Program-made: the position numbers and the translations under genes
Assembly (NCBI GenBank): GCA_023256215.1
Contig: JAGDXB010000096.1
Span: forward strand, 1 to 58,988
Direction: 5' to 3'
DNA from: Vulcanisaeta sp.
Lineage (GTDB): Archaea > Thermoproteota > Thermoprotei > Thermoproteales > Thermocladiaceae
Length of the DNA stretch: 58,988 nucleotides
Shown here: one piece after another, positions 1 to 58,988 of the stretch
How positions within the stretch are numbered: the stretch's first letter is position 1
How the letters are laid out: each line of letters opens with the position of its first letter
Notes under the pieces: generated by a model
What the model was told of the DNA's origin: nothing
Database searches by the model: none
Seen by the model: the letters and a program-made list of their open reading frames with translations, nothing else

Positions 1-121
1 TGAACAACGCCATTACGAAGCCCTTCCTACCCTTAGGCTGCACCTTCCAAACCTTAGTAGGCTTCAACTTGTGTCCTTCTACTTCGTATTCCTTCTTTGC
101 GAGATCCTCTAACTTCACCAT
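1..121 (-). CDS. cren7: Chromatin protein Cren7 (C-terminal part off the window)
   Basis: Only the first 40 codons are present; the gene runs off the left edge. It starts with ATG at 121 and shows the Cren7 signature KVWKVQPKGRKGF, followed by the start of the second beta-hairpin (VMALF). Cren7 is the conserved crenarchaeal chromatin protein: a small SH3-like fold that binds the minor groove and compacts DNA. A TATA box lies 26 bases upstream, as expected for a leaderless transcript. Lysines in this region of the family are often methylated. Assignment rests on motif recognition in a partial sequence, but the match is distinctive. Confidence 0.88.
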   Translation of the reverse strand, partial: MVKLEDLAKKEYEVEGHKLKPTKVWKVQPKGRKGFVMALF

Positions 122-145
122 ACATTGCCCAATATGTAACGCAGA

Positions 146-155
146 TTTATAAATA
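146..155 (-). promoter_or_regulatory. TATA box of cren7
   Basis: The AT-only run TTTATAAATA is centred about 29 bases upstream of the Cren7 start on the minus strand, matching the crenarchaeal TATA position for leaderless transcription. Confidence 0.6.
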
Positions 156-363
156 TATCGCTTCAGAAAGAAACGAAGAAATAAAATGAGAAAGAGCTGT
201 AGAATAAAAACGCTATATAGGACTAATAGCAAGCGATTTATTTTAACTTGTGCAACGTATACTTTTTTAGGGCTCAGACAATGCTTTGTCTATTTCAAAT
301 TGTAATACCTGTCTCAATACGTATATTTTACCGCATAATACCTATTTATACTGTGGTTTAATC

Positions 364-1032
364 GTGATGTTAATGATATTTAAATTCTTCAGTTCATCAA
401 AGTCACAAGAAAAGAGGCTTAAGAAGTATGTAGGTAAACCTGTTATGACTAGTGATGGTAAGGTTATCGGTACTGTTGACGGTATAAAATTAAGTAGAAA
501 GGATTCGAAGCCCATCGCCATAATTATTAGGATGAGTGATGGGAGTACCAAGGAATTTAATATCAACGATGTGGGTGCTGTCTTTGATAATGATAAGGTT
601 GTGCTTCAGAAGTTCGGCAATGAGTATTCGAACTTGGTTAGTACCTTAAGGAACGAGGTAGTTAGCATCAGGGAGAGGCTTAGGGATATTATGGAGAAAC
701 TGAATAAGCTTAGTGATTTACTTCTTCAGGGTAGTATTAAGGAGGATCTCTATAGAGATATCAGAGAGAGACTAGAGAAGGAGAGGGTTAAATGGATTAG
801 GCAGTGCAATGATAAGGTGAATGCCATAAATGACATATTGGCTGAAGTCGATAAGAAAATAGGCGATGCTGAGAAGAGAAAGAGCGAGTTAATGATTAAA
901 CAGGTTGTCGGTGATTTAGGGGATGACGATAAGAGAGAGCTCGCAGGCCTTGACGAATTAATTAATCAATTAAGGACAGTAAGGGCCGAATTACTCTCGT
1001 TAAGAATGGAACTAGAGAAGGAATGCTATTAG
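364..1032 (+). CDS. PRC-barrel / coiled-coil protein, CdvA-like
   Basis: About 222 residues. The N-terminal third (KKYVGKPVMTSDGKVIGTV...) is a PRC-barrel-type beta domain; the remainder is strongly helical and charged (SIRERLRDIMEKLNKLSDLL, then repeated E/K/R-rich heptads), a long coiled coil. This is the domain order of CdvA, the membrane/DNA-associated scaffold that recruits ESCRT-III in Sulfolobales. No clear ESCRT-III-binding peptide is seen at the C terminus (ends MELEKECY). The frame is open back to a TTG at 286, but TATA-like AT-rich sequence at 321-350 argues for GTG 364 or ATG 367 as start. Thermoproteales generally lack the rest of the Cdv system, so its function is uncertain. It lies divergent from Cren7. 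Confidence 0.6.
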   Translation: MMLMIFKFFSSSKSQEKRLKKYVGKPVMTSDGKVIGTVDGIKLSRKDSKPIAIIIRMSDGSTKEFNINDVGAVFDNDKVVLQKFGNEYSNLVSTLRNEVVSIRERLRDIMEKLNKLSDLLLQGSIKEDLYRDIRERLEKERVKWIRQCNDKVNAINDILAEVDKKIGDAEKRKSELMIKQVVGDLGDDDKRELAGLDELINQLRTVRAELLSLRMELEKECY

Positions 1033-1037
1033 GAGGA

Positions 1038-1250
1038 TCATAATGATTTATATTTAAATGATAATGCCTTCTCGAATGGTACGAACTCCCCCGTATCATC
1101 ATCGTAATACCCCAAAACCGTGTGCTCCGTATTTCTCTTACACCTCTCACAATACATGTATAGTTTACTTCCAAGGTTCGTTAAGTCAAACCCGGCATTA
1201 AATACGGATTCCAAACCGCACCTATCACACTTAATTAACCATCTAGTCAT
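1038..1250 (-). CDS. Small zinc-ribbon protein
   Basis: About 70 residues, beginning MTRWLIKCDRCGLES. Two CxxC knuckles (CDRC and CERC, about 27 residues apart) form a predicted zinc ribbon, followed by an acidic tail with YYDDDTGEF. The upstream ATG gives nine more residues, but ATG 1250 sits about 30 bases from an AT-rich TATA-like element (minus-strand CTTTATTT near 1277-1284). It resembles the many small archaeal zinc ribbons that pair with RNA or transcription machinery; no specific function can be given. It converges with the CdvA-like gene, with five bases between the stops. Confidence 0.65.
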   Translation of the reverse strand: MTRWLIKCDRCGLESVFNAGFDLTNLGSKLYMYCERCKRNTEHTVLGYYDDDTGEFVPFEKALSFKYKSL

Positions 1251-1309
1251 GCTTATTACAGTGATTCTATTCAGCAAAAATAAAGTTTATTATCATCATC
1301 GAAATTGTT

Positions 1310-2203
1310 CTACGCCTTAAGCCTTTTAATCATTGAGTCCACAAGAGCTTTAGCAGGGTTCTTGCCAGTAACCGCTGTTAATTCTGCCCAATCAGGCGAT
1401 CCATTAACCTCGAAAATTACGTAACCATCCTTTCCCTCACCAATGTCAACACCGCCATAAACCAACCCAAGAGACTCTACCGACTTTATTGCTATCTCCA
1501 TAACTGTCTTATCAATATTTACGCACGGCTTACCAACCGCGCCTTGAGCCACGTTTGTCTTCCATTGTCCATTCGGCGCAACCCTTATCATACATCCAAA
1601 GACATCACCATCAATTACCATGACCCTTATGTCACGGTTAGGCTTCTCTATGTATTTCTGCAGATATATGGGCTTTTTAAACGTCAACAATGTTCTCATT
1701 ATTTGAAAAGCTATATCCGCATCGCTGACCTTTACAGCACCGTAACCCCTAGACCCCTGTAAGGGCTTTATTACAATATCCTTCATACTCTTTGCCATAT
1801 CATACGCATAGATGATGTCTTCCGTACCTATGGTATCAGGCACAGGCAAACCTTTACTCTTCAGTATTACCGTCGTCTCAAGCTTATTCCTAGTCTTTAA
1901 TAGCCCATCGAGTGGATTAATAACCACTGAACCACCCTCTTCAAGCAGCTTTATCGTTATAGCCCTCCTGAAGAAGGTCTCAACATCTATAAGAACACCT
2001 AAACTCCTGAGGAAGATGCCATCAACCTTAAATGGTCTATCCCTAATAACCGTGAGGGGCCCATCCTTATCAACCTTTACTGATATTCGTGAAATTGGCA
2101 TATACATAGCATTTAAACCGGAGTTTCTTGAATAAATGACTAAGTCACGGCTTGGTCTATCCGGTATCGGTGAATCGCCTATTACAACAACAGAATTAGG
2201 CAT
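1310..2203 (-). CDS. RimK-family ATP-grasp amino-acid ligase
   Basis: 297 residues. The ATP-grasp core is visible: VIKPLQGSRGYGAVKV (ATP-binding glycine-rich loop after a Lys), YLQKYIEKPNRDIRVMVIDG (central RimK signature with D/R), and a C-terminal metal/ATP segment DIGEGKDGYVIFEVNGSP. RimK relatives join an amino acid to a carboxylate using ATP: LysX (lysine/arginine biosynthesis), MptN and CofF (glutamyl additions to cofactors) and RimK itself. No lysW or lysine cluster is adjacent, so LysX is not supported by context. The substrate is left open. Start ATG 2203 is preceded by an AT-rich promoter region (TTTATAAATT). Confidence 0.75.
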   Translation of the reverse strand: MPNSVVVIGDSPIPDRPSRDLVIYSRNSGLNAMYMPISRISVKVDKDGPLTVIRDRPFKVDGIFLRSLGVLIDVETFFRRAITIKLLEEGGSVVINPLDGLLKTRNKLETTVILKSKGLPVPDTIGTEDIIYAYDMAKSMKDIVIKPLQGSRGYGAVKVSDADIAFQIMRTLLTFKKPIYLQKYIEKPNRDIRVMVIDGDVFGCMIRVAPNGQWKTNVAQGAVGKPCVNIDKTVMEIAIKSVESLGLVYGGVDIGEGKDGYVIFEVNGSPDWAELTAVTGKNPAKALVDSMIKRLKA

Positions 2204-2287
2204 ACACCGTGCCCAATTTAAATTAATTTATAAATTTTTTAACGCTAAAATACGTACATAGCACTTTACTAACTTTAATTAGATCAG

Positions 2288-2842
2288 TCATGCTTGTGGC
2301 GGTGGTGGCGGACGTTGTCTCCTAACTCTGCGCGGTGTGTATCTTCTTCTTAATTCATTAGCCATCATAAATGATAAGTACGATAATACTACCGAAACCG
2401 CCAGCAGTATGGATGATACTATTAGAGATGACGTACCAAGGAATAAGGGACCCATCATATTTACGAAGCCAACATAATATTGATAAATCATGTATATACC
2501 TATTAACGATAAAAGAGCCACTACGAGCAATATTAGGCTCGTAATTATTATAGATGGAAGCCCCATAAACTCCCTCCTATTTAGGCTCGACCTGGCCATG
2601 TATATCATGAATCCCCCTATCACGGCCATTATTGAGGATAACGCCACAAGTCCTGTTATAGCATTTAAGCCAGGAAATGTGAGAATTTGGAAGTACTTAA
2701 CGGCTATCGATGGTGGTAATTCATTAGATAGGAAATTTACGGCTATTACAACCATCATAACCGAGAGTAGGGATGCTATGGCCGATATAAACATGAATAA
2801 TGACGCCCTATCCATCAATCTCTGTATCTCGTCAGCATACAT
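2288..2842 (-). CDS. Small polytopic membrane protein with proline-rich tail
   Basis: About 184 residues. Four hydrophobic segments are visible (roughly residues 12-40, 55-85, 98-122 and 130-160), separated by short loops, followed by a basic, proline-rich cytosolic tail (RRVRRQRPPPPPQA). The start could be GTG 2848 or ATG 2842. It lies about 20 bases downstream of the zinc-ribbon gene on the same strand, so the two are probably one transcript. I do not recognise the family; the Arg/Pro tail could be a docking segment, which is inference. Confidence 0.55.
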   Translation of the reverse strand: MYADEIQRLMDRASLFMFISAIASLLSVMMVVIAVNFLSNELPPSIAVKYFQILTFPGLNAITGLVALSSIMAVIGGFMIYMARSSLNRREFMGLPSIIITSLILLVVALLSLIGIYMIYQYYVGFVNMMGPLFLGTSSLIVSSILLAVSVVLSYLSFMMANELRRRYTPRRVRRQRPPPPPQA

Positions 2843-2861
2843 AACCACTCGCCCTGGCTAA

Positions 2862-3077
2862 TCATTGCAAATATATGTATTGCCTAATCCTCACCTTACA
2901 ATTTGGACACGTCAAGGATCTCTCAACTAACTTGGCCTTACGCCTATTATCCTCCCTAATCCATTCACCATCGACGATCATAATAGAGCCACAGCTTGGA
3001 CATCGATTTATGAATGGATTTAACCTATAATGAGGTACCGACGATAATATGCTCCCAGTATCTTTTTGCGGGATCAT
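2862..3077 (-). CDS. Small zinc-ribbon protein
   Basis: About 71 residues, with CPSCG and CPNC knuckles about 30 residues apart, a zinc ribbon. It ends in VRIRQYIYLQ. ATG 3077 is preferred because a TATA-like TTTATTAA lies about 26-30 bases upstream; an in-frame GTG at 3086 is also possible. A GGTGG sequence sits just before the ATG. It is probably co-transcribed with the downstream membrane protein. No function is known. Confidence 0.6.
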   Translation of the reverse strand: MIPQKDTGSILSSVPHYRLNPFINRCPSCGSIMIVDGEWIREDNRRKAKLVERSLTCPNCKVRIRQYIYLQ

Positions 3078-3180
3078 CCTGACCACCTTCCTAATACTTA
3101 ACTAATTAATAAATGTTGTTAATATTTCCAAGGACATAGTCAACGGAGCATTTTTAAGGTACTCATTGAAAATGTACATA

Positions 3181-3393
3181 ATGAGTAATGAGAGAATCCC
3201 CGAGATACCCGCTGAATTAAGGCCTGTCCTAGAGATTGTGTATGAGGGTAATTCGCCTCACATAAGGTGTAAGTACAGGGGTAAGGATGGGAGGGAGTGC
3301 GGCGCCTTATTTTTTAGTTTAAAGGATGCTATTAGGCATTTAATGACTCATGATAATAAGTATAGGAGATTCCTCTCGCTAATTGGTGATTAA
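3181..3393 (+). CDS. Small C2H2-type zinc-finger protein
   Basis: About 70 residues. It carries C-x(8)-C followed by H-x(3)-H (IRCKYRGKDGRECGALFF, then AIRHLMTH), a single C2H2-like zinc site that resembles archaeal one-finger proteins. ATG 3181 is chosen over an in-frame upstream ATG because the TATA element TTTTTAAG near 3150-3157 sits about 27 bases before it. A nucleic-acid-binding role is inference from the finger. It is divergent from the zinc-ribbon gene ending at 2862, and the two share the intergenic promoter region. Confidence 0.65.
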   Translation: MSNERIPEIPAELRPVLEIVYEGNSPHIRCKYRGKDGRECGALFFSLKDAIRHLMTHDNKYRRFLSLIGD

Positions 3394-3438
3394 TTACGTA
3401 ATGCATTTAAACTTTGATTTACTTCCTTTAAAGGACAT

Positions 3439-3870
3439 ATGGTAAGGCAGGTATCGCTTAACGATCTAATAGACATGGTTAATAATGTGGAGAATTTCGA
3501 GGTTGTTGATTATCAGGGTGACTCAATAATAGTCGATGAGGTTAAGGGTATTGTTAAGATTAAGGATGAGGAGACGAAGAAGGAACTTAGCGAGTTACGT
3601 AAGAGAAGCCCTAGGGGTAAACCAACACCTAAGCAATTATCGGTGACTGCCGACGTGGTAAGGCGGCTCGTGGATAATAAGGTTAAGTTTAAGGTTGTCT
3701 TCGGTCCTAAGGAAGTCATAATTAGGTTCGACCTTGACCACTACATTAGACTGAGTGAGAAGGACGTTAGAATAGTTGGTTATTCCAGCAGGAATGAGGG
3801 TGCGTTAGGCCTGATAGCCAGTGACCTTGAGAAATATGGACCCTTAGTCTTCCTTAAGAGGGTTAAGTAA
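3439..3870 (+). CDS. Uncharacterised small alpha/beta protein
   Basis: 143 residues, lysine- and glutamate-rich with no membrane segment or signal peptide. A basic central stretch (ELRKRSPRGKPTPKQL) links an N-terminal beta-rich part (VVDYQGDSIIVDEVKGIVKI) to a C-terminal alpha/beta part (VKFKVVFGPKEVIIRFDLD). A TATA-like TTTAAAC lies about 29 bases upstream of ATG 3439. I do not recognise the family; the composition suits a cytosolic nucleic-acid or ribosome-associated protein, which is a guess. Confidence 0.5.
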   Translation: MVRQVSLNDLIDMVNNVENFEVVDYQGDSIIVDEVKGIVKIKDEETKKELSELRKRSPRGKPTPKQLSVTADVVRRLVDNKVKFKVVFGPKEVIIRFDLDHYIRLSEKDVRIVGYSSRNEGALGLIASDLEKYGPLVFLKRVK

Positions 3871-3921
3871 TATTGCAAAAATTGAGTTATAGGCTATTAA
3901 ATATCGTGGAAACACTTAATT

Positions 3922-4647
3922 GTGCTACCTAAGTTGTTAGTAACGAAGAGGCACCCCGTACTAGCGCTGAGGTTGGGCAGGGATAATCTATGTATTGTAC
4001 ATAGGGGTAAGTACCTTGATTTTCTTATTCCCTGCGATGAGCTAGGTAATTACATAGTGGTAGTTCCTTATCAGGGAGTTTATATAGGTAATAAGCCCAT
4101 GGAACCCATTTCCTGGAATGGCACGGCAGGCATTGAGGTTTATGCCTTATTGGGTGATGAGCTTGTGCTTTATGAGGTAAGTGTTAAAGATGGAAGAGCT
4201 TCGTATGTTAGATACCACATAAATGAGGAGTTCCTTAGAGGTACCGCGATGCTTGGTAATGCCGTTAATGAGGTGCTAAGTGTCGCGGAGACGGTGTTGA
4301 GGAGTTATATTAAGTCGAGCTTTATGATATATACGGCATACCTGAGGCTTGTGGTTAATGATAGCATTAGATTTATTGGATATAAGGAGTATATTAGGGG
4401 TAGGGTTAGGGTGTATAGTAGGGATGGGCTTGTGGTAATAAGGGAAAGTAATGGTAATGAGGCTAGGATTTCATTAATATCAACAATAGAGGCGCTTGAT
4501 GCGTTTACAAGTACGATAATGACGCTGATAAGGTCTTCAAGGATAATAAATGACGTTAGGCTCGGAAGGATTGGGCATTCTGTGAAGACCATACTTGATA
4601 TATTTATCCCCAATAATTTAATAACCCTAAATAACAGGAGCGCGTAA
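3922..4647 (+). CDS. Uncharacterised protein, first gene of a two-gene unit with a PfkB kinase
   Basis: 241 residues, starting with GTG. The first half is beta-rich (VLALRLGRDNLCIVHRGKYL and VVVPYQGVYIG), the second helical (EVLSVAETVLRSYI, TIMTLIRSSRII). No membrane segment is convincing. Its stop overlaps the ATG of the PfkB kinase by one base (TAATG), so the two are translationally coupled. I do not recognise the family; the coupling suggests a role linked to the kinase substrate, which is inference. Confidence 0.5.
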   Translation: MLPKLLVTKRHPVLALRLGRDNLCIVHRGKYLDFLIPCDELGNYIVVVPYQGVYIGNKPMEPISWNGTAGIEVYALLGDELVLYEVSVKDGRASYVRYHINEEFLRGTAMLGNAVNEVLSVAETVLRSYIKSSFMIYTAYLRLVVNDSIRFIGYKEYIRGRVRVYSRDGLVVIRESNGNEARISLISTIEALDAFTSTIMTLIRSSRIINDVRLGRIGHSVKTILDIFIPNNLITLNNRSA

Positions 4648-5522
4648 TGCTCGGAATCCTCGGTCATGCCGCTATTGACGTAATAAGAAAGGAGGGTATG
4701 TCTTGGAAATCCCCAGGTGGCGCTCCGACATACTGTTCATTTTATTTAAAACAGGTAAGTATCGATGTAATGCCGATATCAATAGTCGGTAGAGACTTCA
4801 TTACATACATTAAGGATTATGAAGAGAGGAAAATACCTACCCAAAGGATCAAGATAATTGATGGATGCAGCACCACGTCTTATGAAATAACGTACTTTAG
4901 CGATGGTAGTAGAAGGTTAAGATTATTATCTAGATGTAGAGATTTCATGATTGAGGACTTATACGACCTACCTAATGCAATTGCCGTGAACCCAATAGCT
5001 AGGGAATTGAACCTTGATCTTCTTAGGTATATAAGAAGGCAAGTCAGTTTTTTAGGAGTTGATATACAGGGCTTCACCCGAGTTTTTGATGACAAGGGTT
5101 ATGTAAGCATAAGCACAAGCATTGATTATATAACTGAGATTATAAAGAATGCGGACTTAGTAAAAATGAGCATTGATGATGTACAAATCGAGCATATCGA
5201 TGCCATAGCCAATAAGTTTCCAAATAAGGTATTGGTACTAACGATGGGCGTTCGTGGCTCAATCCTAATACATGATAATAAAAAATTCATGGTCTCAACA
5301 AACAACATCATCAATGCCGTAGATACGACAGGCGCTGGTGATGTATTGACGTGTACCCTCACCCACATGCTTAGTAAGGGCGAGGATAAGGTGTGGTCTT
5401 TCATTTATTCCAATGCAGTTGCCGTTGCCAAAACAACGGGTAGGGGACCGTACGGAACTATAGACAATCACCTAATTGCACTAATAGCTGATAAATTAAT
5501 GTCAAGGCTTATTCAGGCGTGA
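4647..5522 (+). CDS. PfkB-family carbohydrate/nucleoside kinase
   Basis: 291 residues. The PfkB C-terminal signature VDTTGAGDV (catalytic Asp in GAGD) is clear, and the N-terminal GG motif region reads KSPGGAPTYCSFYL. Residues 195-215 contain the TMGVRGSIL strand typical of ribokinase-like folds. The family phosphorylates sugars, nucleosides or inositol using ATP; the substrate cannot be read here. Translation is coupled by one-base overlap to the upstream unknown gene. Its 3' end overlaps the convergent winged-helix gene by 21 bases. Confidence 0.8.
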   Translation: MLGILGHAAIDVIRKEGMSWKSPGGAPTYCSFYLKQVSIDVMPISIVGRDFITYIKDYEERKIPTQRIKIIDGCSTTSYEITYFSDGSRRLRLLSRCRDFMIEDLYDLPNAIAVNPIARELNLDLLRYIRRQVSFLGVDIQGFTRVFDDKGYVSISTSIDYITEIIKNADLVKMSIDDVQIEHIDAIANKFPNKVLVLTMGVRGSILIHDNKKFMVSTNNIINAVDTTGAGDVLTCTLTHMLSKGEDKVWSFIYSNAVAVAKTTGRGPYGTIDNHLIALIADKLMSRLIQA

Positions 5523-5972
5523 CTTATTAATTAAATCGCTTACGTAATCAATATCCGTAACCTGAACATAACTAAACCTACTAACCCTCCTAACAGTTAC
5601 TAGGCCTTTCTCATGTAACCTCCTAATTATCCTAGAAACCGTACTCTTAGGTAATTCCAATTCCCTAGCAATCTCTGCCTGATAGGCCTCACCACCCCTC
5701 GATAATAAGTACGATAGGACCCTCACCTCATCCTCATTAATACTGCCTGATAATGAGTCGATACCTGCATTACTAGCCCTATTCCTACTATGCGTATCAA
5801 ATTCTAATTGACTTATTGATGATGATGCATTACTAACTTTGGCGTTATCCTGCTCCTTCTCCATAGGTCTTTTTGTTTCCTTAAATATCTGATATAATAA
5901 TGAGGATAGCACGACTAATTGAATAAATGCTATGGAGATCACCACGTAATAATTAGAATTTATTAAAACCAT
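5502..5972 (-). CDS. Membrane-anchored winged-helix transcriptional regulator
   Basis: 156 residues. Residues about 8-28 (YVVISIAFIQLVVLSSLLYQIF) form one membrane helix; a Ser/Asn-rich linker follows, then a MarR/TrmB-like winged helix from about residue 85 (YLLSRGGEAYQAEIARELELPKSTVSRIIRRLHEKGLVTVRR). The recognition helix KSTVSRIIRRL is evident. This one-component layout, with the helix in the membrane and the DNA-binding domain in the cytosol, occurs repeatedly in Crenarchaeota. The TATA element (TTTATAAATT region near 6000) fits ATG 5972. It overlaps the PfkB kinase tail by 21 bases in convergent orientation. The target genes are unknown. Confidence 0.75.
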   Translation of the reverse strand: MVLINSNYYVVISIAFIQLVVLSSLLYQIFKETKRPMEKEQDNAKVSNASSSISQLEFDTHSRNRASNAGIDSLSGSINEDEVRVLSYLLSRGGEAYQAEIARELELPKSTVSRIIRRLHEKGLVTVRRVSRFSYVQVTDIDYVSDLINKSRLNKP

Positions 5973-6073
5973 ACTGACTGTGCTAAATCTAAAACTTATA
6001 TTTATAAATTACTATTGAGTATGAATAACGACCTTACGCCAGATGGTATATACCGCCTCTCATGAATATCTCA

Positions 6074-6784
6074 TTATGTACATGCCTTCTCAATCTCATT
6101 AATAATATCATCAATCTTAGAGGCTATTAATGTCAGTATTCCAAGGCTTGGGAACTCACCCGTTAAGTGCGCAATGCCTAGATCCTCATAAACAATCGAA
6201 CTTACAAATCCTTTACCAACCAATAAATTAACAATGCAATTCAATGCGGTTATAGCCCTTACTAAAACATCGACCTTAACCTTACCCAACTCAAGCTGGT
6301 GTTGCTCAAGGTCTACATTAACCCTAATTAAACCAGCCTTAGTATCATAAACCTTAAACATACTCACCAATGATCCGCTCAAATCAACTACCCAGCCTCT
6401 CGATAATAATTCAGAATTTATTTCCGATTTTAATAATGGATTGCTTGAATAACTGATTAACTCAGTTATTAATGTTGTTAATGAGTCCATGTATGTATTT
6501 ACGGATTGAAGATCATTAAAAAATTCGGTCTCTGGGCTTGGATATATCATTACGACTTTACCATCCTGGACATAATCTATTGTGAACTTAAAGTGGGGAG
6601 TTAATATCGTGAGCAGCGATACTTCGTCTTCACTTGATGGCTTTATTGATATAAACCTTAGCTTATACTTATTGAGAGCTTTATCAAATACTACCCTAGC
6701 CTCTATTGTTTTATTAAGTATGGAGTACCTATATACGTATGTAGTCATCAATGCATCCTCAGACTCCACACTCCAATTAATCAT
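6074..6784 (-). CDS. Uncharacterised protein
   Basis: 236 residues, soluble, with alternating beta strands (VYRYSILNKTIEARVVFD, KVVMIYPSP) and helices near the C terminus (LIASKIDDIINEIEKACT). No catalytic motif is obvious. It is divergent from the Xaa-Pro dipeptidase gene, sharing a 52-base promoter region. It may be a lineage-specific crenarchaeal protein; function unknown. Confidence 0.5.
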   Translation of the reverse strand: MINWSVESEDALMTTYVYRYSILNKTIEARVVFDKALNKYKLRFISIKPSSEDEVSLLTILTPHFKFTIDYVQDGKVVMIYPSPETEFFNDLQSVNTYMDSLTTLITELISYSSNPLLKSEINSELLSRGWVVDLSGSLVSMFKVYDTKAGLIRVNVDLEQHQLELGKVKVDVLVRAITALNCIVNLLVGKGFVSSIVYEDLGIAHLTGEFPSLGILTLIASKIDDIINEIEKACT

Positions 6785-6836
6785 TGCTATTGAATTTAGA
6801 GAAGTAATTTAAAAATGTATAACTTTTAAATGGGTC

Positions 6837-7946
6837 GTGGGCTTAATCAAGAACCGTGTTAAGAAGATATCAAATGTTTTTGATGAATTAAGTTTAGACT
6901 TTATCATAGTGTTGAACGAATCGAATCTGGAGTATTTTACAGGAATTGATAGTGGATTAATGCTCATAATAAATAGGGCACTTGATACCACGTTAGTGAT
7001 TCCACGCCTTGACTTTCAAAGAGTTCGGGATATTATAGGCAATGAAGTCGCACTACTTGGTTACTCCACGGTAGAGATACCGCAGAGGATGCCGGAAGAG
7101 AGGCTCTTCGTGTCTAAGAGCTTAGGTGATTATTTACTTAAGGAGGTTGGTCTTGGCCCAAATAATATAGTTGGTGTTGATAATTCTGACTCACCAATAG
7201 TTAAGGAACTTAATTCGGCTGGGATTAAGGTTGTTAATATTAATGATAAGATACTGAGTATTAGGGAGGTTAAGGATGAGTATGAGGTGCGTATGATCGA
7301 GGATTCGACTAGGATAACTGAGGAAACTCTCGATGAGGTTCTTAAGGCAGGACTTGAGGGAAAAAGAGAGAGCAGTGTGGCGGCCAGTCTCTATCAGGGA
7401 ATGATAAGCAGGGGTGCTGAGGATGTGGCTTTTAGACCTATCGTTGCCTCTGGACCTAATGGTGCTTACCCTCACCATGTATTTACAAATAAGATAATAA
7501 GCAGGGGTGAATTAGTGACTATAGATGTGGGTGCTAGGTATCGCCTTTATTGTACTGATATGACTAGAACCGTAGCCGTGGGTTCGGTGAGTAAGGAGCT
7601 AAGAGATGTGGCGTTAGCCGTGCTCGAGGCTTATAGGAAAGCCGTTAATTACGTAAGGCCTGGTGTTAAGGCTAAGGATGTTGACTCAATAGCACGTAAG
7701 GTGCTTTCTGAGTATGGCTATGATAGATATTACATACACAGTACTGGTCATGGCGTTGGTATTGAAGTCCATGAGAGACCAGCCATAGGTCCTTCTAGTG
7801 AGGAGGAGTTAAGGCCCTACTTCGTGATCACGGTCGAACCCGGCGTTTATATTAGGGGTGTTGGTGGTGTTAGGATTGAGGATACGATATTAGTCACAGA
7901 AAGTGGCTCAAGGCCTATAAGTAGGTATCCCATTGATTTATTTTAA
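6837..7946 (+). CDS. pepQ: Xaa-Pro dipeptidase / M24B metallopeptidase
   Basis: 369 residues, the usual length for archaeal prolidases. An N-terminal creatinase-like domain is followed by the pita-bread catalytic domain with the five metal ligands: Asp in TIDVGARY, Asp in CTDMTRT, His in GHGVGIEVHE, Glu in VEPGVY and Glu in RIEDT. It cleaves dipeptides with C-terminal proline in the cytosol using a two-metal centre. It starts with GTG 6837 (reading MGLIKNRV); a TATA-like ATTTAAAAA is centred 26 bases upstream. Aminopeptidase P specificity is the main alternative. Confidence 0.88.
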   Translation: MGLIKNRVKKISNVFDELSLDFIIVLNESNLEYFTGIDSGLMLIINRALDTTLVIPRLDFQRVRDIIGNEVALLGYSTVEIPQRMPEERLFVSKSLGDYLLKEVGLGPNNIVGVDNSDSPIVKELNSAGIKVVNINDKILSIREVKDEYEVRMIEDSTRITEETLDEVLKAGLEGKRESSVAASLYQGMISRGAEDVAFRPIVASGPNGAYPHHVFTNKIISRGELVTIDVGARYRLYCTDMTRTVAVGSVSKELRDVALAVLEAYRKAVNYVRPGVKAKDVDSIARKVLSEYGYDRYYIHSTGHGVGIEVHERPAIGPSSEEELRPYFVITVEPGVYIRGVGGVRIEDTILVTESGSRPISRYPIDLF

Positions 7947-8034
7947 ATAAATACGTGACTAAAAGTTTTGGCCTGTACTGAGGTATAATTTTAATCACTA
8001 GCCTAATAAGTGGGTTTTTCGTAATTATTCATTG

Positions 8035-8313
8035 ATGAAATCGCAGGACTCCCTTAGCTTGGCAATTTTTAAGGCAATGATTGCTAAGGAACTTCTAAGA
8101 CTTGGTGGTATCAACGCTGATGAATTTCCAAACCTAATCTCTAAGATTAGTAAGAGCTTTGGCACGCTAGACTCTGCAGTAAATCCTGGCGATATGATTT
8201 ACCTACTTGATATAATAACGATAGATGGTGGTAAGATTGTGCTAAGTGATGATGGGGCTCATTATTTGAGAATTTTCGAAATACTTACTAACAATGTCAC
8301 TAAGGCTCATTAA
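8035..8313 (+). CDS. Uncharacterised small protein overlapping the HD phosphohydrolase tail
   Basis: About 92 residues, start ATG 8035 with TAATAAG about 28 bases upstream. Mostly helical with a leucine-rich N terminus (LAIFKAMIAKELLRLGG). Its last 24 codons overlap the 3' end of the convergent HD-domain gene by 72 bases, an unusually long antisense overlap; either both are real or one ends differently. No family is recognised. Confidence 0.45.
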   Translation: MKSQDSLSLAIFKAMIAKELLRLGGINADEFPNLISKISKSFGTLDSAVNPGDMIYLLDIITIDGGKIVLSDDGAHYLRIFEILTNNVTKAH

Positions 8314-9963
8314 TGTTTCATTCATCGCCGCTATAACCATATTCCTAAGGTCGTCAAAAACGGTATTCATATCGATGGCTTTACAAGCGTCCTTTACCTT
8401 CGTGGTATCAACGAATACGAATATGTGCGGTGATTTTCTCCAGGTATCGATCACCGACATCGCTAATGGCGATAACTCATTTATATCAACAAGCCTATTT
8501 CCATGAAGTATCCTTAACCTAGTCTCAGGCTCAAATGCCCTAAATCCAATTATTATTGTTGACCTTAAATCATCATTGACTATATTTTTAAGGCATTCAT
8601 CATTACGTAGTTTTTCACGTACTTTATCATAAAATGTATCTAGAACCTTATCCTTTATCTCACCCTTACTTAATAGGTATGGGAAGGCATCATTAATTAG
8701 TTCCAATTTAATTCCCTGCCTGCTAATAAGGTCTATGAACTCAAAGTCTCTCTTCCATAGAGCCTTGTAGACGGTATTCCTGGTCAGGAGGGGTTCTAGG
8801 TACTTCGATATATACCGTATCTTACTCGTTAAGTACTGCCTATTTCTTAGTAGTAGGGATAGGAAGTAGTCATCTGTTATATACATGGCGTCGTAACCAT
8901 CGAGCATCCCTATGGAGAATCTATAAAGACGGCACATATAGTCCTTAATCTCATCATTAAGCTCATCATAATGCCTAAGCAACTCGCTCATTAAGTTTCT
9001 TGCCAATGTATTAAATAGAACGACCTTATGATGGAGGTAGACTAATTTATATATGTTGAATCTCGCGATTATGAAGCCTTCAAGATTAGCCCGAGCCTTC
9101 TCATCAAACGCTAGTGCATAATCATTATTATTCATCACAACTCTCATATTATCAAAGATCCTCTCAATATCGCCTATGCTAATTGATGTACCAATACTCG
9201 CTCCCGTTAGATACGAATCCCTAAGTATATACTCAATTCTATCTGCATCAAGATAGCCAGAGATCAGACTTCTCAATATATTAAATATTCTTGATTTATC
9301 GCTCATTGACTGGAGGAATTCCCTATCCCTTTGATCAATAACTTCTGAGTAGCTAGGTACGACCTTGATGATCTTGTTTATAATATCACTATGTAACAAC
9401 GCCTTAATTATGCGTAAATCGATATTCGGCAATGATTCATTAAGCACCTTCTTAAACTCATCATTATTAGTAAGTATGAAGTACGTTATTAACTCATGCT
9501 CCTTAAAGGGGCCTTTGAAAACATTGCCTAATGCAAATTCACGAGCGTTCTCACTGCAATTAATAATTAATGGATCAATACCCTGGCCGAAAACTCCCTC
9601 AAACACGTGCGAGAATGGTAAATGACCGAGATCATGCAATAGGGCTGTGATTCTCATGTGAAGTAATAATTCGTTTTCCGTATCTAAACCAATGGATTTA
9701 CCAAAATTCAATAGTAATTCTCGAACATCGCTCAATCTCATCAATTTCTCAAACATGAGCGATACTACATGTAAAGCACCGAGTGAGTGTTCAAACCTAC
9801 TATGGCGTGCCGAGGGATATACCATGTATGTTAAGCCGAGTTGTCGAATGTGCCTTAATCTCTGTATGTACTTACACGAATCAATAAACCTCGCTTCCTC
9901 ATCCGTAAGCCTAATCCAACCAAGTGCCGGGTCAGCTATCACCTTTGTGTAGTTAAGCACCAT
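8242..9963 (-). CDS. HD-superfamily phosphohydrolase (SAMHD1/dGTPase-like)
   Basis: 573 residues. The HD metal site is complete: His in SARHSRFEHSLGALH (about 54-65), the HD pair in ALLHDLGHLPFSH (about 107-119), and the later Asp in GYLDADRIEYILRD. This arrangement matches COG1078 enzymes, which include SAMHD1 and other dNTP triphosphohydrolases that release triphosphate from dNTPs, plus nucleotide phosphohydrolases. The C-terminal half is helical and less conserved. ATG 9963 shares an AT-rich intergenic promoter with the divergent geranylgeranyl reductase. dNTP specificity is family inference, not shown. Confidence 0.85.
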   Translation of the reverse strand: MVLNYTKVIADPALGWIRLTDEEARFIDSCKYIQRLRHIRQLGLTYMVYPSARHSRFEHSLGALHVVSLMFEKLMRLSDVRELLLNFGKSIGLDTENELLLHMRITALLHDLGHLPFSHVFEGVFGQGIDPLIINCSENAREFALGNVFKGPFKEHELITYFILTNNDEFKKVLNESLPNIDLRIIKALLHSDIINKIIKVVPSYSEVIDQRDREFLQSMSDKSRIFNILRSLISGYLDADRIEYILRDSYLTGASIGTSISIGDIERIFDNMRVVMNNNDYALAFDEKARANLEGFIIARFNIYKLVYLHHKVVLFNTLARNLMSELLRHYDELNDEIKDYMCRLYRFSIGMLDGYDAMYITDDYFLSLLLRNRQYLTSKIRYISKYLEPLLTRNTVYKALWKRDFEFIDLISRQGIKLELINDAFPYLLSKGEIKDKVLDTFYDKVREKLRNDECLKNIVNDDLRSTIIIGFRAFEPETRLRILHGNRLVDINELSPLAMSVIDTWRKSPHIFVFVDTTKVKDACKAIDMNTVFDDLRNMVIAAMNETLMSLSDIVSKYFENSQIMSPIIT

Positions 9964-9982
9964 TTATCCCTAGATAACTAAA

Positions 9983-9996
9983 CAAATATTAAATTG
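9983..9996. promoter_or_regulatory. Shared divergent TATA region
   Basis: AAATATTAAATTGT lies about 26 bases from both the minus-strand HD gene start (9963) and the plus-strand reductase GTG (10018). It appears to serve both directions. Confidence 0.5.
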
Positions 9997-10017
9997 TTAA
10001 TTTTAACGCAAGACGCA

Positions 10018-11199
10018 GTGAACATAAGCAACGTTACAATAATTGGGGCAGGACCTAGTGGTCTCTATTTAGCCCGCGAGTTAAGCAAGGTCATGAATGT
10101 GAAGATTTTCGAGGAAGACAGGGTACTCGGCATGCCACCTCATTGTACAGGTCTCGTCAATCTCGACTCATTAAAGGTACTTGGAATAACACCTCCAATA
10201 ATAAATACGTATAGATACGTGAGAATAACGGATCTCGAAGGCAATGACATAACCTTTGACTTCAGGAGGAGGGCGATAGCCATGGTTGATAGGCCTGGTC
10301 TTGAGCATTACTTAATAGACGAGGCAGGTAGTGTAACTTTGAATTTAGGCGAACGCGTTATGGATCTAGGTAACGGTGTATTAACGACCAGGTCCAGACA
10401 AGAGACATACGAGTTAGCTATAATCGCTGAGGGGTCCTCGGCAGTGTTGGCCAAGAAGTTCATACCCTGGCAACCCAACTATGTGTATGGTGTGCAGACA
10501 GATACCAAGACGTATACCACGAGCAACCTAATGCCTAGGGGTGATGATGAGATTGTGGTAATATTCGATAGAAGGCTGAGTAGCCATTATTTTGCGTGGA
10601 TTGTACCTAAAGATTATTATGAATTTAGGGTGGGTATAGCCGATGATTTAAATACGTGGGTTAAGTTTACGGAATTACTAAAGATCATTGAGGCAGAGAG
10701 GTATAAGCCGTTTGGTGGTAGGATTGTGATTGGTGGCGCCCCTGAACGTGTGACTGCCATGGGTAATGTAGCGGTTATTGGTGATGCGGCTGGATTTGTC
10801 AAGCCTATGACTGGTGGAGGAATAATTATGGGAATGCTTAGTGCCAAGTTGCTTTCGGAAAGCATATATGGCGCGATTAAGGAGGGGTTGTCAATAAATG
10901 ATGCGTTGCAGATGTATGACATGGCATATAGGAAGTTCATTAAAAATAGGGTTAAGGCGCTGAGTGCGGCATCGTATGTACTTCATATGCTTATAAATAA
11001 TAGTTTAAGTAACGCACTAAAATTAATGAGCAAGGTAGATGTCGAGGTTTATGATTATGATGATCATGTGAATGCGATAATGAGGGCCTTCGTAAAGAGA
11101 CCAAGTGTCTTTGCGAGAGTTATGTATTCTATTATGAGCGAATTATCGTTTATAGAACCAAGGCGTATTAGTGAGTTGATTAAGAACGTATTTAGGTAA
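10018..11199 (+). CDS. Geranylgeranyl reductase family flavoprotein
   Basis: About 393 residues. The N-terminal FAD motif IIGAGPSGLYLARE and the second FAD-contact segment VIGDAAGFVKPMTGGGI define the family, as does CTGLVN near residue 45. Digeranylgeranylglycerophospholipid reductases saturate the isoprenoid chains of archaeal membrane lipids, which here would pair with the GGPP synthase/IPK genes at 29-31 kb. GTG 10018 is chosen because it lies 26 bases from the TATA-like element; the frame is open further upstream. The C-terminal hydrophobic helices suit peripheral membrane association. Confidence 0.85.
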   Translation: MNISNVTIIGAGPSGLYLARELSKVMNVKIFEEDRVLGMPPHCTGLVNLDSLKVLGITPPIINTYRYVRITDLEGNDITFDFRRRAIAMVDRPGLEHYLIDEAGSVTLNLGERVMDLGNGVLTTRSRQETYELAIIAEGSSAVLAKKFIPWQPNYVYGVQTDTKTYTTSNLMPRGDDEIVVIFDRRLSSHYFAWIVPKDYYEFRVGIADDLNTWVKFTELLKIIEAERYKPFGGRIVIGGAPERVTAMGNVAVIGDAAGFVKPMTGGGIIMGMLSAKLLSESIYGAIKEGLSINDALQMYDMAYRKFIKNRVKALSAASYVLHMLINNSLSNALKLMSKVDVEVYDYDDHVNAIMRAFVKRPSVFARVMYSIMSELSFIEPRRISELIKNVFR

Positions 11200-11201
11200 T
11201 G

Positions 11202-12338
11202 TTATCTTGTGATCTTCATTATATTATTCATCTCCTCTAGCAGATGGGCACCTTGACCGCTCTGGAACCACTTAATTATTGGATCGAGGCGCTTAATAAC
11301 CTCATTAACAACAGCATTCTTCAAATCTAACGGATGAATCTTACCTTCAACATATGCCTTCACTAGTTCATCAAAGGTCCAAAACTCTAAACGACCACCA
11401 CCATATTGCTGAGGCCTTTCTATGATGAATGGCTCGCTCCTACGCTCTCTAAACGAGAAGAGGTGGGCGAGTTCAATGACGGGATTCATACGTATCTCTC
11501 TGGGTGGACAATACGCCTTGAGTATCTTCTGCCTAATATCTTCCTCCGTATCGTGCAGGAAAATCGCCGTATCAGGTATGGATTTACTCATCTTCAACTC
11601 ACTCAACTCTTCCTTAGACTCCTTACCAGTTATGTTTAGGGCAGGTATTAAACTATGGAACAAAGCTATAGGCTTTACCTTCTCACCATTGAGCGTTAAT
11701 GGATAGAACCTAACCTTAAGAGCAACCTCCCTAGCCAACACGTAGGCCTTTCTTTGATCAATACCACCATGAGCAATGTGAGAGCCTATAACGAAAACAT
11801 CAGCAACCTGAAGCAGCGGGTATACTAACCAGGACATTGGTATTGATTCACCCATCTTCCTACCTAGTATCGTCAAGCTATGCCTAATATCGGCTAAGTT
11901 AGTCATCCTGGCAAGGTCGAGTATTAAGTACCAATACTCATCATTATTATGGTAAAGATCACTGGCCATATAGAAGTTGACGCTATTGGGATCTCCGCCG
12001 AGTACCTCTATGGCCTTCTTAAACGTCTCCACATAGTATTTATTAGCTACCTTCCTTATTAGGTCAAGATCACCGCCAAGCTTGTTATTTAACCATGAGT
12101 GTATATCGGCAAGTAGTATGGAGACCTCCACGCCAGCCTTTTGTAAATCAACAACCTTAGATAGGCTAACTATGCCCGTACCAATGTGTATATAACCGCT
12201 TATTTCAAAACCTATGTAGTGCTTCAACCTAGCACCAGTCTCCATGTACTGCCTTAACTCATCAATCGTTAATACCTCCTCCGTAGGGTACCTCGTTATC
12301 AATGACAGTCTCTCCTCAATATCCATTACTAATGCCAT
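11202..12338 (-). CDS. tyrS: Tyrosyl-tRNA synthetase
   Basis: 378 residues, slightly longer than typical archaeal TyrRS. It shows the class I HIGH-like HIGTG, the ATP/tyrosine pocket ([32 protein letters not shown]) and KMSKS within [10 protein letters not shown]. The enzyme charges tRNA-Tyr. ATG 12338 has a TATA element (CAATAAA on the minus strand) about 24 bases upstream; the shorter MDIEERL start (12326) is possible. It is divergent from the DUF371 gene across 40 bases. TrpRS is excluded by the tyrosine-type HGGIDQRK segment. Confidence 0.93.
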
Positions 12339-12378
12339 TAAAGTTAAGATAATTAAGCTTTATTGAACATAAAATCAC

Positions 12379-12843
12379 GTGGTTAAGGTTGTAATCGACC
12401 AAATCAGGGCCTGGGGCCACATAAACGTGAGCGCTAGGCATAGAACTACCATTGAGGTGACCAAGGATGATTACTTAACACCCAGGGGAGATTGCATAAT
12501 CGGTATAAGGGCTGATAAGGGCCTTGCCGATCTTAAGCCAGAACTTAAGGAGGTAATTAGAAAGGATAAGTCACTAGTGATAGTGTTGTTTTCGTCAGGA
12601 GAGTATTTTGATTATGTTATTGGTCATGGTTCGCCAAAGTTATCCCTTAGCCATAGTACCAAGTTAATAATTAGAAGGAGCAGTTATATCAATGACGCCA
12701 CACTAATGATTAAAGCCAATAAGGCGGCTGCTGACTTAAATAGGGTTCTCATAGATAGGTTAAAGAAAGGGGCACCCTTATTAGTGTACGTGATAGGTGT
12801 TGATCTTGAACAGGATACAGCAATTGAAGGTAGTAGCACTTAG
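12379..12843 (+). CDS. DUF371 family protein
   Basis: 154 residues, matching the archaeal/eukaryal DUF371 family (COG2090) through WGHINVSARHRTTIE near the N terminus and FDYVIGHGSPKLSLSHSTKLIIRRS in the middle. The family is small, cytosolic, conserved and of unknown function. GTG 12379 follows the shared TyrRS promoter region. It overlaps the next gene, so the two are probably co-transcribed and translationally coupled. Confidence 0.85.
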   Translation: MVKVVIDQIRAWGHINVSARHRTTIEVTKDDYLTPRGDCIIGIRADKGLADLKPELKEVIRKDKSLVIVLFSSGEYFDYVIGHGSPKLSLSHSTKLIIRRSSYINDATLMIKANKAAADLNRVLIDRLKKGAPLLVYVIGVDLEQDTAIEGSST

Positions 12844-13528
12844 GAAATTAATACATGTGGTATTATCCGTCTTCCTGATAATACCATTCATAATAAATAT
12901 AAATGCTTATGGATTATCAACAACTTTGTATTTCACGATAATAACACTGGGTGTCTCAGTAATATACATAATACAGGTTAAGAGACCAATAATAACACTG
13001 GTACTCTTGGATGCATTAACAAGTGCCAGGAGATCTGTACTGCAACAACTCACGAAATCACCAATAAGTTCCGCAATACCCATAGAGGTTCTCGATGATG
13101 GTTTGATGCGATTAGAGAAAACGGTTAAGGACTTACTTGAAAGTGTTGAAAGAGATTACGAGAGAAGAGGTGGTTATTTAGGTATTTTAATGGGCGCCAT
13201 AGGCGTTTTAGTAAGTCAATTGTTAACAGGTAATTACGTTATTTACGGTATCATATCGATAATAGTTTACGATACAATGAGCGCACTTGGGGGTACGTTG
13301 ATAGGCAGGGTTAAGCTACCATTTAGCAGCGCTACGATAGAGGGGATGCTCGTGGGAATGGTCGCCCTAGCAATAATCCTATACATATTCACTAACAAAT
13401 TAATAGGGTCTTTAGCAGTAACGGTTGTTGCGGCATTGGCCGAGGCGTATGGTATGGAGGATAATCTAGCAATACCAGTTACGACGTCCTTAATAGCAAT
13501 GGTGCTTAGGTTGCCATTAATACCGTAA
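12797..13528 (+). CDS. Dolichol kinase / CTP-dependent lipid kinase-like membrane protein
   Basis: 243 residues with about six membrane helices. The signature region DTMSALGGTLIGRVKLPFSSATIEGM (given here in two pieces: DTMSALGGTLIGR and KLPFSSATIEGM) matches the SEC59/DGK1/VTE5 family: an Asp, a Gly-rich turn, a Lys, and a Ser/Glu-Gly segment that binds CTP. Related enzymes phosphorylate polyprenols or diacylglycerol. In Archaea the likely substrate is a polyprenol or archaeol, which is inference. The start is uncertain: GTG 12797 or TTG 12824 (LKVVALRKLIHVV), both inside DUF371. Confidence 0.7.
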   Translation: MLILNRIQQLKVVALRKLIHVVLSVFLIIPFIININAYGLSTTLYFTIITLGVSVIYIIQVKRPIITLVLLDALTSARRSVLQQLTKSPISSAIPIEVLDDGLMRLEKTVKDLLESVERDYERRGGYLGILMGAIGVLVSQLLTGNYVIYGIISIIVYDTMSALGGTLIGRVKLPFSSATIEGMLVGMVALAIILYIFTNKLIGSLAVTVVAALAEAYGMEDNLAIPVTTSLIAMVLRLPLIP

Positions 13529-13529
13529 A

Positions 13530-14519
13530 TCAACGCCTACCCAATAACCTATAGAGCCTGTCCTCATCTCTCCAAACATCACTCTTTGTGATCTCATCCC
13601 ACAATCTATTAAAGACAGGATAACCAGCTAATCTTTCAAGTAACCACTCCTTGGCAAAAGTACCATCCTTAATCTGCCTAATGGCTTCTCTCATTAATTT
13701 CTTGACCTCATCTGTCACATACTTAGGACCCCAGGTCAGGTGGCCGAATTGGCTAGTCGTTGAGTGACCCCTTAACTGAGCAAATAGCCCCTTCTCGACT
13801 ATTGCCTTCGTGATCGCAATTAACTCACCGGAAGCCCATAACTCCAGCATGGCCGCTTCAGGAGAAACGCCATTCTCAATAAGTATCCTATAACCCTCAG
13901 CTAACATGAAGAGGAATGCGCCGGCCCACGTATGCTCACTAAATAGATCCGTAATTGTTTCCTCCTCAAAGCTTGATTCTACAGCCACGCCTCCAGGCTT
14001 TCCAATAGCACCAATGGCCTTTGAATAAGACAGTGCATAATCCCAGGCCTTACCGCTGTGATTATTAGCAACACCAATAAGTACGGGAAAGCCTCTGCCA
14101 TTTACGAAATTTTCTCTAACGCCTTCGCCTATCATTCTTGGCGCAACCATTATTACGTCGTTATCCTTAGGTGGTTTTATGAAACCATAATAAATATTAT
14201 AACCACTAAGGAAGATCACGATCTTTTCAGGCGCCAAATTTGGCAGTATATCCCTTGACCAAACCTCCGGTTGAACCTCGTCTGGTATTGCCATTACTAT
14301 GATCTCTCCCTGTTTAACAGCGTTCGAAATTGAATACACAGTAAAACCCAGCTTTCTGGCTCTCTCGGCATATTCGTCCTCGATATTACCAACAATAACC
14401 TTAAATCCACCATCTCTCAAATTGAGCGCTTGGGCACTGCCCTGATTACCAAAGCCTATCATCGCAATTATCTTATCTCTTATTAATTCGGAATTTCCAT
14501 CAAAATAAAGCCTAGCCAT
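13530..14519 (-). CDS. Ketol-acid reductoisomerase-like protein, divergent paralogue
   Basis: 329 residues with the KARI fold: Rossmann GFGNQGSAQALNLRD at about 22-36, VAPRMIGEGVREN, and DLFSE (Asp191/Glu195, the first two metal ligands). However, the near-universal catalytic His in the family's HGFNI motif is Ser105 here (FLSGYNI), and the family's SxTAEYG-type motif reads STTSQFG. Genuine IlvC converts acetolactate in branched-chain amino-acid synthesis. Sulfolobus genomes carry extra 'putative KARI' copies, and this may belong to that divergent class. No other ilv or leu genes are nearby. KARI activity is doubtful. Confidence 0.7.
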   Translation of the reverse strand: MARLYFDGNSELIRDKIIAMIGFGNQGSAQALNLRDGGFKVIVGNIEDEYAERARKLGFTVYSISNAVKQGEIIVMAIPDEVQPEVWSRDILPNLAPEKIVIFLSGYNIYYGFIKPPKDNDVIMVAPRMIGEGVRENFVNGRGFPVLIGVANNHSGKAWDYALSYSKAIGAIGKPGGVAVESSFEEETITDLFSEHTWAGAFLFMLAEGYRILIENGVSPEAAMLELWASGELIAITKAIVEKGLFAQLRGHSTTSQFGHLTWGPKYVTDEVKKLMREAIRQIKDGTFAKEWLLERLAGYPVFNRLWDEITKSDVWRDEDRLYRLLGRR

Positions 14520-14559
14520 TAGGTATAGTATCTTTGAAATGCTATATAAAATATGCTTT

Positions 14560-15492
14560 TTACATGTATGAATTCGCCGTTTTCATATTCCACTGCTTAA
14601 GTAACTCATTTGCGGCTTTAATGCCTAGCTCTTGCGGATTATCTGATGAACCACGTATCCTAATTATCCTCTTCCTAGTACCATCGATACTTGCAATACC
14701 CGCTATGAACTCCATACCATCATCAATATGTATTGCCACACCACCAACAGGTACGTGGCAACCACCACCAACAGCCCTTAAAAATGCTCTCTCGGCTAAC
14801 GCTTCAGCCTTGGCCTTTGGGTCGCTAGCCTTCTCTAAGAGGTCTACTATGTTCGTATCCTTTTCACGCGCAACCACGGCTATTATTCCCTGACCGGGCG
14901 CTGGCGGCAATATATCAGGCGCTATGCGTGTATACTTAATTTTTAGGTTCTTTAAATCATCAAAGAGCCTTACTAAACCTGCCTCAGCTATAACAATAGC
15001 GTTGTAATCACCCCTAATCAGCTTATTCACTCGTGTATCCACATTGCCCCTAATAACGTCTATATTTAAGTCGCGGCGTATATTTAGGAGAAAGGCCTTA
15101 CGCCTAACGCTGGATGTGCCTACCCTAGCACCGCTTGGTAATGATAATATGCTGTCTGGATCACCATCTTTAACAACAAGCACGTCATAAGGAGGATCCC
15201 TAGGCGAGAAACCAGCTATTACGAGACCTGGACTTATCTCGCTTGGTAAGTCCTTAAGACTATGAACAGCTATGTCGGCCTCATTCCTCAATAAGGCGAT
15301 ATTAACCTCCTTCTCGAATATCCCCTTAACACCAATAGCATATAACGGTTTGTCCTGAACAACATCACCGGTAGTCCTCACGGTAATTATCTCGAATTGA
15401 ACATTAGGCTCAACCTTCCTTATCATATCCATAACAATCCTAGTCTGTATTAATGATAACTTACTGCCTCTAGTTGCTATCCTAATCTTCAT
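14560..15492 (-). CDS. hemC: Hydroxymethylbilane synthase (porphobilinogen deaminase)
   Basis: 310 residues, full length. Motifs: ATRGSKLSLIQT at the start, AVHSLKDLPSE, GTSSVRRKA, IRGNVDTRVNKL and the dipyrromethane-carrying cysteine in GGGCHVPVGG. It condenses four porphobilinogens into hydroxymethylbilane for haem/sirohaem-type tetrapyrroles in the cytosol. No other hem genes are next to it. It is 40 bases upstream of the KARI-like gene on the opposite reading order of the same strand, so co-transcription from the membrane P-loop gene is possible. Confidence 0.93.
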   Translation of the reverse strand: MKIRIATRGSKLSLIQTRIVMDMIRKVEPNVQFEIITVRTTGDVVQDKPLYAIGVKGIFEKEVNIALLRNEADIAVHSLKDLPSEISPGLVIAGFSPRDPPYDVLVVKDGDPDSILSLPSGARVGTSSVRRKAFLLNIRRDLNIDVIRGNVDTRVNKLIRGDYNAIVIAEAGLVRLFDDLKNLKIKYTRIAPDILPPAPGQGIIAVVAREKDTNIVDLLEKASDPKAKAEALAERAFLRAVGGGCHVPVGGVAIHIDDGMEFIAGIASIDGTRKRIIRIRGSSDNPQELGIKAANELLKQWNMKTANSYM

Positions 15493-15518
15493 TCAACATT
15501 GAGAAAAATAATATTTAT

Positions 15519-17825
15519 TTAAGCACTTAATGACCGTGAATAATCCTGGTACTTTTTGAACATGTCATCACATATTATATCGCCTTCTTTAGAGGATAAA
15601 TAACGCCCTATTTTTTCGATAGCCTCTACAGCCGGGCATGACTTAATTATACTCTTTATGATCTCAGCGTCCTTATTATTGATATTCAATTTATTTTGAA
15701 TAACCTCATCAATATAATCATCAGTAGGCGGAAGTATAGGTATTACCGCATCAACAATATTCTTAATAAACTCCTGGTCTAGACTCCATGGATTACTGCT
15801 CTCGAAGATAACCACCAGGTGCTTAGCCTTAGCTATATTTATCAATTTACGCACATGATCCACATTTTCATTAATAGCCTCCTCGAGGTTTGGCACGTGA
15901 ATTATAGCATTATCGGTTATGGAGATACTTGGATCCTTATAATCGATTATCTGCACCCCAAGATGTTTAGATACATAGTTAATCAAAGCGGTTTTTCCTG
16001 ACCTTGGAGGACCAACTATTAGTATTGACGATACGTATTTAAGACCAAGATTGGCAAGCATGTCTCTAAGTCTAACTGATGAATCCACATAATCAATGAG
16101 CTTAGACTTAATGCTCATGTTTATTAAATCCACAGGATCGAGCATGACTACAACATTGCCTGTTGTACGTTTACCTTTATCATCACGGGACTTTTTCTTT
16201 CCCGTTGCCTCCTGAACCTTCCTAGGTAATGTCTGTGGCTGCTCTGTTGATGGTTTTATCTCCCTGTTAATGGGTTTTGTTACAGCCGTATTTTTACTAA
16301 TCTCCAAGCTATTAACCTCCTCCTCAACCCTCTTAGTCTCAACATTATTACCAATGGGAGGAGGTTCGACATTTATTTTCTGTTCTGGTTTCTCGCTAAT
16401 AACCTTTGTAGCTTCAGCATTTGTAGTGGCGTTGCTAATATTATTGTTATTACTTACATTAATTTCTTCAATTTGCTTGGTTTGTTGTTCTACGTTCTCT
16501 ACAACCTCTGGCTCATAATCCAGGGTCTCTATACCGTATCTCCTTAAATTATTGATTATCGCATCATTACCAGTGTTTACAATTACCACGTTTGCCTTCA
16601 CCCGTCTAGTGTAATCAATCAATTTAGAAACAACCCTCTTATTTATACTACCTGTTGGTATAATAATAAGTAAAGATTTCTCATGAGTCCTGACGAACCA
16701 ATCAACGTCTTCAGGTATATAATCAATATCGCCTTTAATTATGAAGCCTTTAGCTCTTGTAATACCAAAGAGAACCTTACTAGTTATGTCTATCTTATCC
16801 TGAGACCATCGGGCTTTCAGCACCACAAACCCTGTCTTTGATACCGTATTCACAATATTACTTACTATATCCTGATCCTCCTTAGGTAATTTCTTAGCCC
16901 AATACCCATACTCTGTTATTACTAATGGATCAATAATTGGTATTGCAATAGGCATCTTCTTCCTGTTAGTCGTTAAGGAGACAATCCATAGCCTCATAAT
17001 GCTCGGCAACTTATCGGTTAAATACCCTAGAGAACCCATGATAACAGAACCTAGCATTATTAAGGGGGTCACTTCGTAATTCACCGAATTAATGATAATC
17101 CCCGGTATATAGAGTAGGGCTACCGTTAATAATAATGGTGCTAAATTCATGATTACCTGAACAATGTCCTGCCCTAAGGCGAGTTGGGTTACTATCCTTG
17201 TTAAGTACCTACCTATTAATGGTGGTGCGACTATTATTATTGCAAAAATCACATACAATAATACATTAATTACTTCATCATAACCCATACCTAGAGTTAT
17301 CGATACATTACCAAAGAGTAATTCTTGGAGGCCTTGGATTAAATTAAGGTTTGATGTCGATATTGCAGTTATCGGTATCCACTTAATGCCTATGAACGCC
17401 GCGGCGATTATGTATAATAACGATAGCAACGAGAACACCACCGAAGACCTAATGCCGTACCCCTTAATGGTTGGTGTAATGGCTAATGGTATCGATAACC
17501 AATAAAGCGGTGTGAAGAGTAATGTCCACGATATTACGGCTATATCATTGATGATGCCAGCTTCAGTTATTAAGTACGTGAGTAGTAGAAATGGCATTAT
17601 TAGTAATGATGCACGGTTTAAGGCGGTTATGAATATAAATATTACATATGTTACAATTATTGCGGATACTAGGCCATATCTCTTAAAAATTGATGACGTG
17701 AGCACCAATACTAGTAAGACTATGAAAACGTATAATGGAACTATCGGGAACACCACGTAGAGTAATATCGTTGTAGTTACATCCATTACGGTGAAAAACG
17801 TGTTTGCTATAACGTTCTGTTTCAC
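15519..17825 (-). CDS. Polytopic membrane protein with C-terminal P-loop ATPase domain
   Basis: 768 residues. About nine to ten membrane helices occupy residues 1-290; a soluble Rossmann-like region follows (about 300-430; FVVLKARWSQDKIDI, SLLIIIPTGSINKR, ANVVIVNTGNDA). A Ser/Thr/Asn/Glu-rich disordered linker spans about 437-560, then an AAA-like domain with Walker A GPPRSGKT (about 605-612) and a Walker-B-like LVVIFESSN (about 668-676). No sensor-1 or Arg-finger motif is obvious. I do not recognise the whole architecture. A transport, surface-assembly or stress role coupled to ATP hydrolysis is inference. The TATA box 17847-17855 fits ATG 17825. It runs 26 bases from hemC. Confidence 0.7.
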   Translation of the reverse strand: MKQNVIANTFFTVMDVTTTILLYVVFPIVPLYVFIVLLVLVLTSSIFKRYGLVSAIIVTYVIFIFITALNRASLLIMPFLLLTYLITEAGIINDIAVISWTLLFTPLYWLSIPLAITPTIKGYGIRSSVVFSLLSLLYIIAAAFIGIKWIPITAISTSNLNLIQGLQELLFGNVSITLGMGYDEVINVLLYVIFAIIIVAPPLIGRYLTRIVTQLALGQDIVQVIMNLAPLLLTVALLYIPGIIINSVNYEVTPLIMLGSVIMGSLGYLTDKLPSIMRLWIVSLTTNRKKMPIAIPIIDPLVITEYGYWAKKLPKEDQDIVSNIVNTVSKTGFVVLKARWSQDKIDITSKVLFGITRAKGFIIKGDIDYIPEDVDWFVRTHEKSLLIIIPTGSINKRVVSKLIDYTRRVKANVVIVNTGNDAIINNLRRYGIETLDYEPEVVENVEQQTKQIEEINVSNNNNISNATTNAEATKVISEKPEQKINVEPPPIGNNVETKRVEEEVNSLEISKNTAVTKPINREIKPSTEQPQTLPRKVQEATGKKKSRDDKGKRTTGNVVVMLDPVDLINMSIKSKLIDYVDSSVRLRDMLANLGLKYVSSILIVGPPRSGKTALINYVSKHLGVQIIDYKDPSISITDNAIIHVPNLEEAINENVDHVRKLINIAKAKHLVVIFESSNPWSLDQEFIKNIVDAVIPILPPTDDYIDEVIQNKLNINNKDAEIIKSIIKSCPAVEAIEKIGRYLSSKEGDIICDDMFKKYQDYSRSLSA

Positions 17826-17846
17826 ATAATGAAACCCACATACCTA

Positions 17847-17855
17847 CTTATAAAC
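17847..17855 (-). promoter_or_regulatory. TATA box of the membrane P-loop gene
   Basis: CTTATAAAC (plus strand) is centred at 17851, exactly 26 bases upstream of the ATG at 17825, fitting a leaderless crenarchaeal promoter. Confidence 0.6.
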
Positions 17856-17860
17856 CCACT

Positions 17861-17918
17861 CTCTCTTAATAATTGAAAGAGAGAAACAGGAAGAAACTCC
17901 TGCGAAACCAATTGAAAC
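17861..17918. promoter_or_regulatory. Candidate operator: 7-bp inverted repeat and phased GAAAC repeats
   Basis: Immediately upstream of the TATA/BRE, arms CTCTCTT (17861-17867) and AAGAGAG (17877-17883) form an inverted repeat with a 9-base spacer. Four GAAAC motifs follow at 17883, 17893, 17904 and 17914, at spacings of 10, 11 and 10 bases, i.e. one face of the helix. A fifth GAAAC lies at 17831. The arrangement suggests cooperative binding of a regulator, possibly the adjacent HTH protein. This is inference from the pattern. Confidence 0.45.
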
Positions 17919-18455
17919 TTACGAAGTACTATGTATTGACTTAATTACATCAACCCATGGATTGTCACGCAGGAAATCGGGAACTGAGTGATCGCTTTGT
18001 GTTGTATTACCTTTATTACTATGATCATAATCATCTGTGGAGCCATGGACGCAAATACTCCTCCTTTCTAATTCCTCCACCTTCTCAACAAGCTTGCTGA
18101 CTAACTCTCTAAGGGCCCTTATTTCATTAATTAATTCACCTTGGTACATACCTTCAGGGGGCTCGTTATTCTTTAAAGATAGTGGTTGGGTTGTTATAAT
18201 AGATAGTTTAACATTAAAGACATAATTTTCAGGAAATAAAACATCCATATTATCCTTACCTAATGCGTTATTAATAGCCTGGTCCCCATTTGACTCCTGA
18301 TCAACATTTTTAGCAAATGCTCTATACTTAGATATTGCCTTGTACACTGTGTTAACGGATATGCCTAATTTCTGCGCTATCTCTTTAGGTTTCAACCCCT
18401 CATTGAAATACAACTTAGCAGCTAATTCCTCGGTCTTCGATAGTTTACTTGACAT
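17919..18455 (-). CDS. HTH / coiled-coil DNA-binding protein
   Basis: About 178 residues. The N-terminal 45 residues form a sigma-region-4/Trp-repressor-like HTH (TEELAAKLYFNEGLKPKEIAQKL, then GISVNTVYKAISKYRAF). After a variable middle, residues about 105-135 form a coiled coil (INEIRALRELVSKLVEKVEELERR), so the protein is probably an oligomer. The C-terminal tail is polar and low complexity. ATG 18455 is chosen because a TATA (TTTTATTATAA on the minus strand) sits 26 bases upstream. It lies just upstream of the membrane P-loop gene and may regulate it; that is inference. Function otherwise unknown. Confidence 0.65.
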   Translation of the reverse strand: MSSKLSKTEELAAKLYFNEGLKPKEIAQKLGISVNTVYKAISKYRAFAKNVDQESNGDQAINNALGKDNMDVLFPENYVFNVKLSIITTQPLSLKNNEPPEGMYQGELINEIRALRELVSKLVEKVEELERRSICVHGSTDDYDHSNKGNTTQSDHSVPDFLRDNPWVDVIKSIHSTS

Positions 18456-18584
18456 CAATATTATTACCGCATGTTATAATAAAATCAGTTTATGTTCCTA
18501 AATTAATAAAATACACTAATATTACTCTTCAATATACGGAAAATGGATAATACATAAAAATGCGGTCTTTGTACGTGCGTATTG

Positions 18585-19535
18585 ATGAGTATTAAGGCAA
18601 CCATTGCAGTACATGGAGGAGCAGGCAGCATGAGTTACTTCATCAATGAGGAACATAGACAAAGATACCTCAGGGGACTTGTTGAGGCCGTCAACGCGGG
18701 TCTTGAGGCATCTAGGAGAGGTAATGCTCTTGATATGGTTGTCGATGCGGTAAGTATCATGGAATTCGATGGATCATATGATGCAGGTAAGGGCTCTGTC
18801 CTGGACTTATATGGTGAGGTTGAACAAGATGCAGGTGTCATGTGGGGTAAGGATCTAAGTGTTGGTGCTGTGGCTAGTGTAAGGCATGTGATAAATGCTA
18901 TCAAGCTCGCACGTATAGTTATGGAGAAGACCGACCACGTGCTTATTGTAGGTGAGGGTGCTGAGGAATTGGCTAAGCATTTCGGCCTTTGGGTGCCATC
19001 AATCGAATTAATAAATGAAGCTAAGATAAATAGGTATAACTCGTTAATTAAGAATTTAGGTTCACGTTATAGAAAAAACGTGGATTTGGCCAAAGAGCTG
19101 GGTTTCATGGATACCGTGGGCGCTGTCGCGATTGACAAGGATGGAAACTTGGCGGCCGCAACATCGACAGGCGGAACAATACTTAAATGGCCCGGTAGGG
19201 TTGGAGATTCGCCATTACCTGGCGCCGGTTATTGGGCTGAGAATGGTGTTTGCGCGGTGTCTGCTACGGGTATTGGTGAGTTCATTATTAGGGCTATGGC
19301 CTCGTTTAGGGTGGCTACGTTAGTTAAAGGTGGTGTTAAGATTAGTGAAGCCGTGAAGCAGGTTGTTAATTACGTCACCGAATTATTTGGACCAGGTAAT
19401 ATAGGGTTGATAGCTATCGATAGTAGGGGCAATGTCGCGTCGGCATTCAATACCGAGGTCATGGGTAGGGCATGGTCTCAGGAAGGATTGGGTAAAGTCA
19501 TTGTTGCTCATTATCCAGGTGACCCATTCCCATAA
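18585..19535 (+). CDS. Isoaspartyl peptidase / L-asparaginase (Ntn-hydrolase)
   Basis: About 316 residues. N-terminal HGGAGS and central FMDTVGAVAID identify the plant-type asparaginase family; the nucleophilic Thr in DTVG becomes the new N terminus after autocleavage. Substrate-pocket glycines follow (AAATSTGG, VSATGIGE). The enzyme hydrolyses L-asparagine or isoaspartyl dipeptides, a repair/salvage role that suits heat-damaged proteins. ATG 18585 is preferred over TTG 18582; a TATA-like ACATAAAAAT lies about 28 bases upstream. Divergent from the HTH gene. Confidence 0.88.
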   Translation: MSIKATIAVHGGAGSMSYFINEEHRQRYLRGLVEAVNAGLEASRRGNALDMVVDAVSIMEFDGSYDAGKGSVLDLYGEVEQDAGVMWGKDLSVGAVASVRHVINAIKLARIVMEKTDHVLIVGEGAEELAKHFGLWVPSIELINEAKINRYNSLIKNLGSRYRKNVDLAKELGFMDTVGAVAIDKDGNLAAATSTGGTILKWPGRVGDSPLPGAGYWAENGVCAVSATGIGEFIIRAMASFRVATLVKGGVKISEAVKQVVNYVTELFGPGNIGLIAIDSRGNVASAFNTEVMGRAWSQEGLGKVIVAHYPGDPFP

Positions 19536-20819
19536 TTATAGAAATCGTTGAATGAAATCATTAAGGTCCTCACTGATAATTTTCACCCGCTCTTTTAATG
19601 CGTAATAATCCCTGGATTTCTCATAAATAACTTTACCATTCACCATCACTAAATCGACGTCTGAGCCGTCAGCTGAGTAGACTATGTTCGATAATAGATT
19701 ATCACTTCTCAATGGTTGTAATCTCGGACTTCCCGCATCAAGCAGAACTAAATCCGCGACACATCCCTTGTCTAAACAACCACCTCTGACGCCCAATAAT
19801 TTGTACCCATTTATTGTTGCTGCCCTGAATGCATGTATAGCCTTGATACCAACATCCCAATATGAGTGCCTTTGAAGTAAAACGGCCATTTTCATTTCCC
19901 TAAACATATCTAGAGAATTATTGCTTGCAGGCCCATCGGTACCTAACGCCACCGTAACCCCCATACTCATTAACTCCTTCATTGGGAAGTGGCCTGCTGT
20001 AGCCAATTTCATGTTTGACGTTGGCGCATGTATGACCTTAGCACCTGCCCTAGATATTAAGCCCAGCTCCCAATTAGTAACCCACCCTAGGTGGACTAGT
20101 TGGGTTTTGTTAGTTACAATACCGAGCATGTTTAGGTACTCCACAGGGAATACCCCATACCTTTTCTTTGACTCGTAAATCTCATCCCTAGTTTCAGATA
20201 TGTGGATATGTATTGGTAAGTTTAATGCTTCGCTCAGTTCCTTAGCCCGAAGCAGCGTATCCTTACCTACAGTATATATACTATGAATATTTACTATTGG
20301 TTTGATTAACGATGAATGTACGTACTTAACGTAGAAATTCCTAAGCTCGTTCTCCACCTGTACAGCATTAACATAGGTATCCATAAACGGAGGTCCAAGC
20401 ATAGCCCGTACCCCGTACTTCAGCGCTATCTCAGCCGTAACCTCTGGATGGTAATACATGTCTATGAATGCCGTCGTCCCGCTCATTATCATTTCTATTA
20501 TCGATAATTCACTACCCAAAGCTATAATATCGGGCGTTAATTCCCTCTCAACGCTCCACATCTTATTCAGCCAGGTCGGTAGTTCAGCATCGTCAAAGAA
20601 ACCCCTCAACAATGACATTGGCGTATGTGTATGTGCATTAACGAGACCGGGCATTGCTATGTGCCCTGAACAATCAATTTCCTCATAGCCAGACCCCTTA
20701 ACGTCGCCAATCTCTACTATTACTCCATTTTCAATTAGTACATTGACGTTCCTAAGTATCCTTAAGTCCTCACCGGATAAAGTCAGTACAAAGTCGCAGT
20801 TTCTAAGTATGTAACTCAT
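19536..20819 (-). CDS. mtaD: Amidohydrolase: MTA/SAH (or related) deaminase
   Basis: 427 residues. Metal-dependent amidohydrolase: MPGLVNAHTHTPMSLLRG (HxH metal site), IHISET (metal His), HLGWV, and LGTDGPASNNSLDMFREM (catalytic Asp). This set matches the MtaD/SsnA group that deaminates 5'-methylthioadenosine or S-adenosylhomocysteine; guanine deaminase-like relatives are alternatives. The start overlaps the stop of the upstream dph6 by four bases (ATGA), so the two are coupled. It converges with the asparaginase gene at the other end. Confidence 0.8.
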   Translation of the reverse strand: MSYILRNCDFVLTLSGEDLRILRNVNVLIENGVIVEIGDVKGSGYEEIDCSGHIAMPGLVNAHTHTPMSLLRGFFDDAELPTWLNKMWSVERELTPDIIALGSELSIIEMIMSGTTAFIDMYYHPEVTAEIALKYGVRAMLGPPFMDTYVNAVQVENELRNFYVKYVHSSLIKPIVNIHSIYTVGKDTLLRAKELSEALNLPIHIHISETRDEIYESKKRYGVFPVEYLNMLGIVTNKTQLVHLGWVTNWELGLISRAGAKVIHAPTSNMKLATAGHFPMKELMSMGVTVALGTDGPASNNSLDMFREMKMAVLLQRHSYWDVGIKAIHAFRAATINGYKLLGVRGGCLDKGCVADLVLLDAGSPRLQPLRSDNLLSNIVYSADGSDVDLVMVNGKVIYEKSRDYYALKERVKIISEDLNDFIQRFL

Positions 20820-21541
20820 CGCTGGATTCCTTTATTATCGAACTTATTTGAATACTTTTGTCTCAATGACACAGACTTAATTATGTATACCCATGAATAT
20901 TGATCGATTCTACGTACCTCACCATCCTCTATAACAACCTCCTTCTTAAATAATGGTGCGTCCACCACGAAAGTCTCGCCCTCACCACCCTCCAGTGCTG
21001 GGTTAAAACCGTACTTAAGCGCTGAATTTATTAGATCATTGATATCGCTTATCGTAAGGACTTTACCTAAAAGTCTAGGATCAATGCCCATGGTACTTAT
21101 AGAAGTTAATACAAACCTGAAACCGTGATTATACAAATCCACTAGGTAATTAACCTGGTTCTTCCTCCATAATGGCGAATACACCTTAAGATCCACCTCC
21201 TTAGCAACAATGTTGATCATCATCCTCTGATAATCCGATAACAACGCGCCAGTTACAATACCATAAATACCAAATTCCTTCTTAATATCAATGAGGGCGT
21301 TCTTTAAATCCTCAAGTTCCAAATCCTTAATACCGTTAGTGACGTACATAACCTGAGGAATACCAAGGGCATCAGCCTGATATTTAGTCCATTCAATGTT
21401 TGGGTAATGAAACATCCATGAATCAACGCGTTGAGGCTTTAAGGTTAATAAGCAAGCAACGTCGAAACCCTTAAGCACAGCCCAATGAAGGGCATACGTC
21501 GAATCCTTACCACCTGAGAACAGCGAACAAACCCTCATCAT
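20816..21541 (-). CDS. dph6: Diphthine--ammonia ligase (ATP pyrophosphatase)
   Basis: 241 residues. The PP-loop SGGKDSTYALHWA at the N terminus binds ATP; the C-terminal family signature EGGEGETFVVDAPLFKKEV is diagnostic of the Dph6 family. It catalyses the last step of diphthamide synthesis on elongation factor aEF2. The first ATG at 21541 is followed by another; either is possible. It overlaps the MtaD-type deaminase by four bases. Confidence 0.88.
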   Translation of the reverse strand: MMRVCSLFSGGKDSTYALHWAVLKGFDVACLLTLKPQRVDSWMFHYPNIEWTKYQADALGIPQVMYVTNGIKDLELEDLKNALIDIKKEFGIYGIVTGALLSDYQRMMINIVAKEVDLKVYSPLWRKNQVNYLVDLYNHGFRFVLTSISTMGIDPRLLGKVLTISDINDLINSALKYGFNPALEGGEGETFVVDAPLFKKEVVIEDGEVRRIDQYSWVYIIKSVSLRQKYSNKFDNKGIQR

Positions 21542-21660
21542 GCCCTTAGTCCCGTTATGACTTAAAATCCTATTTGGTATGGGAATTAATGGCCGTTAAT
21601 AGAAATTGATTAAGCATTTAGTAGTAATGTTTTTAACTCAGTAAATTGATGATCCATGCA

Positions 21661-21903
21661 ATGAGTAATGAGGGTGAGGAGTGGCAATTCCCTGAGGATT
21701 GGGAGTACAGTGGCGGCGTACCAGAGAGATTACTTAAGATAAGGGCCAAGTGCCCATACTGTGGTCATGTTTTTGAAGTTGAAATGGGAGAATCTTGGTA
21801 CAACATGGGTATCTCAATAGCATGCCCAAAATGCGGTAAGCAGTTTTCAATAAGCATGTACGGCGAGGTCATAGGAGAAGTGAAGAAGGGCGCCAAGAAG
21901 TAA
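21661..21903 (+). CDS. Small zinc-ribbon protein
   Basis: About 80 residues with CPYCG and CPKCG knuckles 26 residues apart, separated by an aromatic/acidic stretch (GESWYNMGIS), and a basic tail ending KKGAKK. ATG 21661 is exactly 27 bases from TTTTTAAC (21630-21637); the in-frame upstream ATG is unlikely. No specific function is recognised. Confidence 0.65.
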   Translation: MSNEGEEWQFPEDWEYSGGVPERLLKIRAKCPYCGHVFEVEMGESWYNMGISIACPKCGKQFSISMYGEVIGEVKKGAKK

Positions 21904-21949
21904 TCGTTAAAATTAAACATAAAAGCACCTCACCACACAACAACTACTC

Positions 21950-22381
21950 ATGAGTAACTCCAACTGTCTTGAAGAATTAATGAACTCACTAATGACCATA
22001 TACTCGATAAGCATTATAGAACATTACATGATATTACTAATGATTATAAAAGCAGGAAAAGGAGCCGATATTCAAGACCAACTTATTAATGCGTTGAGGG
22101 AGCACCTAGATAAGGAAAGTAGACTTATTAAGTCTATGGAGAAATTAAATCTATGTTTAGATGCTCATGCTATAAAATTAATTAATGATTACTTAGGAAA
22201 TATTAGTGAAGGATTATCCCTAATTAATGATGCAGAATTCATAAGTAATTATATAAATAATTTCACTGATTCATTAAAGACACTTCTCAAATACTTAGTC
22301 ATTCATAATGAATTATTAATAAAAATAATTAATTCAATTCAGGAAGTTATTGATAATTTATTAAAAATAATTGAGATTTAA
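21950..22381 (+). CDS. Uncharacterised all-helical protein
   Basis: 143 residues, almost entirely helical and rich in Leu, Ile, Asn and Lys. It could be a four-helix bundle with leucine-rich helices (LLMIIKAGKG, LIKSMEKLNL). It is more AT-rich than its neighbours, with many ATT/AAT/TTA codons. ATG 21950 lies about 30 bases from AACATAAAAG. No family is recognised. Confidence 0.45.
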   Translation: MSNSNCLEELMNSLMTIYSISIIEHYMILLMIIKAGKGADIQDQLINALREHLDKESRLIKSMEKLNLCLDAHAIKLINDYLGNISEGLSLINDAEFISNYINNFTDSLKTLLKYLVIHNELLIKIINSIQEVIDNLLKIIEI

Positions 22382-22419
22382 TTAATATTTTTTAATTTAT
22401 TTTATCTTCATCCTCTTTT

Positions 22420-23349
22420 CTATGATAAGAACTGTGGAGGTACCTGGGCTAAATTCTTCTTTATCGCCTCTACACTAGCGAGGAACTTCTTTCTTTGTTC
22501 ATCATTTAGCTTAAGCTCTATTATCTTCTCAACACCATTCTTACCAAGCACGACAGGTACCTCAGCAAAGACGTCTCTAACCCCATACTCACCATCTAGG
22601 TATACCGATGCCTCGAATATTCTCTTCCTATCCTTCTTGATTGAATCGACCATCAATGCGAGGCCGGCCGCTGGACCCCAATTACTACTGAAACCTCTTA
22701 AATTCGTTATTTCCGCACCTGCTTGAACTGTTTTCTTAACAATTTCGTCATACTGACCTGGAGTTAAAAACTCTGTGAGTGGTTTTCCATAAACAAATGA
22801 TGCCTCAGGCACTGGGTACATGTTTTCACCATGCTGCCCGAGAACAACAGGTATTATTGATTCAGGTGCAACGCCTATTATTTGTGATGCATAGTAAGCC
22901 ATCCTGCTGGAATCGAGTACTCCACTAAAGCCTATGACCCTATTCCTTGGAAAACCAAGTTTCTTGTATAGTACGTAAACCATCGCATCGAGCGGGTTCG
23001 TGGTTATTATGACTATTGAGTTCGGCGCGTATTTCTTAATCTGCTCGGCTATTGAGGCGACTATTTCAGCATTCTTACCTGCCAATTCCTCCCTAGTCAT
23101 GCCAGGTTTTCGGGCAAGACCTGCTGTGACTATTACTATGTCGCTACCCTCCATGTCCTTGTAATCATTGCTACCCTTATACCTAACAGACTTCCCAAGT
23201 ATTGCCGCTGCGTGATTTAGATCTACGGCCTCGCCCTGAGGTAGGTTCTTTATTATGTCTATGAGAACTATCTCATTATCTAGTTCAAAGAACATTAGAA
23301 ACGCGGCCGTTGTTGCACCGACACGTCCACTACCTATTATTGTAATCAT
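22420..23349 (-). CDS. mdh: Malate dehydrogenase
   Basis: 309 residues. L-malate/lactate dehydrogenase family: ITIIGSGRVGATTAAFL (NAD-binding GxGxxG), AGLARKPGMTREEL, TTNPLDAMVYV, VLGQHGENMYPVP (catalytic His). The Arg in RKPGMTR at the substrate loop favours oxaloacetate/malate over pyruvate/lactate. It links to the citric-acid cycle. ATG 23349 has minus-strand GTTAAAAAC about 32 bases upstream. Confidence 0.92.
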   Translation of the reverse strand: MITIIGSGRVGATTAAFLMFFELDNEIVLIDIIKNLPQGEAVDLNHAAAILGKSVRYKGSNDYKDMEGSDIVIVTAGLARKPGMTREELAGKNAEIVASIAEQIKKYAPNSIVIITTNPLDAMVYVLYKKLGFPRNRVIGFSGVLDSSRMAYYASQIIGVAPESIIPVVLGQHGENMYPVPEASFVYGKPLTEFLTPGQYDEIVKKTVQAGAEITNLRGFSSNWGPAAGLALMVDSIKKDRKRIFEASVYLDGEYGVRDVFAEVPVVLGKNGVEKIIELKLNDEQRKKFLASVEAIKKNLAQVPPQFLS

Positions 23350-23485
23350 ATTCCCTACCCATCTATTGATTTCCCACTGTGTTTTTAACTTTAATCTATG
23401 ACAAACATATTACCGATAATGAGCAGTATCGATTGGTCCTGGTTTATTTAATGAAAAATAATGTAAAACAATCTCTATATTACAT

Positions 23486-24739
<1,254 letters not shown>

Positions 24740-25216
24740 ATGGCAGTGTCAAGTGAAGAAGTAACTAATAATGAGGTACATGATGGTGATGAAAAACCAA
24801 TATTCGTAACAAACCTACCTAGTGATAAGGTAAAGGAACTCATTGAGATATTACGTAACGTTTACGATCCAGAGATACCAATAAACGTGTATGACCTAGG
24901 CCTTATATATGAAATAACAATGAATGAAGATAAGGTGGTCCACGTAAAAATGACGCTAACGGCCGTTGGGTGCCCATTATCTGAGAACCTTGGATATCAG
25001 GTAGGTGCTGCCATTCAGCAGGCAATACCTGACGCTAAGGACATAGAAATTGATGTGGTCTTTGACCCACCATGGACGCCCCTAAAGATGACTAAATTAG
25101 GACGTGAAATGTTTAAAGCGATATATGGGTATGATATCGTTGAACAGTGGCTTAAGACACAGAGTGAACAGCAGGGTATGCAGGATAATCAGCAAGGAGT
25201 TAGTGAAAATTCGTAA
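24740..25216 (+). CDS. MIP18/PaaD-type Fe-S cluster assembly factor (DUF59)
   Basis: 158 residues. The DUF59 core is clear: VYDPEIPINVYDLGLIYEI and LTAVGCPLSENLG (conserved Cys). The C terminus is Gln/Ser-rich and probably flexible. The family (SufT, MIP18/CIAO2, PaaD) acts as a late-acting Fe-S assembly or maturation factor in the cytosol. ATG 24740 follows a TTATTAAC element about 30 bases upstream. Confidence 0.85.
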   Translation: MAVSSEEVTNNEVHDGDEKPIFVTNLPSDKVKELIEILRNVYDPEIPINVYDLGLIYEITMNEDKVVHVKMTLTAVGCPLSENLGYQVGAAIQQAIPDAKDIEIDVVFDPPWTPLKMTKLGREMFKAIYGYDIVEQWLKTQSEQQGMQDNQQGVSENS

Positions 25217-25293
25217 CCAAATTATTTATTTCTAAATAAGTACACTTTATATTGTAAATAAAGATTTAAAAGGGTGTATTTAGAATAGAAAAT

Positions 25294-25716
25294 GTGCTTC
25301 CATCAACAGAAAGCGTCTCATCAAGGAAGACACTTACCGAGAGGGTGAAGCTAAAATTAACGGAGATTTTAGAATCCAGTGATTTAATAAGGTTCGTGGC
25401 ATTAGTAACGATGGATGGATTCACCATAGCGTCTGCTATGAAGAATGGTATGGATATCAATCCAAAGTGGTTAGGCGCACTCATTGTCTCGTCAATCAAA
25501 AATCTAGAGGACAATTTAAGGAAGGCGTTAAGTAATGTAAGTCTTTCAGAGCTTGTCCTATCGATAGGTCAGGATTTATTGATCATAAAGCCTATGGGCA
25601 AGATTGCACTTATAATGATTGCCGATAAATCATTAGATATGAATTTTGTTATGTATGAAATAGAGGAAGGACTTAATGATTTAATTACTGATTTAGGATT
25701 AGAAAGGAAAAAGTAA
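25294..25716 (+). CDS. Roadblock/LC7-domain protein
   Basis: 140 residues. After an N-terminal extension, the sequence SSDLIRFVALVTMDGFTIASAM begins a roadblock/LC7 fold with the typical amphipathic strand and later KIALIMIADKSLDM. Roadblock proteins dimerise and regulate small GTPases in other organisms (MglB-like). GTG 25294 is preceded by AT-rich sequence (GATTTAAAAG). No MglA-type small GTPase is adjacent; the GPN GTPase lies 17 kb away and is a different class. Its partner is unknown. Confidence 0.75.
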   Translation: MLPSTESVSSRKTLTERVKLKLTEILESSDLIRFVALVTMDGFTIASAMKNGMDINPKWLGALIVSSIKNLEDNLRKALSNVSLSELVLSIGQDLLIIKPMGKIALIMIADKSLDMNFVMYEIEEGLNDLITDLGLERKK

Positions 25717-25744
25717 AATAATTATTTTAGAGATAGACGTATCG

Positions 25745-26194
25745 TCATCCTACATTGTCCTCCTTAGCAATACTATTTAATGACTCCATTAATGCTGCGG
25801 ATGTCAAGTTCTCGATCAACTGCTTAGACTTCTCATAATAAGCATTTATTAACTGTAGTAATTTCTGCTTCACATAGTCTATGGGCTTTGTATAATAAAC
25901 GTATGTATAACCCCCATTCTTAGCCAGCACGGGTCTTCTGGCAATCAATCCAAGCTGCACTAATTTAACTAGGGATCTTTCTATGGTGCTTCTTGACTTA
26001 TTCATTTCCTTGGCTATTTCGGCTACGGTTAATGGTTCCTTAGCCCTATTTTGTAACAGGTAATAAATCTCTACCTCGGTTGGTGAGAGCCTAAGTATGC
26101 ACCTTAGAATATACTTAATATCCACATCTTCGAGGATTTCTTCGGTACTTTTCTCCTTAAGTTGTATGAGTGACACCACGTTAATCGCCAACAT
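25745..26194 (-). CDS. Winged-helix transcriptional regulator
   Basis: About 149 residues. A MarR/TrmB-like winged helix spans about residues 45-105 (LSPTEVEIYYLLQNRAKEPLTVAEIAKEMNKSRSTIERSLVKLVQLGLIAR), followed by a helical C terminus (KQKLLQLINAYYEKSKQLIENL) suited to dimerisation. ATG 26194 is best placed, about 22 bases from CCTTTATAAG on the minus strand; GTG 26203 is too close. It is 28 bases downstream, convergent, of the roadblock gene. Target genes unknown. Confidence 0.7.
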   Translation of the reverse strand: MLAINVVSLIQLKEKSTEEILEDVDIKYILRCILRLSPTEVEIYYLLQNRAKEPLTVAEIAKEMNKSRSTIERSLVKLVQLGLIARRPVLAKNGGYTYVYYTKPIDYVKQKLLQLINAYYEKSKQLIENLTSAALMESLNSIAKEDNVG

Positions 26195-26286
26195 CAGTGT
26201 CACATAACTTCTTATAAAGGTTTCTCTCCAATATTTTTCACTACAGATTCACATAATTTATCACAATATTTATTTTAACGTAAACT

Positions 26287-27267
26287 CTATATTTCTACAG
26301 TTATGCCTATATTTCTATCTTTTGTAAGGTTATAAATATATGATGCAGCCGCCAGATCCTCCACGGCAATACCCACTGACTTAAATACAGTAATATCCTT
26401 ATCACTTAACCTACCTTGCCTTAAACCAGCTACTATCTCCCCAATCTCGATTAAATTATTTTCAGTTAGTATACCATTCTTAATAGGAATTATTACATCA
26501 CCAGTCTCATTGAGAACAGCATTGCGTGAATCGACAACAATTATTGAGGCTCTACGTATGACTTCATCGTCAAGCTCCCTAGAATCTCTCTCGGGTGCGC
26601 CAATCGATGCTATATGCATACCTTCGTGAAGCCAGGAACCAAGAATCACAGGCTCCTTACTAGTAGTTACTGCTATGGCTATGTCTGACTGCTTAACAGC
26701 GTCATATCCTGAATCAACAACCACAGCATCTAAACCTCTGTCTCTGGCAAACTTCACTAACTCTAACGCCCTAGCCTTCGTCCTTGAATGTATGAATAAC
26801 CTCCTTATATTAAACACCCTAGTCAAGAGCATTACGTGATACCTAGCCTGCAATCCAGCACCTATGATGGCAACATTATCCGTGCGCTTGGCCAAATATT
26901 TAATGGACACTGCCGTAGCCGCAGCCGTTCTCCAAGCCGTTAATACAGTACCATTAATTATCGCAACCGGAGAACCAGTCTCATCATCTAGAAGGGTGAC
27001 TATACCCTGGGTAGTTGGTAAACCGCGCGCCTTATTCCTCTCAATAACATTAACAATTTTAACGGAAAAACCAATTCCACGCGCACCGCAGGGCATAACG
27101 CCCCACCAATCATTGTTTAGATAAACAACCATCCTCTGGGGCATTACCACCTTACCAGTACTGTAATCTCTGAAGGCAGAGGCTATTGCGTCGACGAAAC
27201 CCTTTGCATTCTTATCCTCGTCCAGCACCTCATTAACTTCCTTCTCCCCTATCATTATAACCTTCAT
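26287..27267 (-). CDS. Ornithine cyclodeaminase / mu-crystallin family enzyme
   Basis: 326 residues. The NAD-binding motif NVAIIGAGLQARYHV, the substrate Lys (FSVKIVNV, about residue 70), WRTAAATAVS and the C-terminal KSVGIAVEDLAAA Asp are all present. The family includes ornithine cyclodeaminase, archaeal alanine dehydrogenase and ketimine reductases. Residues alone do not decide between them; alanine dehydrogenase is plausible in an archaeon. Its promoter lies in an AT-rich region shared with the next gene. Confidence 0.8.
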   Translation of the reverse strand: MKVIMIGEKEVNEVLDEDKNAKGFVDAIASAFRDYSTGKVVMPQRMVVYLNNDWWGVMPCGARGIGFSVKIVNVIERNKARGLPTTQGIVTLLDDETGSPVAIINGTVLTAWRTAAATAVSIKYLAKRTDNVAIIGAGLQARYHVMLLTRVFNIRRLFIHSRTKARALELVKFARDRGLDAVVVDSGYDAVKQSDIAIAVTTSKEPVILGSWLHEGMHIASIGAPERDSRELDDEVIRRASIIVVDSRNAVLNETGDVIIPIKNGILTENNLIEIGEIVAGLRQGRLSDKDITVFKSVGIAVEDLAAASYIYNLTKDRNIGITVEI

Positions 27268-27392
27268 ATGACATTTGTACTATACTGAGAAATTTAAATA
27301 TTATTATCTATAGGAATGAATATTAAAATATTATTTATTCAATTTGAGATAGATTTATTAACTCTTGAGATAAGTAAAATAAGGGTGATTTT

Positions 27393-27686
27393 ATGGAGGT
27401 TAAATGCATAAATTGCAAGTACTTTAGACTACATGAGTTACGAGACAATATTGGTATTTGCATTAATAGGGATAGCCCATTTTACATGAGGTTAGTCATG
27501 ACGGAATGGCAATGCCCCTTCTTTGTAGAATTAAATGAGGAGGTTGATGAGGATGAATTCTATTGGTGTGCGGATTGTAAGACCATGGTCCATAGATCAT
27601 TATTATCACTTCATAAGGGGCATAAATTAGTGAAAACACCATACATAGATGAGGATTCCCACCTTGAGACCTATGTTGCCGACTAA
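27393..27686 (+). CDS. Small protein with two Cys/His metal-binding clusters
   Basis: 97 residues. The first half has CINCKYF (C-x2-C), then GICIN and WQCPFF, i.e. four cysteines that could bind zinc or an Fe-S cluster. The second half (YWCADCKTMVHRSLLSLHK) is a B-box-like C-x2-C-x4-H...H..H zinc site. It starts with ATG 27393 and ends in an acidic tail. It is probably a crenarchaeal regulatory or ubiquitin-like adaptor protein; the function is unknown. Confidence 0.6.
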   Translation: MEVKCINCKYFRLHELRDNIGICINRDSPFYMRLVMTEWQCPFFVELNEEVDEDEFYWCADCKTMVHRSLLSLHKGHKLVKTPYIDEDSHLETYVAD

Positions 27687-27738
27687 ACCTTTTATGTCCC
27701 TCACTCCATTTTAATAAAATACGAAAACCTCCTCGATT

Positions 27739-28362
27739 TTACCTATTAATACAATGCTTCTGAACAAAACTCTCTATGGCCTTAGCAATTATCCTGATAT
27801 CCTTCCCTCTTGGAGTATGCGCCATGCCCTCAATTTTCACAAACTCGATGATGTTACCGAGAGCCTTAGCTCTCTCATAGTAATTCTCCACCTGCTGTAT
27901 ATTCACTAATTCATCATTTGAGCCGTGAATTAGAAGTATTGGCGGTAGGCCCGGCCTTAAGTAGTTAATTGGTGATGTCTTTCTCAAGAATTCTTCACTG
28001 ACCTGCCTACTATCAAGCTTCAATAACTCCTCATAAGTCCTCCTCCTAATACTCCCAGGTTCACCCTCACTTAACCACCTAACCTGGGCTAAACGATCAG
28101 TGGGTCCTGATACGGAGATTGCGCAAACAATGTTATTCAGCGTTGATGCAGTAAGTAATGCCAATGCGCCACCCATTGAGTGGCCCGCTATAATGAAGTT
28201 CTCATTGTTATTCTTTAATATGTCAGTGACCTTGTTAAGTCCATCCTCAAAATCCCTATAGGATGGCGCCAGTATCTCTAAGTTGAGTGATTTTAGAGGT
28301 CCTATTAGCCAATTTATTTTTTCGGGGTTTGAACCGAAGCCGTGCAATGCTATGGCTTTCAT
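27739..28362 (-). CDS. Small alpha/beta-hydrolase
   Basis: 207 residues. Catalytic triad visible: nucleophile elbow GHSMGG (Ser), Asp in GSNDELV and His in EGMAHTP; oxyanion region LHGFGSNP at the N terminus. The fold matches small esterases and RBBP9-like serine hydrolases. Substrate unknown. There is a flexible lid-like helix pair (about 100-145). Convergent to the zinc protein. Confidence 0.82.
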   Translation of the reverse strand: MKAIALHGFGSNPEKINWLIGPLKSLNLEILAPSYRDFEDGLNKVTDILKNNNENFIIAGHSMGGALALLTASTLNNIVCAISVSGPTDRLAQVRWLSEGEPGSIRRRTYEELLKLDSRQVSEEFLRKTSPINYLRPGLPPILLIHGSNDELVNIQQVENYYERAKALGNIIEFVKIEGMAHTPRGKDIRIIAKAIESFVQKHCINR

Positions 28363-28459
28363 TAGTGAATCGGTTACATTATTGCTAATTTAAGGTTTAA
28401 GGCCGATGAAGGAGAGTTAACCTTAATAAAAACAACATTAGTGAACCGTATAACCAACC

Positions 28460-29176
28460 ATGTCTAAGTCTAAAAAAGCAAGGAGGGCCCAAAAGCGTAG
28501 AGGGAAATTCTTCTACTTAGCATTGGCACTCGTAATTTTTGGGGAGGCAGCCTTCATAGCCGTATTATTCCTACCCGGCATATTAAGTAAGTCTGGCGCA
28601 GTATCACCACAGCCGGAGAAGCCTAACGCGACCATAATTACGAAGTATATGCTATCCACGTTAATTAATCCCTACAATATGTCCTTCATAAATTCTACGG
28701 CATTAGGATTAATAAATAACACGAGACCCATATTAATGTACTTAACGGTGAACGACCCATACCTAATAGATTCTACCTGTGCGGTGTGGTCTACGCTTTA
28801 CAATGCCACGGTTTATCACGGTTATTACGTTGTCGTCGTAGTATTTCCAGAACCGTTAACGCAGGCGCCGGCCTCCATAGCCGTTATCCAGCAGTTCAGT
28901 AATTACGTATATGAATTATGCGGCTTTAATATTGGATCCACGAATTTCCTAATAACCACGGCATTATGGGGCAACTATACAGGGGCTCCGGTACCCATAA
29001 TAGGCTATGGAACATTACTACCGCAATTACTCACAAATTTAGGCATAAATGCAAGCAGTGTTTACTTCCCAGTACTAATCTTAGTTAATCCGTACAATAC
29101 CGTTAGTAAGGTGATTTATGGACCACAACTTAACAATAATACCTACCTAAATAGTGTCTTATTTAAGAATAACTAA
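28460..29176 (+). CDS. Membrane-anchored extracellular protein with two conserved cysteines
   Basis: 238 residues. A basic N terminus (KKARRAQKRRGK) is followed by one membrane helix (about 17-40), then a large extracellular domain rich in Asn, Thr and Tyr with many N-x-S/T sequons. Two cysteines (STCAVWST and YELCGFN) about 50 residues apart could form a disulfide; the fold resembles a thioredoxin-like domain but lacks CxxC. It overlaps IPK by four bases in convergent orientation. Function unknown. Confidence 0.55.
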   Translation: MSKSKKARRAQKRRGKFFYLALALVIFGEAAFIAVLFLPGILSKSGAVSPQPEKPNATIITKYMLSTLINPYNMSFINSTALGLINNTRPILMYLTVNDPYLIDSTCAVWSTLYNATVYHGYYVVVVVFPEPLTQAPASIAVIQQFSNYVYELCGFNIGSTNFLITTALWGNYTGAPVPIIGYGTLLPQLLTNLGINASSVYFPVLILVNPYNTVSKVIYGPQLNNNTYLNSVLFKNN

Positions 29177-29937
29177 TGAGGCGTGAATCTCGTACAATTA
29201 ACAGGCTCCTCCCCACTAAGAATTCTATTTATTGATTCTAGATCCCAAATCGCGCATAGATACGTCCTTACATAGTTTGACAGTTCAATTGCAGATTGAA
29301 CCTTCCTCATCAACCCACCGGTTACATCTATGGACTTTGTACCCATATCCCTAATTATTGATGTACCCGAAAGCTCCTTAATTACGTTACCATTACTATC
29401 AAGTATACCTGGTACGTCCGTCAGGAATATCGCTGCCGACGGCCTTAGTCTTAAGCCAAGGTCGAGCATTATATCATCACCACTAATTATAGAAAAGCCC
29501 TCATCACTGGGCACTACGTCACCGTATAGCATTGGTACCATGCCCCTCTCCAGAATTTCTATTATGTGTGTGGGGTTTATCAATAGTTGAGGCTTTCCAT
29601 CCTTAATCACGTATATGGAGCCTGTCCTTAATGGGTAAATGGGCAGACCTTCTAATGATAATGTTATTGTTATTTTCATACTTAAATAATTAAGCACGGC
29701 CGAGGTCAGCGAAATGCCTATCGACTGCTCATAATCCTTATACTTACTCAACCCATATGCCAGCGCCATTGGATGTGCGTAGCTCCCACCTCCATGAACT
29801 AGTATGAATCGAGAACCGGCTCTAAGCTTGCTAGCTAAGTTTTTGCCGAGGTTCCTGACCCAGTCTTCCCTATAACTGAGTGGTGTTGATTTATCGCTTA
29901 TTGCGCTACCTCCCAGTTTAAGCATGAATAGTTGCAT
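29173..29937 (-). CDS. ipk: Isopentenyl phosphate kinase
   Basis: 254 residues of the amino-acid-kinase fold: MLKLGGSAISDK (ATP), HGGGSYAHP with the substrate-phosphate His (about residue 55), ISGDDIMLDL and DVTGGLMRKV. The His that replaces the amino-acid site distinguishes IPK from acetylglutamate and uridylate kinases. It converts isopentenyl phosphate to IPP in the archaeal mevalonate pathway. Its ATG overlaps the stop of GGPP synthase by one base (TAATG), so the two are coupled. Confidence 0.92.
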   Translation of the reverse strand: MQLFMLKLGGSAISDKSTPLSYREDWVRNLGKNLASKLRAGSRFILVHGGGSYAHPMALAYGLSKYKDYEQSIGISLTSAVLNYLSMKITITLSLEGLPIYPLRTGSIYVIKDGKPQLLINPTHIIEILERGMVPMLYGDVVPSDEGFSIISGDDIMLDLGLRLRPSAAIFLTDVPGILDSNGNVIKELSGTSIIRDMGTKSIDVTGGLMRKVQSAIELSNYVRTYLCAIWDLESINRILSGEEPVNCTRFTPH

Positions 29938-30968
29938 TAGAATTCCCTAGTCACTGTGAATCTTAAGATTTCCCTAAGGTCATTAACGTACTCATTATTA
30001 CCTAATTCGTTGAGCGCACCTTCTGATTTTTCTGCGAAATCCATCGCGATTCTTAAGGCGTTTTCCCTGGCGTTTGTGCTTGATATTATCTCCACGGCTC
30101 TCTTAACATCATTGTCAGTAACGGGGACCTTGCCCAGTATATTTAATAATTCCTTTCTTTCGCTCTCATTCAATTCCTTAAGCGCCATAACAATAACAGC
30201 GTTACCTAACTTGTGCTCCTTGATGTCCTTACCAATCTCCTTACCGAACTTCTTAACATCACCAAAAATGTCAAGTATATCATCAAGAACTTGAAACGCA
30301 AGGCCTAAGTACGTACCATAGTTAGTCATCGCACCGATACAGTGCGTGGCATTGACAGACAATGCACCGAAGACGGCGGCTGTCCTAATTAACGCGGCCG
30401 TCTTTAAGCTTATCATCTTAATATATACATCATACAAAGCCTCCCAATTACTCAATAGTCTCGGTCCAAGTCTATTCTCAACGAAATATGGGTCCTTACG
30501 TCCAGCGTACTCAAGCAGTATGTCTAGACGTTCTCCCTCATCAATTTCACGTATGACCTTAGCGGTTTCCCGAGCAAACACTGGCGGATTTTTTGTATCC
30601 AGTATTGCCTCCTCAATGGCCTCCCTATACCATATTCCAATCAGTATTGCAGCATTATCGCCATACTTAGCCCTAACTGTAGGTTTATTTCTTCTCAATA
30701 ATGCCTCGTCTATGATGTCGTCATATATTAACGAGTAATTATGAATGAGCTCAACAATAGCGGCTGCCGGCAATGCATCTTTATAATCACCACCACATGC
30801 CCTCGCGGCCGTCAACGTTATTAACGGTCTCAATCTTTTACCACCCGTGGAGACTTGGTATATCACAGCATCCCTAAATTCCTCATTTACCTCCTTACTT
30901 AGGTACTTTATCAACTGCTCATCAATTTCACGACCGTATAGTCCATGAAGCTTATCTAATATGTCCAT
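29937..30968 (-). CDS. Polyprenyl (geranylgeranyl) diphosphate synthase
   Basis: About 343 residues. First Asp-rich motif LIYDDIIDEALLRR, with the conserved GGKRLRP upstream, and second motif QVLDDILDIFGD. It condenses DMAPP/IPP into farnesyl/geranylgeranyl diphosphate for membrane lipids. The ATG at 30968 lies 26 bases from ATTTATTTAA on the minus strand, so it is preferred to ATG 30980. The chain length cannot be fixed from the residues before the first motif, though GGPP is expected. Coupled to IPK. Confidence 0.88.
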   Translation of the reverse strand: MDILDKLHGLYGREIDEQLIKYLSKEVNEEFRDAVIYQVSTGGKRLRPLITLTAARACGGDYKDALPAAAIVELIHNYSLIYDDIIDEALLRRNKPTVRAKYGDNAAILIGIWYREAIEEAILDTKNPPVFARETAKVIREIDEGERLDILLEYAGRKDPYFVENRLGPRLLSNWEALYDVYIKMISLKTAALIRTAAVFGALSVNATHCIGAMTNYGTYLGLAFQVLDDILDIFGDVKKFGKEIGKDIKEHKLGNAVIVMALKELNESERKELLNILGKVPVTDNDVKRAVEIISSTNARENALRIAMDFAEKSEGALNELGNNEYVNDLREILRFTVTREF

Positions 30969-31110
30969 CGATGGCATCATTAAGGTTAAATAAATTTAAG
31001 TATTCCCTCAATGAGGAATCTGTTGAATAGTTATTCGACTATAGTCTATTCCCTATGTTAATTATTAACAATGGATAAAAGTTTAAATCATGCAAGTAAG
31101 GTAAATTATC
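30969..31110. promoter_or_regulatory. Divergent promoter between GGPP synthase-IPK and thiolase
   Basis: Two TATA-like elements (minus-strand ATTTATTTAA near 30986-30998; plus-strand GTTTAAATC near 31080-31088) serve the two directions. Between them lie GAATAG...CTATTC (31025 and 31048 approx.) and an imperfect palindrome around ATTCCCTCAATGAGGAAT (31003-31020), both candidates for operator sites. This is inference from symmetry. Confidence 0.45.
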
Positions 31111-32301
31111 GTGAGTCAGGAGGTCGTTATTACAGGTTTTGTGAGGACACCAATCAGTAAGTTTGGTGGTGCGTTTAAAAATGTGAAGACACCTTACCTG
31201 GCTGCGGAGGCAATAAAGGCATTAATTAACAGGGTGGGTATTGATGGAAAGTTAATTGATGAGGTTGTCTTTGGTTCAACGCTTCAGGGTGGTATGGGTC
31301 AGAATCTAAGTAGGTTTGCAGCCCTATTAGCTGGTTTGCCTAATAGCGTCAGTGCCTTTACTGTTAATAGGGTTTGTTCGTCTGGCATGCAGGCCTTGAT
31401 AGAGGCTGTTAGGGCACTTAAGGTTGGTGATGTTAACGTCGTTATAGCCGGCGGCGCCGAGTCAATGAGTACATCACCACTTGTCGTGTCTCACGAGGTT
31501 AGGTGGGGTATTAAGCACCTTATCGGTAGGGACTTAAAGTTCATAGATTTAATGGTGTATGATGGCTTGACTGACCCCACAAACATGATGCTCATGGGTC
31601 AGGAGGCCGATAAGGTAGCTATGGAGCATGAAATCACCAGGGAGGAACTGGATAAGGTGGCTTATGAAAGCCATATGAGGGCTTTAAGGGCTACTGAGAA
31701 TAAGTACTTCCTAGAACTAGAGCCAGTGGATACGGTAATAAACGGTGAAAGAGTTTACCTGGATAGAGATGAGGGCATCAGACCTGACACGAGCCTAGAG
31801 AAACTTGCTAAGTTAAAACCTGCCTTTGGACCTAATGGATTACATACCGCAGGCAACTCCTCACAATTATCAGATGGCGCCGCAGCCCTACTATTAACTA
31901 CTATGGACAAGGCTAAGGAACTTGGTTTGAAGCCCGTAGCGAAGATCGTTGGTTATGCATGGCACATGATGGAACCCTGGAGATTCCCTGAAGCTCCAAT
32001 ATACGTAATTAGAAAACTACTTAGTAAGGTTGGTTGGGCGATAAATGACGTAGACGTCTTTGAAGTTAATGAAGCATTCGCTGTTGTCAACGTCCTTGTG
32101 AATAAAGAATTAGGCGTACCTTTTGACAAGATGAATATTTTTGGCGGCGCAATAGCCCTGGGCCACCCATTAGGTGCCAGCGGCGCTAGAATAGTGACTA
32201 CGTTAATATCGGCATTAATACATGTTGGAGGGAGGAGGGGAATAGCCGCTCTATGCCATGGCACTGGCGGCGCGACTGCCGTAGCCATCGAGATGCTGTA
32301 A
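31111..32301 (+). CDS. Acetyl-CoA C-acetyltransferase (thiolase)
   Basis: 396 residues. Nucleophile Cys in VNRVCSSGMQAL, His in ALGHPLGASGAR and second Cys in ALCHGTGGA. It condenses two acetyl-CoA into acetoacetyl-CoA, the first step of the mevalonate pathway, or works in the reverse degradative direction. Its placement facing GGPP synthase/IPK supports a lipid role. It begins with GTG 31111. A Zn-finger DUF35 partner, common with HMG-CoA synthase, is not present here. Confidence 0.9.
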   Translation: MSQEVVITGFVRTPISKFGGAFKNVKTPYLAAEAIKALINRVGIDGKLIDEVVFGSTLQGGMGQNLSRFAALLAGLPNSVSAFTVNRVCSSGMQALIEAVRALKVGDVNVVIAGGAESMSTSPLVVSHEVRWGIKHLIGRDLKFIDLMVYDGLTDPTNMMLMGQEADKVAMEHEITREELDKVAYESHMRALRATENKYFLELEPVDTVINGERVYLDRDEGIRPDTSLEKLAKLKPAFGPNGLHTAGNSSQLSDGAAALLLTTMDKAKELGLKPVAKIVGYAWHMMEPWRFPEAPIYVIRKLLSKVGWAINDVDVFEVNEAFAVVNVLVNKELGVPFDKMNIFGGAIALGHPLGASGARIVTTLISALIHVGGRRGIAALCHGTGGATAVAIEML

Positions 32302-32337
32302 AGGGCAATTATTTTATCCTTTAACCTGAGACAAAAG

Positions 32338-32346
32338 GTTTTTAAG
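32338..32346 (+). promoter_or_regulatory. TATA box of aRF1
   Basis: GTTTTTAAG lies about 26-33 bases upstream of GTG 32371, which would fit a leaderless start for release factor aRF1. Confidence 0.55.
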
Positions 32347-32411
32347 TCGAGGTATTCCCCAATCTATTTCGTGGACGTACTGGAATAAAGGATTTCTCGG
32401 AGTTAAAGGTA

Positions 32412-33512
32412 ATGATAAACCTACTGAAGAAGTATAGAGGATATGCAACTACACTCATTAGCCTATACATAAATGGTAACAGGCCAATACCTGATGTAGT
32501 CTCAATGCTTAGGCAGGAATGGGCTTTAGCTAGCAATATTAAGGATAAGACGACGAGGACTCACGTTCAAGATGCCTTAGAGAGAATAATAAACTCGATA
32601 AAGGGAATATCCAAGGCGCCTGAGAATGGCCTTGCAATATTTGCGGGGTTCCATATGATAAATCCAGGTAATTACGAGTGGGTCTTTCATGCGGTAATAC
32701 CACCGATACCAATATCCACGTTTAAGTACATATGCGATACATCATTCCACACAGAGATCCTCGAGTCCATGGTCAAGAGTAGTGATACCTATGGCATAAT
32801 AGTCATTGAGAGAGGCGAGGCCGTCATTGCGTTATTGAGAGGCAATTACTGGGAAATTGCCGATAAGGTGGAGTTCTTTGTACCAAATAAACACGCCGCT
32901 GGTGGTCAATCAGCCCTCAGGTATAAGAGACAGACAGAGCATTTGGCGGAGACGTTCTATAAGTTGGTCGCCGAGAGAGCTAATAAGATATTTACTGAGA
33001 TACCGAATTTAAAGGGTATAGTTGTTGCTGGACCCGGCCCGACAAAGGAGGAGTTTCTTGAAGAGGGTGAGCTTGATCATAGGATTAGGGATAAGGTTAT
33101 TGCCATAGTATCCGCCTGCTGCGCTGATATTAGTGGTGTCTTGGAGGCTATTAGGAATGCTGAGGATAAACTTAAGGAGACCGAGTATGTTAAGGCTAAG
33201 AAAATAATGGAGGAGGTTATGTACCTAGCCGTTAAGAAACCTGAGTACTTGGTCTACGGTAAGGATGCCGTAATGGATTCAATAAGGAAGGGTATTGCTA
33301 AGATGGTTATTGTTAGTGAGGATGTTGGTGAGGATGAGATAATGAACCTAACACTAATGCTTAAAGATAGGAAGGACGTTGAGCTTTTCGTAATGTCTAA
33401 ATCAGTTGAGGAGAACTTAACATTGACACAGACATTTGGTGGTTATGTGGCCATACTGTCATCCCCCTCATGGTTAATTGAGAATTACGAGAGCGAAGGT
33501 AGTTCTCAGTAA
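32412..33512 (+). CDS. prf1: Peptide chain release factor aRF1 (N terminus probably displaced)
   Basis: 366 residues from ATG 32412. The GGQ motif in HAAGGQSALRYKRQ, which triggers peptide release, and the C-terminal domain are intact. The stop-codon reader normally has TASNIKS; here it reads ASNIKDKTTR, so Ser is replaced by Asp. ATG 32412 truncates the conserved first helix; in the same frame DFSELK precedes it. GTG 32371, preceded by a TATA, gives V-D-V-L-E and then meets a stop one base out of frame with KDFSELK. One missing A in the run at 32384-32385 would restore a continuous gene. It is either a genuine or a sequencing frameshift. Confidence 0.8.
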   Translation: MINLLKKYRGYATTLISLYINGNRPIPDVVSMLRQEWALASNIKDKTTRTHVQDALERIINSIKGISKAPENGLAIFAGFHMINPGNYEWVFHAVIPPIPISTFKYICDTSFHTEILESMVKSSDTYGIIVIERGEAVIALLRGNYWEIADKVEFFVPNKHAAGGQSALRYKRQTEHLAETFYKLVAERANKIFTEIPNLKGIVVAGPGPTKEEFLEEGELDHRIRDKVIAIVSACCADISGVLEAIRNAEDKLKETEYVKAKKIMEEVMYLAVKKPEYLVYGKDAVMDSIRKGIAKMVIVSEDVGEDEIMNLTLMLKDRKDVELFVMSKSVEENLTLTQTFGGYVAILSSPSWLIENYESEGSSQ

Positions 33513-33563
33513 AATAAAAATTGATTTTCCATAATATTAATGCTAACTAAATGATACTTATCC

Positions 33564-33848
33564 TTAGCCACCACCAGCTGGAGGTAGGAAGACCACTTCA
33601 TCACCACTAGTTAATTTCGTACTTAATCCATTTAGGAAATCAATAGATCTACCGTTAATTAGTATTACGTATTGATCCTTTAATTTGCCGTCATCGTTAA
33701 GAATAACCCTTGAGAAGTTGGGGCTTATTGTCTTGTCAATTATTTGTATTAGATCCTTAACTGTAGTGTTGTCAGGAACCTCAATCTCCGTCTTAAGCAC
33801 CTTAGTTATATCATAAAGAGACGCTAAGAACTTAACCTGAATCTTCAT
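33564..33848 (-). CDS. MoaD/ThiS-type ubiquitin-like protein, with Gly-Gly tail
   Basis: 94 residues. Beta-grasp fold: IQVKFLASLYDITKV, the family's VILINGRSID, then GDEVVFLPPAGGG. The C-terminal Gly-Gly is the feature needed for adenylation and thiocarboxylation by an E1-like enzyme, so it may serve molybdopterin synthesis, tRNA thiolation or as a SAMP-type modifier. Start ATG 33848. The copy immediately downstream on this strand is its paralogue (33918-34202 lies upstream in transcription order). Confidence 0.8.
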   Translation of the reverse strand: MKIQVKFLASLYDITKVLKTEIEVPDNTTVKDLIQIIDKTISPNFSRVILNDDGKLKDQYVILINGRSIDFLNGLSTKLTSGDEVVFLPPAGGG

Positions 33849-33917
33849 CAAATAACGCTACATAGCCGTGCTTAAAAACCTAATTCCCAAAAGCATTAGT
33901 AGAACGCTAAACTAAGG

Positions 33918-34202
33918 TTATGCAACACCGCAATGGGGTAGGAATGTTACGTCATCCCCATTAGACAACTTTGTATTGACTCCATTTAGGAAGTCTATGG
34001 ATTTTCCATTAATGAGAATTAAAAACTTCTCCCTAATCTGATTCCTGCAGTCCAATATAACCTTAGAAAAACCTGGATATATTGTCTCATCTATCTTCTT
34101 AATAAGGTCAAGTAACGTCGCCCCTTCTGGTAATTCAATCTCAGTTTTTAACGTTCTAGTTAATTCATAAAGTAAGGTCAGAAATTTGACTTGTATTCTC
34201 AT
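33918..34202 (-). CDS. MoaD-like paralogue lacking the Gly-Gly tail
   Basis: 94 residues, aligning without gaps to its neighbour (IQVKFLTLLYELTR against IQVKFLASLYDITK; LILINGKSIDFLNG against VILINGRSIDFLNG). It ends FLPHCGVA instead of FLPPAGGG, so the terminal diglycine is lost and a Cys is introduced. Standard E1 activation is therefore unlikely. ATG 34202 is set by TTTAAA about 26 bases upstream; the upstream in-frame start adds only five residues. It is a tandem duplicate. Confidence 0.75.
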   Translation of the reverse strand: MRIQVKFLTLLYELTRTLKTEIELPEGATLLDLIKKIDETIYPGFSKVILDCRNQIREKFLILINGKSIDFLNGVNTKLSNGDDVTFLPHCGVA

Positions 34203-34237
34203 TAATAGACAATACATCAGCCTATTTAAAAATCCTT

Positions 34238-34265
34238 CCTTACTTTAGATTTAATAAAAGTAAGG
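34238..34265. repeat. Perfect 9-bp inverted repeat
   Basis: Arms CCTTACTTT (34238-34246) and AAAGTAAGG (34257-34265) with a 10-base spacer. It sits between the DUF1641 stop and the TATA of the MoaD paralogue. It could be an operator for the MoaD gene or a hairpin at the end of the DUF1641/SQR transcript. Confidence 0.7.
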
Positions 34266-34311
34266 ATAAAAAAACGATTAGAATTGTTAATAGAAAGTTT
34301 TAAGGGAAATC

Positions 34312-34770
34312 TTACTTTGACGATGAGCACTTACCCAGCGCCTTTAATAGTGCAATTGTTATGCCAAGTCCTCTCTGAACATCTTTATCACTTAATGCAC
34401 TCCAAAGGCCCATTAAACCAATGGGTTTCGCATTAGTTAAATCAATATTCTTACCTAAGCAACCACCTAAGTCCTGCACCAAACTCTTTAATTTAAGTAC
34501 ATCCTGTGTATCAAGTTTATTCATAGCTTGAAGACTTCCATCAACCAGAATCGATAATAACCTAAATATGGCTGGGTCCTGGAATAAATATTGAATTACC
34601 TCCTCGAACCTATTAACTATGAGCATTAACGCATCAATAACACCACTACGTTTTAACTCAATTAATTGATCAAGTAAGCCCTTAATTTCATCAATATTCT
34701 GAACAAGTACGTTAAGAGCATCAGCAAGCTTTTCGTCAGGGCTCTTCTCAACCTGTTGTGCCTGCGCCAT
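34312..34770 (-). CDS. DUF1641 protein
   Basis: About 152 residues, helical, with paired Leu-rich helices (LVQNIDEIKGLLDQLIEL) and a GLMGLWSALSDKDVQRGLG segment typical of DUF1641. These proteins often accompany SQR-type flavoproteins or NAD/FAD dehydrogenases in Crenarchaeota; the role is probably membrane association or assembly. ATG 34770 has a GAGGTGG sequence eight to ten bases upstream overlapping the SQR stop, so it is translated as the second gene of that operon. Confidence 0.75.
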   Translation of the reverse strand: MAQAQQVEKSPDEKLADALNVLVQNIDEIKGLLDQLIELKRSGVIDALMLIVNRFEEVIQYLFQDPAIFRLLSILVDGSLQAMNKLDTQDVLKLKSLVQDLGGCLGKNIDLTNAKPIGLMGLWSALSDKDVQRGLGITIALLKALGKCSSSK

Positions 34771-34780
34771 GGCCACCACC

Positions 34781-35953
34781 TCACATTGTCGTTGCTAACC
34801 AGGTTTTATAAAATAGATCCTTAATGAGTTTACCCAATGGCGATGTTAATATACTATAACAACTGCCCATCCATACTGCCTTATTACTGCTTAAGTCAAG
34901 CTTAATGTCACAGTTAAACATCATACCAACATCACCAAAATCCAGGGCGCACGTCATTGCATTTATTTGAGCAGGATCAACTGGTTGACCAAGTAAATCA
35001 CCGGTAATAGCTGCTGCACTAGCTAATGCCGTAAAATGCACAGGAACACCTGCTGTTGGGAGACCTACGTACGGCATTGAATGCTCACCAGGTAGGTATA
35101 CATCGTCATACTTTAAGCTCCTACCTGTATAGACATTTATTGCAGTCCATTTTCCAGTAGGAGTATCAGCAACTAATGGTGTACCTTCAAAGGGCTTTGG
35201 CAATCTTGCTGGTGGCGTCACAATTAACAGGTCATACTTATACTTTTCACCGTTAGAAAGCGTAACTACCTTTTCCTTATCATCAATAGTAATTGGCGGT
35301 TTAATACCACTTACGCATTCAACTCCTTTTTTAGTGGCAATATTTTCAGATATTTTAACGGCCTCTGGACCTAGTGGCTCTAGGGGTTTGTTAAATGGAT
35401 AGAGCAATGTTATGCTTGTTCTATCTCTAATACCCCTCTTCCTAAACAATGTATCTAATTGACAAGCGAATTCGAAGGGATAAACACCGCACCTATATAT
35501 GGGTTCAGGGGCTACTAAAACGACCTTACCACCAGTGAAAGATCTTAATGCCTCCTTAAGTTTTAATGCGCCATCAAGGGTATAGTTATGGTAACCAACG
35601 CCTAAGTTATAGGACTGGAAGTCATTCTCAACGCCTAGACTCGCTAATAAGTAATCGTAATCAAACTTACCTTGATCTGTCTCCACGACTCTATTATCGG
35701 GATCTATCTTCGTCACCTTGGCCTTAACGAATTTAATACCCCTCCTCTCAAGCAATGATAACGGTAATTGAGCCTTACTGGGTTCTATATCGCCAAGGGC
35801 TATGTTGACAAGCAATGGAGGTAACAAGTAATAATCAGTGTCATTTATTATCGTTATTTCCGCATCGACCCTGCCCCTCAACCTCTCTGCCATTCTTTTA
35901 GCAGCAACAACACCACCCACGCCACCCCCTACGACAAGTATCTTCTTAGGCAC
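34781..35953 (-). CDS. Sulfide:quinone oxidoreductase-like flavoprotein
   Basis: 390 residues. N-terminal FAD motif ILVVGGGVGGVVAAKRM; quinone-reductase Cys near residue 160 (IYRCGVYPFEF) and a second near the C terminus in MTCALDFGDVG. These match the redox cysteines of SQR or flavocytochrome-c sulfide dehydrogenase-type enzymes. It oxidises sulfide (or polysulfide) and passes electrons to quinone at the membrane. An amphipathic C terminus (KLIKDLFYKTWLATTM) supports membrane attachment. TATA near 35978 fits ATG 35953. NADH dehydrogenase type 2 is the alternative, but the Cys pattern favours SQR. Confidence 0.8.
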   Translation of the reverse strand: MPKKILVVGGGVGGVVAAKRMAERLRGRVDAEITIINDTDYYLLPPLLVNIALGDIEPSKAQLPLSLLERRGIKFVKAKVTKIDPDNRVVETDQGKFDYDYLLASLGVENDFQSYNLGVGYHNYTLDGALKLKEALRSFTGGKVVLVAPEPIYRCGVYPFEFACQLDTLFRKRGIRDRTSITLLYPFNKPLEPLGPEAVKISENIATKKGVECVSGIKPPITIDDKEKVVTLSNGEKYKYDLLIVTPPARLPKPFEGTPLVADTPTGKWTAINVYTGRSLKYDDVYLPGEHSMPYVGLPTAGVPVHFTALASAAAITGDLLGQPVDPAQINAMTCALDFGDVGMMFNCDIKLDLSSNKAVWMGSCYSILTSPLGKLIKDLFYKTWLATTM

Positions 35954-36101
35954 GAAGTGTTTTAAAATCTATGTCGCTATTTAAGTATTATTATCAACTA
36001 AACTATGACTTAGAGTACATGCATGAACAAATGAATATTATTAAATATGCCAAAGAATGAAATTAGGTGCAATAGGAATTTAATATGTCATCATTATAAT
36101 T

Positions 36102-36166
36102 ATTGTGGTGATGATGGATCAACAGACTGAGGCTGATGCATGACGAGGGAGGTGAAGACTGACAAT
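36102..36166 (+). ncRNA. Box C/D guide sRNA
   Basis: All four boxes are present in order. C box GTGATGA (36108-36114), 12-nt guide (36115-36126), D' CTGA (36127-36130), 9-nt spacer, C' ATGACGA (36140-36146), 12-nt guide (36147-36158), D CTGA (36159-36162). ATTG (36102-36105) and CAAT (36163-36166) can pair as a terminal stem. A TATA-like TTTAATA lies about 26 bases before the expected start. Equal 12-base guides and near-consensus boxes make this a strong call. It directs 2'-O-methylation with fibrillarin, Nop5 and L7Ae. The two guides match the extreme ends of 16S rRNA, as described in the findings. Confidence 0.85.
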
Positions 36167-36215
36167 CTTTGTTAGAAGTGTTTTTAAGTTCCGTGAATTA
36201 GCATTACGCTAATAC

Positions 36216-37376
36216 ATGAGCCTAAGAACCCTCTTCACAATGTCTATTAGGAATCTTGGAAGTAGAAGATCCAGGGTAATACTCACAATGCTCGCCATTG
36301 TCTATAGTGTGGCATTGATGATTACGCTTGAAACCATGACTTACGGCTTTAAGGTAGCCATAACAAATGAGGTCGAGAATATACTGCCCACGGACCTAAT
36401 GGTCTACTCAGAGAGTGTTTCCATACCTGAGGCGGTGGCGCAGGTCATAGCAAGACTTCCCCATGTCGCCTACGTTGTTCCAGCTATAATAATAAGTACT
36501 GCGCAGGTTAATGGTGAAACAGTTACGTTGATAGGTATACCAAGTCAATACTTCTCGTATTTCGAGGTTCATATGGAAAATGGCTCATTACCCATGAGTA
36601 ACGGTGAAGCCATAGTACAGGATAGTCTGGCAAGTAAGGATGGCATCAGCATTGGAGATACTATATATGTCCAGGTACTTACCGGCATTCAGGGTGGTAC
36701 TGAGGTAATACCACTTAAGGTTACTGGAGTATTTAGTAGTATTTTGGGCGGCTTTCTGGGTTTTCATCTTAACATGATTGTAACACCAATAGGTACACTA
36801 CAGAGTGAGTTGGGTGATGAGGGCTTCGTTAATGCTATGTTTATAAAACTCACGCAGGAAAATCCTGCTTACTTAAGTCAATTAGCCACAGCACTAAGTG
36901 AGTACTTTCCAAACGCAAATGTTTATGAGCAAAGCTCCGTGCTCAGTTCTATCTCTAATGCATTGTCCATGGTAAACCTATTCTTCATAGTCATAATAGC
37001 CCTCAGCCTAATAGTCACTGGCTTAAGTGTGGCTAATACAGCAATAATGAACGTTAGAGAGAGGACTAGGGAGATAGGCATATTAAAGGCGTTAGGTGCC
37101 TCCAATGGTCAGGTAATGATAATATTCCTATTAGAGATCCTCATAATGAGTATAATAGGATCCGTAATAGGCATAGCCCTGGGCATAGCCGGCGCCTACC
37201 TGGCTAGGTACATAATGATAAAGTTGAATGTACCAATAATAATACCCGTAATACTACTACCGGCACTTTACGTATATTCGTTAGTAATCGCTATAATTAC
37301 GTCCGTGGTAGCGTCAATACCATCATTGATATCAATAACCAGGATAAGACCAATGGAAGTACTCAGAATTGAATAA
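36216..37376 (+). CDS. FtsX/MacB-type ABC permease (orphan)
   Basis: 386 residues. First membrane helix near residue 20-45, a large extracytoplasmic MacB-PCD domain (about 50-255), then three C-terminal helices with the motif NVRERTREIGILKALGAS. This is the typical FtsX/LolC/MacB permease. No ABC ATPase is next to it in this window, so it is orphan here. It probably moves a lipid, peptide or signal rather than importing a solute. ATG 36216 follows TTTTTAAG (36180-36187). Confidence 0.85.
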   Translation: MSLRTLFTMSIRNLGSRRSRVILTMLAIVYSVALMITLETMTYGFKVAITNEVENILPTDLMVYSESVSIPEAVAQVIARLPHVAYVVPAIIISTAQVNGETVTLIGIPSQYFSYFEVHMENGSLPMSNGEAIVQDSLASKDGISIGDTIYVQVLTGIQGGTEVIPLKVTGVFSSILGGFLGFHLNMIVTPIGTLQSELGDEGFVNAMFIKLTQENPAYLSQLATALSEYFPNANVYEQSSVLSSISNALSMVNLFFIVIIALSLIVTGLSVANTAIMNVRERTREIGILKALGASNGQVMIIFLLEILIMSIIGSVIGIALGIAGAYLARYIMIKLNVPIIIPVILLPALYVYSLVIAIITSVVASIPSLISITRIRPMEVLRIE

Positions 37377-37381
37377 TCAAC

Positions 37382-38740
37382 CTAGGAAACCATGTCAAGG
37401 CCCTCCGTTATCCTAAAATCAACCCTGTACCTAATGCTCAATTCCTCGGACTCCAATAATTCACCAAACAATCTCTGCGACGTCGCATCGACCACCCTGA
37501 CCTTCACAAAAGCACCCACATCAGCCTTCCTGACAGCCACCGGTTTATAGTTGTATGAACGAACAACGTAATTCTCACCCTTAAAATCAATCTCACTCAC
37601 TATCCCCCACATCTCCCTACCAACGAACAACTTATTCCTCTCCAGGGCAACCCTATTAAAGACCTCGGTAGCGATCTTACTCCTCTCCTTCTTCACAGCC
37701 TCAGGTACCTGCTCCATGTATGCCGCCTCCGTGAATGGTCTACGACTATACCTGGCTAGATTCACCTTATCAATGCCCAACTCCTCGATTAATTTTATGC
37801 TCATCTTAAAGTCATCATCAGTTTCCCCAGGAAAGCCGACAATTATGTCCGTAGCTATGGTAGCCTCAGGAAAAACCCTCCTAATTCTCATTACCAAGTC
37901 CCTAAATAAATCCACAGAGTACTTCCTCCTCATTAGGGTCAATACACGGTCACTACCGCTCTGAACAGGTATGTGGAAAAACCTATAGACCCTCCAGTCA
38001 CTTTTAATTATATCAAGTAATCTATCAATTATACGACTAAGCTCCAGAGGCTCCATCATACCTAGCCTAACCATATACCTACCATCAACCCTCCTTAATA
38101 GCTCCTCAAGTAAATCGGCCAAATCATAACCTCTGTCACGACCATAGGCACTTATCTCCTGCCCCGTTAAGTATATTTCACGGGCACCTTTACTAACAGC
38201 ATTACTCACGGCCCTTATTAAATCATCCTTATCATAACTCTTAACCCTACCAAAACCCATCCTACCAATCTTCGTAACACAAAAACTACAATTGCCCAAG
38301 CAACCGATCTGAATTGGCACTACGTACCTATGCCCATGAAGCTCAGGGTAATAATTAGGCAGGTACTTCATGGGTCTATCATCGTACGTAAATACGTCAC
38401 TTCCACCCTTCATAACCTCATCAATAAACTCGGCACCATGCGACGTGACAAGAACAGCATTAGGCGCAACCTCCCTAATGGTCGCCGGTCTAACCCTTGT
38501 CAGGCACCCAGTAACAATTAGTCTTTTATCGGGGTACTCCTTACTCAATTTTTGCAAAAGCTTTAGCTCATTTCTCTCAGCCTCTTCCCTAACTGCACAT
38601 GTATTCACAATGAGCGTATCCGCCAACCCCAAATCCTCGACATAATCCCATCCTATGGATCTCAACTTAGTAATCATAATATCGCTATCGGCTTTATTCA
38701 ACCAGCATCCAAATGTTATGATGGCAAATCTATGAACCAT
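37382..38740 (-). CDS. tRNA methylthiotransferase (MtaB-type, archaeal e-MtaB)
   Basis: About 452 residues. UPF0004 N-terminal cysteines (TFGCWLNKADSD; NTCAVREEAER; TGCLTR), the radical SAM CLGNCSFC and a C-terminal TRAM-like region. It converts t6A37 to ms2t6A37 in ANN-decoding tRNAs, so it works with Sua5 in this window. ATG 38740 is preferred to 38758 because the TATA element sits about 30 bases from it. Convergent with the permease. Confidence 0.9.
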   Translation of the reverse strand: MVHRFAIITFGCWLNKADSDIMITKLRSIGWDYVEDLGLADTLIVNTCAVREEAERNELKLLQKLSKEYPDKRLIVTGCLTRVRPATIREVAPNAVLVTSHGAEFIDEVMKGGSDVFTYDDRPMKYLPNYYPELHGHRYVVPIQIGCLGNCSFCVTKIGRMGFGRVKSYDKDDLIRAVSNAVSKGAREIYLTGQEISAYGRDRGYDLADLLEELLRRVDGRYMVRLGMMEPLELSRIIDRLLDIIKSDWRVYRFFHIPVQSGSDRVLTLMRRKYSVDLFRDLVMRIRRVFPEATIATDIIVGFPGETDDDFKMSIKLIEELGIDKVNLARYSRRPFTEAAYMEQVPEAVKKERSKIATEVFNRVALERNKLFVGREMWGIVSEIDFKGENYVVRSYNYKPVAVRKADVGAFVKVRVVDATSQRLFGELLESEELSIRYRVDFRITEGLDMVS

Positions 38741-38823
38741 ACAGCAATAACACCGCATTTACAGCACTTAAAAAGCTAAATGCGTGTAAGCAGTGTTTTT
38801 AAAGGGAGATACACCTCATTAAA

Positions 38824-40782
38824 ATGAAGGTAATGATAGCCCTACTAATACTACATGTGTTGCTGGTAATACTTAATGTAGATCCGCCGGCGCCCATCAC
38901 CGTAAATAATGCAACGTGGTACTACGGGACATACGCAGAGACTATAGTCAATAACACGAACATCTATACCGGTGTTAATATAAATGATACGGTCACCATC
39001 AACATAAGTAATAATTTGCCCGTGCCAATCAACATATCGTATACATTAAGCATTGACGGTTATGTGAAACAGGGCTCCATGACCGTGCAACCAGGCACTA
39101 ATGTACTTAACATAACAACCCCAGCACTATCTAAGGGTAATTACAACGCAACACTATCCATATACACAACAGGCTATTCGGTAAATTACTACTTCACGGT
39201 TAATTCGGTAGTACCTGGCGTAGAGATAAACACGACGACAACAAGTCTTTATAGTGGTATTGCCCAGCCAATAACCCTCAGTATAACCAATACCACACCA
39301 ATACCCATAACCTCAGCATCAATATTAATAAGTGGAACGAACGTTGTGATAGGCACAAGCTCGATTACGGTAACACCACCAGTAAATGAAAGTATAACAG
39401 TAGTACCTGGGCCATACTCATTACATAACGCAACAATAACCTTTAAGATCAATTACGTAGATGCTGGAGGCTATACATGGAGTAGTAATGAAACCCTCAG
39501 CTTCACAATAATACCAACACCAGTATACATCTCTCTAAACATGACATCAAGCACCGTAAGTTACGGCAATTACCTGCCAGTAACAATCACAGCTGTAACA
39601 CCAATAGGACCATTACAGAACCAGGAACTGAGTATTTACGTAGATAATAATTATGTAACATCAGTAACAACGAATGCTTACGGACAGGCACAATACCTTC
39701 TACCCGTTAATTATAACGTTGGCTACCACGAACTAGAGGTAGTATTTACCAACACCACGTACTTTCAAAAGGCTATAGCAAATTACACATTTATTGTGAT
39801 ACCTGGTACAGTTTATATATCCGCTTACCTAAGTAATTCAAGCATTACCTATGGAAATGCAGTCACAATCTATGTGGAAATAACACCACCCATCTCAGGG
39901 GGCTCCTTAACCATAAGCTATACACTCAATGGTCAATCATCAACAATAGGCAGTTACGCACCAGTAAATGGTAGCGTCCAAGTTGTATGGATACCACCAC
40001 AGGCCGGTACATACTTAATAACGATATATTACGAAAACCCACCCAATTATTTACCAAGCTATACCAACATAACCCTAACAGTCAGTAGGGCACCCTGCAC
40101 AATAATAATAACAACAAATGGTACATCGGAGGTACTCCATGAAGTGGTGGTAATAGGTAAAATGAAGCCAGCAATAGTCAATGCTCAAATAGACGTAACG
40201 ATAAGCGTCAATTCCACGGTGATTAAGGGATCAACGTACATAAATGCGAGTGGAATTGGAGAGTACGTATTTACTCCACAATTACCTGGAGAATACGTAA
40301 TAACTATGTCATGGCCAGGAAACATCAATTATAAATCATGCTCAGCATCCTATATATTAAATATTGAAAAGGCTCCATTAGAACTTTATGTTAATGGTAG
40401 TCGTAACTTAATCGCGACGGGCAGCTTCGTGACATTCAGAATAATGTTGGCGACCAATATACCGATTTATTACATAACCGGCAACTTAACAATAATGATT
40501 ATTAATGGAAATAGAACCGTGAGTGAATACACGGTACCAATTAAGAGTAGCTATATCGAAGATGCGATACCCTTCTACCAACCTGGTTCTTACGAGGTAT
40601 TCATATCATATCCAGGCAATGATTACGTGAATCCAGTAACCTACGGACCTTATTATATCACAGTAATACCAGGCGTACTGGGAATACCGTGGTATATACT
40701 CATTGCGTATCTCTTACCCATTGGATTAGGCATTGTTGTAGGGATTATCATTAACCATAGGCTTTACCAATCATCTCAATGA
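38824..40782 (+). CDS. Ig-like surface protein with signal peptide and C-terminal membrane anchor
   Basis: 652 residues. N-terminal signal sequence (about 1-20), then at least five beta-rich Ig-like repeats of about 90-100 residues, heavily N/T/S-rich with many N-x-S/T sequons; one C-terminal membrane helix (WYILIAYLLPIGLGIVVGI) and a short tail. It is predicted to be glycosylated and exposed, anchored by the C terminus. It could be a stalk, adhesion or S-layer-associated protein. Codon use is rich in AAC/ACA compared with its neighbours. Start ATG 38824 or ATG 38833. Confidence 0.7.
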   Translation: MKVMIALLILHVLLVILNVDPPAPITVNNATWYYGTYAETIVNNTNIYTGVNINDTVTINISNNLPVPINISYTLSIDGYVKQGSMTVQPGTNVLNITTPALSKGNYNATLSIYTTGYSVNYYFTVNSVVPGVEINTTTTSLYSGIAQPITLSITNTTPIPITSASILISGTNVVIGTSSITVTPPVNESITVVPGPYSLHNATITFKINYVDAGGYTWSSNETLSFTIIPTPVYISLNMTSSTVSYGNYLPVTITAVTPIGPLQNQELSIYVDNNYVTSVTTNAYGQAQYLLPVNYNVGYHELEVVFTNTTYFQKAIANYTFIVIPGTVYISAYLSNSSITYGNAVTIYVEITPPISGGSLTISYTLNGQSSTIGSYAPVNGSVQVVWIPPQAGTYLITIYYENPPNYLPSYTNITLTVSRAPCTIIITTNGTSEVLHEVVVIGKMKPAIVNAQIDVTISVNSTVIKGSTYINASGIGEYVFTPQLPGEYVITMSWPGNINYKSCSASYILNIEKAPLELYVNGSRNLIATGSFVTFRIMLATNIPIYYITGNLTIMIINGNRTVSEYTVPIKSSYIEDAIPFYQPGSYEVFISYPGNDYVNPVTYGPYYITVIPGVLGIPWYILIAYLLPIGLGIVVGIIINHRLYQSSQ

Positions 40783-40869
40783 GATTGAGTATCAACTAAT
40801 CTGCTTTACATTATTATTTATCTCTAAACGAAATTCAACAACTCTGAAGTTAACCTCTGTATTATTAAG

Positions 40870-41511
40870 TTAATTCCTGGTTTCAAGGGCAGTAATAAGG
40901 TTGGGCAGTTCTGCAATGCCCCTAATTACAAACTTGGTGGGAAAGTCCTTGGCCCATGTCATTACACCTATGTTTATGGTGCCTAAGCCATTAACCATGT
41001 ATATGTCCCTTGGATGGTCAGTAACGTATGCCGTAGTACTAGGTTGTGTTTGAAGTAGCTCAAGGGCTCTTTTCACTAGGTCAAGCTTATCATGACCGGG
41101 TCCCAAATCTCCCAATGATATGCATCCCTCTATAAACTCGGTAAATCCGTAATGCCTTAACTCGTCCTCCATACGCCAACACTCAATCTCACGCCCTGTG
41201 GCGATCATGAGTCTCTTACCCATATTACGAAGAGCTCTCATGGTATCAAGAGCTCCCGGAAAAACCTCACCGTAATTCTTCGCGGCTATGTATTGAAGCC
41301 AACATTCATGCCAAAACCAGAAATTTTTAGATAAATTACCAAGCACTTCGCTTAACGATGGATCCCTATAATAAATACTAAGTAGGTAATCGATATCGTT
41401 ATTAACGACCCTTCCATACTTAGCAGCGCAGTTCCTTAGCACCGTCAGGAATTTAGGTAATGTATTTACGAGAGTCATATCGAGATCAAGTATCAATGCT
41501 TTGATGACCAT
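40870..41511 (-). CDS. HAD-superfamily hydrolase
   Basis: 213 residues. Motif I is DLDMTLVNTL (nucleophile Asp and general acid Asp), motif II contains the Thr in MIATGR, and the C terminus has VTDHPRDI, matching motif IV. A helical cap lies between motifs I and II. Small phosphatases of this type hydrolyse sugar phosphates, nucleotides or phosphoglycolate. Substrate unknown. Divergent from the ModE-PBP gene. Confidence 0.8.
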   Translation of the reverse strand: MVIKALILDLDMTLVNTLPKFLTVLRNCAAKYGRVVNNDIDYLLSIYYRDPSLSEVLGNLSKNFWFWHECWLQYIAAKNYGEVFPGALDTMRALRNMGKRLMIATGREIECWRMEDELRHYGFTEFIEGCISLGDLGPGHDKLDLVKRALELLQTQPSTTAYVTDHPRDIYMVNGLGTINIGVMTWAKDFPTKFVIRGIAELPNLITALETRN

Positions 41512-41517
41512 AGTAGG

Positions 41518-41617
41518 GAAGTATTCTTACTTTGTATCTCATTAATAAACCATTCTATTAGTACCTCGTGTAAGGAACAATAAGTATTTTAACCAATGTA
41601 TTTTTCACTAATACTTA
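41518..41617. promoter_or_regulatory. Divergent promoter with repeated AAGTATT motifs
   Basis: Between the HAD and ModE-PBP genes, AAGTATT occurs at about 41520 and 41582, and its complement AATACTT at 41610 directly before GTG 41618. The pair 41582/41610 brackets the TATA. A self-binding regulator could occlude the promoter; this is inference. Confidence 0.35.
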
Positions 41618-42625
41618 GTGGGTAAACCGAAGTATAAAATTGAGGTTATCCTTGAGAGGGATGGTAAGGTGCTCATGGACAATACAACAGCCAATCTACT
41701 GGAAGCCCTTGAGAAGAGGGGTTCCCTGCTCTCTGTGGTTAAGGACCTTGGTCTTCCATATTCGAAGGCATGGGAGCTCATAAATAGACTAGAGAATGGG
41801 TTGAATGTTAAGATTGTGAATCCAAAGAGGGGTTACAGGGGTGGTATGGCATTAACGGAGGAAGGAAGGGACCTTCTAAATACTTATAGGTCCATCATGA
41901 GGAGGTATTCCTGGAATCCTGATGGGGCTATCTGTGATACTGTGTATGCAGGGAGTGATGATTGTATAGTTAGGGATATAATCAACGATATGAGGAAGGA
42001 TGGGTATTGCATAGACGCCTATTGGGTTGGGTCGATGGGAGGCCTTAATATGGTTATGATGGGACTTGCAGACATAGCCGGCGTACATTTGCTAGATCCT
42101 TCTAGTGGTGAGTATAATATACCTTACATAAGGTCCTTTGGTGCGTGGAATGACGTAGTTCTCATGAGAGGTTACCTAAGGTTGCTGGGTATTGTACATA
42201 AGCCTCACCTCAGTATTGGTGATGTTACTGATATATTGGGTCTTAAGATGGTTAATAGAAATCCTGGATCAGGTACTAGATTAGTCATAGAATTACTCCT
42301 AAACGGTATTGCCGAAAATACTGGTTATGATGCTGATGAGATCAGGAGGGTTATTAAGGGCTATAATGATGTCGTTAAGACGCACATAGAAGTAACCGAG
42401 AAGGTGGTCAGGGGGATTGCTGATTATGGAGTTGCAATAGCAGGTCAGGCATTAAGTATGGGATTGGCGATTAGACCGCTGGCCCTTGAGGAATTCGATA
42501 TAGTGATAGCTAGGTCAAGCATCAACAAGCCAACGGTCAGGGAGTTCATACGTAGAATGAGCAAGGTCAATCCAAGACCAGGTTATGTAATGATTAGGAA
42601 TACTGGCGAAATATACATGAAGTGA
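41618..42625 (+). CDS. ModE-like winged-helix regulator fused to a PBP-type domain
   Basis: 335 residues. The N-terminal 100 residues are ModE-type wHTH (LEALEKRGSLLSVVKDLGLPYSKAWELINRLE). The C-terminal 210 residues are a periplasmic-binding-protein-like ligand domain (WVGSMGGLNMVMMGLADIAGVHL; NRNPGSGTRLVIELLL), as in many archaeal molybdate/tungstate regulators. It probably senses an oxyanion or molybdopterin precursor. It starts with GTG 41618. Other Mo-related genes here are the MoaD-like genes and the molybdopterin oxidoreductase at 56 kb. Confidence 0.85.
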   Translation: MGKPKYKIEVILERDGKVLMDNTTANLLEALEKRGSLLSVVKDLGLPYSKAWELINRLENGLNVKIVNPKRGYRGGMALTEEGRDLLNTYRSIMRRYSWNPDGAICDTVYAGSDDCIVRDIINDMRKDGYCIDAYWVGSMGGLNMVMMGLADIAGVHLLDPSSGEYNIPYIRSFGAWNDVVLMRGYLRLLGIVHKPHLSIGDVTDILGLKMVNRNPGSGTRLVIELLLNGIAENTGYDADEIRRVIKGYNDVVKTHIEVTEKVVRGIADYGVAIAGQALSMGLAIRPLALEEFDIVIARSSINKPTVREFIRRMSKVNPRPGYVMIRNTGEIYMK

Positions 42626-42642
42626 ACTAAGAAAGATGATGA

Positions 42643-43413
42643 TTATTCTAAGTAATCGTAGTCGCTACCACCAATGTATATGTTATGTAACGTCCTATAC
42701 AGCGCGTCGAGACCCTCACCGGTCTTTGCACTTATTGGTATCGGCTTAGACACAGTACCAACAGCAGCCAATATGTCTGATAATCTCACACTAAGGTCAG
42801 ACTCAAGTTTATTAGATTGACTAGACAACAGAGCCTCCCTGAGCAAATCCGTCTCCTCACTCCACTCGAGGATTTCATCAATAACGGCTCTATCCAGCAA
42901 ATCAACCTTGTTAATAACGTTGACCTGGGGCATATTGAACCTAAATTGAGTTGAGAGAGCTAGTAGCATTGATGACACATAGCCACTGGGTGTCTGCGCT
43001 TGCGTCGCGTCTATCACGAAGACCACGGCTGACCTATCCATACTCAACCTATTCACCAGAACAGAGCCGACACTTCTAAAGGCAAAGAGCTCCATTTGCC
43101 CTGGTGTGTCTATGAGCACGTAATTAGCACCAATATCCATAACCTGGTTCTTTATCTCCTGAGCCCTAACAGCAAGCATGTCTATGGCAGCTATTATTGA
43201 GCCGTTGGGGCCAAGCTTATACTTCCTCATTAACTCCCTCGCAGAAACCACATCCCTAATGTCTATATCTGGTACGTAGGGTACGTACTCTACGGCAGGG
43301 TCTAGATTCACGATGGCGACATCGTACTGGTTATCCTCAAGCCACTCGGCAAAGGAGTTGACAAGTGTCGTCTTTCCAGATCCCGCAGTACCTACGATAA
43401 ATACCGTGAACAT
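42643..43413 (-). CDS. GPN-loop GTPase
   Basis: 256 residues. Walker A GTAGSGKTTLVN, DPAVEYVPYVPDIDIRD (switch I), the GPN motif in KLGPNGSIIAAIDML, DTPGQMELF (Walker B/DxxG), NKVDLL (base specificity) and SAKTGEG. GPN GTPases form homodimers and in eukaryotes assemble RNA polymerase. This is a core archaeal protein. Convergent with the ModE-PBP gene, with a 17-base gap. Confidence 0.93.
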   Translation of the reverse strand: MFTVFIVGTAGSGKTTLVNSFAEWLEDNQYDVAIVNLDPAVEYVPYVPDIDIRDVVSARELMRKYKLGPNGSIIAAIDMLAVRAQEIKNQVMDIGANYVLIDTPGQMELFAFRSVGSVLVNRLSMDRSAVVFVIDATQAQTPSGYVSSMLLALSTQFRFNMPQVNVINKVDLLDRAVIDEILEWSEETDLLREALLSSQSNKLESDLSVRLSDILAAVGTVSKPIPISAKTGEGLDALYRTLHNIYIGGSDYDYLE

Positions 43414-43458
43414 TCCTAGATATGATAAACACCCTTAAATTAAAAACTTCCGAATCAA

Positions 43459-44589
43459 TTAGACACTCATGTACAACGTAGCGGTGACAGCCCTGGCAGC
43501 AGCGTCGCTAAGGAGCAGAAGCCTGACGCCATCTCTTAAACCAACATAATTAGAGACCAGGGAGACAAAGGCTCCGCCCATTAGTGAACCGATCAACGTA
43601 CCAATACCATAGAATAAATTGTATAGACCAACCGCCGTCTTCCTATCCTCAGAATTATCATAAACAAAGGATATGTAAGCAATATTTGATGCGGAATTCG
43701 TAAAACCAGACACGGCATAGGCTATGTATATAACGTAGACATTCGGCGCCAGCGCAAACGATAATGGGTATGTAATAAGTAAGAACCTTCCTAAAAACAT
43801 TATCAACTTTCTATTTTTATCAAACCATACACCAACATGCCTTTGAAGAAGTAACGTTGATACACCACTAATGACATTAATTATAGCGACCTGCTCCATG
43901 GTCATGTTAAATAAGTAGACCTGAGCCAACGGAAATAGCGGCCATGCAAAGCTCCACACAATGGCAAATAACATATTAATCATGAGGAATCTAGTTAACC
44001 TCCTATTACTCCTGAGGAGATCCAAGGGATTACTCGCACCCTGGGGCTCTGGATCAATAGAACTTAAGCCCCATATTCCCACGGCATTCATGAGAATGAG
44101 GAAGCCACTTGTTATGAAGACATAACGTACAAGTGAGTAATTACTACCAACGATAAAGCCCGTTACTAGGGTAGCTAATAAACCACCCACTGAGCCCCAA
44201 AAGGCATAGGTTGCCAATGTTCGTCCACGATTACCTCTACTAACTCTCTCCATGATTAAAGACCAGGCATATGAGTTTGCACCACCGATACTCGCTATGG
44301 CTATGTATGTGACGAGGTAAAGTATGGGATTTCCATAGGCTAAGAATGCCATTAATAACCATAGCATTGCCAAAATAAGTGTGGATATCTTAAGTAGGGA
44401 CTCAATACGCTTAATACTCCTTAATGGTAGCTGGACAACGCCACTGAAGAACGACGAAGCCGATGACACAAGACTTACACCTATACTGGGTACGCCAATT
44501 ATTACGGCTAGAAAGCTAGTAAATGGCGAGACAAGCCCGCCAGCCAGGTTTTGGAGTAGAATGTAATTTCTCAATTTCTTATTATGCAT
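43459..44589 (-). CDS. Major facilitator superfamily transporter
   Basis: 376 residues with about eleven to twelve membrane helices. A conserved MFS A-motif-like segment with RGNRGRTLATYAFWGSVGG in the loop after helix 4, and NRKLIMFLGRF in the second half. Substrate unknown. ATG 44589 is preceded by AT-rich TTTATACTTAAG on the minus strand. Likely a separate transcript from the two orphan membrane proteins upstream. Confidence 0.8.
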   Translation of the reverse strand: MHNKKLRNYILLQNLAGGLVSPFTSFLAVIIGVPSIGVSLVSSASSFFSGVVQLPLRSIKRIESLLKISTLILAMLWLLMAFLAYGNPILYLVTYIAIASIGGANSYAWSLIMERVSRGNRGRTLATYAFWGSVGGLLATLVTGFIVGSNYSLVRYVFITSGFLILMNAVGIWGLSSIDPEPQGASNPLDLLRSNRRLTRFLMINMLFAIVWSFAWPLFPLAQVYLFNMTMEQVAIINVISGVSTLLLQRHVGVWFDKNRKLIMFLGRFLLITYPLSFALAPNVYVIYIAYAVSGFTNSASNIAYISFVYDNSEDRKTAVGLYNLFYGIGTLIGSLMGGAFVSLVSNYVGLRDGVRLLLLSDAAARAVTATLYMSV

Positions 44590-44643
44590 CTAGACTTATC
44601 ATTGAATTACTTAAGTATAAAAACCATATCTCTCAATAAAATC

Positions 44644-46137
44644 CTAAGAATAACCTATCATACTCAATTTGTCGAGGAACCAAGCCCAAATACGAGAACC
44701 AAATCTTGTATACAGTAATAACACGTATGCCATTATCGATAGTGAAAGTTCCATAAGCAACGATATCCACGTAAGTACGGTATTAAGACCCACATATTGG
44801 TGAATAAGCATGGGCATTAATAATACACCAACAATAACGGTGATCACAATACCGCTAATCATGCCACTAACACCAAATTTGACAGGCCTATAATCAAGAA
44901 CCAAATCCCTGGTTTGGGGAAGCTCTGAAACAGCCATTAACAACCAGGATGTTGGAACGAGAAGTAACGGGTATGATAATAATGGTAGATTCACCATCAC
45001 CAATGATACATTATGTAATATACAATACAATATTGCATTGGTTATTACCCAGGGCATTGTGACTAAGTAAGTAATTATTAGCCTAGACTTCATTCTTAAT
45101 CTAACGTAGGTCATGTGATCAATACCAGAGGTTAGGTTGATCCATGGTCTCTCGAACGTTAACGTACTACCCAACATTAAAGAAACAAGTAACATTATGT
45201 AAAACGGCACGTAATAAACCATAAAATTAACAAAATTCGGGGAAGCTCTACTCCTAGCAATCACCATACCATACATTATAGCGAAGAATGTAGATAGAGG
45301 CATCGCTATTAGTAATGAATTTATACGTAACGGTATAGCTATCCTCCTATTCGATGGTTGACTATACATTGACGTCTTAAAGATTGCGTGAAACACGTTA
45401 TTGACACCATTAAATAACGATCCACGCCCCATAACCTCGTGACCTTGATAAAGCCCATAAACATTCACCGAAATATCCTTTGCCAATTTACGTAGGAAAA
45501 CAACCATAAACACGAAAACCATCGTAATAAATGCCGTGTACTGGGGCATTGGTTCTATGACCGAGAAGAAAACATTAACCTTAATATCAAAAAACGTGGA
45601 AAGCACCAAGTAAAGTATGAATAATGAAGCAATGACAATCTTAATAGGCATATTAAGAGTATGTAGATAAAGATGCAGTCCTGATATTATAAAACTAAGC
45701 AGCAATATATTAATGACATATAGAGGTATTAAAGATAATTGATGACTTACCATAATAAAGCGAAGGGCATAATCAATACTTAGCACCAGGATTAACAGCA
45801 TAATATAAACACCGTCGCCAAAGACCTTCATTACTATGAAGGACTCAGGACTCCATTGCGTCGTAAATACAAACTCAATCTCAGACCTGCTAAAGTAAGT
45901 TGGCATGAAGAATACAGTCACGACCATGGTTATAATCACAACAAAATCAAGAAATAACAAGAACAACACGTATTGATAAACCTCGACATAAACCAGCGAA
46001 TTACTCACATACGTAGAATTCACCGTTAGATCCAAAACCTCAAATATCGCAATCACGAGCAACACGAGTAGAAACCAAACACTATACCTCTGCTTCAGGT
46101 AAAGATAAAATAACCTGAGATAATCAACAATGGGCAT
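44644..46137 (-). CDS. Large polytopic membrane protein of unknown function
   Basis: About 497 residues, start ATG 46137 (or GTG 46149). About twelve membrane helices with short loops and no nucleotide-binding domain. The order of hydrophobic segments resembles ABC-2 type permeases or similar exporters, but no clear motif confirms that. It lies downstream of another orphan membrane protein on the same strand, separated by a possible C/D sRNA. Function unknown. Confidence 0.5.
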   Translation of the reverse strand: MPIVDYLRLFYLYLKQRYSVWFLLVLLVIAIFEVLDLTVNSTYVSNSLVYVEVYQYVLFLLFLDFVVIITMVVTVFFMPTYFSRSEIEFVFTTQWSPESFIVMKVFGDGVYIMLLILVLSIDYALRFIMVSHQLSLIPLYVINILLLSFIISGLHLYLHTLNMPIKIVIASLFILYLVLSTFFDIKVNVFFSVIEPMPQYTAFITMVFVFMVVFLRKLAKDISVNVYGLYQGHEVMGRGSLFNGVNNVFHAIFKTSMYSQPSNRRIAIPLRINSLLIAMPLSTFFAIMYGMVIARSRASPNFVNFMVYYVPFYIMLLVSLMLGSTLTFERPWINLTSGIDHMTYVRLRMKSRLIITYLVTMPWVITNAILYCILHNVSLVMVNLPLLSYPLLLVPTSWLLMAVSELPQTRDLVLDYRPVKFGVSGMISGIVITVIVGVLLMPMLIHQYVGLNTVLTWISLLMELSLSIMAYVLLLYTRFGSRIWAWFLDKLSMIGYS

Positions 46138-46177
46138 AGCACCATACACCTAAATAAGAAGTAGGAATAACAAACCC

Positions 46178-46241
46178 CAGATCAGCCGGGTCATCCCGAT
46201 CATTAATGTTCAATCTCCATGGTCTAGGCATCATCACCAAG
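46178..46241 (-). ncRNA. Possible box C/D sRNA
   Basis: On the minus strand GTGATGA (C; 46237-46231) and CTGA (D; 46185-46182) flank a 45-base interval. Inside it are a D'-like TTGA and a C'-like ATGATCG, with an 11-base guide (GGATGACCCGG) before D. A TATA-like TTTTATTTTA lies about 25 bases upstream. Against it: the D-side guide overlaps a self-complementary hairpin CGGG...CCCG. Weaker than the 36 kb case. Confidence 0.4.
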
Positions 46242-46270
46242 ATCATACCTATTAAACCCTAAAATAAAAA

Positions 46271-46897
46271 TTACTTACTATTACGCCTAACTCCCAAAAA
46301 CAATAAATCACTGATGAAGAGGATTAGTACTGATAACGCCAATACGAAAACCACGATACTCACTATTGATAGTATAAGTGCGTACATTGATACTACCAAC
46401 AGAGGTAGTGAATAAAGCAAAGCGTTTGACCAACCGATATCGAAGTATTTTCGACTCGCCCTTATGTACATAATAAGCGAATCTAGGAATAATGCCATGC
46501 CCGAGATAATGTTCGTCATAAATACTAGGTTAACTATACTTATTGGTACCAACGCCACCGCGGTAGAAACCACAGGCAAATCCAGGTCTAGATCATAAAC
46601 ATCTAAGGACCTAATGACCCTCTTCCTAATCCTATTAAAGAAGGTCCTACCGCCAACTGTGAGTCCTAGTATCGTGACGTAAGAAACATAAGCCCTAAAC
46701 CAGGAACTTGACAAATCAATTATTGTTAAAACCACACCACCAAGTCCAACCAAGTACAGGGGCACCAGGTAATTAAGTCTCTCCCTGATATACAACGACC
46801 TATAGTTAACCTCAAACCTATACGCTGAAGCATACTCAATAATGAGCCAGGAAATACCAACAAGGCCAAAAACAACACCCAAAGGCCAAAGAAGCAC
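46271..46897 (-). CDS. Small polytopic membrane protein of unknown function
   Basis: 208 residues with about six helices (LLWPLGVVFGLVGISWLIIE; LVYLVGLGGVVL-like second; central IVNLVFMTNIISG; C-terminal LSVLILFISDLLF). It begins with GTG 46897; AT-rich sequence near 46940 may hold its promoter. It is followed by a 120-base gap containing a possible sRNA and then the large membrane protein. Function unknown; pair membership is inference. Confidence 0.5.
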   Translation of the reverse strand: MLLWPLGVVFGLVGISWLIIEYASAYRFEVNYRSLYIRERLNYLVPLYLVGLGGVVLTIIDLSSSWFRAYVSYVTILGLTVGGRTFFNRIRKRVIRSLDVYDLDLDLPVVSTAVALVPISIVNLVFMTNIISGMALFLDSLIMYIRASRKYFDIGWSNALLYSLPLLVVSMYALILSIVSIVVFVLALSVLILFISDLLFLGVRRNSK

Positions 46898-47046
46898 AAA
46901 CCATGAACAACACAGAGAACAAAAACCTAACGCAATCTAAGACCTATTTATCCTTTATTCATAGCAAAATACCCTACAAACCACCCATAGCATTACTGCA
47001 CTTCACAAACCTACTCTAACGATCAAGACTCGAATCAACAACGAAC

Positions 47047-47077
47047 AAAAAGGCGAAAACGCAAAAGAAATAGAAAT
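47047..47077 (-). terminator. T-rich terminator of tRNA-Ala
   Basis: On the minus strand several T-runs (TTTCTATTTCTTTTGCG and TTTTT) follow the tRNA CCA directly, matching the T-rich terminators of archaeal tRNA genes. Confidence 0.55.
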
Positions 47078-47170
47078 TGGTGGACCGGCCGGGATTTGAA
47101 CCCGGGATCTCCCGCGATTTGGGTTTTAAACTCGCCAAGCGGGCATCCTTCCAGGCTAGACTACCGGCCC
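47078..47170 (-). tRNA. tRNA-Ala (GGC anticodon) with a 16-nt intron
   Basis: Acceptor GGGCCGG pairs with CCGGTCC, giving G3:U70, the alanine identity element. Anticodon arm CCCGC/GCGGG encloses anticodon GGC at 47134-47136. Sixteen bases (47117-47132 on plus) interrupt between positions 37 and 38, the canonical archaeal intron site. T arm CCGGG TTCAAAT CCCGG and encoded CCA are present. Variable loop is AGATC, so position 47 is U. A TATA at 47191-47200 is centred 26 bases upstream. Confidence 0.9.
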
Positions 47171-47190
47171 AGCTTCGAATCCTTCACTCG

Positions 47191-47200
47191 TGTTTTTAAG
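47191..47200 (-). promoter_or_regulatory. TATA box of tRNA-Ala
   Basis: TGTTTTTAAG on the plus strand (minus: CTTAAAAACA), centred about 26 bases before the tRNA 5' end, between it and the kptA stop. Confidence 0.6.
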
Positions 47201-47203
47201 CTT

Positions 47204-47863
47204 TTAGCTTCGTGGGTTTATTACTGATTCTATGCATTGTGGTGGTACATAGTTCGTGAGCCTTATCCTATCTGTAGCAATTAATACTTGTTGGCCATTT
47301 TTCCTTAGGCAATCTGCACTTATCCTTAGTATTACTGCATCGTTACCATGCCTAATGGCCACTTCGTACGCCTCTTCAGGGTTAAGTACTAGGTGTACAT
47401 ACTTCCTATTCATGGGTTTTATCCCTTCACGCATTATTCGGGTTAGTGCTTCTTTCGTGGTTCCATGGTATAAAGTCTTTACGGCATCGTCAATTTCATA
47501 CTTTATGTTGACATTGAGGGACTTATTGTGCCCATACCTAGCCCTGATCATCCCATTCCTCATTTCAAACCTACCCTTCGGATCTAGCAGCGCTATTGCT
47601 ATCACATGTTCCTTAGTTAACCATGAATATGCCTTAGGGTTCCACCTAGTCCTTACTGCATCTACTAATTCATCAATACTTACCCAACCCTCATGATCCA
47701 TCGCTAGACCAATAGCCCCAGGATTATGCCTAAGCAAGTACGTCATTAAACGACCCAATTTACTTCTTAACCCACCATCTAGAATCAATCTAGTTTGCAC
47801 TCCGCAGTGCATGACATCCTCAGTGAGTGCACCACAGATAGTGCATTTGTAGATATTCCTCAT
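47204..47863 (-). CDS. kptA: RNA 2'-phosphotransferase with N-terminal zinc knuckle
   Basis: 219 residues. An N-terminal CTICG...HCG knuckle precedes the KptA/Tpt1 core: RLMTYLLRHNP, then YHGTTKEAL, HLVLNPEEA and VILRISADCL. The enzyme transfers a 2'-phosphate from RNA to NAD+. In Archaea, RtcB splicing leaves no 2'-phosphate, and KptA has been linked to removing a 2'-phosphate placed on U47 of tRNA by ArkI. It is 33 bases upstream of an intron-containing tRNA with U47. Confidence 0.88.
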   Translation of the reverse strand: MRNIYKCTICGALTEDVMHCGVQTRLILDGGLRSKLGRLMTYLLRHNPGAIGLAMDHEGWVSIDELVDAVRTRWNPKAYSWLTKEHVIAIALLDPKGRFEMRNGMIRARYGHNKSLNVNIKYEIDDAVKTLYHGTTKEALTRIMREGIKPMNRKYVHLVLNPEEAYEVAIRHGNDAVILRISADCLRKNGQQVLIATDRIRLTNYVPPQCIESVINPRS

Positions 47864-47942
47864 TACGTCAATTAATAGGGCTAACCTTGGCTTATTTTTC
47901 TTTATCTTATGTGATTAATTGAAATATTACGTAGCATGATAA

Positions 47943-48308
47943 ATGGCTGTGAGCGCCACAGGTGCTAATTTCTTAAGGATGGTTGAGGATATGCAAAGAC
48001 TATTTACGAAACTCTATGATTTGGCAATGACAGTGCAAGGTGGTGTCTTCGTAATACACCTAGCAATGCCTAACGAACCTGGAACACTGGGTAAGATCTT
48101 AACGACGATTCAGGCAGCCACCGGCCTTAACTTATTACTTGCTTATGCATATGGATGGCCTAACGAGGCCATTGGTTACGCACTGCTTGTGTTTCCGGCA
48201 CCTATGGAGGATGGCGATGATATTGGTAAGAAGCTTGTGGAAGCTTCAAGGAGCGCTGGCGCTATTGTGCTCGGTGCTTATAAAATAGAAAATAAGATGC
48301 TCATTTAA
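47943..48308 (+). CDS. ACT-domain-like small protein
   Basis: 121 residues. The segment GVFVIHLAMPNEPGTLGKILTTIQAATGLNLL has the beta-alpha-beta shape of an ACT domain (strand, then PGTLGKIL helix). It is otherwise Ala/Gly-rich and soluble. ACT domains bind small ligands, often amino acids. ATG 47943; neighbour orientation gives no clue. Function unknown. Confidence 0.55.
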   Translation: MAVSATGANFLRMVEDMQRLFTKLYDLAMTVQGGVFVIHLAMPNEPGTLGKILTTIQAATGLNLLLAYAYGWPNEAIGYALLVFPAPMEDGDDIGKKLVEASRSAGAIVLGAYKIENKMLI

Positions 48309-48314
48309 ATCCAA

Positions 48315-49046
48315 TTAAAGCCGCAGCTCGTAAACAATATAAACACCGTAATACTTATCAAAATCACCATAATCGGTGGAAAGCACCTCCATCTTCACCG
48401 GTGTTGTGGGTGAGCCTACGGAAAAGCCTATGTCAAAACCAACCCCCTTATCACCCACATATACCTCCTTAATTAATGAGTGTGCATAATCAATAGTGGC
48501 TCTTGTGCATATCCAGTGGCCATTACCCGTACATAAATAGCCGCCGGTAATATCTAGGGCCTGCCTCATGGCCTCCCTCATCCTTTCAGGGTTAGTCTCA
48601 CGTATTGTGTACGATTCTTTAGCGATCCCCGCGTGCACGCGAAGCACGGGCTTGAATCCTAACTTATGAGCTAGGTTATGGCTAGCCTCATTCCATTCAG
48701 CGATCATTAACATGGCGTATTTCGCACCAGCCTGTCTTGCATGGTCCATCACGAATTTCGTCAATGCTGTTCCAACTCCAATCCTCCTGTGGCTCGGTTT
48801 TACCCTTAAACCTTCAAGCCAAGCAACTCCCGTTGGCAGTAACTCAATGTTTATGACTCCAACAACCTCATTACGAACCACGGCAACATAGGCTGTGCCA
48901 GCCCTAACCCATTCATTGATGACATTAGGTAAATAATCACCCCACGAAAATGTATTTCTCGTGAAATCAATTATCTGCGGAATATCAAAAACCTCAGCCT
49001 TCCTAATATTGACTTCCAGGTTATTATCAGCTATACCTGACGCCAT
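48315..49046 (-). CDS. GNAT-family N-acetyltransferase
   Basis: 243 residues. The GNAT acetyl-CoA signature is LEGLRVKPSHRRIGVGTALTKF (R/Q-x-x-G-x-G/A type). A C-terminal extension of about 90 residues follows the fold. It overlaps the CoA-transferase B gene by 20 bases and appears to be the third gene of that operon. Substrate unknown; ribosomal or small-molecule acetylation are both possible. Confidence 0.8.
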   Translation of the reverse strand: MASGIADNNLEVNIRKAEVFDIPQIIDFTRNTFSWGDYLPNVINEWVRAGTAYVAVVRNEVVGVINIELLPTGVAWLEGLRVKPSHRRIGVGTALTKFVMDHARQAGAKYAMLMIAEWNEASHNLAHKLGFKPVLRVHAGIAKESYTIRETNPERMREAMRQALDITGGYLCTGNGHWICTRATIDYAHSLIKEVYVGDKGVGFDIGFSVGSPTTPVKMEVLSTDYGDFDKYYGVYIVYELRL

Positions 49047-49749
49047 CGGGATCCCACCTATTTAATAGCCGTAACTCCTCAGCAGTAACGGTCTCTAAAA
49101 TCCTCAACGGCTCCTTAATCCTAGGTTTAAATGCCATGTTATTGATTATATCATCGACGGTAACCCCAGGGAATAAGCCAGTAAGTACGAGCTCGCCAAC
49201 CTCCTGGTCAAACTCAAAGAGAGCCTTCGGCGTACATACCGTAAGGTGAGGACCATACTTCGTAGGTCCTGGCGCAGTTACAAAATCAACATGCTCCACA
49301 AGGGTCCTTCGCGAATGCTCCTTAAGCCACATAATGACCCTACGAGCCCTCCTGTATAGGTATGCCGCAGCTGCCCCACCAGGTAATCTAACCCTTGGTT
49401 TTTCATAACTTCCAATCACTGATAGGTTCATATTACCCCTGCGATCTACCTGAGCTGCGGAAAAGAACATTACATCCAATAAACCGCGCCTGGCCAGATC
49501 AAAGGCGTCAAGGCTGGTCACGATGCCCTTACCGCCAATGAATGATGTTGGATCTCCTGAAGATACCTTAATAATCATATCCTTAGGCTCGTAAATTTCG
49601 GCAACATTTATGAAGGTCACATCCCTACCCCAATGCCTAGCGAGCGCGATGGCTAATACAGCCGGCACTGACGCTAAGCCCGTATATGCAATATCACCAT
49701 CCCTTAACTGTTGAGCCATACACTTAATTACATTGTCCATACTAGACAT
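49027..49749 (-). CDS. Acyl-CoA transferase subunit B (GctB-like)
   Basis: About 240 residues. Family I CoA-transferase fold (GLASVPAVLAIALARHWG; FSAAQVDRRGNMNLS; PGGAAAAYLYRRA). The segment INVAEIYEP around Glu51 lies where the acyl-glutamate residue of GctB (Glu54) sits. ATG 49749 overlaps subunit A by eight bases. Paired with A and a GNAT enzyme in one operon. The substrate is not deducible; IpdAB-type hydrolases are an alternative if the Glu is not catalytic. Confidence 0.8.
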   Translation of the reverse strand: MSSMDNVIKCMAQQLRDGDIAYTGLASVPAVLAIALARHWGRDVTFINVAEIYEPKDMIIKVSSGDPTSFIGGKGIVTSLDAFDLARRGLLDVMFFSAAQVDRRGNMNLSVIGSYEKPRVRLPGGAAAAYLYRRARRVIMWLKEHSRRTLVEHVDFVTAPGPTKYGPHLTVCTPKALFEFDQEVGELVLTGLFPGVTVDDIINNMAFKPRIKEPLRILETVTAEELRLLNRWDPDGVRYS

Positions 49750-50560
49750 TGCTAAACACCCTAAGTACTTCCTCAATATTTGAACCAGACTTAACCGCAT
49801 CAAAGTACTTCCTTATGACCTTATAATCGGCCTCGTAATAGCCATACATTGATGTTGGCCATGCACCCCTTGGAGCATGAACAACGGCAGTGACCAGGAA
49901 ACCAGGTATTGTAAGTTTATCTGGGTTGTTTCTGAAGTAGTCCTCCGGTACTACCTCCTCGACCGTAACGATAACCCTCTTAGCAGCTTGAACCTTGAGC
50001 AAATCCTCATACTTAGGACCTTGAAGCTCCACATCACCCTTTTCATCAGCCTTATGAGCATGTATTATAGCCACGTCAGGCCTTATGGCCTTAACAGCCA
50101 CAAATTCCTCCTCCTCATTAAACGGATTCCTAATAACCTTCCAAATTCCCCTCTTAACATTCAACTGTACTAAATCACTATCAAGGGCTATTGCTGACGG
50201 CATGAATGGAACACCATAGGCACCGGCGCGAAGTCCCGCCATCACACCCTCACAAACGTCCTCTATAAACTCCACCTCACCATTTTCAACCATTCTCCTG
50301 AAGCCGGGTGCTATGCCAAAGTGCTCAAAGGTCACCATGGCAGCCCTTATCCTCCTAACCCTACCCGATATTGTTAATAAGTCAAAGGCAAGGCCAGGTT
50401 CCCTATCAATCAGAGCTAAATCCCTCCTATTGGATCTCGCTATGGCTAATGCCATTGCCATAGGATTTCTATGAAAGCTCATACCGCCAATGGCTATCTC
50501 ATCACCATCATTAATCAGATCAAGTGCTTCAGAAATACTCATCAATTTACTCTTAACCAT
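49742..50560 (-). CDS. Acyl-CoA transferase subunit A (GctA-like)
   Basis: 272 residues with the family I A-subunit pattern (LINDGDEIAIGGMSFHRNPMAMALAIAR; HAHKADEKGDVELQG; VIVTVEEVVPEDYFR). The GGMSFHRNP segment carries the Gly-rich oxyanion region. It pairs with subunit B. It starts at ATG 50560, downstream of the MoaD-like gene. Confidence 0.82.
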   Translation of the reverse strand: MVKSKLMSISEALDLINDGDEIAIGGMSFHRNPMAMALAIARSNRRDLALIDREPGLAFDLLTISGRVRRIRAAMVTFEHFGIAPGFRRMVENGEVEFIEDVCEGVMAGLRAGAYGVPFMPSAIALDSDLVQLNVKRGIWKVIRNPFNEEEEFVAVKAIRPDVAIIHAHKADEKGDVELQGPKYEDLLKVQAAKRVIVTVEEVVPEDYFRNNPDKLTIPGFLVTAVVHAPRGAWPTSMYGYYEADYKVIRKYFDAVKSGSNIEEVLRVFSNV

Positions 50561-50591
50561 ATACTATAGTTATATCCTAAGTTAATAAGCT

Positions 50592-50870
50592 TTATGAAAT
50601 AAAGGCCTTAGGCGCAATTAGAACCTTATCACCATCATTCAACTTGGTGTTCAAACCATCAAGCCAATCAATGTCCCTGCCATTAACAATTACCACGTAA
50701 TTCTCACTGAGCTTCCCATCCTTAATTAATAGGGTTGGTATTACTGGATTAATCCCGCTTAAACTCATTATCAAATCCATCACCGTCGAACCATCAGGCA
50801 AGGAAAGAATTAGTTTTATTGCCTTAGCTAGCTCATGAAGCTCCGCTGAAAGCGTTACCTCAACCAACAT
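50592..50870 (-). CDS. MoaD-like beta-grasp protein lacking Gly-Gly
   Basis: 92 residues. It shows the same fold as the 33-34 kb pair: LIKDGKLSENYVVIVNGRDIDWLDGLN and GDKVLIAPKAFIS. Its C-terminal is APKAFIS, so it has no diglycine. ATG 50870 is one base past the stop of the small upstream gene. It may be a non-conjugating structural protein or partner for the CoA-transferase-like genes downstream. Confidence 0.7.
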   Translation of the reverse strand: MLVEVTLSAELHELAKAIKLILSLPDGSTVMDLIMSLSGINPVIPTLLIKDGKLSENYVVIVNGRDIDWLDGLNTKLNDGDKVLIAPKAFIS

Positions 50871-50871
50871 A

Positions 50872-51111
50872 CTAAGTACAGACTGAGTCGACAAAGGCCT
50901 TTGCCAACTCCCTAGCCCTATCTATTGAGTTCGTCTCCTCAATGCACGCATTTTCCTCGTCCTTCATATAGACCAGGTACTTACCACCTAAGTCATAGAT
51001 CATACTCCTACCAAAGCAATTCTCCTCAAGTAACGTTTGATAAGCCTCGAGGGGCTCCTTATCAGCCAAGCTATCGATTAAACTCCTCACCTTATCATTA
51101 TTACACTCCAT
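50872..51111 (-). CDS. Small acidic protein of unknown function
   Basis: 79 residues, acidic, with three cysteines (MECNNDKV, NACIEE, VDSVCT). It precedes the MoaD-like gene with one base between stop and ATG, so it is probably in the same transcript. Divergent from the Nudix gene across 50 bases. Unknown function. Confidence 0.5.
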   Translation of the reverse strand: MECNNDKVRSLIDSLADKEPLEAYQTLLEENCFGRSMIYDLGGKYLVYMKDEENACIEETNSIDRARELAKAFVDSVCT

Positions 51112-51161
51112 TGGGTACGTGGATAAAGACCTTAATTTAAATATAGTGCTAATACTTAATT

Positions 51162-51656
51162 ATGGGAACTAGCTCCCTAAGTACGATGAGCCGAGAATAC
51201 CCAAGATACCCATTAGTTGGTGTTGGCGCCATTGTCATTAAAAGCGATGAAATACTGCTTGTAAGGAGAGGTGCCGAGCCAAATAGGGGTAAGTGGTCTA
51301 TACCTGGGGGTATGGTTGAGGCTGGTGAGGATCCTGAATCTGCCGTACTTAGGGAGTTGAGAGAGGAAACGGGGATTGATGGTAGGGTTCTCGGCCTCTT
51401 CGGTATTTATCAGTACATTGAACGTGATCGGGAAGGTAAAGTTAAGTATCACTTTTTATTGCTTGATTACTTAATCGAGCCGATCAATAGTGCCCCTAAA
51501 GCATCTAGTGATGCTTTAGAGGCTAGGTTCGTTAAATTGAGGGATTCCTTAAACCTTGACTTAACGGATACGGCTAGGCAGTTAATCTTGGATTTATTGA
51601 GTTCTGGTCCACGGCCATGCGGTGGTGGATTAATAAAGTACGACGTTAATACCTAA
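51162..51656 (+). CDS. Nudix hydrolase
   Basis: 164 residues. The Nudix box is GGMVEAGEDPESAVLRE followed by LREETGI (G-x5-E-x7-R-E-x2-E-E-x-G). It probably hydrolyses ADP-ribose or another nucleoside diphosphate-linked compound. ATG 51162 has TTTAAATAT about 26 bases upstream; MSREYP at 51186 is an alternative. Overlaps the acylphosphatase by 11 bases, convergent. Confidence 0.85.
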   Translation: MGTSSLSTMSREYPRYPLVGVGAIVIKSDEILLVRRGAEPNRGKWSIPGGMVEAGEDPESAVLRELREETGIDGRVLGLFGIYQYIERDREGKVKYHFLLLDYLIEPINSAPKASSDALEARFVKLRDSLNLDLTDTARQLILDLLSSGPRPCGGGLIKYDVNT

Positions 51657-51921
51657 TTTCGAAATCATCAAATTCGTTCTTCGGCTCCTCGTACTCGATT
51701 TCGACATCCTCAACCACAGCGGCGGGAGGCCCTTTACGAATAATACTTATTAATTGCTCAATTACTTCGTCAGGGCCTTCAGCCACGACCTCCACCGTAT
51801 AGCCGTCAGGTAAATTCCTAACGAAGCCCTTAACCCCCAACCTCTTCGCATTCCTTCTTACGAATGCTCTGAATCCAACACCCTGTACGAGACCTCGGAT
51901 TAGTACATGGACTCTTTTCAT
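51646..51921 (-). CDS. acyP: Acylphosphatase
   Basis: 91 residues, the standard length. The N-terminal VHVLIRGLVQGVGFRAFVRRNA carries the phosphate-binding loop and Arg; the Asn in GFVRNLPDG is the second catalytic residue. It hydrolyses carboxyl-phosphate bonds in the cytosol. Overlaps the Nudix gene. Confidence 0.95.
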   Translation of the reverse strand: MKRVHVLIRGLVQGVGFRAFVRRNAKRLGVKGFVRNLPDGYTVEVVAEGPDEVIEQLISIIRKGPPAAVVEDVEIEYEEPKNEFDDFEIRY

Positions 51922-51962
51922 ATTGTTGTTTAGAAATCTTTATAGCGTTGTGTTTTTAAGGT

Positions 51963-53615
51963 GTGCTTAACGTGCAGTTTGTAGATGTTAATAAGTTGGT
52001 TAAGGCATTGCCTGGGATTATATTGTTGGGTAGTTTATTGCCAGTGATTGGTTTGCGTATTGAGAGCATTCTAGCTATCGTGTCATTATTTGTATTATCC
52101 TACGAATTATTTCGAAAGTATCCACTTAAGAATGAGTGGATCTTAATTCCGTTAATTTCAGAAATAGCGATGGCACTATCAATTATGTACCTCCTAACAG
52201 CTGATGGATTTTACGACGCCATTGCCATATTTATGGGTATAATGGTGCTTATCCTCTCCCTAAGGGTTGCGGACTTCAGGGCAGTGCTAGCGTTATTAAG
52301 CATATACGTTATTTACCTACTGTATAGGGGTTACGTAAACCCAACACCAACCACGCTCTACATGATGGTGAATTCCCTCATTCTCTTTACATCGATTATT
52401 ATAATAATGGTAAGAAACTCCATAATCATGTATAGGATAGATTTCCCCGACGATATTACTGACTTTATAATGACGTACATAGGCATCTTAATGGTGATAC
52501 CATCAGCCGTAATACTCCTAGCCATGAACAAGCCCTATACGTACTTAGCCCTAATTCCCACTACAGTCTCGGCGATACCCATGGTTAGGAAATACACGGG
52601 CTATATCGCGGCAGTACCAGTGGTATTAACGTCCATATACGGGATTTACCCAATAATTAGACCATCATGGGTGAGCATAGTGCTTCTCATTATGATATTC
52701 GTAATTGCGTATTTAAGGCCGACTCGGTTAAGGTTTATTAGAGGTCTTAAGCCGCCATTATCATGGTTAGGTGCTTGGTTGAGTGGTAAATACCTAATTG
52801 ATGGTGTGATTGCAATTGGTGGTTTTAGCTATGTACTTAGGGGTAGGGATGAGTGGGGTAGGGTATACGCGATAAAGGTGCTTAAGGATAAGGATTCTAG
52901 AGGTAATCCGTTGGCGAGTGATTTGAGGGTTCTTTCATCATTTAAGAAAGAAATGAGTGAATATCTGCTGATTGATAGTCCGCGTATCGTTAAGGTATTT
53001 GAGGTTCATATACCGCCTGATGAGAAAATACCGTATAATTCAATTGAGAATTACTTAGATGAGCCACCTTACGTGGTCATGGAATACATGGAAGGCGGAT
53101 CATTAAGGGATCTGATGAGGGAGAGAGGTCCTCTGGAGTTTCAGGAGTTTCTAAGGATAGCCTATGCCATGGCGTTGGCACTTTCTGAACTTCATAAAGC
53201 TAACATAATACACCTTGATTTGAAGCCTGAAAATATATTGTTTAAGGATAGGAATAGAGCAATCGTGAAGATAGGGGATCTAGGCGCCGCTAGGATAATG
53301 GTTGGTGGTAAGTCTTATGTATCTCAATTCTCAATAGCCTACGCAGCACCCGAGGTCAGTAAGGGTGTGGCTGATGTTAGGTCCGATATTTATTCATTGT
53401 CATGCATATTCTATGAAATGCTCACTGGAATCAACCCACACCTCTACAGACTAAGTAGTGGACAATTTACGGTGCCTCCAATAAATAATTATAGACCTGA
53501 CGTACCTCCAGACCTGGCTTCATTAATAATGAGAGGTCTTGAGATAAACCCTGCAATGCGACCCTCAAGCGTGAATGAGATAATCAATGTCCTAAGTAAG
53601 TATATACATGATTAG
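51963..53615 (+). CDS. Membrane Ser/Thr protein kinase
   Basis: 550 residues, GTG start. About eight to ten membrane helices occupy residues 1-260. The kinase domain follows: P-loop IAIGGFSYVLRGRDEWG, Lys in VYAIKVLKD, catalytic IHLDLKPENILF (Asp), KIGDLGAARI (DFG reads DLG), APE in YAAPEV, and DVRSDIYSLSCIFYEML. A membrane-sensing N terminus coupled to a cytosolic kinase is a known crenarchaeal layout. It is convergent with an FHA protein (four bases overlap), a likely phosphothreonine reader. Confidence 0.88.
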   Translation: MLNVQFVDVNKLVKALPGIILLGSLLPVIGLRIESILAIVSLFVLSYELFRKYPLKNEWILIPLISEIAMALSIMYLLTADGFYDAIAIFMGIMVLILSLRVADFRAVLALLSIYVIYLLYRGYVNPTPTTLYMMVNSLILFTSIIIIMVRNSIIMYRIDFPDDITDFIMTYIGILMVIPSAVILLAMNKPYTYLALIPTTVSAIPMVRKYTGYIAAVPVVLTSIYGIYPIIRPSWVSIVLLIMIFVIAYLRPTRLRFIRGLKPPLSWLGAWLSGKYLIDGVIAIGGFSYVLRGRDEWGRVYAIKVLKDKDSRGNPLASDLRVLSSFKKEMSEYLLIDSPRIVKVFEVHIPPDEKIPYNSIENYLDEPPYVVMEYMEGGSLRDLMRERGPLEFQEFLRIAYAMALALSELHKANIIHLDLKPENILFKDRNRAIVKIGDLGAARIMVGGKSYVSQFSIAYAAPEVSKGVADVRSDIYSLSCIFYEMLTGINPHLYRLSSGQFTVPPINNYRPDVPPDLASLIMRGLEINPAMRPSSVNEIINVLSKYIHD

Positions 53616-54028
53616 GATTGTTGAACTTGTTCACCCTCGCTTATAACCGATAATTTAATTACCGTGTAATAACCAAGCCTGACCACCACCTCACTATTGA
53701 ACCTATACTCACTGACCCTCTTGAAGGATCCTCCATCGAGCACGTAAGTACCATTAGTACTGTTTAAGTCCTTAATTAGGAATTCATTATTTACTACGGT
53801 AATTACAGCATGCTTTCTGGAAACTGTTGGGTCTGGTATTATGACCATGTTCTCAGGACTCCTGCCCAGCGTTATCTCCTTAATAATAGATAGATCAAAC
53901 ACGACTTTGAAATCCTTCATGAAATCCCTGGGGCTCTCAATAAACGTTAGCTCAAGCTTAGTTTGGCCCCTTCTCATTGTCTCATTGGTAAGAATCTCCA
54001 TCCTCCTAGTTTCCTCATTAGTTCCCAT
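53612..54028 (-). CDS. FHA-domain protein
   Basis: 138 residues. FHA core residues: EITLGRSPENMVIIP, VSRKHAVI (Ser-Arg-x-His) and DLNSTNGTYV (Asn-Ser-Thr-Asn-Gly). It binds phosphothreonine and is expected to be a target or reader of the adjacent kinase. ATG 54028. The kinase and FHA genes converge and overlap by four bases. Confidence 0.9.
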   Translation of the reverse strand: MGTNEETRRMEILTNETMRRGQTKLELTFIESPRDFMKDFKVVFDLSIIKEITLGRSPENMVIIPDPTVSRKHAVITVVNNEFLIKDLNSTNGTYVLDGGSFKRVSEYRFNSEVVVRLGYYTVIKLSVISEGEQVQQS

Positions 54029-54088
54029 TGTGCGTTATTTAAGGGGAATTAGTTGCCATATATAAGAGTTATTATCGTGTCAAGATTT

Positions 54089-54499
54089 TTAAGGCTTGGC
54101 TGGCGCTCCTTGACCTCCCTGCTGCGCAGATTGCGTTTGAGGCGGTGTGGTCTGCGTCTGGGTCGGTTTAGTTATTGGGGGTGCTGCTGTGACTTCTCTA
54201 CGTACAGGAGCTCTCATAAGTGACTCTCTCCTCTTTCTATCGTCCTCAGCCCTAACCTTAAGTATTCCTAGATAGATCGCACAGTTTATGCAGTATGTCT
54301 TGGTTACGTAGTACCTCGGAACAATAGCGCCCTGCTTCTCCAACTCCCTAGCCAAGTCTCCAGGTACTGGTGAGTACGGCACAGTAACCCTAACAGCCTT
54401 AGATCTAGGCACTAATTTGCCACAGTTATCGCAATAAACCATTGGCTCCTTTCCCTTATCACCCTTGTGCCTTCCACGATTCTTCCTCTTCTTTGGCAT
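54089..54499 (-). CDS. rps26e: Ribosomal protein S26e
   Basis: About 136 residues. MPKKRKNRGRHKGDKG, then YCDNCGKLVPRSKAV and TYCINCAIYLGI (two CxxC zinc knuckles) match eS26, the small-subunit protein near the mRNA exit. The C-terminal 40 residues are Pro/Thr/Gln-rich and appear as an extension. ATG 54499 is 26 bases from TTTAAA near 54525; an upstream in-frame start is less likely. Confidence 0.9.
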   Translation of the reverse strand: MPKKRKNRGRHKGDKGKEPMVYCDNCGKLVPRSKAVRVTVPYSPVPGDLARELEKQGAIVPRYYVTKTYCINCAIYLGILKVRAEDDRKRRESLMRAPVRREVTAAPPITKPTQTQTTPPQTQSAQQGGQGAPAKP

Positions 54500-54620
54500 A
54501 CTCGGAAACCATACATTGAGCCATTTAAAAAACATACCCTAATCAACACCCTATGAAACATTTATCCTAACAGTCTGGCTGGTTAGCTCGTAAGGTTTTT
54601 ATTTAAACATTGAGTAGTTA

Positions 54621-55772
54621 ATGGTGAGATTAATGAAGGAGGCTACGCTATATAGGGTATTGCCAGATGGTAGGGTTGAGTGCACGGCATGCGCCAGGAG
54701 GTGTAAGCTCTCTGATGGACAGTACGGTTTTTGTGGCGTTAGGTGGAATTTGGGTGGTAAGCTTTACCTGATGGTTTATGGTAAGATCTCGGCAATAGCC
54801 GTAGACCCAATAGAGAAGAAACCACTTTATCATTTTAATCCAGGATCCATGGTGCTCTCCCTCTCCACGTATGGTTGTAGCTGGGCCTGCCAATACTGCC
54901 AAAACTTCGATATTAGTCAACGAAGAGTGCTCGAAGGCTTCGAGGTAACTCCCGAAAAAATAGTCGAGTTGGCTGAGGACTATGGGGCTCAGGGGATTAC
55001 GTATACATATAACGAGCCGTCGATATTCATGGAATTTGCCTACGATGTAGGCATACTGGCTAGGAAGAAGGGTTTTTTCAATACATTTGTAACGAATGGT
55101 TACATGACCGATGAGGCCGTTGATATGCTCTCTAAATTCCTCGATGCAGCAACTGTCGATTTTAAGGGCAATGCAGAGCCAAAGTTCTTAAGGAGGTTTT
55201 CGATGGTTCCTGATCCAGAGCCTATATTTCAGACGCTCCTTGAGATGAAGAGGAAGGGTATATTCATAGAGGTTACGGATCTGGTCGTGCCTGAGATAGG
55301 GGATAACCTGGAGTACGCTCGTAAATTAGCCAGGTGGATAGTGGATAATCTAGGTCCAGATACACCAATGCATTTTCTGAGGTTCCACCCTGATTATAAG
55401 GTTGATTATCTACCACCAACACCCGTAGAAACGCTGGAGAAGCATGCTCAGATCGCTAAGGAGGAGGGACTTAAGTACGTCTATATTGGTAATGTGTGGA
55501 ACCACCCACTCGAGAATACCTACTGTCCTAGCTGTGGAAGGGTTGTGATAAGGAGGAGGGGATTCGACATACTTGAGGTCAACTTAACTGAGGATGGTAG
55601 ATGTAAATTCTGTGGCGCTAAAATTAACCTTGGTGGTAGGGTGTGGCCGACCTGGAGATTAAGCGATAGGTTTGCCTATGTACCAATAGAGCTGTTGTCG
55701 AGGTATGTTAAAATAACTAGGGAGCAGATTGAGGAGTTCAGGAGCAAGGTGCATGTTAAGAGGCAGGGTTAG
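54621..55772 (+). CDS. amrS: Radical SAM protein AmrS-like (COG1180)
   Basis: 383 residues. An N-terminal [19 protein letters not shown] precedes the radical [13 protein letters not shown] triad. Two CxxC knuckles at the C terminus (YCPSCG, CKFCG) may bind zinc. It resembles the AmmeMemoRadiSam radical SAM enzymes and pyruvate-formate lyase activators; the substrate is unknown. TATA (TTTTATTTAA) at 54597-54606 supports ATG 54621. Confidence 0.88.
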
Positions 55773-56167
55773 GATAACCTCTTAACCTTAACACCGGTTA
55801 TGCATAGTATCCTTCCGGACAGGTGTGCCATGTTCTCATTCATCATTATTGTTATGCCCGTAGTATCATCAGTAATGTTTAGAGAGTTTACGGGAATAAC
55901 CATACTTATAACTCCAACATTGACATAAATCCTAATTGCATACTCCTTATTGTTCTCGTCAATTAATGTTAAGATAAACATGGATTTAGTACTTGATATA
56001 CGATGCTCCTTCCAACCCAATAACCAATAATTATCATACCTAGTATTAATACTCCTTAATAATGAAGTGAACTCATAATCGTCAAAACACATACCCACAG
56101 ATAAACCAAGATGCCTAAGGAATTTCCTAATACCCTTAACAGAACCCCTGATCAGCCCTACGACCAT
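55769..56167 (-). CDS. Uncharacterised small protein
   Basis: 132 residues, basic at the N terminus ([14 protein letters not shown]), then beta-rich ([30 protein letters not shown]). No family recognised. TATA (CTTTAAATTC) lies 26 bases upstream of ATG 56167. It overlaps the radical SAM gene by four bases. A direct repeat (56208/56272) lies upstream. Confidence 0.5.
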
Positions 56168-56207
56168 TTTCTCTACGTAAAAGATATGAATTTAAAGTAT
56201 AATCCTT

Positions 56208-56287
56208 AAAATGACAATACTATAACGAAATGCTACTAAATATCGCCCATAAATCCAGGGATTCTATTCTAAAAATGACAATATTAT
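56208..56287. repeat. Pair of 16-bp direct repeats
   Basis: AAAATGACAATANTAT occurs at 56208-56223 and 56272-56287, 64 bases apart. The first copy lies directly upstream of the 56167 promoter. It may be a binding site; this is inference. Confidence 0.6.
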
Positions 56288-56315
56288 TCATGCATACCCA
56301 GACAGCTAATACTCA

Positions 56316-58091
56316 TCAGTGTACGCTGATCAACTTAACCCTAATCCCATTAAGCCTGGGCGTACCTGCATATTTACCCTTAACAGGCTCAATAATACTA
56401 TTTATTGGCTTACCATCAAGGTCAACAAGTCCGCTTTTATATATCAAAGCCACACCAGGTGGTATACCAGGATCTTTAATGGCCCTAACCCTAACCCTGC
56501 CGTACCCACTCTCCAATATTACCACACCTTCATAATCATGCGTGTAAACTACGGGTTCTAACTCACCGTAGACTTCACGGAATTGCGTATTCGTATATAA
56601 CGGGTGCGATGCAAAAACTAGGTAAACCTCATCCTTACCTAATTGGCCAGGCTCAACAGGGCTTGGAAGGGGGAGGGCGTCAGGCTCGTCAGCAGGTAGG
56701 TACCTAGGCTTCATTTTAACCACCTTCTTCTCCCTAAGCTCGTTAAGGGTAACTCCAGCGGGCCTTATTGCTTTATCAACAGCATCCCAGGGATCCTCAA
56801 GAATCAGTGGATGCGCGATCTCAAGTTCCTTGGCTAATCGACGTATTAAGTCAATTTCCGTTATTCCCTTAGGTGACTTAATGGGTTCATTATAGACCAG
56901 GTAATCATGCCAATAACTATATACAACATCGTGCTTCTCTAAAAACGTTGGCGCTGGGAGAATTACATCAGCTAGTTTAGCTGTCTCTGACCAATATGGA
57001 TCATGCACAATGAGCCTAACCCTACCCTCCCTAACGGCCTCAATAAGCCTATCACCACCAGGTAATGTAAGGACAGGGTTCTCATTCCATACATAAACCA
57101 CATCAATCTCGCCACGTTCAACGTACTCCCCGAATTCGGCCATTGGTATTACCCTAGACGATCTAGCCATATGAAGACCCCTAAGGTAATCAAAGTCTAT
57201 TCCCCAACCAAGTGAATTAGAGTAATAATACCCTCTCCTTAAACCAACGAGGGCCGGTATGAGAGAGATCATGCCTACCGCATCACCACCATTTAATGAT
57301 CTACCCAAGGCAAATCCAATTAGGGTTAAGGGTTTACGTTCGTGGTAAAACTCCGCAAGCCACTTAATATCGTCTATGGACACACCACTAACCCTTGATA
57401 AGTAATCAAGCGAGAAATTACCAACATACCTAGCCAACTCCTCCAGGTGCCTAACCTTACCCTCAATCATGCCATCCTCAATTAATACTTTAATAATGCC
57501 GAGCGCTAGGAATACGTCAGCGCCCGGCCTAACAATAATGGCTTTATCAGACTTCTTAGCTGTATCACTAAGCCTAACGTCAATAGACACCCTAAACTTC
57601 TTAATGAATAACGCCCATATATGAGGCGCAGAAACACTTGCTGGGAACGCCCAGAACACGGCAGCTCTATACTTAATGAAATCCTCCGGTAATGCGCCCA
57701 TACTAGTGCCATAATGAGCCCTAATGGCGGCATGCCCCTCGGAAGAACATATGGACCTATCGGTCTGCGATGCACCTATTACGTTAAACAACCTGTCAGG
57801 ATAATACCAAGTTAGTAAGCCTTGATTACCATCATAGTCCGTACGCAATATACTGGCCGGATTCTTCTTCAACTCCTCCCTCAATATCTTAGCTACGTAC
57901 CTGATCGCCTCGTCAATGCTAACCTCCTTACCGTCTATATAGGCCGACAATACTCTATTCTTCTCATTCCTAGCCAAATCAGCCCTACCCCTGGCGCATG
58001 TAAATCCATTTATTGGGAATAGGTTGAGCGGTCTATAGTTCTCGTTGAATATGCATGTGTCGTAGCAATCCCTCGTACATGCAATTACCAT
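56316..58091 (-). CDS. Molybdopterin oxidoreductase (Mo/W-bisPGD family)
   Basis: 591 residues. N-terminal [4Fe-4S] cysteines in ACTRDCYDTC and FTCARGR; then the family's domains with DRSICSSEGH, the pterin-binding NENPVLTLPGG and C-terminal VFASHPLYTNTQFRE. It belongs to the DMSO-reductase superfamily, short form, similar to archaeal formate dehydrogenase-like or polysulfide-type enzymes; substrate unknown. No TAT signal, small subunit or membrane anchor is beside it. Confidence 0.88.
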   Translation of the reverse strand: MVIACTRDCYDTCIFNENYRPLNLFPINGFTCARGRADLARNEKNRVLSAYIDGKEVSIDEAIRYVAKILREELKKNPASILRTDYDGNQGLLTWYYPDRLFNVIGASQTDRSICSSEGHAAIRAHYGTSMGALPEDFIKYRAAVFWAFPASVSAPHIWALFIKKFRVSIDVRLSDTAKKSDKAIIVRPGADVFLALGIIKVLIEDGMIEGKVRHLEELARYVGNFSLDYLSRVSGVSIDDIKWLAEFYHERKPLTLIGFALGRSLNGGDAVGMISLIPALVGLRRGYYYSNSLGWGIDFDYLRGLHMARSSRVIPMAEFGEYVERGEIDVVYVWNENPVLTLPGGDRLIEAVREGRVRLIVHDPYWSETAKLADVILPAPTFLEKHDVVYSYWHDYLVYNEPIKSPKGITEIDLIRRLAKELEIAHPLILEDPWDAVDKAIRPAGVTLNELREKKVVKMKPRYLPADEPDALPLPSPVEPGQLGKDEVYLVFASHPLYTNTQFREVYGELEPVVYTHDYEGVVILESGYGRVRVRAIKDPGIPPGVALIYKSGLVDLDGKPINSIIEPVKGKYAGTPRLNGIRVKLISVH

Positions 58092-58116
58092 GTTAATTAG
58101 TGATCAAGCACATACT

Positions 58117-58130
58117 AGTTATAAATTAAT
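58117..58130. promoter_or_regulatory. Shared TATA region
   Basis: CACTAGTTATAAATTA lies about 26-28 bases from both the molybdopterin oxidoreductase ATG (58091) and the FAD oxidoreductase ATG (58156). Confidence 0.5.
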
Positions 58131-58155
58131 TCCCAGTGGTAAATTAGGATTGATC

Positions 58156-58988
58156 ATGGGAGGGGCCTTCGATGTAGTAATTATTGGTGCAGGTTCAACG
58201 GGAGCCACCATAGCCTATTATCTGGTTAGGGAGGGATTTAGGACCTTGGTTGTTGATAAGCGTGGCGTTGCCCAGGGAATGACAGCCTACTCCCTAGGTC
58301 TCGTTAGAAGCTATTACGCAAATGAGGATGTGGCGCGCATGTCTCATTACAGCCATGAATTCTTCATGAGCTTCGAGAAGGAGTTCGGCGTTAACGTGTT
58401 CACGAAGACCGGGCTCCTGGTTTTGGGTAATGACGAGGTTGGCATGAGGAGGACCTTCGAGATGCTCCGCAACGTTGGCGCCAGGGTTCGATTATTAAGT
58501 GATTACGAAGTTCGTGAAATGCTCAATGCCGATGTCGGGCAGGGTGAAGTTGGTATCTATGAGGAGGACGCGGGTTACGCGGATACGGGCCTATACACAA
58601 ACACAATTATGAATAGGGCTAGGGAGTTGGGTGTTGAGCTAATTATTGATGAGGCCCAGGTTCAGCTTAAGGATTACAGGGTGGTTGGTGTGAGACTCGT
58701 CAATAATGATGAGACTGTGAGGGCTAATTATTACGTGATCGCCACTAATGTATGGACACCAAAGCTACTACCCCAACTCAACCTGCCGATTAAGAACATT
58801 ATTGAGAGGGTTATTAGGGTTGACATGGCTAGGTCACTACCCAACGTGTTCGATTACGTGAATAACTTCTACATAAGGCCCGAGGGCTCCAGCTATGGTT
58901 TAATGGGCTTACTGTACCCACCAGAGGACGCTTGGCCAGATCCGGACAACTTCAACCCACTGGCTGAGCCTGAGTTGGAGTACGCCGT
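58156..58988 (+). CDS. FAD-dependent oxidoreductase (DAO family), truncated by window
   Basis: At least 277 residues; open to the right edge. The N-terminal VVIIGAGSTGATIAYYL binds FAD; the pattern of a DAO-type enzyme (GYADTGLYTN, IATNVWTP) follows. Glycine/sarcosine oxidase, proline dehydrogenase beta and D-amino-acid dehydrogenase are possible. It shares a promoter region with the molybdopterin gene. Its C terminus is not in the window. Confidence 0.8.
   Translation, partial: MGGAFDVVIIGAGSTGATIAYYLVREGFRTLVVDKRGVAQGMTAYSLGLVRSYYANEDVARMSHYSHEFFMSFEKEFGVNVFTKTGLLVLGNDEVGMRRTFEMLRNVGARVRLLSDYEVREMLNADVGQGEVGIYEEDAGYADTGLYTNTIMNRARELGVELIIDEAQVQLKDYRVVGVRLVNNDETVRANYYVIATNVWTPKLLPQLNLPIKNIIERVIRVDMARSLPNVFDYVNNFYIRPEGSSYGLMGLLYPPEDAWPDPDNFNPLAEPELEYA

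Follow-up and report, generated by a model that had tools for sequence, protein, structure and literature searches.

The C/D RNA machinery is common to Archaea and eukaryotes. The archaeal C/D sRNAs of the Sulfolobus, Pyrococcus and Pyrobaculum sR families are characterized by boxes C, D', C' and D, by guides of 12 nt and by target nucleotides fixed through the D+5 rule; they have two rRNA targets, are encoded by intergenic genes and drift fast outside their cores. Some archaeal C/D sRNAs, among them N. equitans sR15 and sR17, P. calidifontis sR56 and others, have been proposed to act as chaperones that bridge distant rRNA sites (PMC4644070 Table 3). The C/D-type snoRNA U3 of eukaryotes pairs through its box A'/A with nt 6-22 of 18S rRNA, excluding pseudoknot formation (PMC4340053). 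U3-like RNAs are unknown in Archaea according to reviews (PMC3608112, PMC8339473), and an early claim of an archaeal U3-like RNA was later judged to be an error (PMC3879963).

The sRNA described here, from the hot-spring archaeal genus Vulcanisaeta, shares all of the above features with the sR families and differs from them in its targets, which are the extreme ends of 16S rRNA, the anti-Shine-Dalgarno (anti-SD) sequence included. With the bridging sRNAs it has in common two guides whose sites lie far apart along the rRNA and near each other in the fold, on opposite strands of one helix; however, the helices that those RNAs address (h28, h30) exist in the mature ribosome, whereas the end-to-end helix relevant to the Vulcanisaeta sRNA is a predicted pairing of the precursor or a misfolded one. 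No guide pair for the 16S ends was found in the accessible literature; the Pyrobaculum family tables and the supplements of Dennis et al. 2015 may list single sites. Table 3 of the latter paper (PMC4644070) has 15 entries, none of which joins the 16S ends, and the word 'Shine' is absent from its text and from that of the 2021 review. The sRNA resembles U3 in being of C/D type and in that its guide 1, on 16S nt 7-14, covers the 5' strand of the small subunit that enters the central pseudoknot. Unlike U3, it measures about 55 nt rather than 200 or more, lacks the U3 5' domain (boxes A, A' and hinges), pairs through ordinary D and D' guides in an 8-bp duplex set in the methylation register, and makes its second contact with the 16S 3' end. 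The sRNA is hence no member of the U3 family and the likeness is one of analogy only.

The window, that is the whole stretch of DNA analysed (58,988 nucleotides), harbours the following features in and around the sRNA.

34781-35953, minus strand: NAD(P)/FAD oxidoreductase gene, sulfide:quinone-reductase-like, divergent (Pyr_redox_2, E 4.4e-16)
36079-36086, plus strand: TATA-like element TTTAATAT, ~26 bases 5' of box C (direct reading)
36108-36114, plus strand: box C, GTGATGA, an exact RUGAUGA; RTGATGA in 12/12 genomes
36115-36126, plus strand: guide 1 (D' guide), TGGATCAACAGA; positions 4-11 against 16S nt 7-14, predicted site U8
36127-36130, plus strand: box D', CTGA; CTGA, CCGA or CGGA in orthologs
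between D' (36127-36130) and C' (36140-36146), plus strand: spacer GGCTGATGC
36140-36146, plus strand: box C', ATGACGA; RTGANGA in every ortholog
36147-36158, plus strand: guide 2 (D guide), GGGAGGTGAAGA; positions 4-11 against 16S nt 1504-1511, predicted site C1505
36159-36162, plus strand: box D, CTGA; invariant in 12 genomes
36181-36188, plus strand: promoter-like element TTTTTAAG, 3' of the sRNA (direct reading; putative function)
36216-37376, plus strand: FtsX/MacB-type permease gene (FtsX, E 2.6e-19; MacB_PCD, E 1.1e-16)

As read from the sequence, positions 36108-36162 (+) form an archaeal C/D box sRNA of canonical dual-guide layout, with a C-to-D core of 55 nt and the order GTGATGA-TGGATCAACAGA-CTGA-GGCTGATGC-ATGACGA-GGGAGGTGAAGA-CTGA: a RUGAUGA box C, a CUGA box D and internal C' and D' boxes. 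No other strict four-box match occurs on either strand of the window. The gene sits between the divergent sulfide:quinone-reductase-like gene and the permease gene and is presumably expressed. TTTAATAT is probably its own promoter, and the orthologs shown with upstream sequence have TATA-like, AT-rich elements at a similar distance from box C. The element TTTTTAAG probably belongs to the promoter of the downstream permease gene; a block, GTTAGAAGYGTTTTTAAG, is kept in several orthologs. Since TTTTTAAG lies 3' of box D, the sRNA is most likely an independent gene, neither the 5' UTR of the permease nor a Shine-Dalgarno (SD) site. At Rfam gathering thresholds the sRNA has no match, and a tRNA is the only hit in the window (RF00005, 51 bits, 47081-47170 on the minus strand); with 90 nt it is long for a tRNA and perhaps contains an intron.

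The preliminary description of this DNA had recognized a C/D sRNA with two 12-nt guides and placed it in the Thermoproteales. Both points are upheld, the four canonical boxes being kept in 11 of the 11 other Vulcanisaeta genomes (12/12 with that of the window). In the relatives checked the sRNA adjoins the permease gene, matches to which come from Vulcanisaeta records only (84-89% identity). Each guide is 12 nt long in all 12 genomes and lies directly 5' of D' or D. An alignment of the 11 distinct sequences from these genomes reveals conserved guide cores, GGATCAACA in guide 1 and GGAGGTGA in guide 2, with drifting spacers and flanks. Positions 3-6 and 9-11 of guide 1 are invariant, with a single change at each of positions 7 and 8; in guide 2 the whole of positions 4-11 (GGAGGTGA) is invariant. 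Guide positions 1, 2 and 12 vary, as does the spacer (3-10 nt). The conserved guide blocks are thus the stretches complementary to 16S, position 3 of guide 1 excepted.

Because matches to 16S and 23S are absent from the MAG that contains the window, the targets were tested in relatives; the six Vulcanisaeta with a full-length 16S do not differ at either 16S end. Positions 4-11 of guide 1 pair with nt 7-14 (GUUGAUCC) at the 5' end through 8 Watson-Crick (WC) bp, and positions 4-11 of guide 2, in an identical register, pair with nt 1504-1511 (UCACCUCC) in the anti-SD through 8 bp and one G:U. The 8-base matches reported in the preliminary description, with a G:U extending the second, are therefore present in real Vulcanisaeta 16S, and its D-box+5 sites, a U in the 5' end and a C in the anti-SD, correspond to U8 and C1505 (predicted Um8 and Cm1505; by our own alignment, roughly U13 and C1533 of E. 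coli). Both D+5 nucleotides are WC paired (A5-U8 and G5-C1505). Two points weigh against these targets: at 8 WC bp the core duplexes fall below the nine-pair rule of Dennis et al. 2015, which is relaxed for double guides (PMC4644070), and the invariant A at position 3 of guide 1 stands opposite a G of 16S.

When each guide is compared with the pre-16S and 23S of its own species, guide 1 has most WC pairs at the 16S 5' end (G004 being an exception and G010 a tie) and guide 2 at the 16S 3' end (G011 being the exception). In G007 the two 16S ends are the best WC matches of both guides across 16S, 23S and 42 tRNAs. The unlikelihood of hitting both ends by chance, asserted earlier, can be expressed in numbers: none of 300,000 random genomic 12-mer pairs from the window gave in-register 8-bp matches at opposite 16S ends, and 4 of 300,000 shuffled guide pairs did. 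As a sequence match, the two-end complementarity exceeds chance.

Competing sites are found in a few species. The preliminary description had treated a longer contiguous match elsewhere as evidence against its targets; this condition applies in part, in that guide 1 forms 9-base runs, G:U included, at 23S ~1320, guide 2 of G011 has a longer match, and a more stable duplex, at 23S ~3015, and guide 1 of G004 fits better at 16S ~790. The ~1320 match is unconserved, and neither 23S site is the best match in any of the other species tested. The site at ~1320, where guide 1 of G010 has about the same stability as at the 16S end, was rejected as a general guide 1 target: its hairpin loop is variable and shows no covariation with the guide, and in G004 it reads GTTGATCC while the guide has changed to GGACCAAC. 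Guide 1 of G011 has one G:U at the 16S 5' end. In G004 (L007; guide 1 TGGACCAACAGT) a T-to-C change places a central mismatch opposite the 16S 5' end and improves the fit at nt ~790 (7 WC + G:U), as if the guide were being retargeted. Targets in tRNA were likewise rejected, as no sense-strand match to the 42 tRNA genes of G007 exceeds 6 WC bp; the two 6-bp sense matches miss guide position 5, and stronger hits lie on the antisense strand. Guide 1 also has a 7-bp, off-register match in the Vulcanisaeta pre-16S leader, about 50 nt upstream of 16S. The leader at that distance (L032) contains GATGATCC, which is similar to the 16S 5' end GTTGATCC and might pair with the 3' GGAUCA instead.

In the mature subunit, helix 1 and the central pseudoknot both draw on the 5' stretch of 16S; the 3' stretch serves as the anti-SD. 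The picture predicted for the Vulcanisaeta precursor is different: leader and trailer form a stem that carries a BHB-like motif (a 4-bp helix with bulges of 2-3 nt and 3 nt) and ends right at the mature ends. The two guide targets flank this processing stem at its base, and mutual pairing between them is predicted (nt 6-18 with nt 1497-1508). Sites ~1,500 nt apart in sequence are adjacent in this fold. In short end constructs of pre-16S, modelled without the remaining 16S and proteins, the penalty for keeping the targets unpaired is 9.8 kcal/mol for both G007 and G011, and 6.9 kcal/mol for G014. The suggestion that the sRNA holds the two 16S ends together or masks the anti-SD during maturation is plausible on these models: a role in maturation gains support from targets that flank the processing stem and can pair mutually. 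The notion of holding the ends together needs refining, since the processing stem already does so and bound guides would rather block pairing of the end strands.

Scans for the guide motifs were extended to other lineages, with a reversed-pattern control that was almost empty. A relative's 16S was substituted where a genome had none of its own (G017, G026, G053, G044, G054, G061, G063, G070), and single GGAGGTGA hits without other boxes were left uncounted, GGAGGTGA being also an SD motif. Three genomes of the sister genus g4 have C/D RNAs with a guide for the 16S 5' end (8-9 WC bp). So does G026 in family f3, whose RNA combines 11 bp to the 5' end with 11 bp to nt 49 of a relative's 16S; from its predicted duplexes the G026 RNA is a classical close double guide. 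The Vulcanisaeta neighbour genes were not found beside the sister-genus and f3 RNAs. Orthology by synteny was accordingly rejected for them, and either a guide swap or convergence may apply. The C/D RNA of G053 (L144, G053:C39:14949-14970) carries GGGATCAACCGG, with 11 WC pairs and 1 G:U to the 5' end of a relative's 16S, and a second guide, GAGTTCAGCCTTGG, with 10 bp to nt 864-874, a few nucleotides ahead of the 3' strand of the central pseudoknot. This RNA is a candidate bridge across the two sides of the pseudoknot region, nearer to U3 than the RNA in the window.

Guides for the anti-SD, with 8 to 12 pairs, are present in C/D-like RNAs of ten genomes (G044, G054, G061, G063, G066, G070, G071, G073, G075 and G079). 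That of G073 pairs at 12/12 positions with its own 16S, and those of G075 (L138, G075:C2:602215) and G079 (L139, G079:C2:180175) read AGGAGGTGATCT and match the whole 16S 3' end, GGAUCACCUCCU, with 11 WC pairs and 1 G:U on their own 16S. In the G075 RNA, the second guide points to the region of the 790 loop (nt ~757; 10 WC + 1 G:U). Six candidates outside the main family have the strict four-box structure, against 0.02 expected from shuffled flanks. In G044, which represents another family of the order, a C/D RNA (L098, G044:C8:57452-57473) carries one guide with 11 bp to nt 24-34 and another with 8 bp + G:U to the anti-SD of relatives' 16S, apparently an independent link between both 16S end regions. 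The preliminary proposal that both ends are the targets is reinforced by conservation of the cores throughout the genus, by the rank of the two ends among rRNA sites and by the independent recurrence of both guides; the comparison with relatives that it called for gives 11/11 Vulcanisaeta and both guides again in other lineages.

A second C/D-like RNA was observed in two Vulcanisaeta (L140, G007:C1:119181-119202; L143, G005:C9:68364-68385). Its guide GAGAGGAGGTGA adjoins CTGA and makes 11 bp with the 16S 3' end, continuing into the trailer (UCACCUCCUCU); for the other guide (GTACGGCTTTG / GTGCGGCTTTG) no clear rRNA target was found. A phylum-wide scan of 398 genomes added seven genomes of genus g36 (L171-L177), in which the motif lies in an element with C/D-like boxes, an anti-SD match (TGGAGGTGATCT) and a covarying hairpin in the flanks (AATGGAG/CTCCATT; AGTGGAG/CTCTACT). 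It may be a C/D RNA, a leader element or something else and is excluded from the C/D RNAs claimed here. The SD site is the confounder for weaker hits elsewhere: L132, L136 and L141 stand without other boxes in coding-like sequence, and L137 is followed by an ATG about 10 nt downstream.

Judged by its sequence, the RNA is a genuine and conserved C/D sRNA whose two guides are directed to the two ends of 16S. Its class, the archaeal C/D sRNAs, is already known and what is unusual is the target pair. It likely directs methylation of U8 and C1505, and it may in addition act as a chaperone that keeps the 16S ends apart, an attractive idea drawn from the fold models. The explanation that we consider best, with a probability of roughly two in three, combines both activities in one dual-guide sRNP. 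The sRNA, presumably assembled with L7Ae, Nop5 and fibrillarin, would bind both 16S ends in the precursor: its D' guide would cover nt 7-14 (5' end) and its D guide nt 1504-1511 (3' end, within the anti-SD). The sRNP would direct 2'-O-methylation of U8 and C1505, and its binding would keep the two strands of the end-to-end helix apart. The helix might thereby be held open until 3'-end trimming and the entry of the 5' strand into the central pseudoknot.

The strongest rival, to which we give a little less than an even chance, is an ordinary two-site guide that methylates U8 and C1505 independently, the joint targeting of the ends being incidental and devoid of chaperoning. Most archaeal C/D sRNAs are indeed dual guides that methylate rRNA (PMC4644070, PMC7994747), and in the sister genus and f3 the 5'-end guide comes with a different second guide, so the ends need not be coupled. 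However, an incidental pair sits less easily with its retention in 12/12 Vulcanisaeta, with the coupling of both end regions in a second lineage through a different 5' guide (G044), and with the predicted mutual pairing of the two targets.

Considerably less probable is that one guide only, guide 2 on the anti-SD, addresses a 16S end, guide 1 having moved or being in the course of moving to 16S nt ~790 (GCUGUUGG). Such a shift would also account for the conserved A at position 3 of guide 1, which stands opposite a G in the 16S 5' end and would pair with a U at nt ~790; the site occurs in four Vulcanisaeta and G014, and the G004 guide raises pairing there to 8 bases as it breaks that at the 5' end. 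Yet the invariant positions 9-11 (GGA) suit the 5' end and not nt ~790, the other 11 Vulcanisaeta genomes have 7-8 WC pairs at the 5' end versus 4-6 at ~790, and G026 and G053 reach 11-12 paired positions at the 5' end.

A further reading, which we regard as improbable, is that of an SD mimic acting on the mature 30S subunit, where guide 2 would occupy the anti-SD and lower SD-dependent initiation. The core GGAGGTGA is an SD sequence that spans the whole anti-SD, but the 5'-end guide and the C/D architecture would be left unexplained, and leaderless mRNAs are common in Thermoproteales. That the locus is no C/D RNA at all, the SD motif GGAGGTGA being an mRNA SD site or chance sequence as in some hits elsewhere that lack other boxes (L132, L136, L141), can practically be dismissed given four boxes and both guides kept in 12 genomes; as an mRNA SD site, the GGAGGTGA of the window was rejected with the next ATG 60 bases off and a promoter-like element between.

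A U3-like role in small-subunit maturation is unknown in Archaea (PMC8339473). The dual-guide sRNP favoured above could be one member of a Thermoproteota class of C/D RNPs that are U3-like in function, grip the pre-16S ends, block their mutual pairing at the processing stem and so time pseudoknot formation, end maturation and the access of the anti-SD to mRNA; this wider proposal is tentative and, in our estimate, rather unlikely as a whole. The sRNA family nonetheless makes the archaeal U3-like question testable, as its RNA is defined and conserved and is predicted to place a methyl group at each 16S end: at the 5' end on the strand to which eukaryotic U3 binds, at the 3' end in the anti-SD. 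Anti-SD guides recur in C/D-like RNAs of several Thermoproteota lineages, which hints that the 16S 3' end may be modified or masked more widely.
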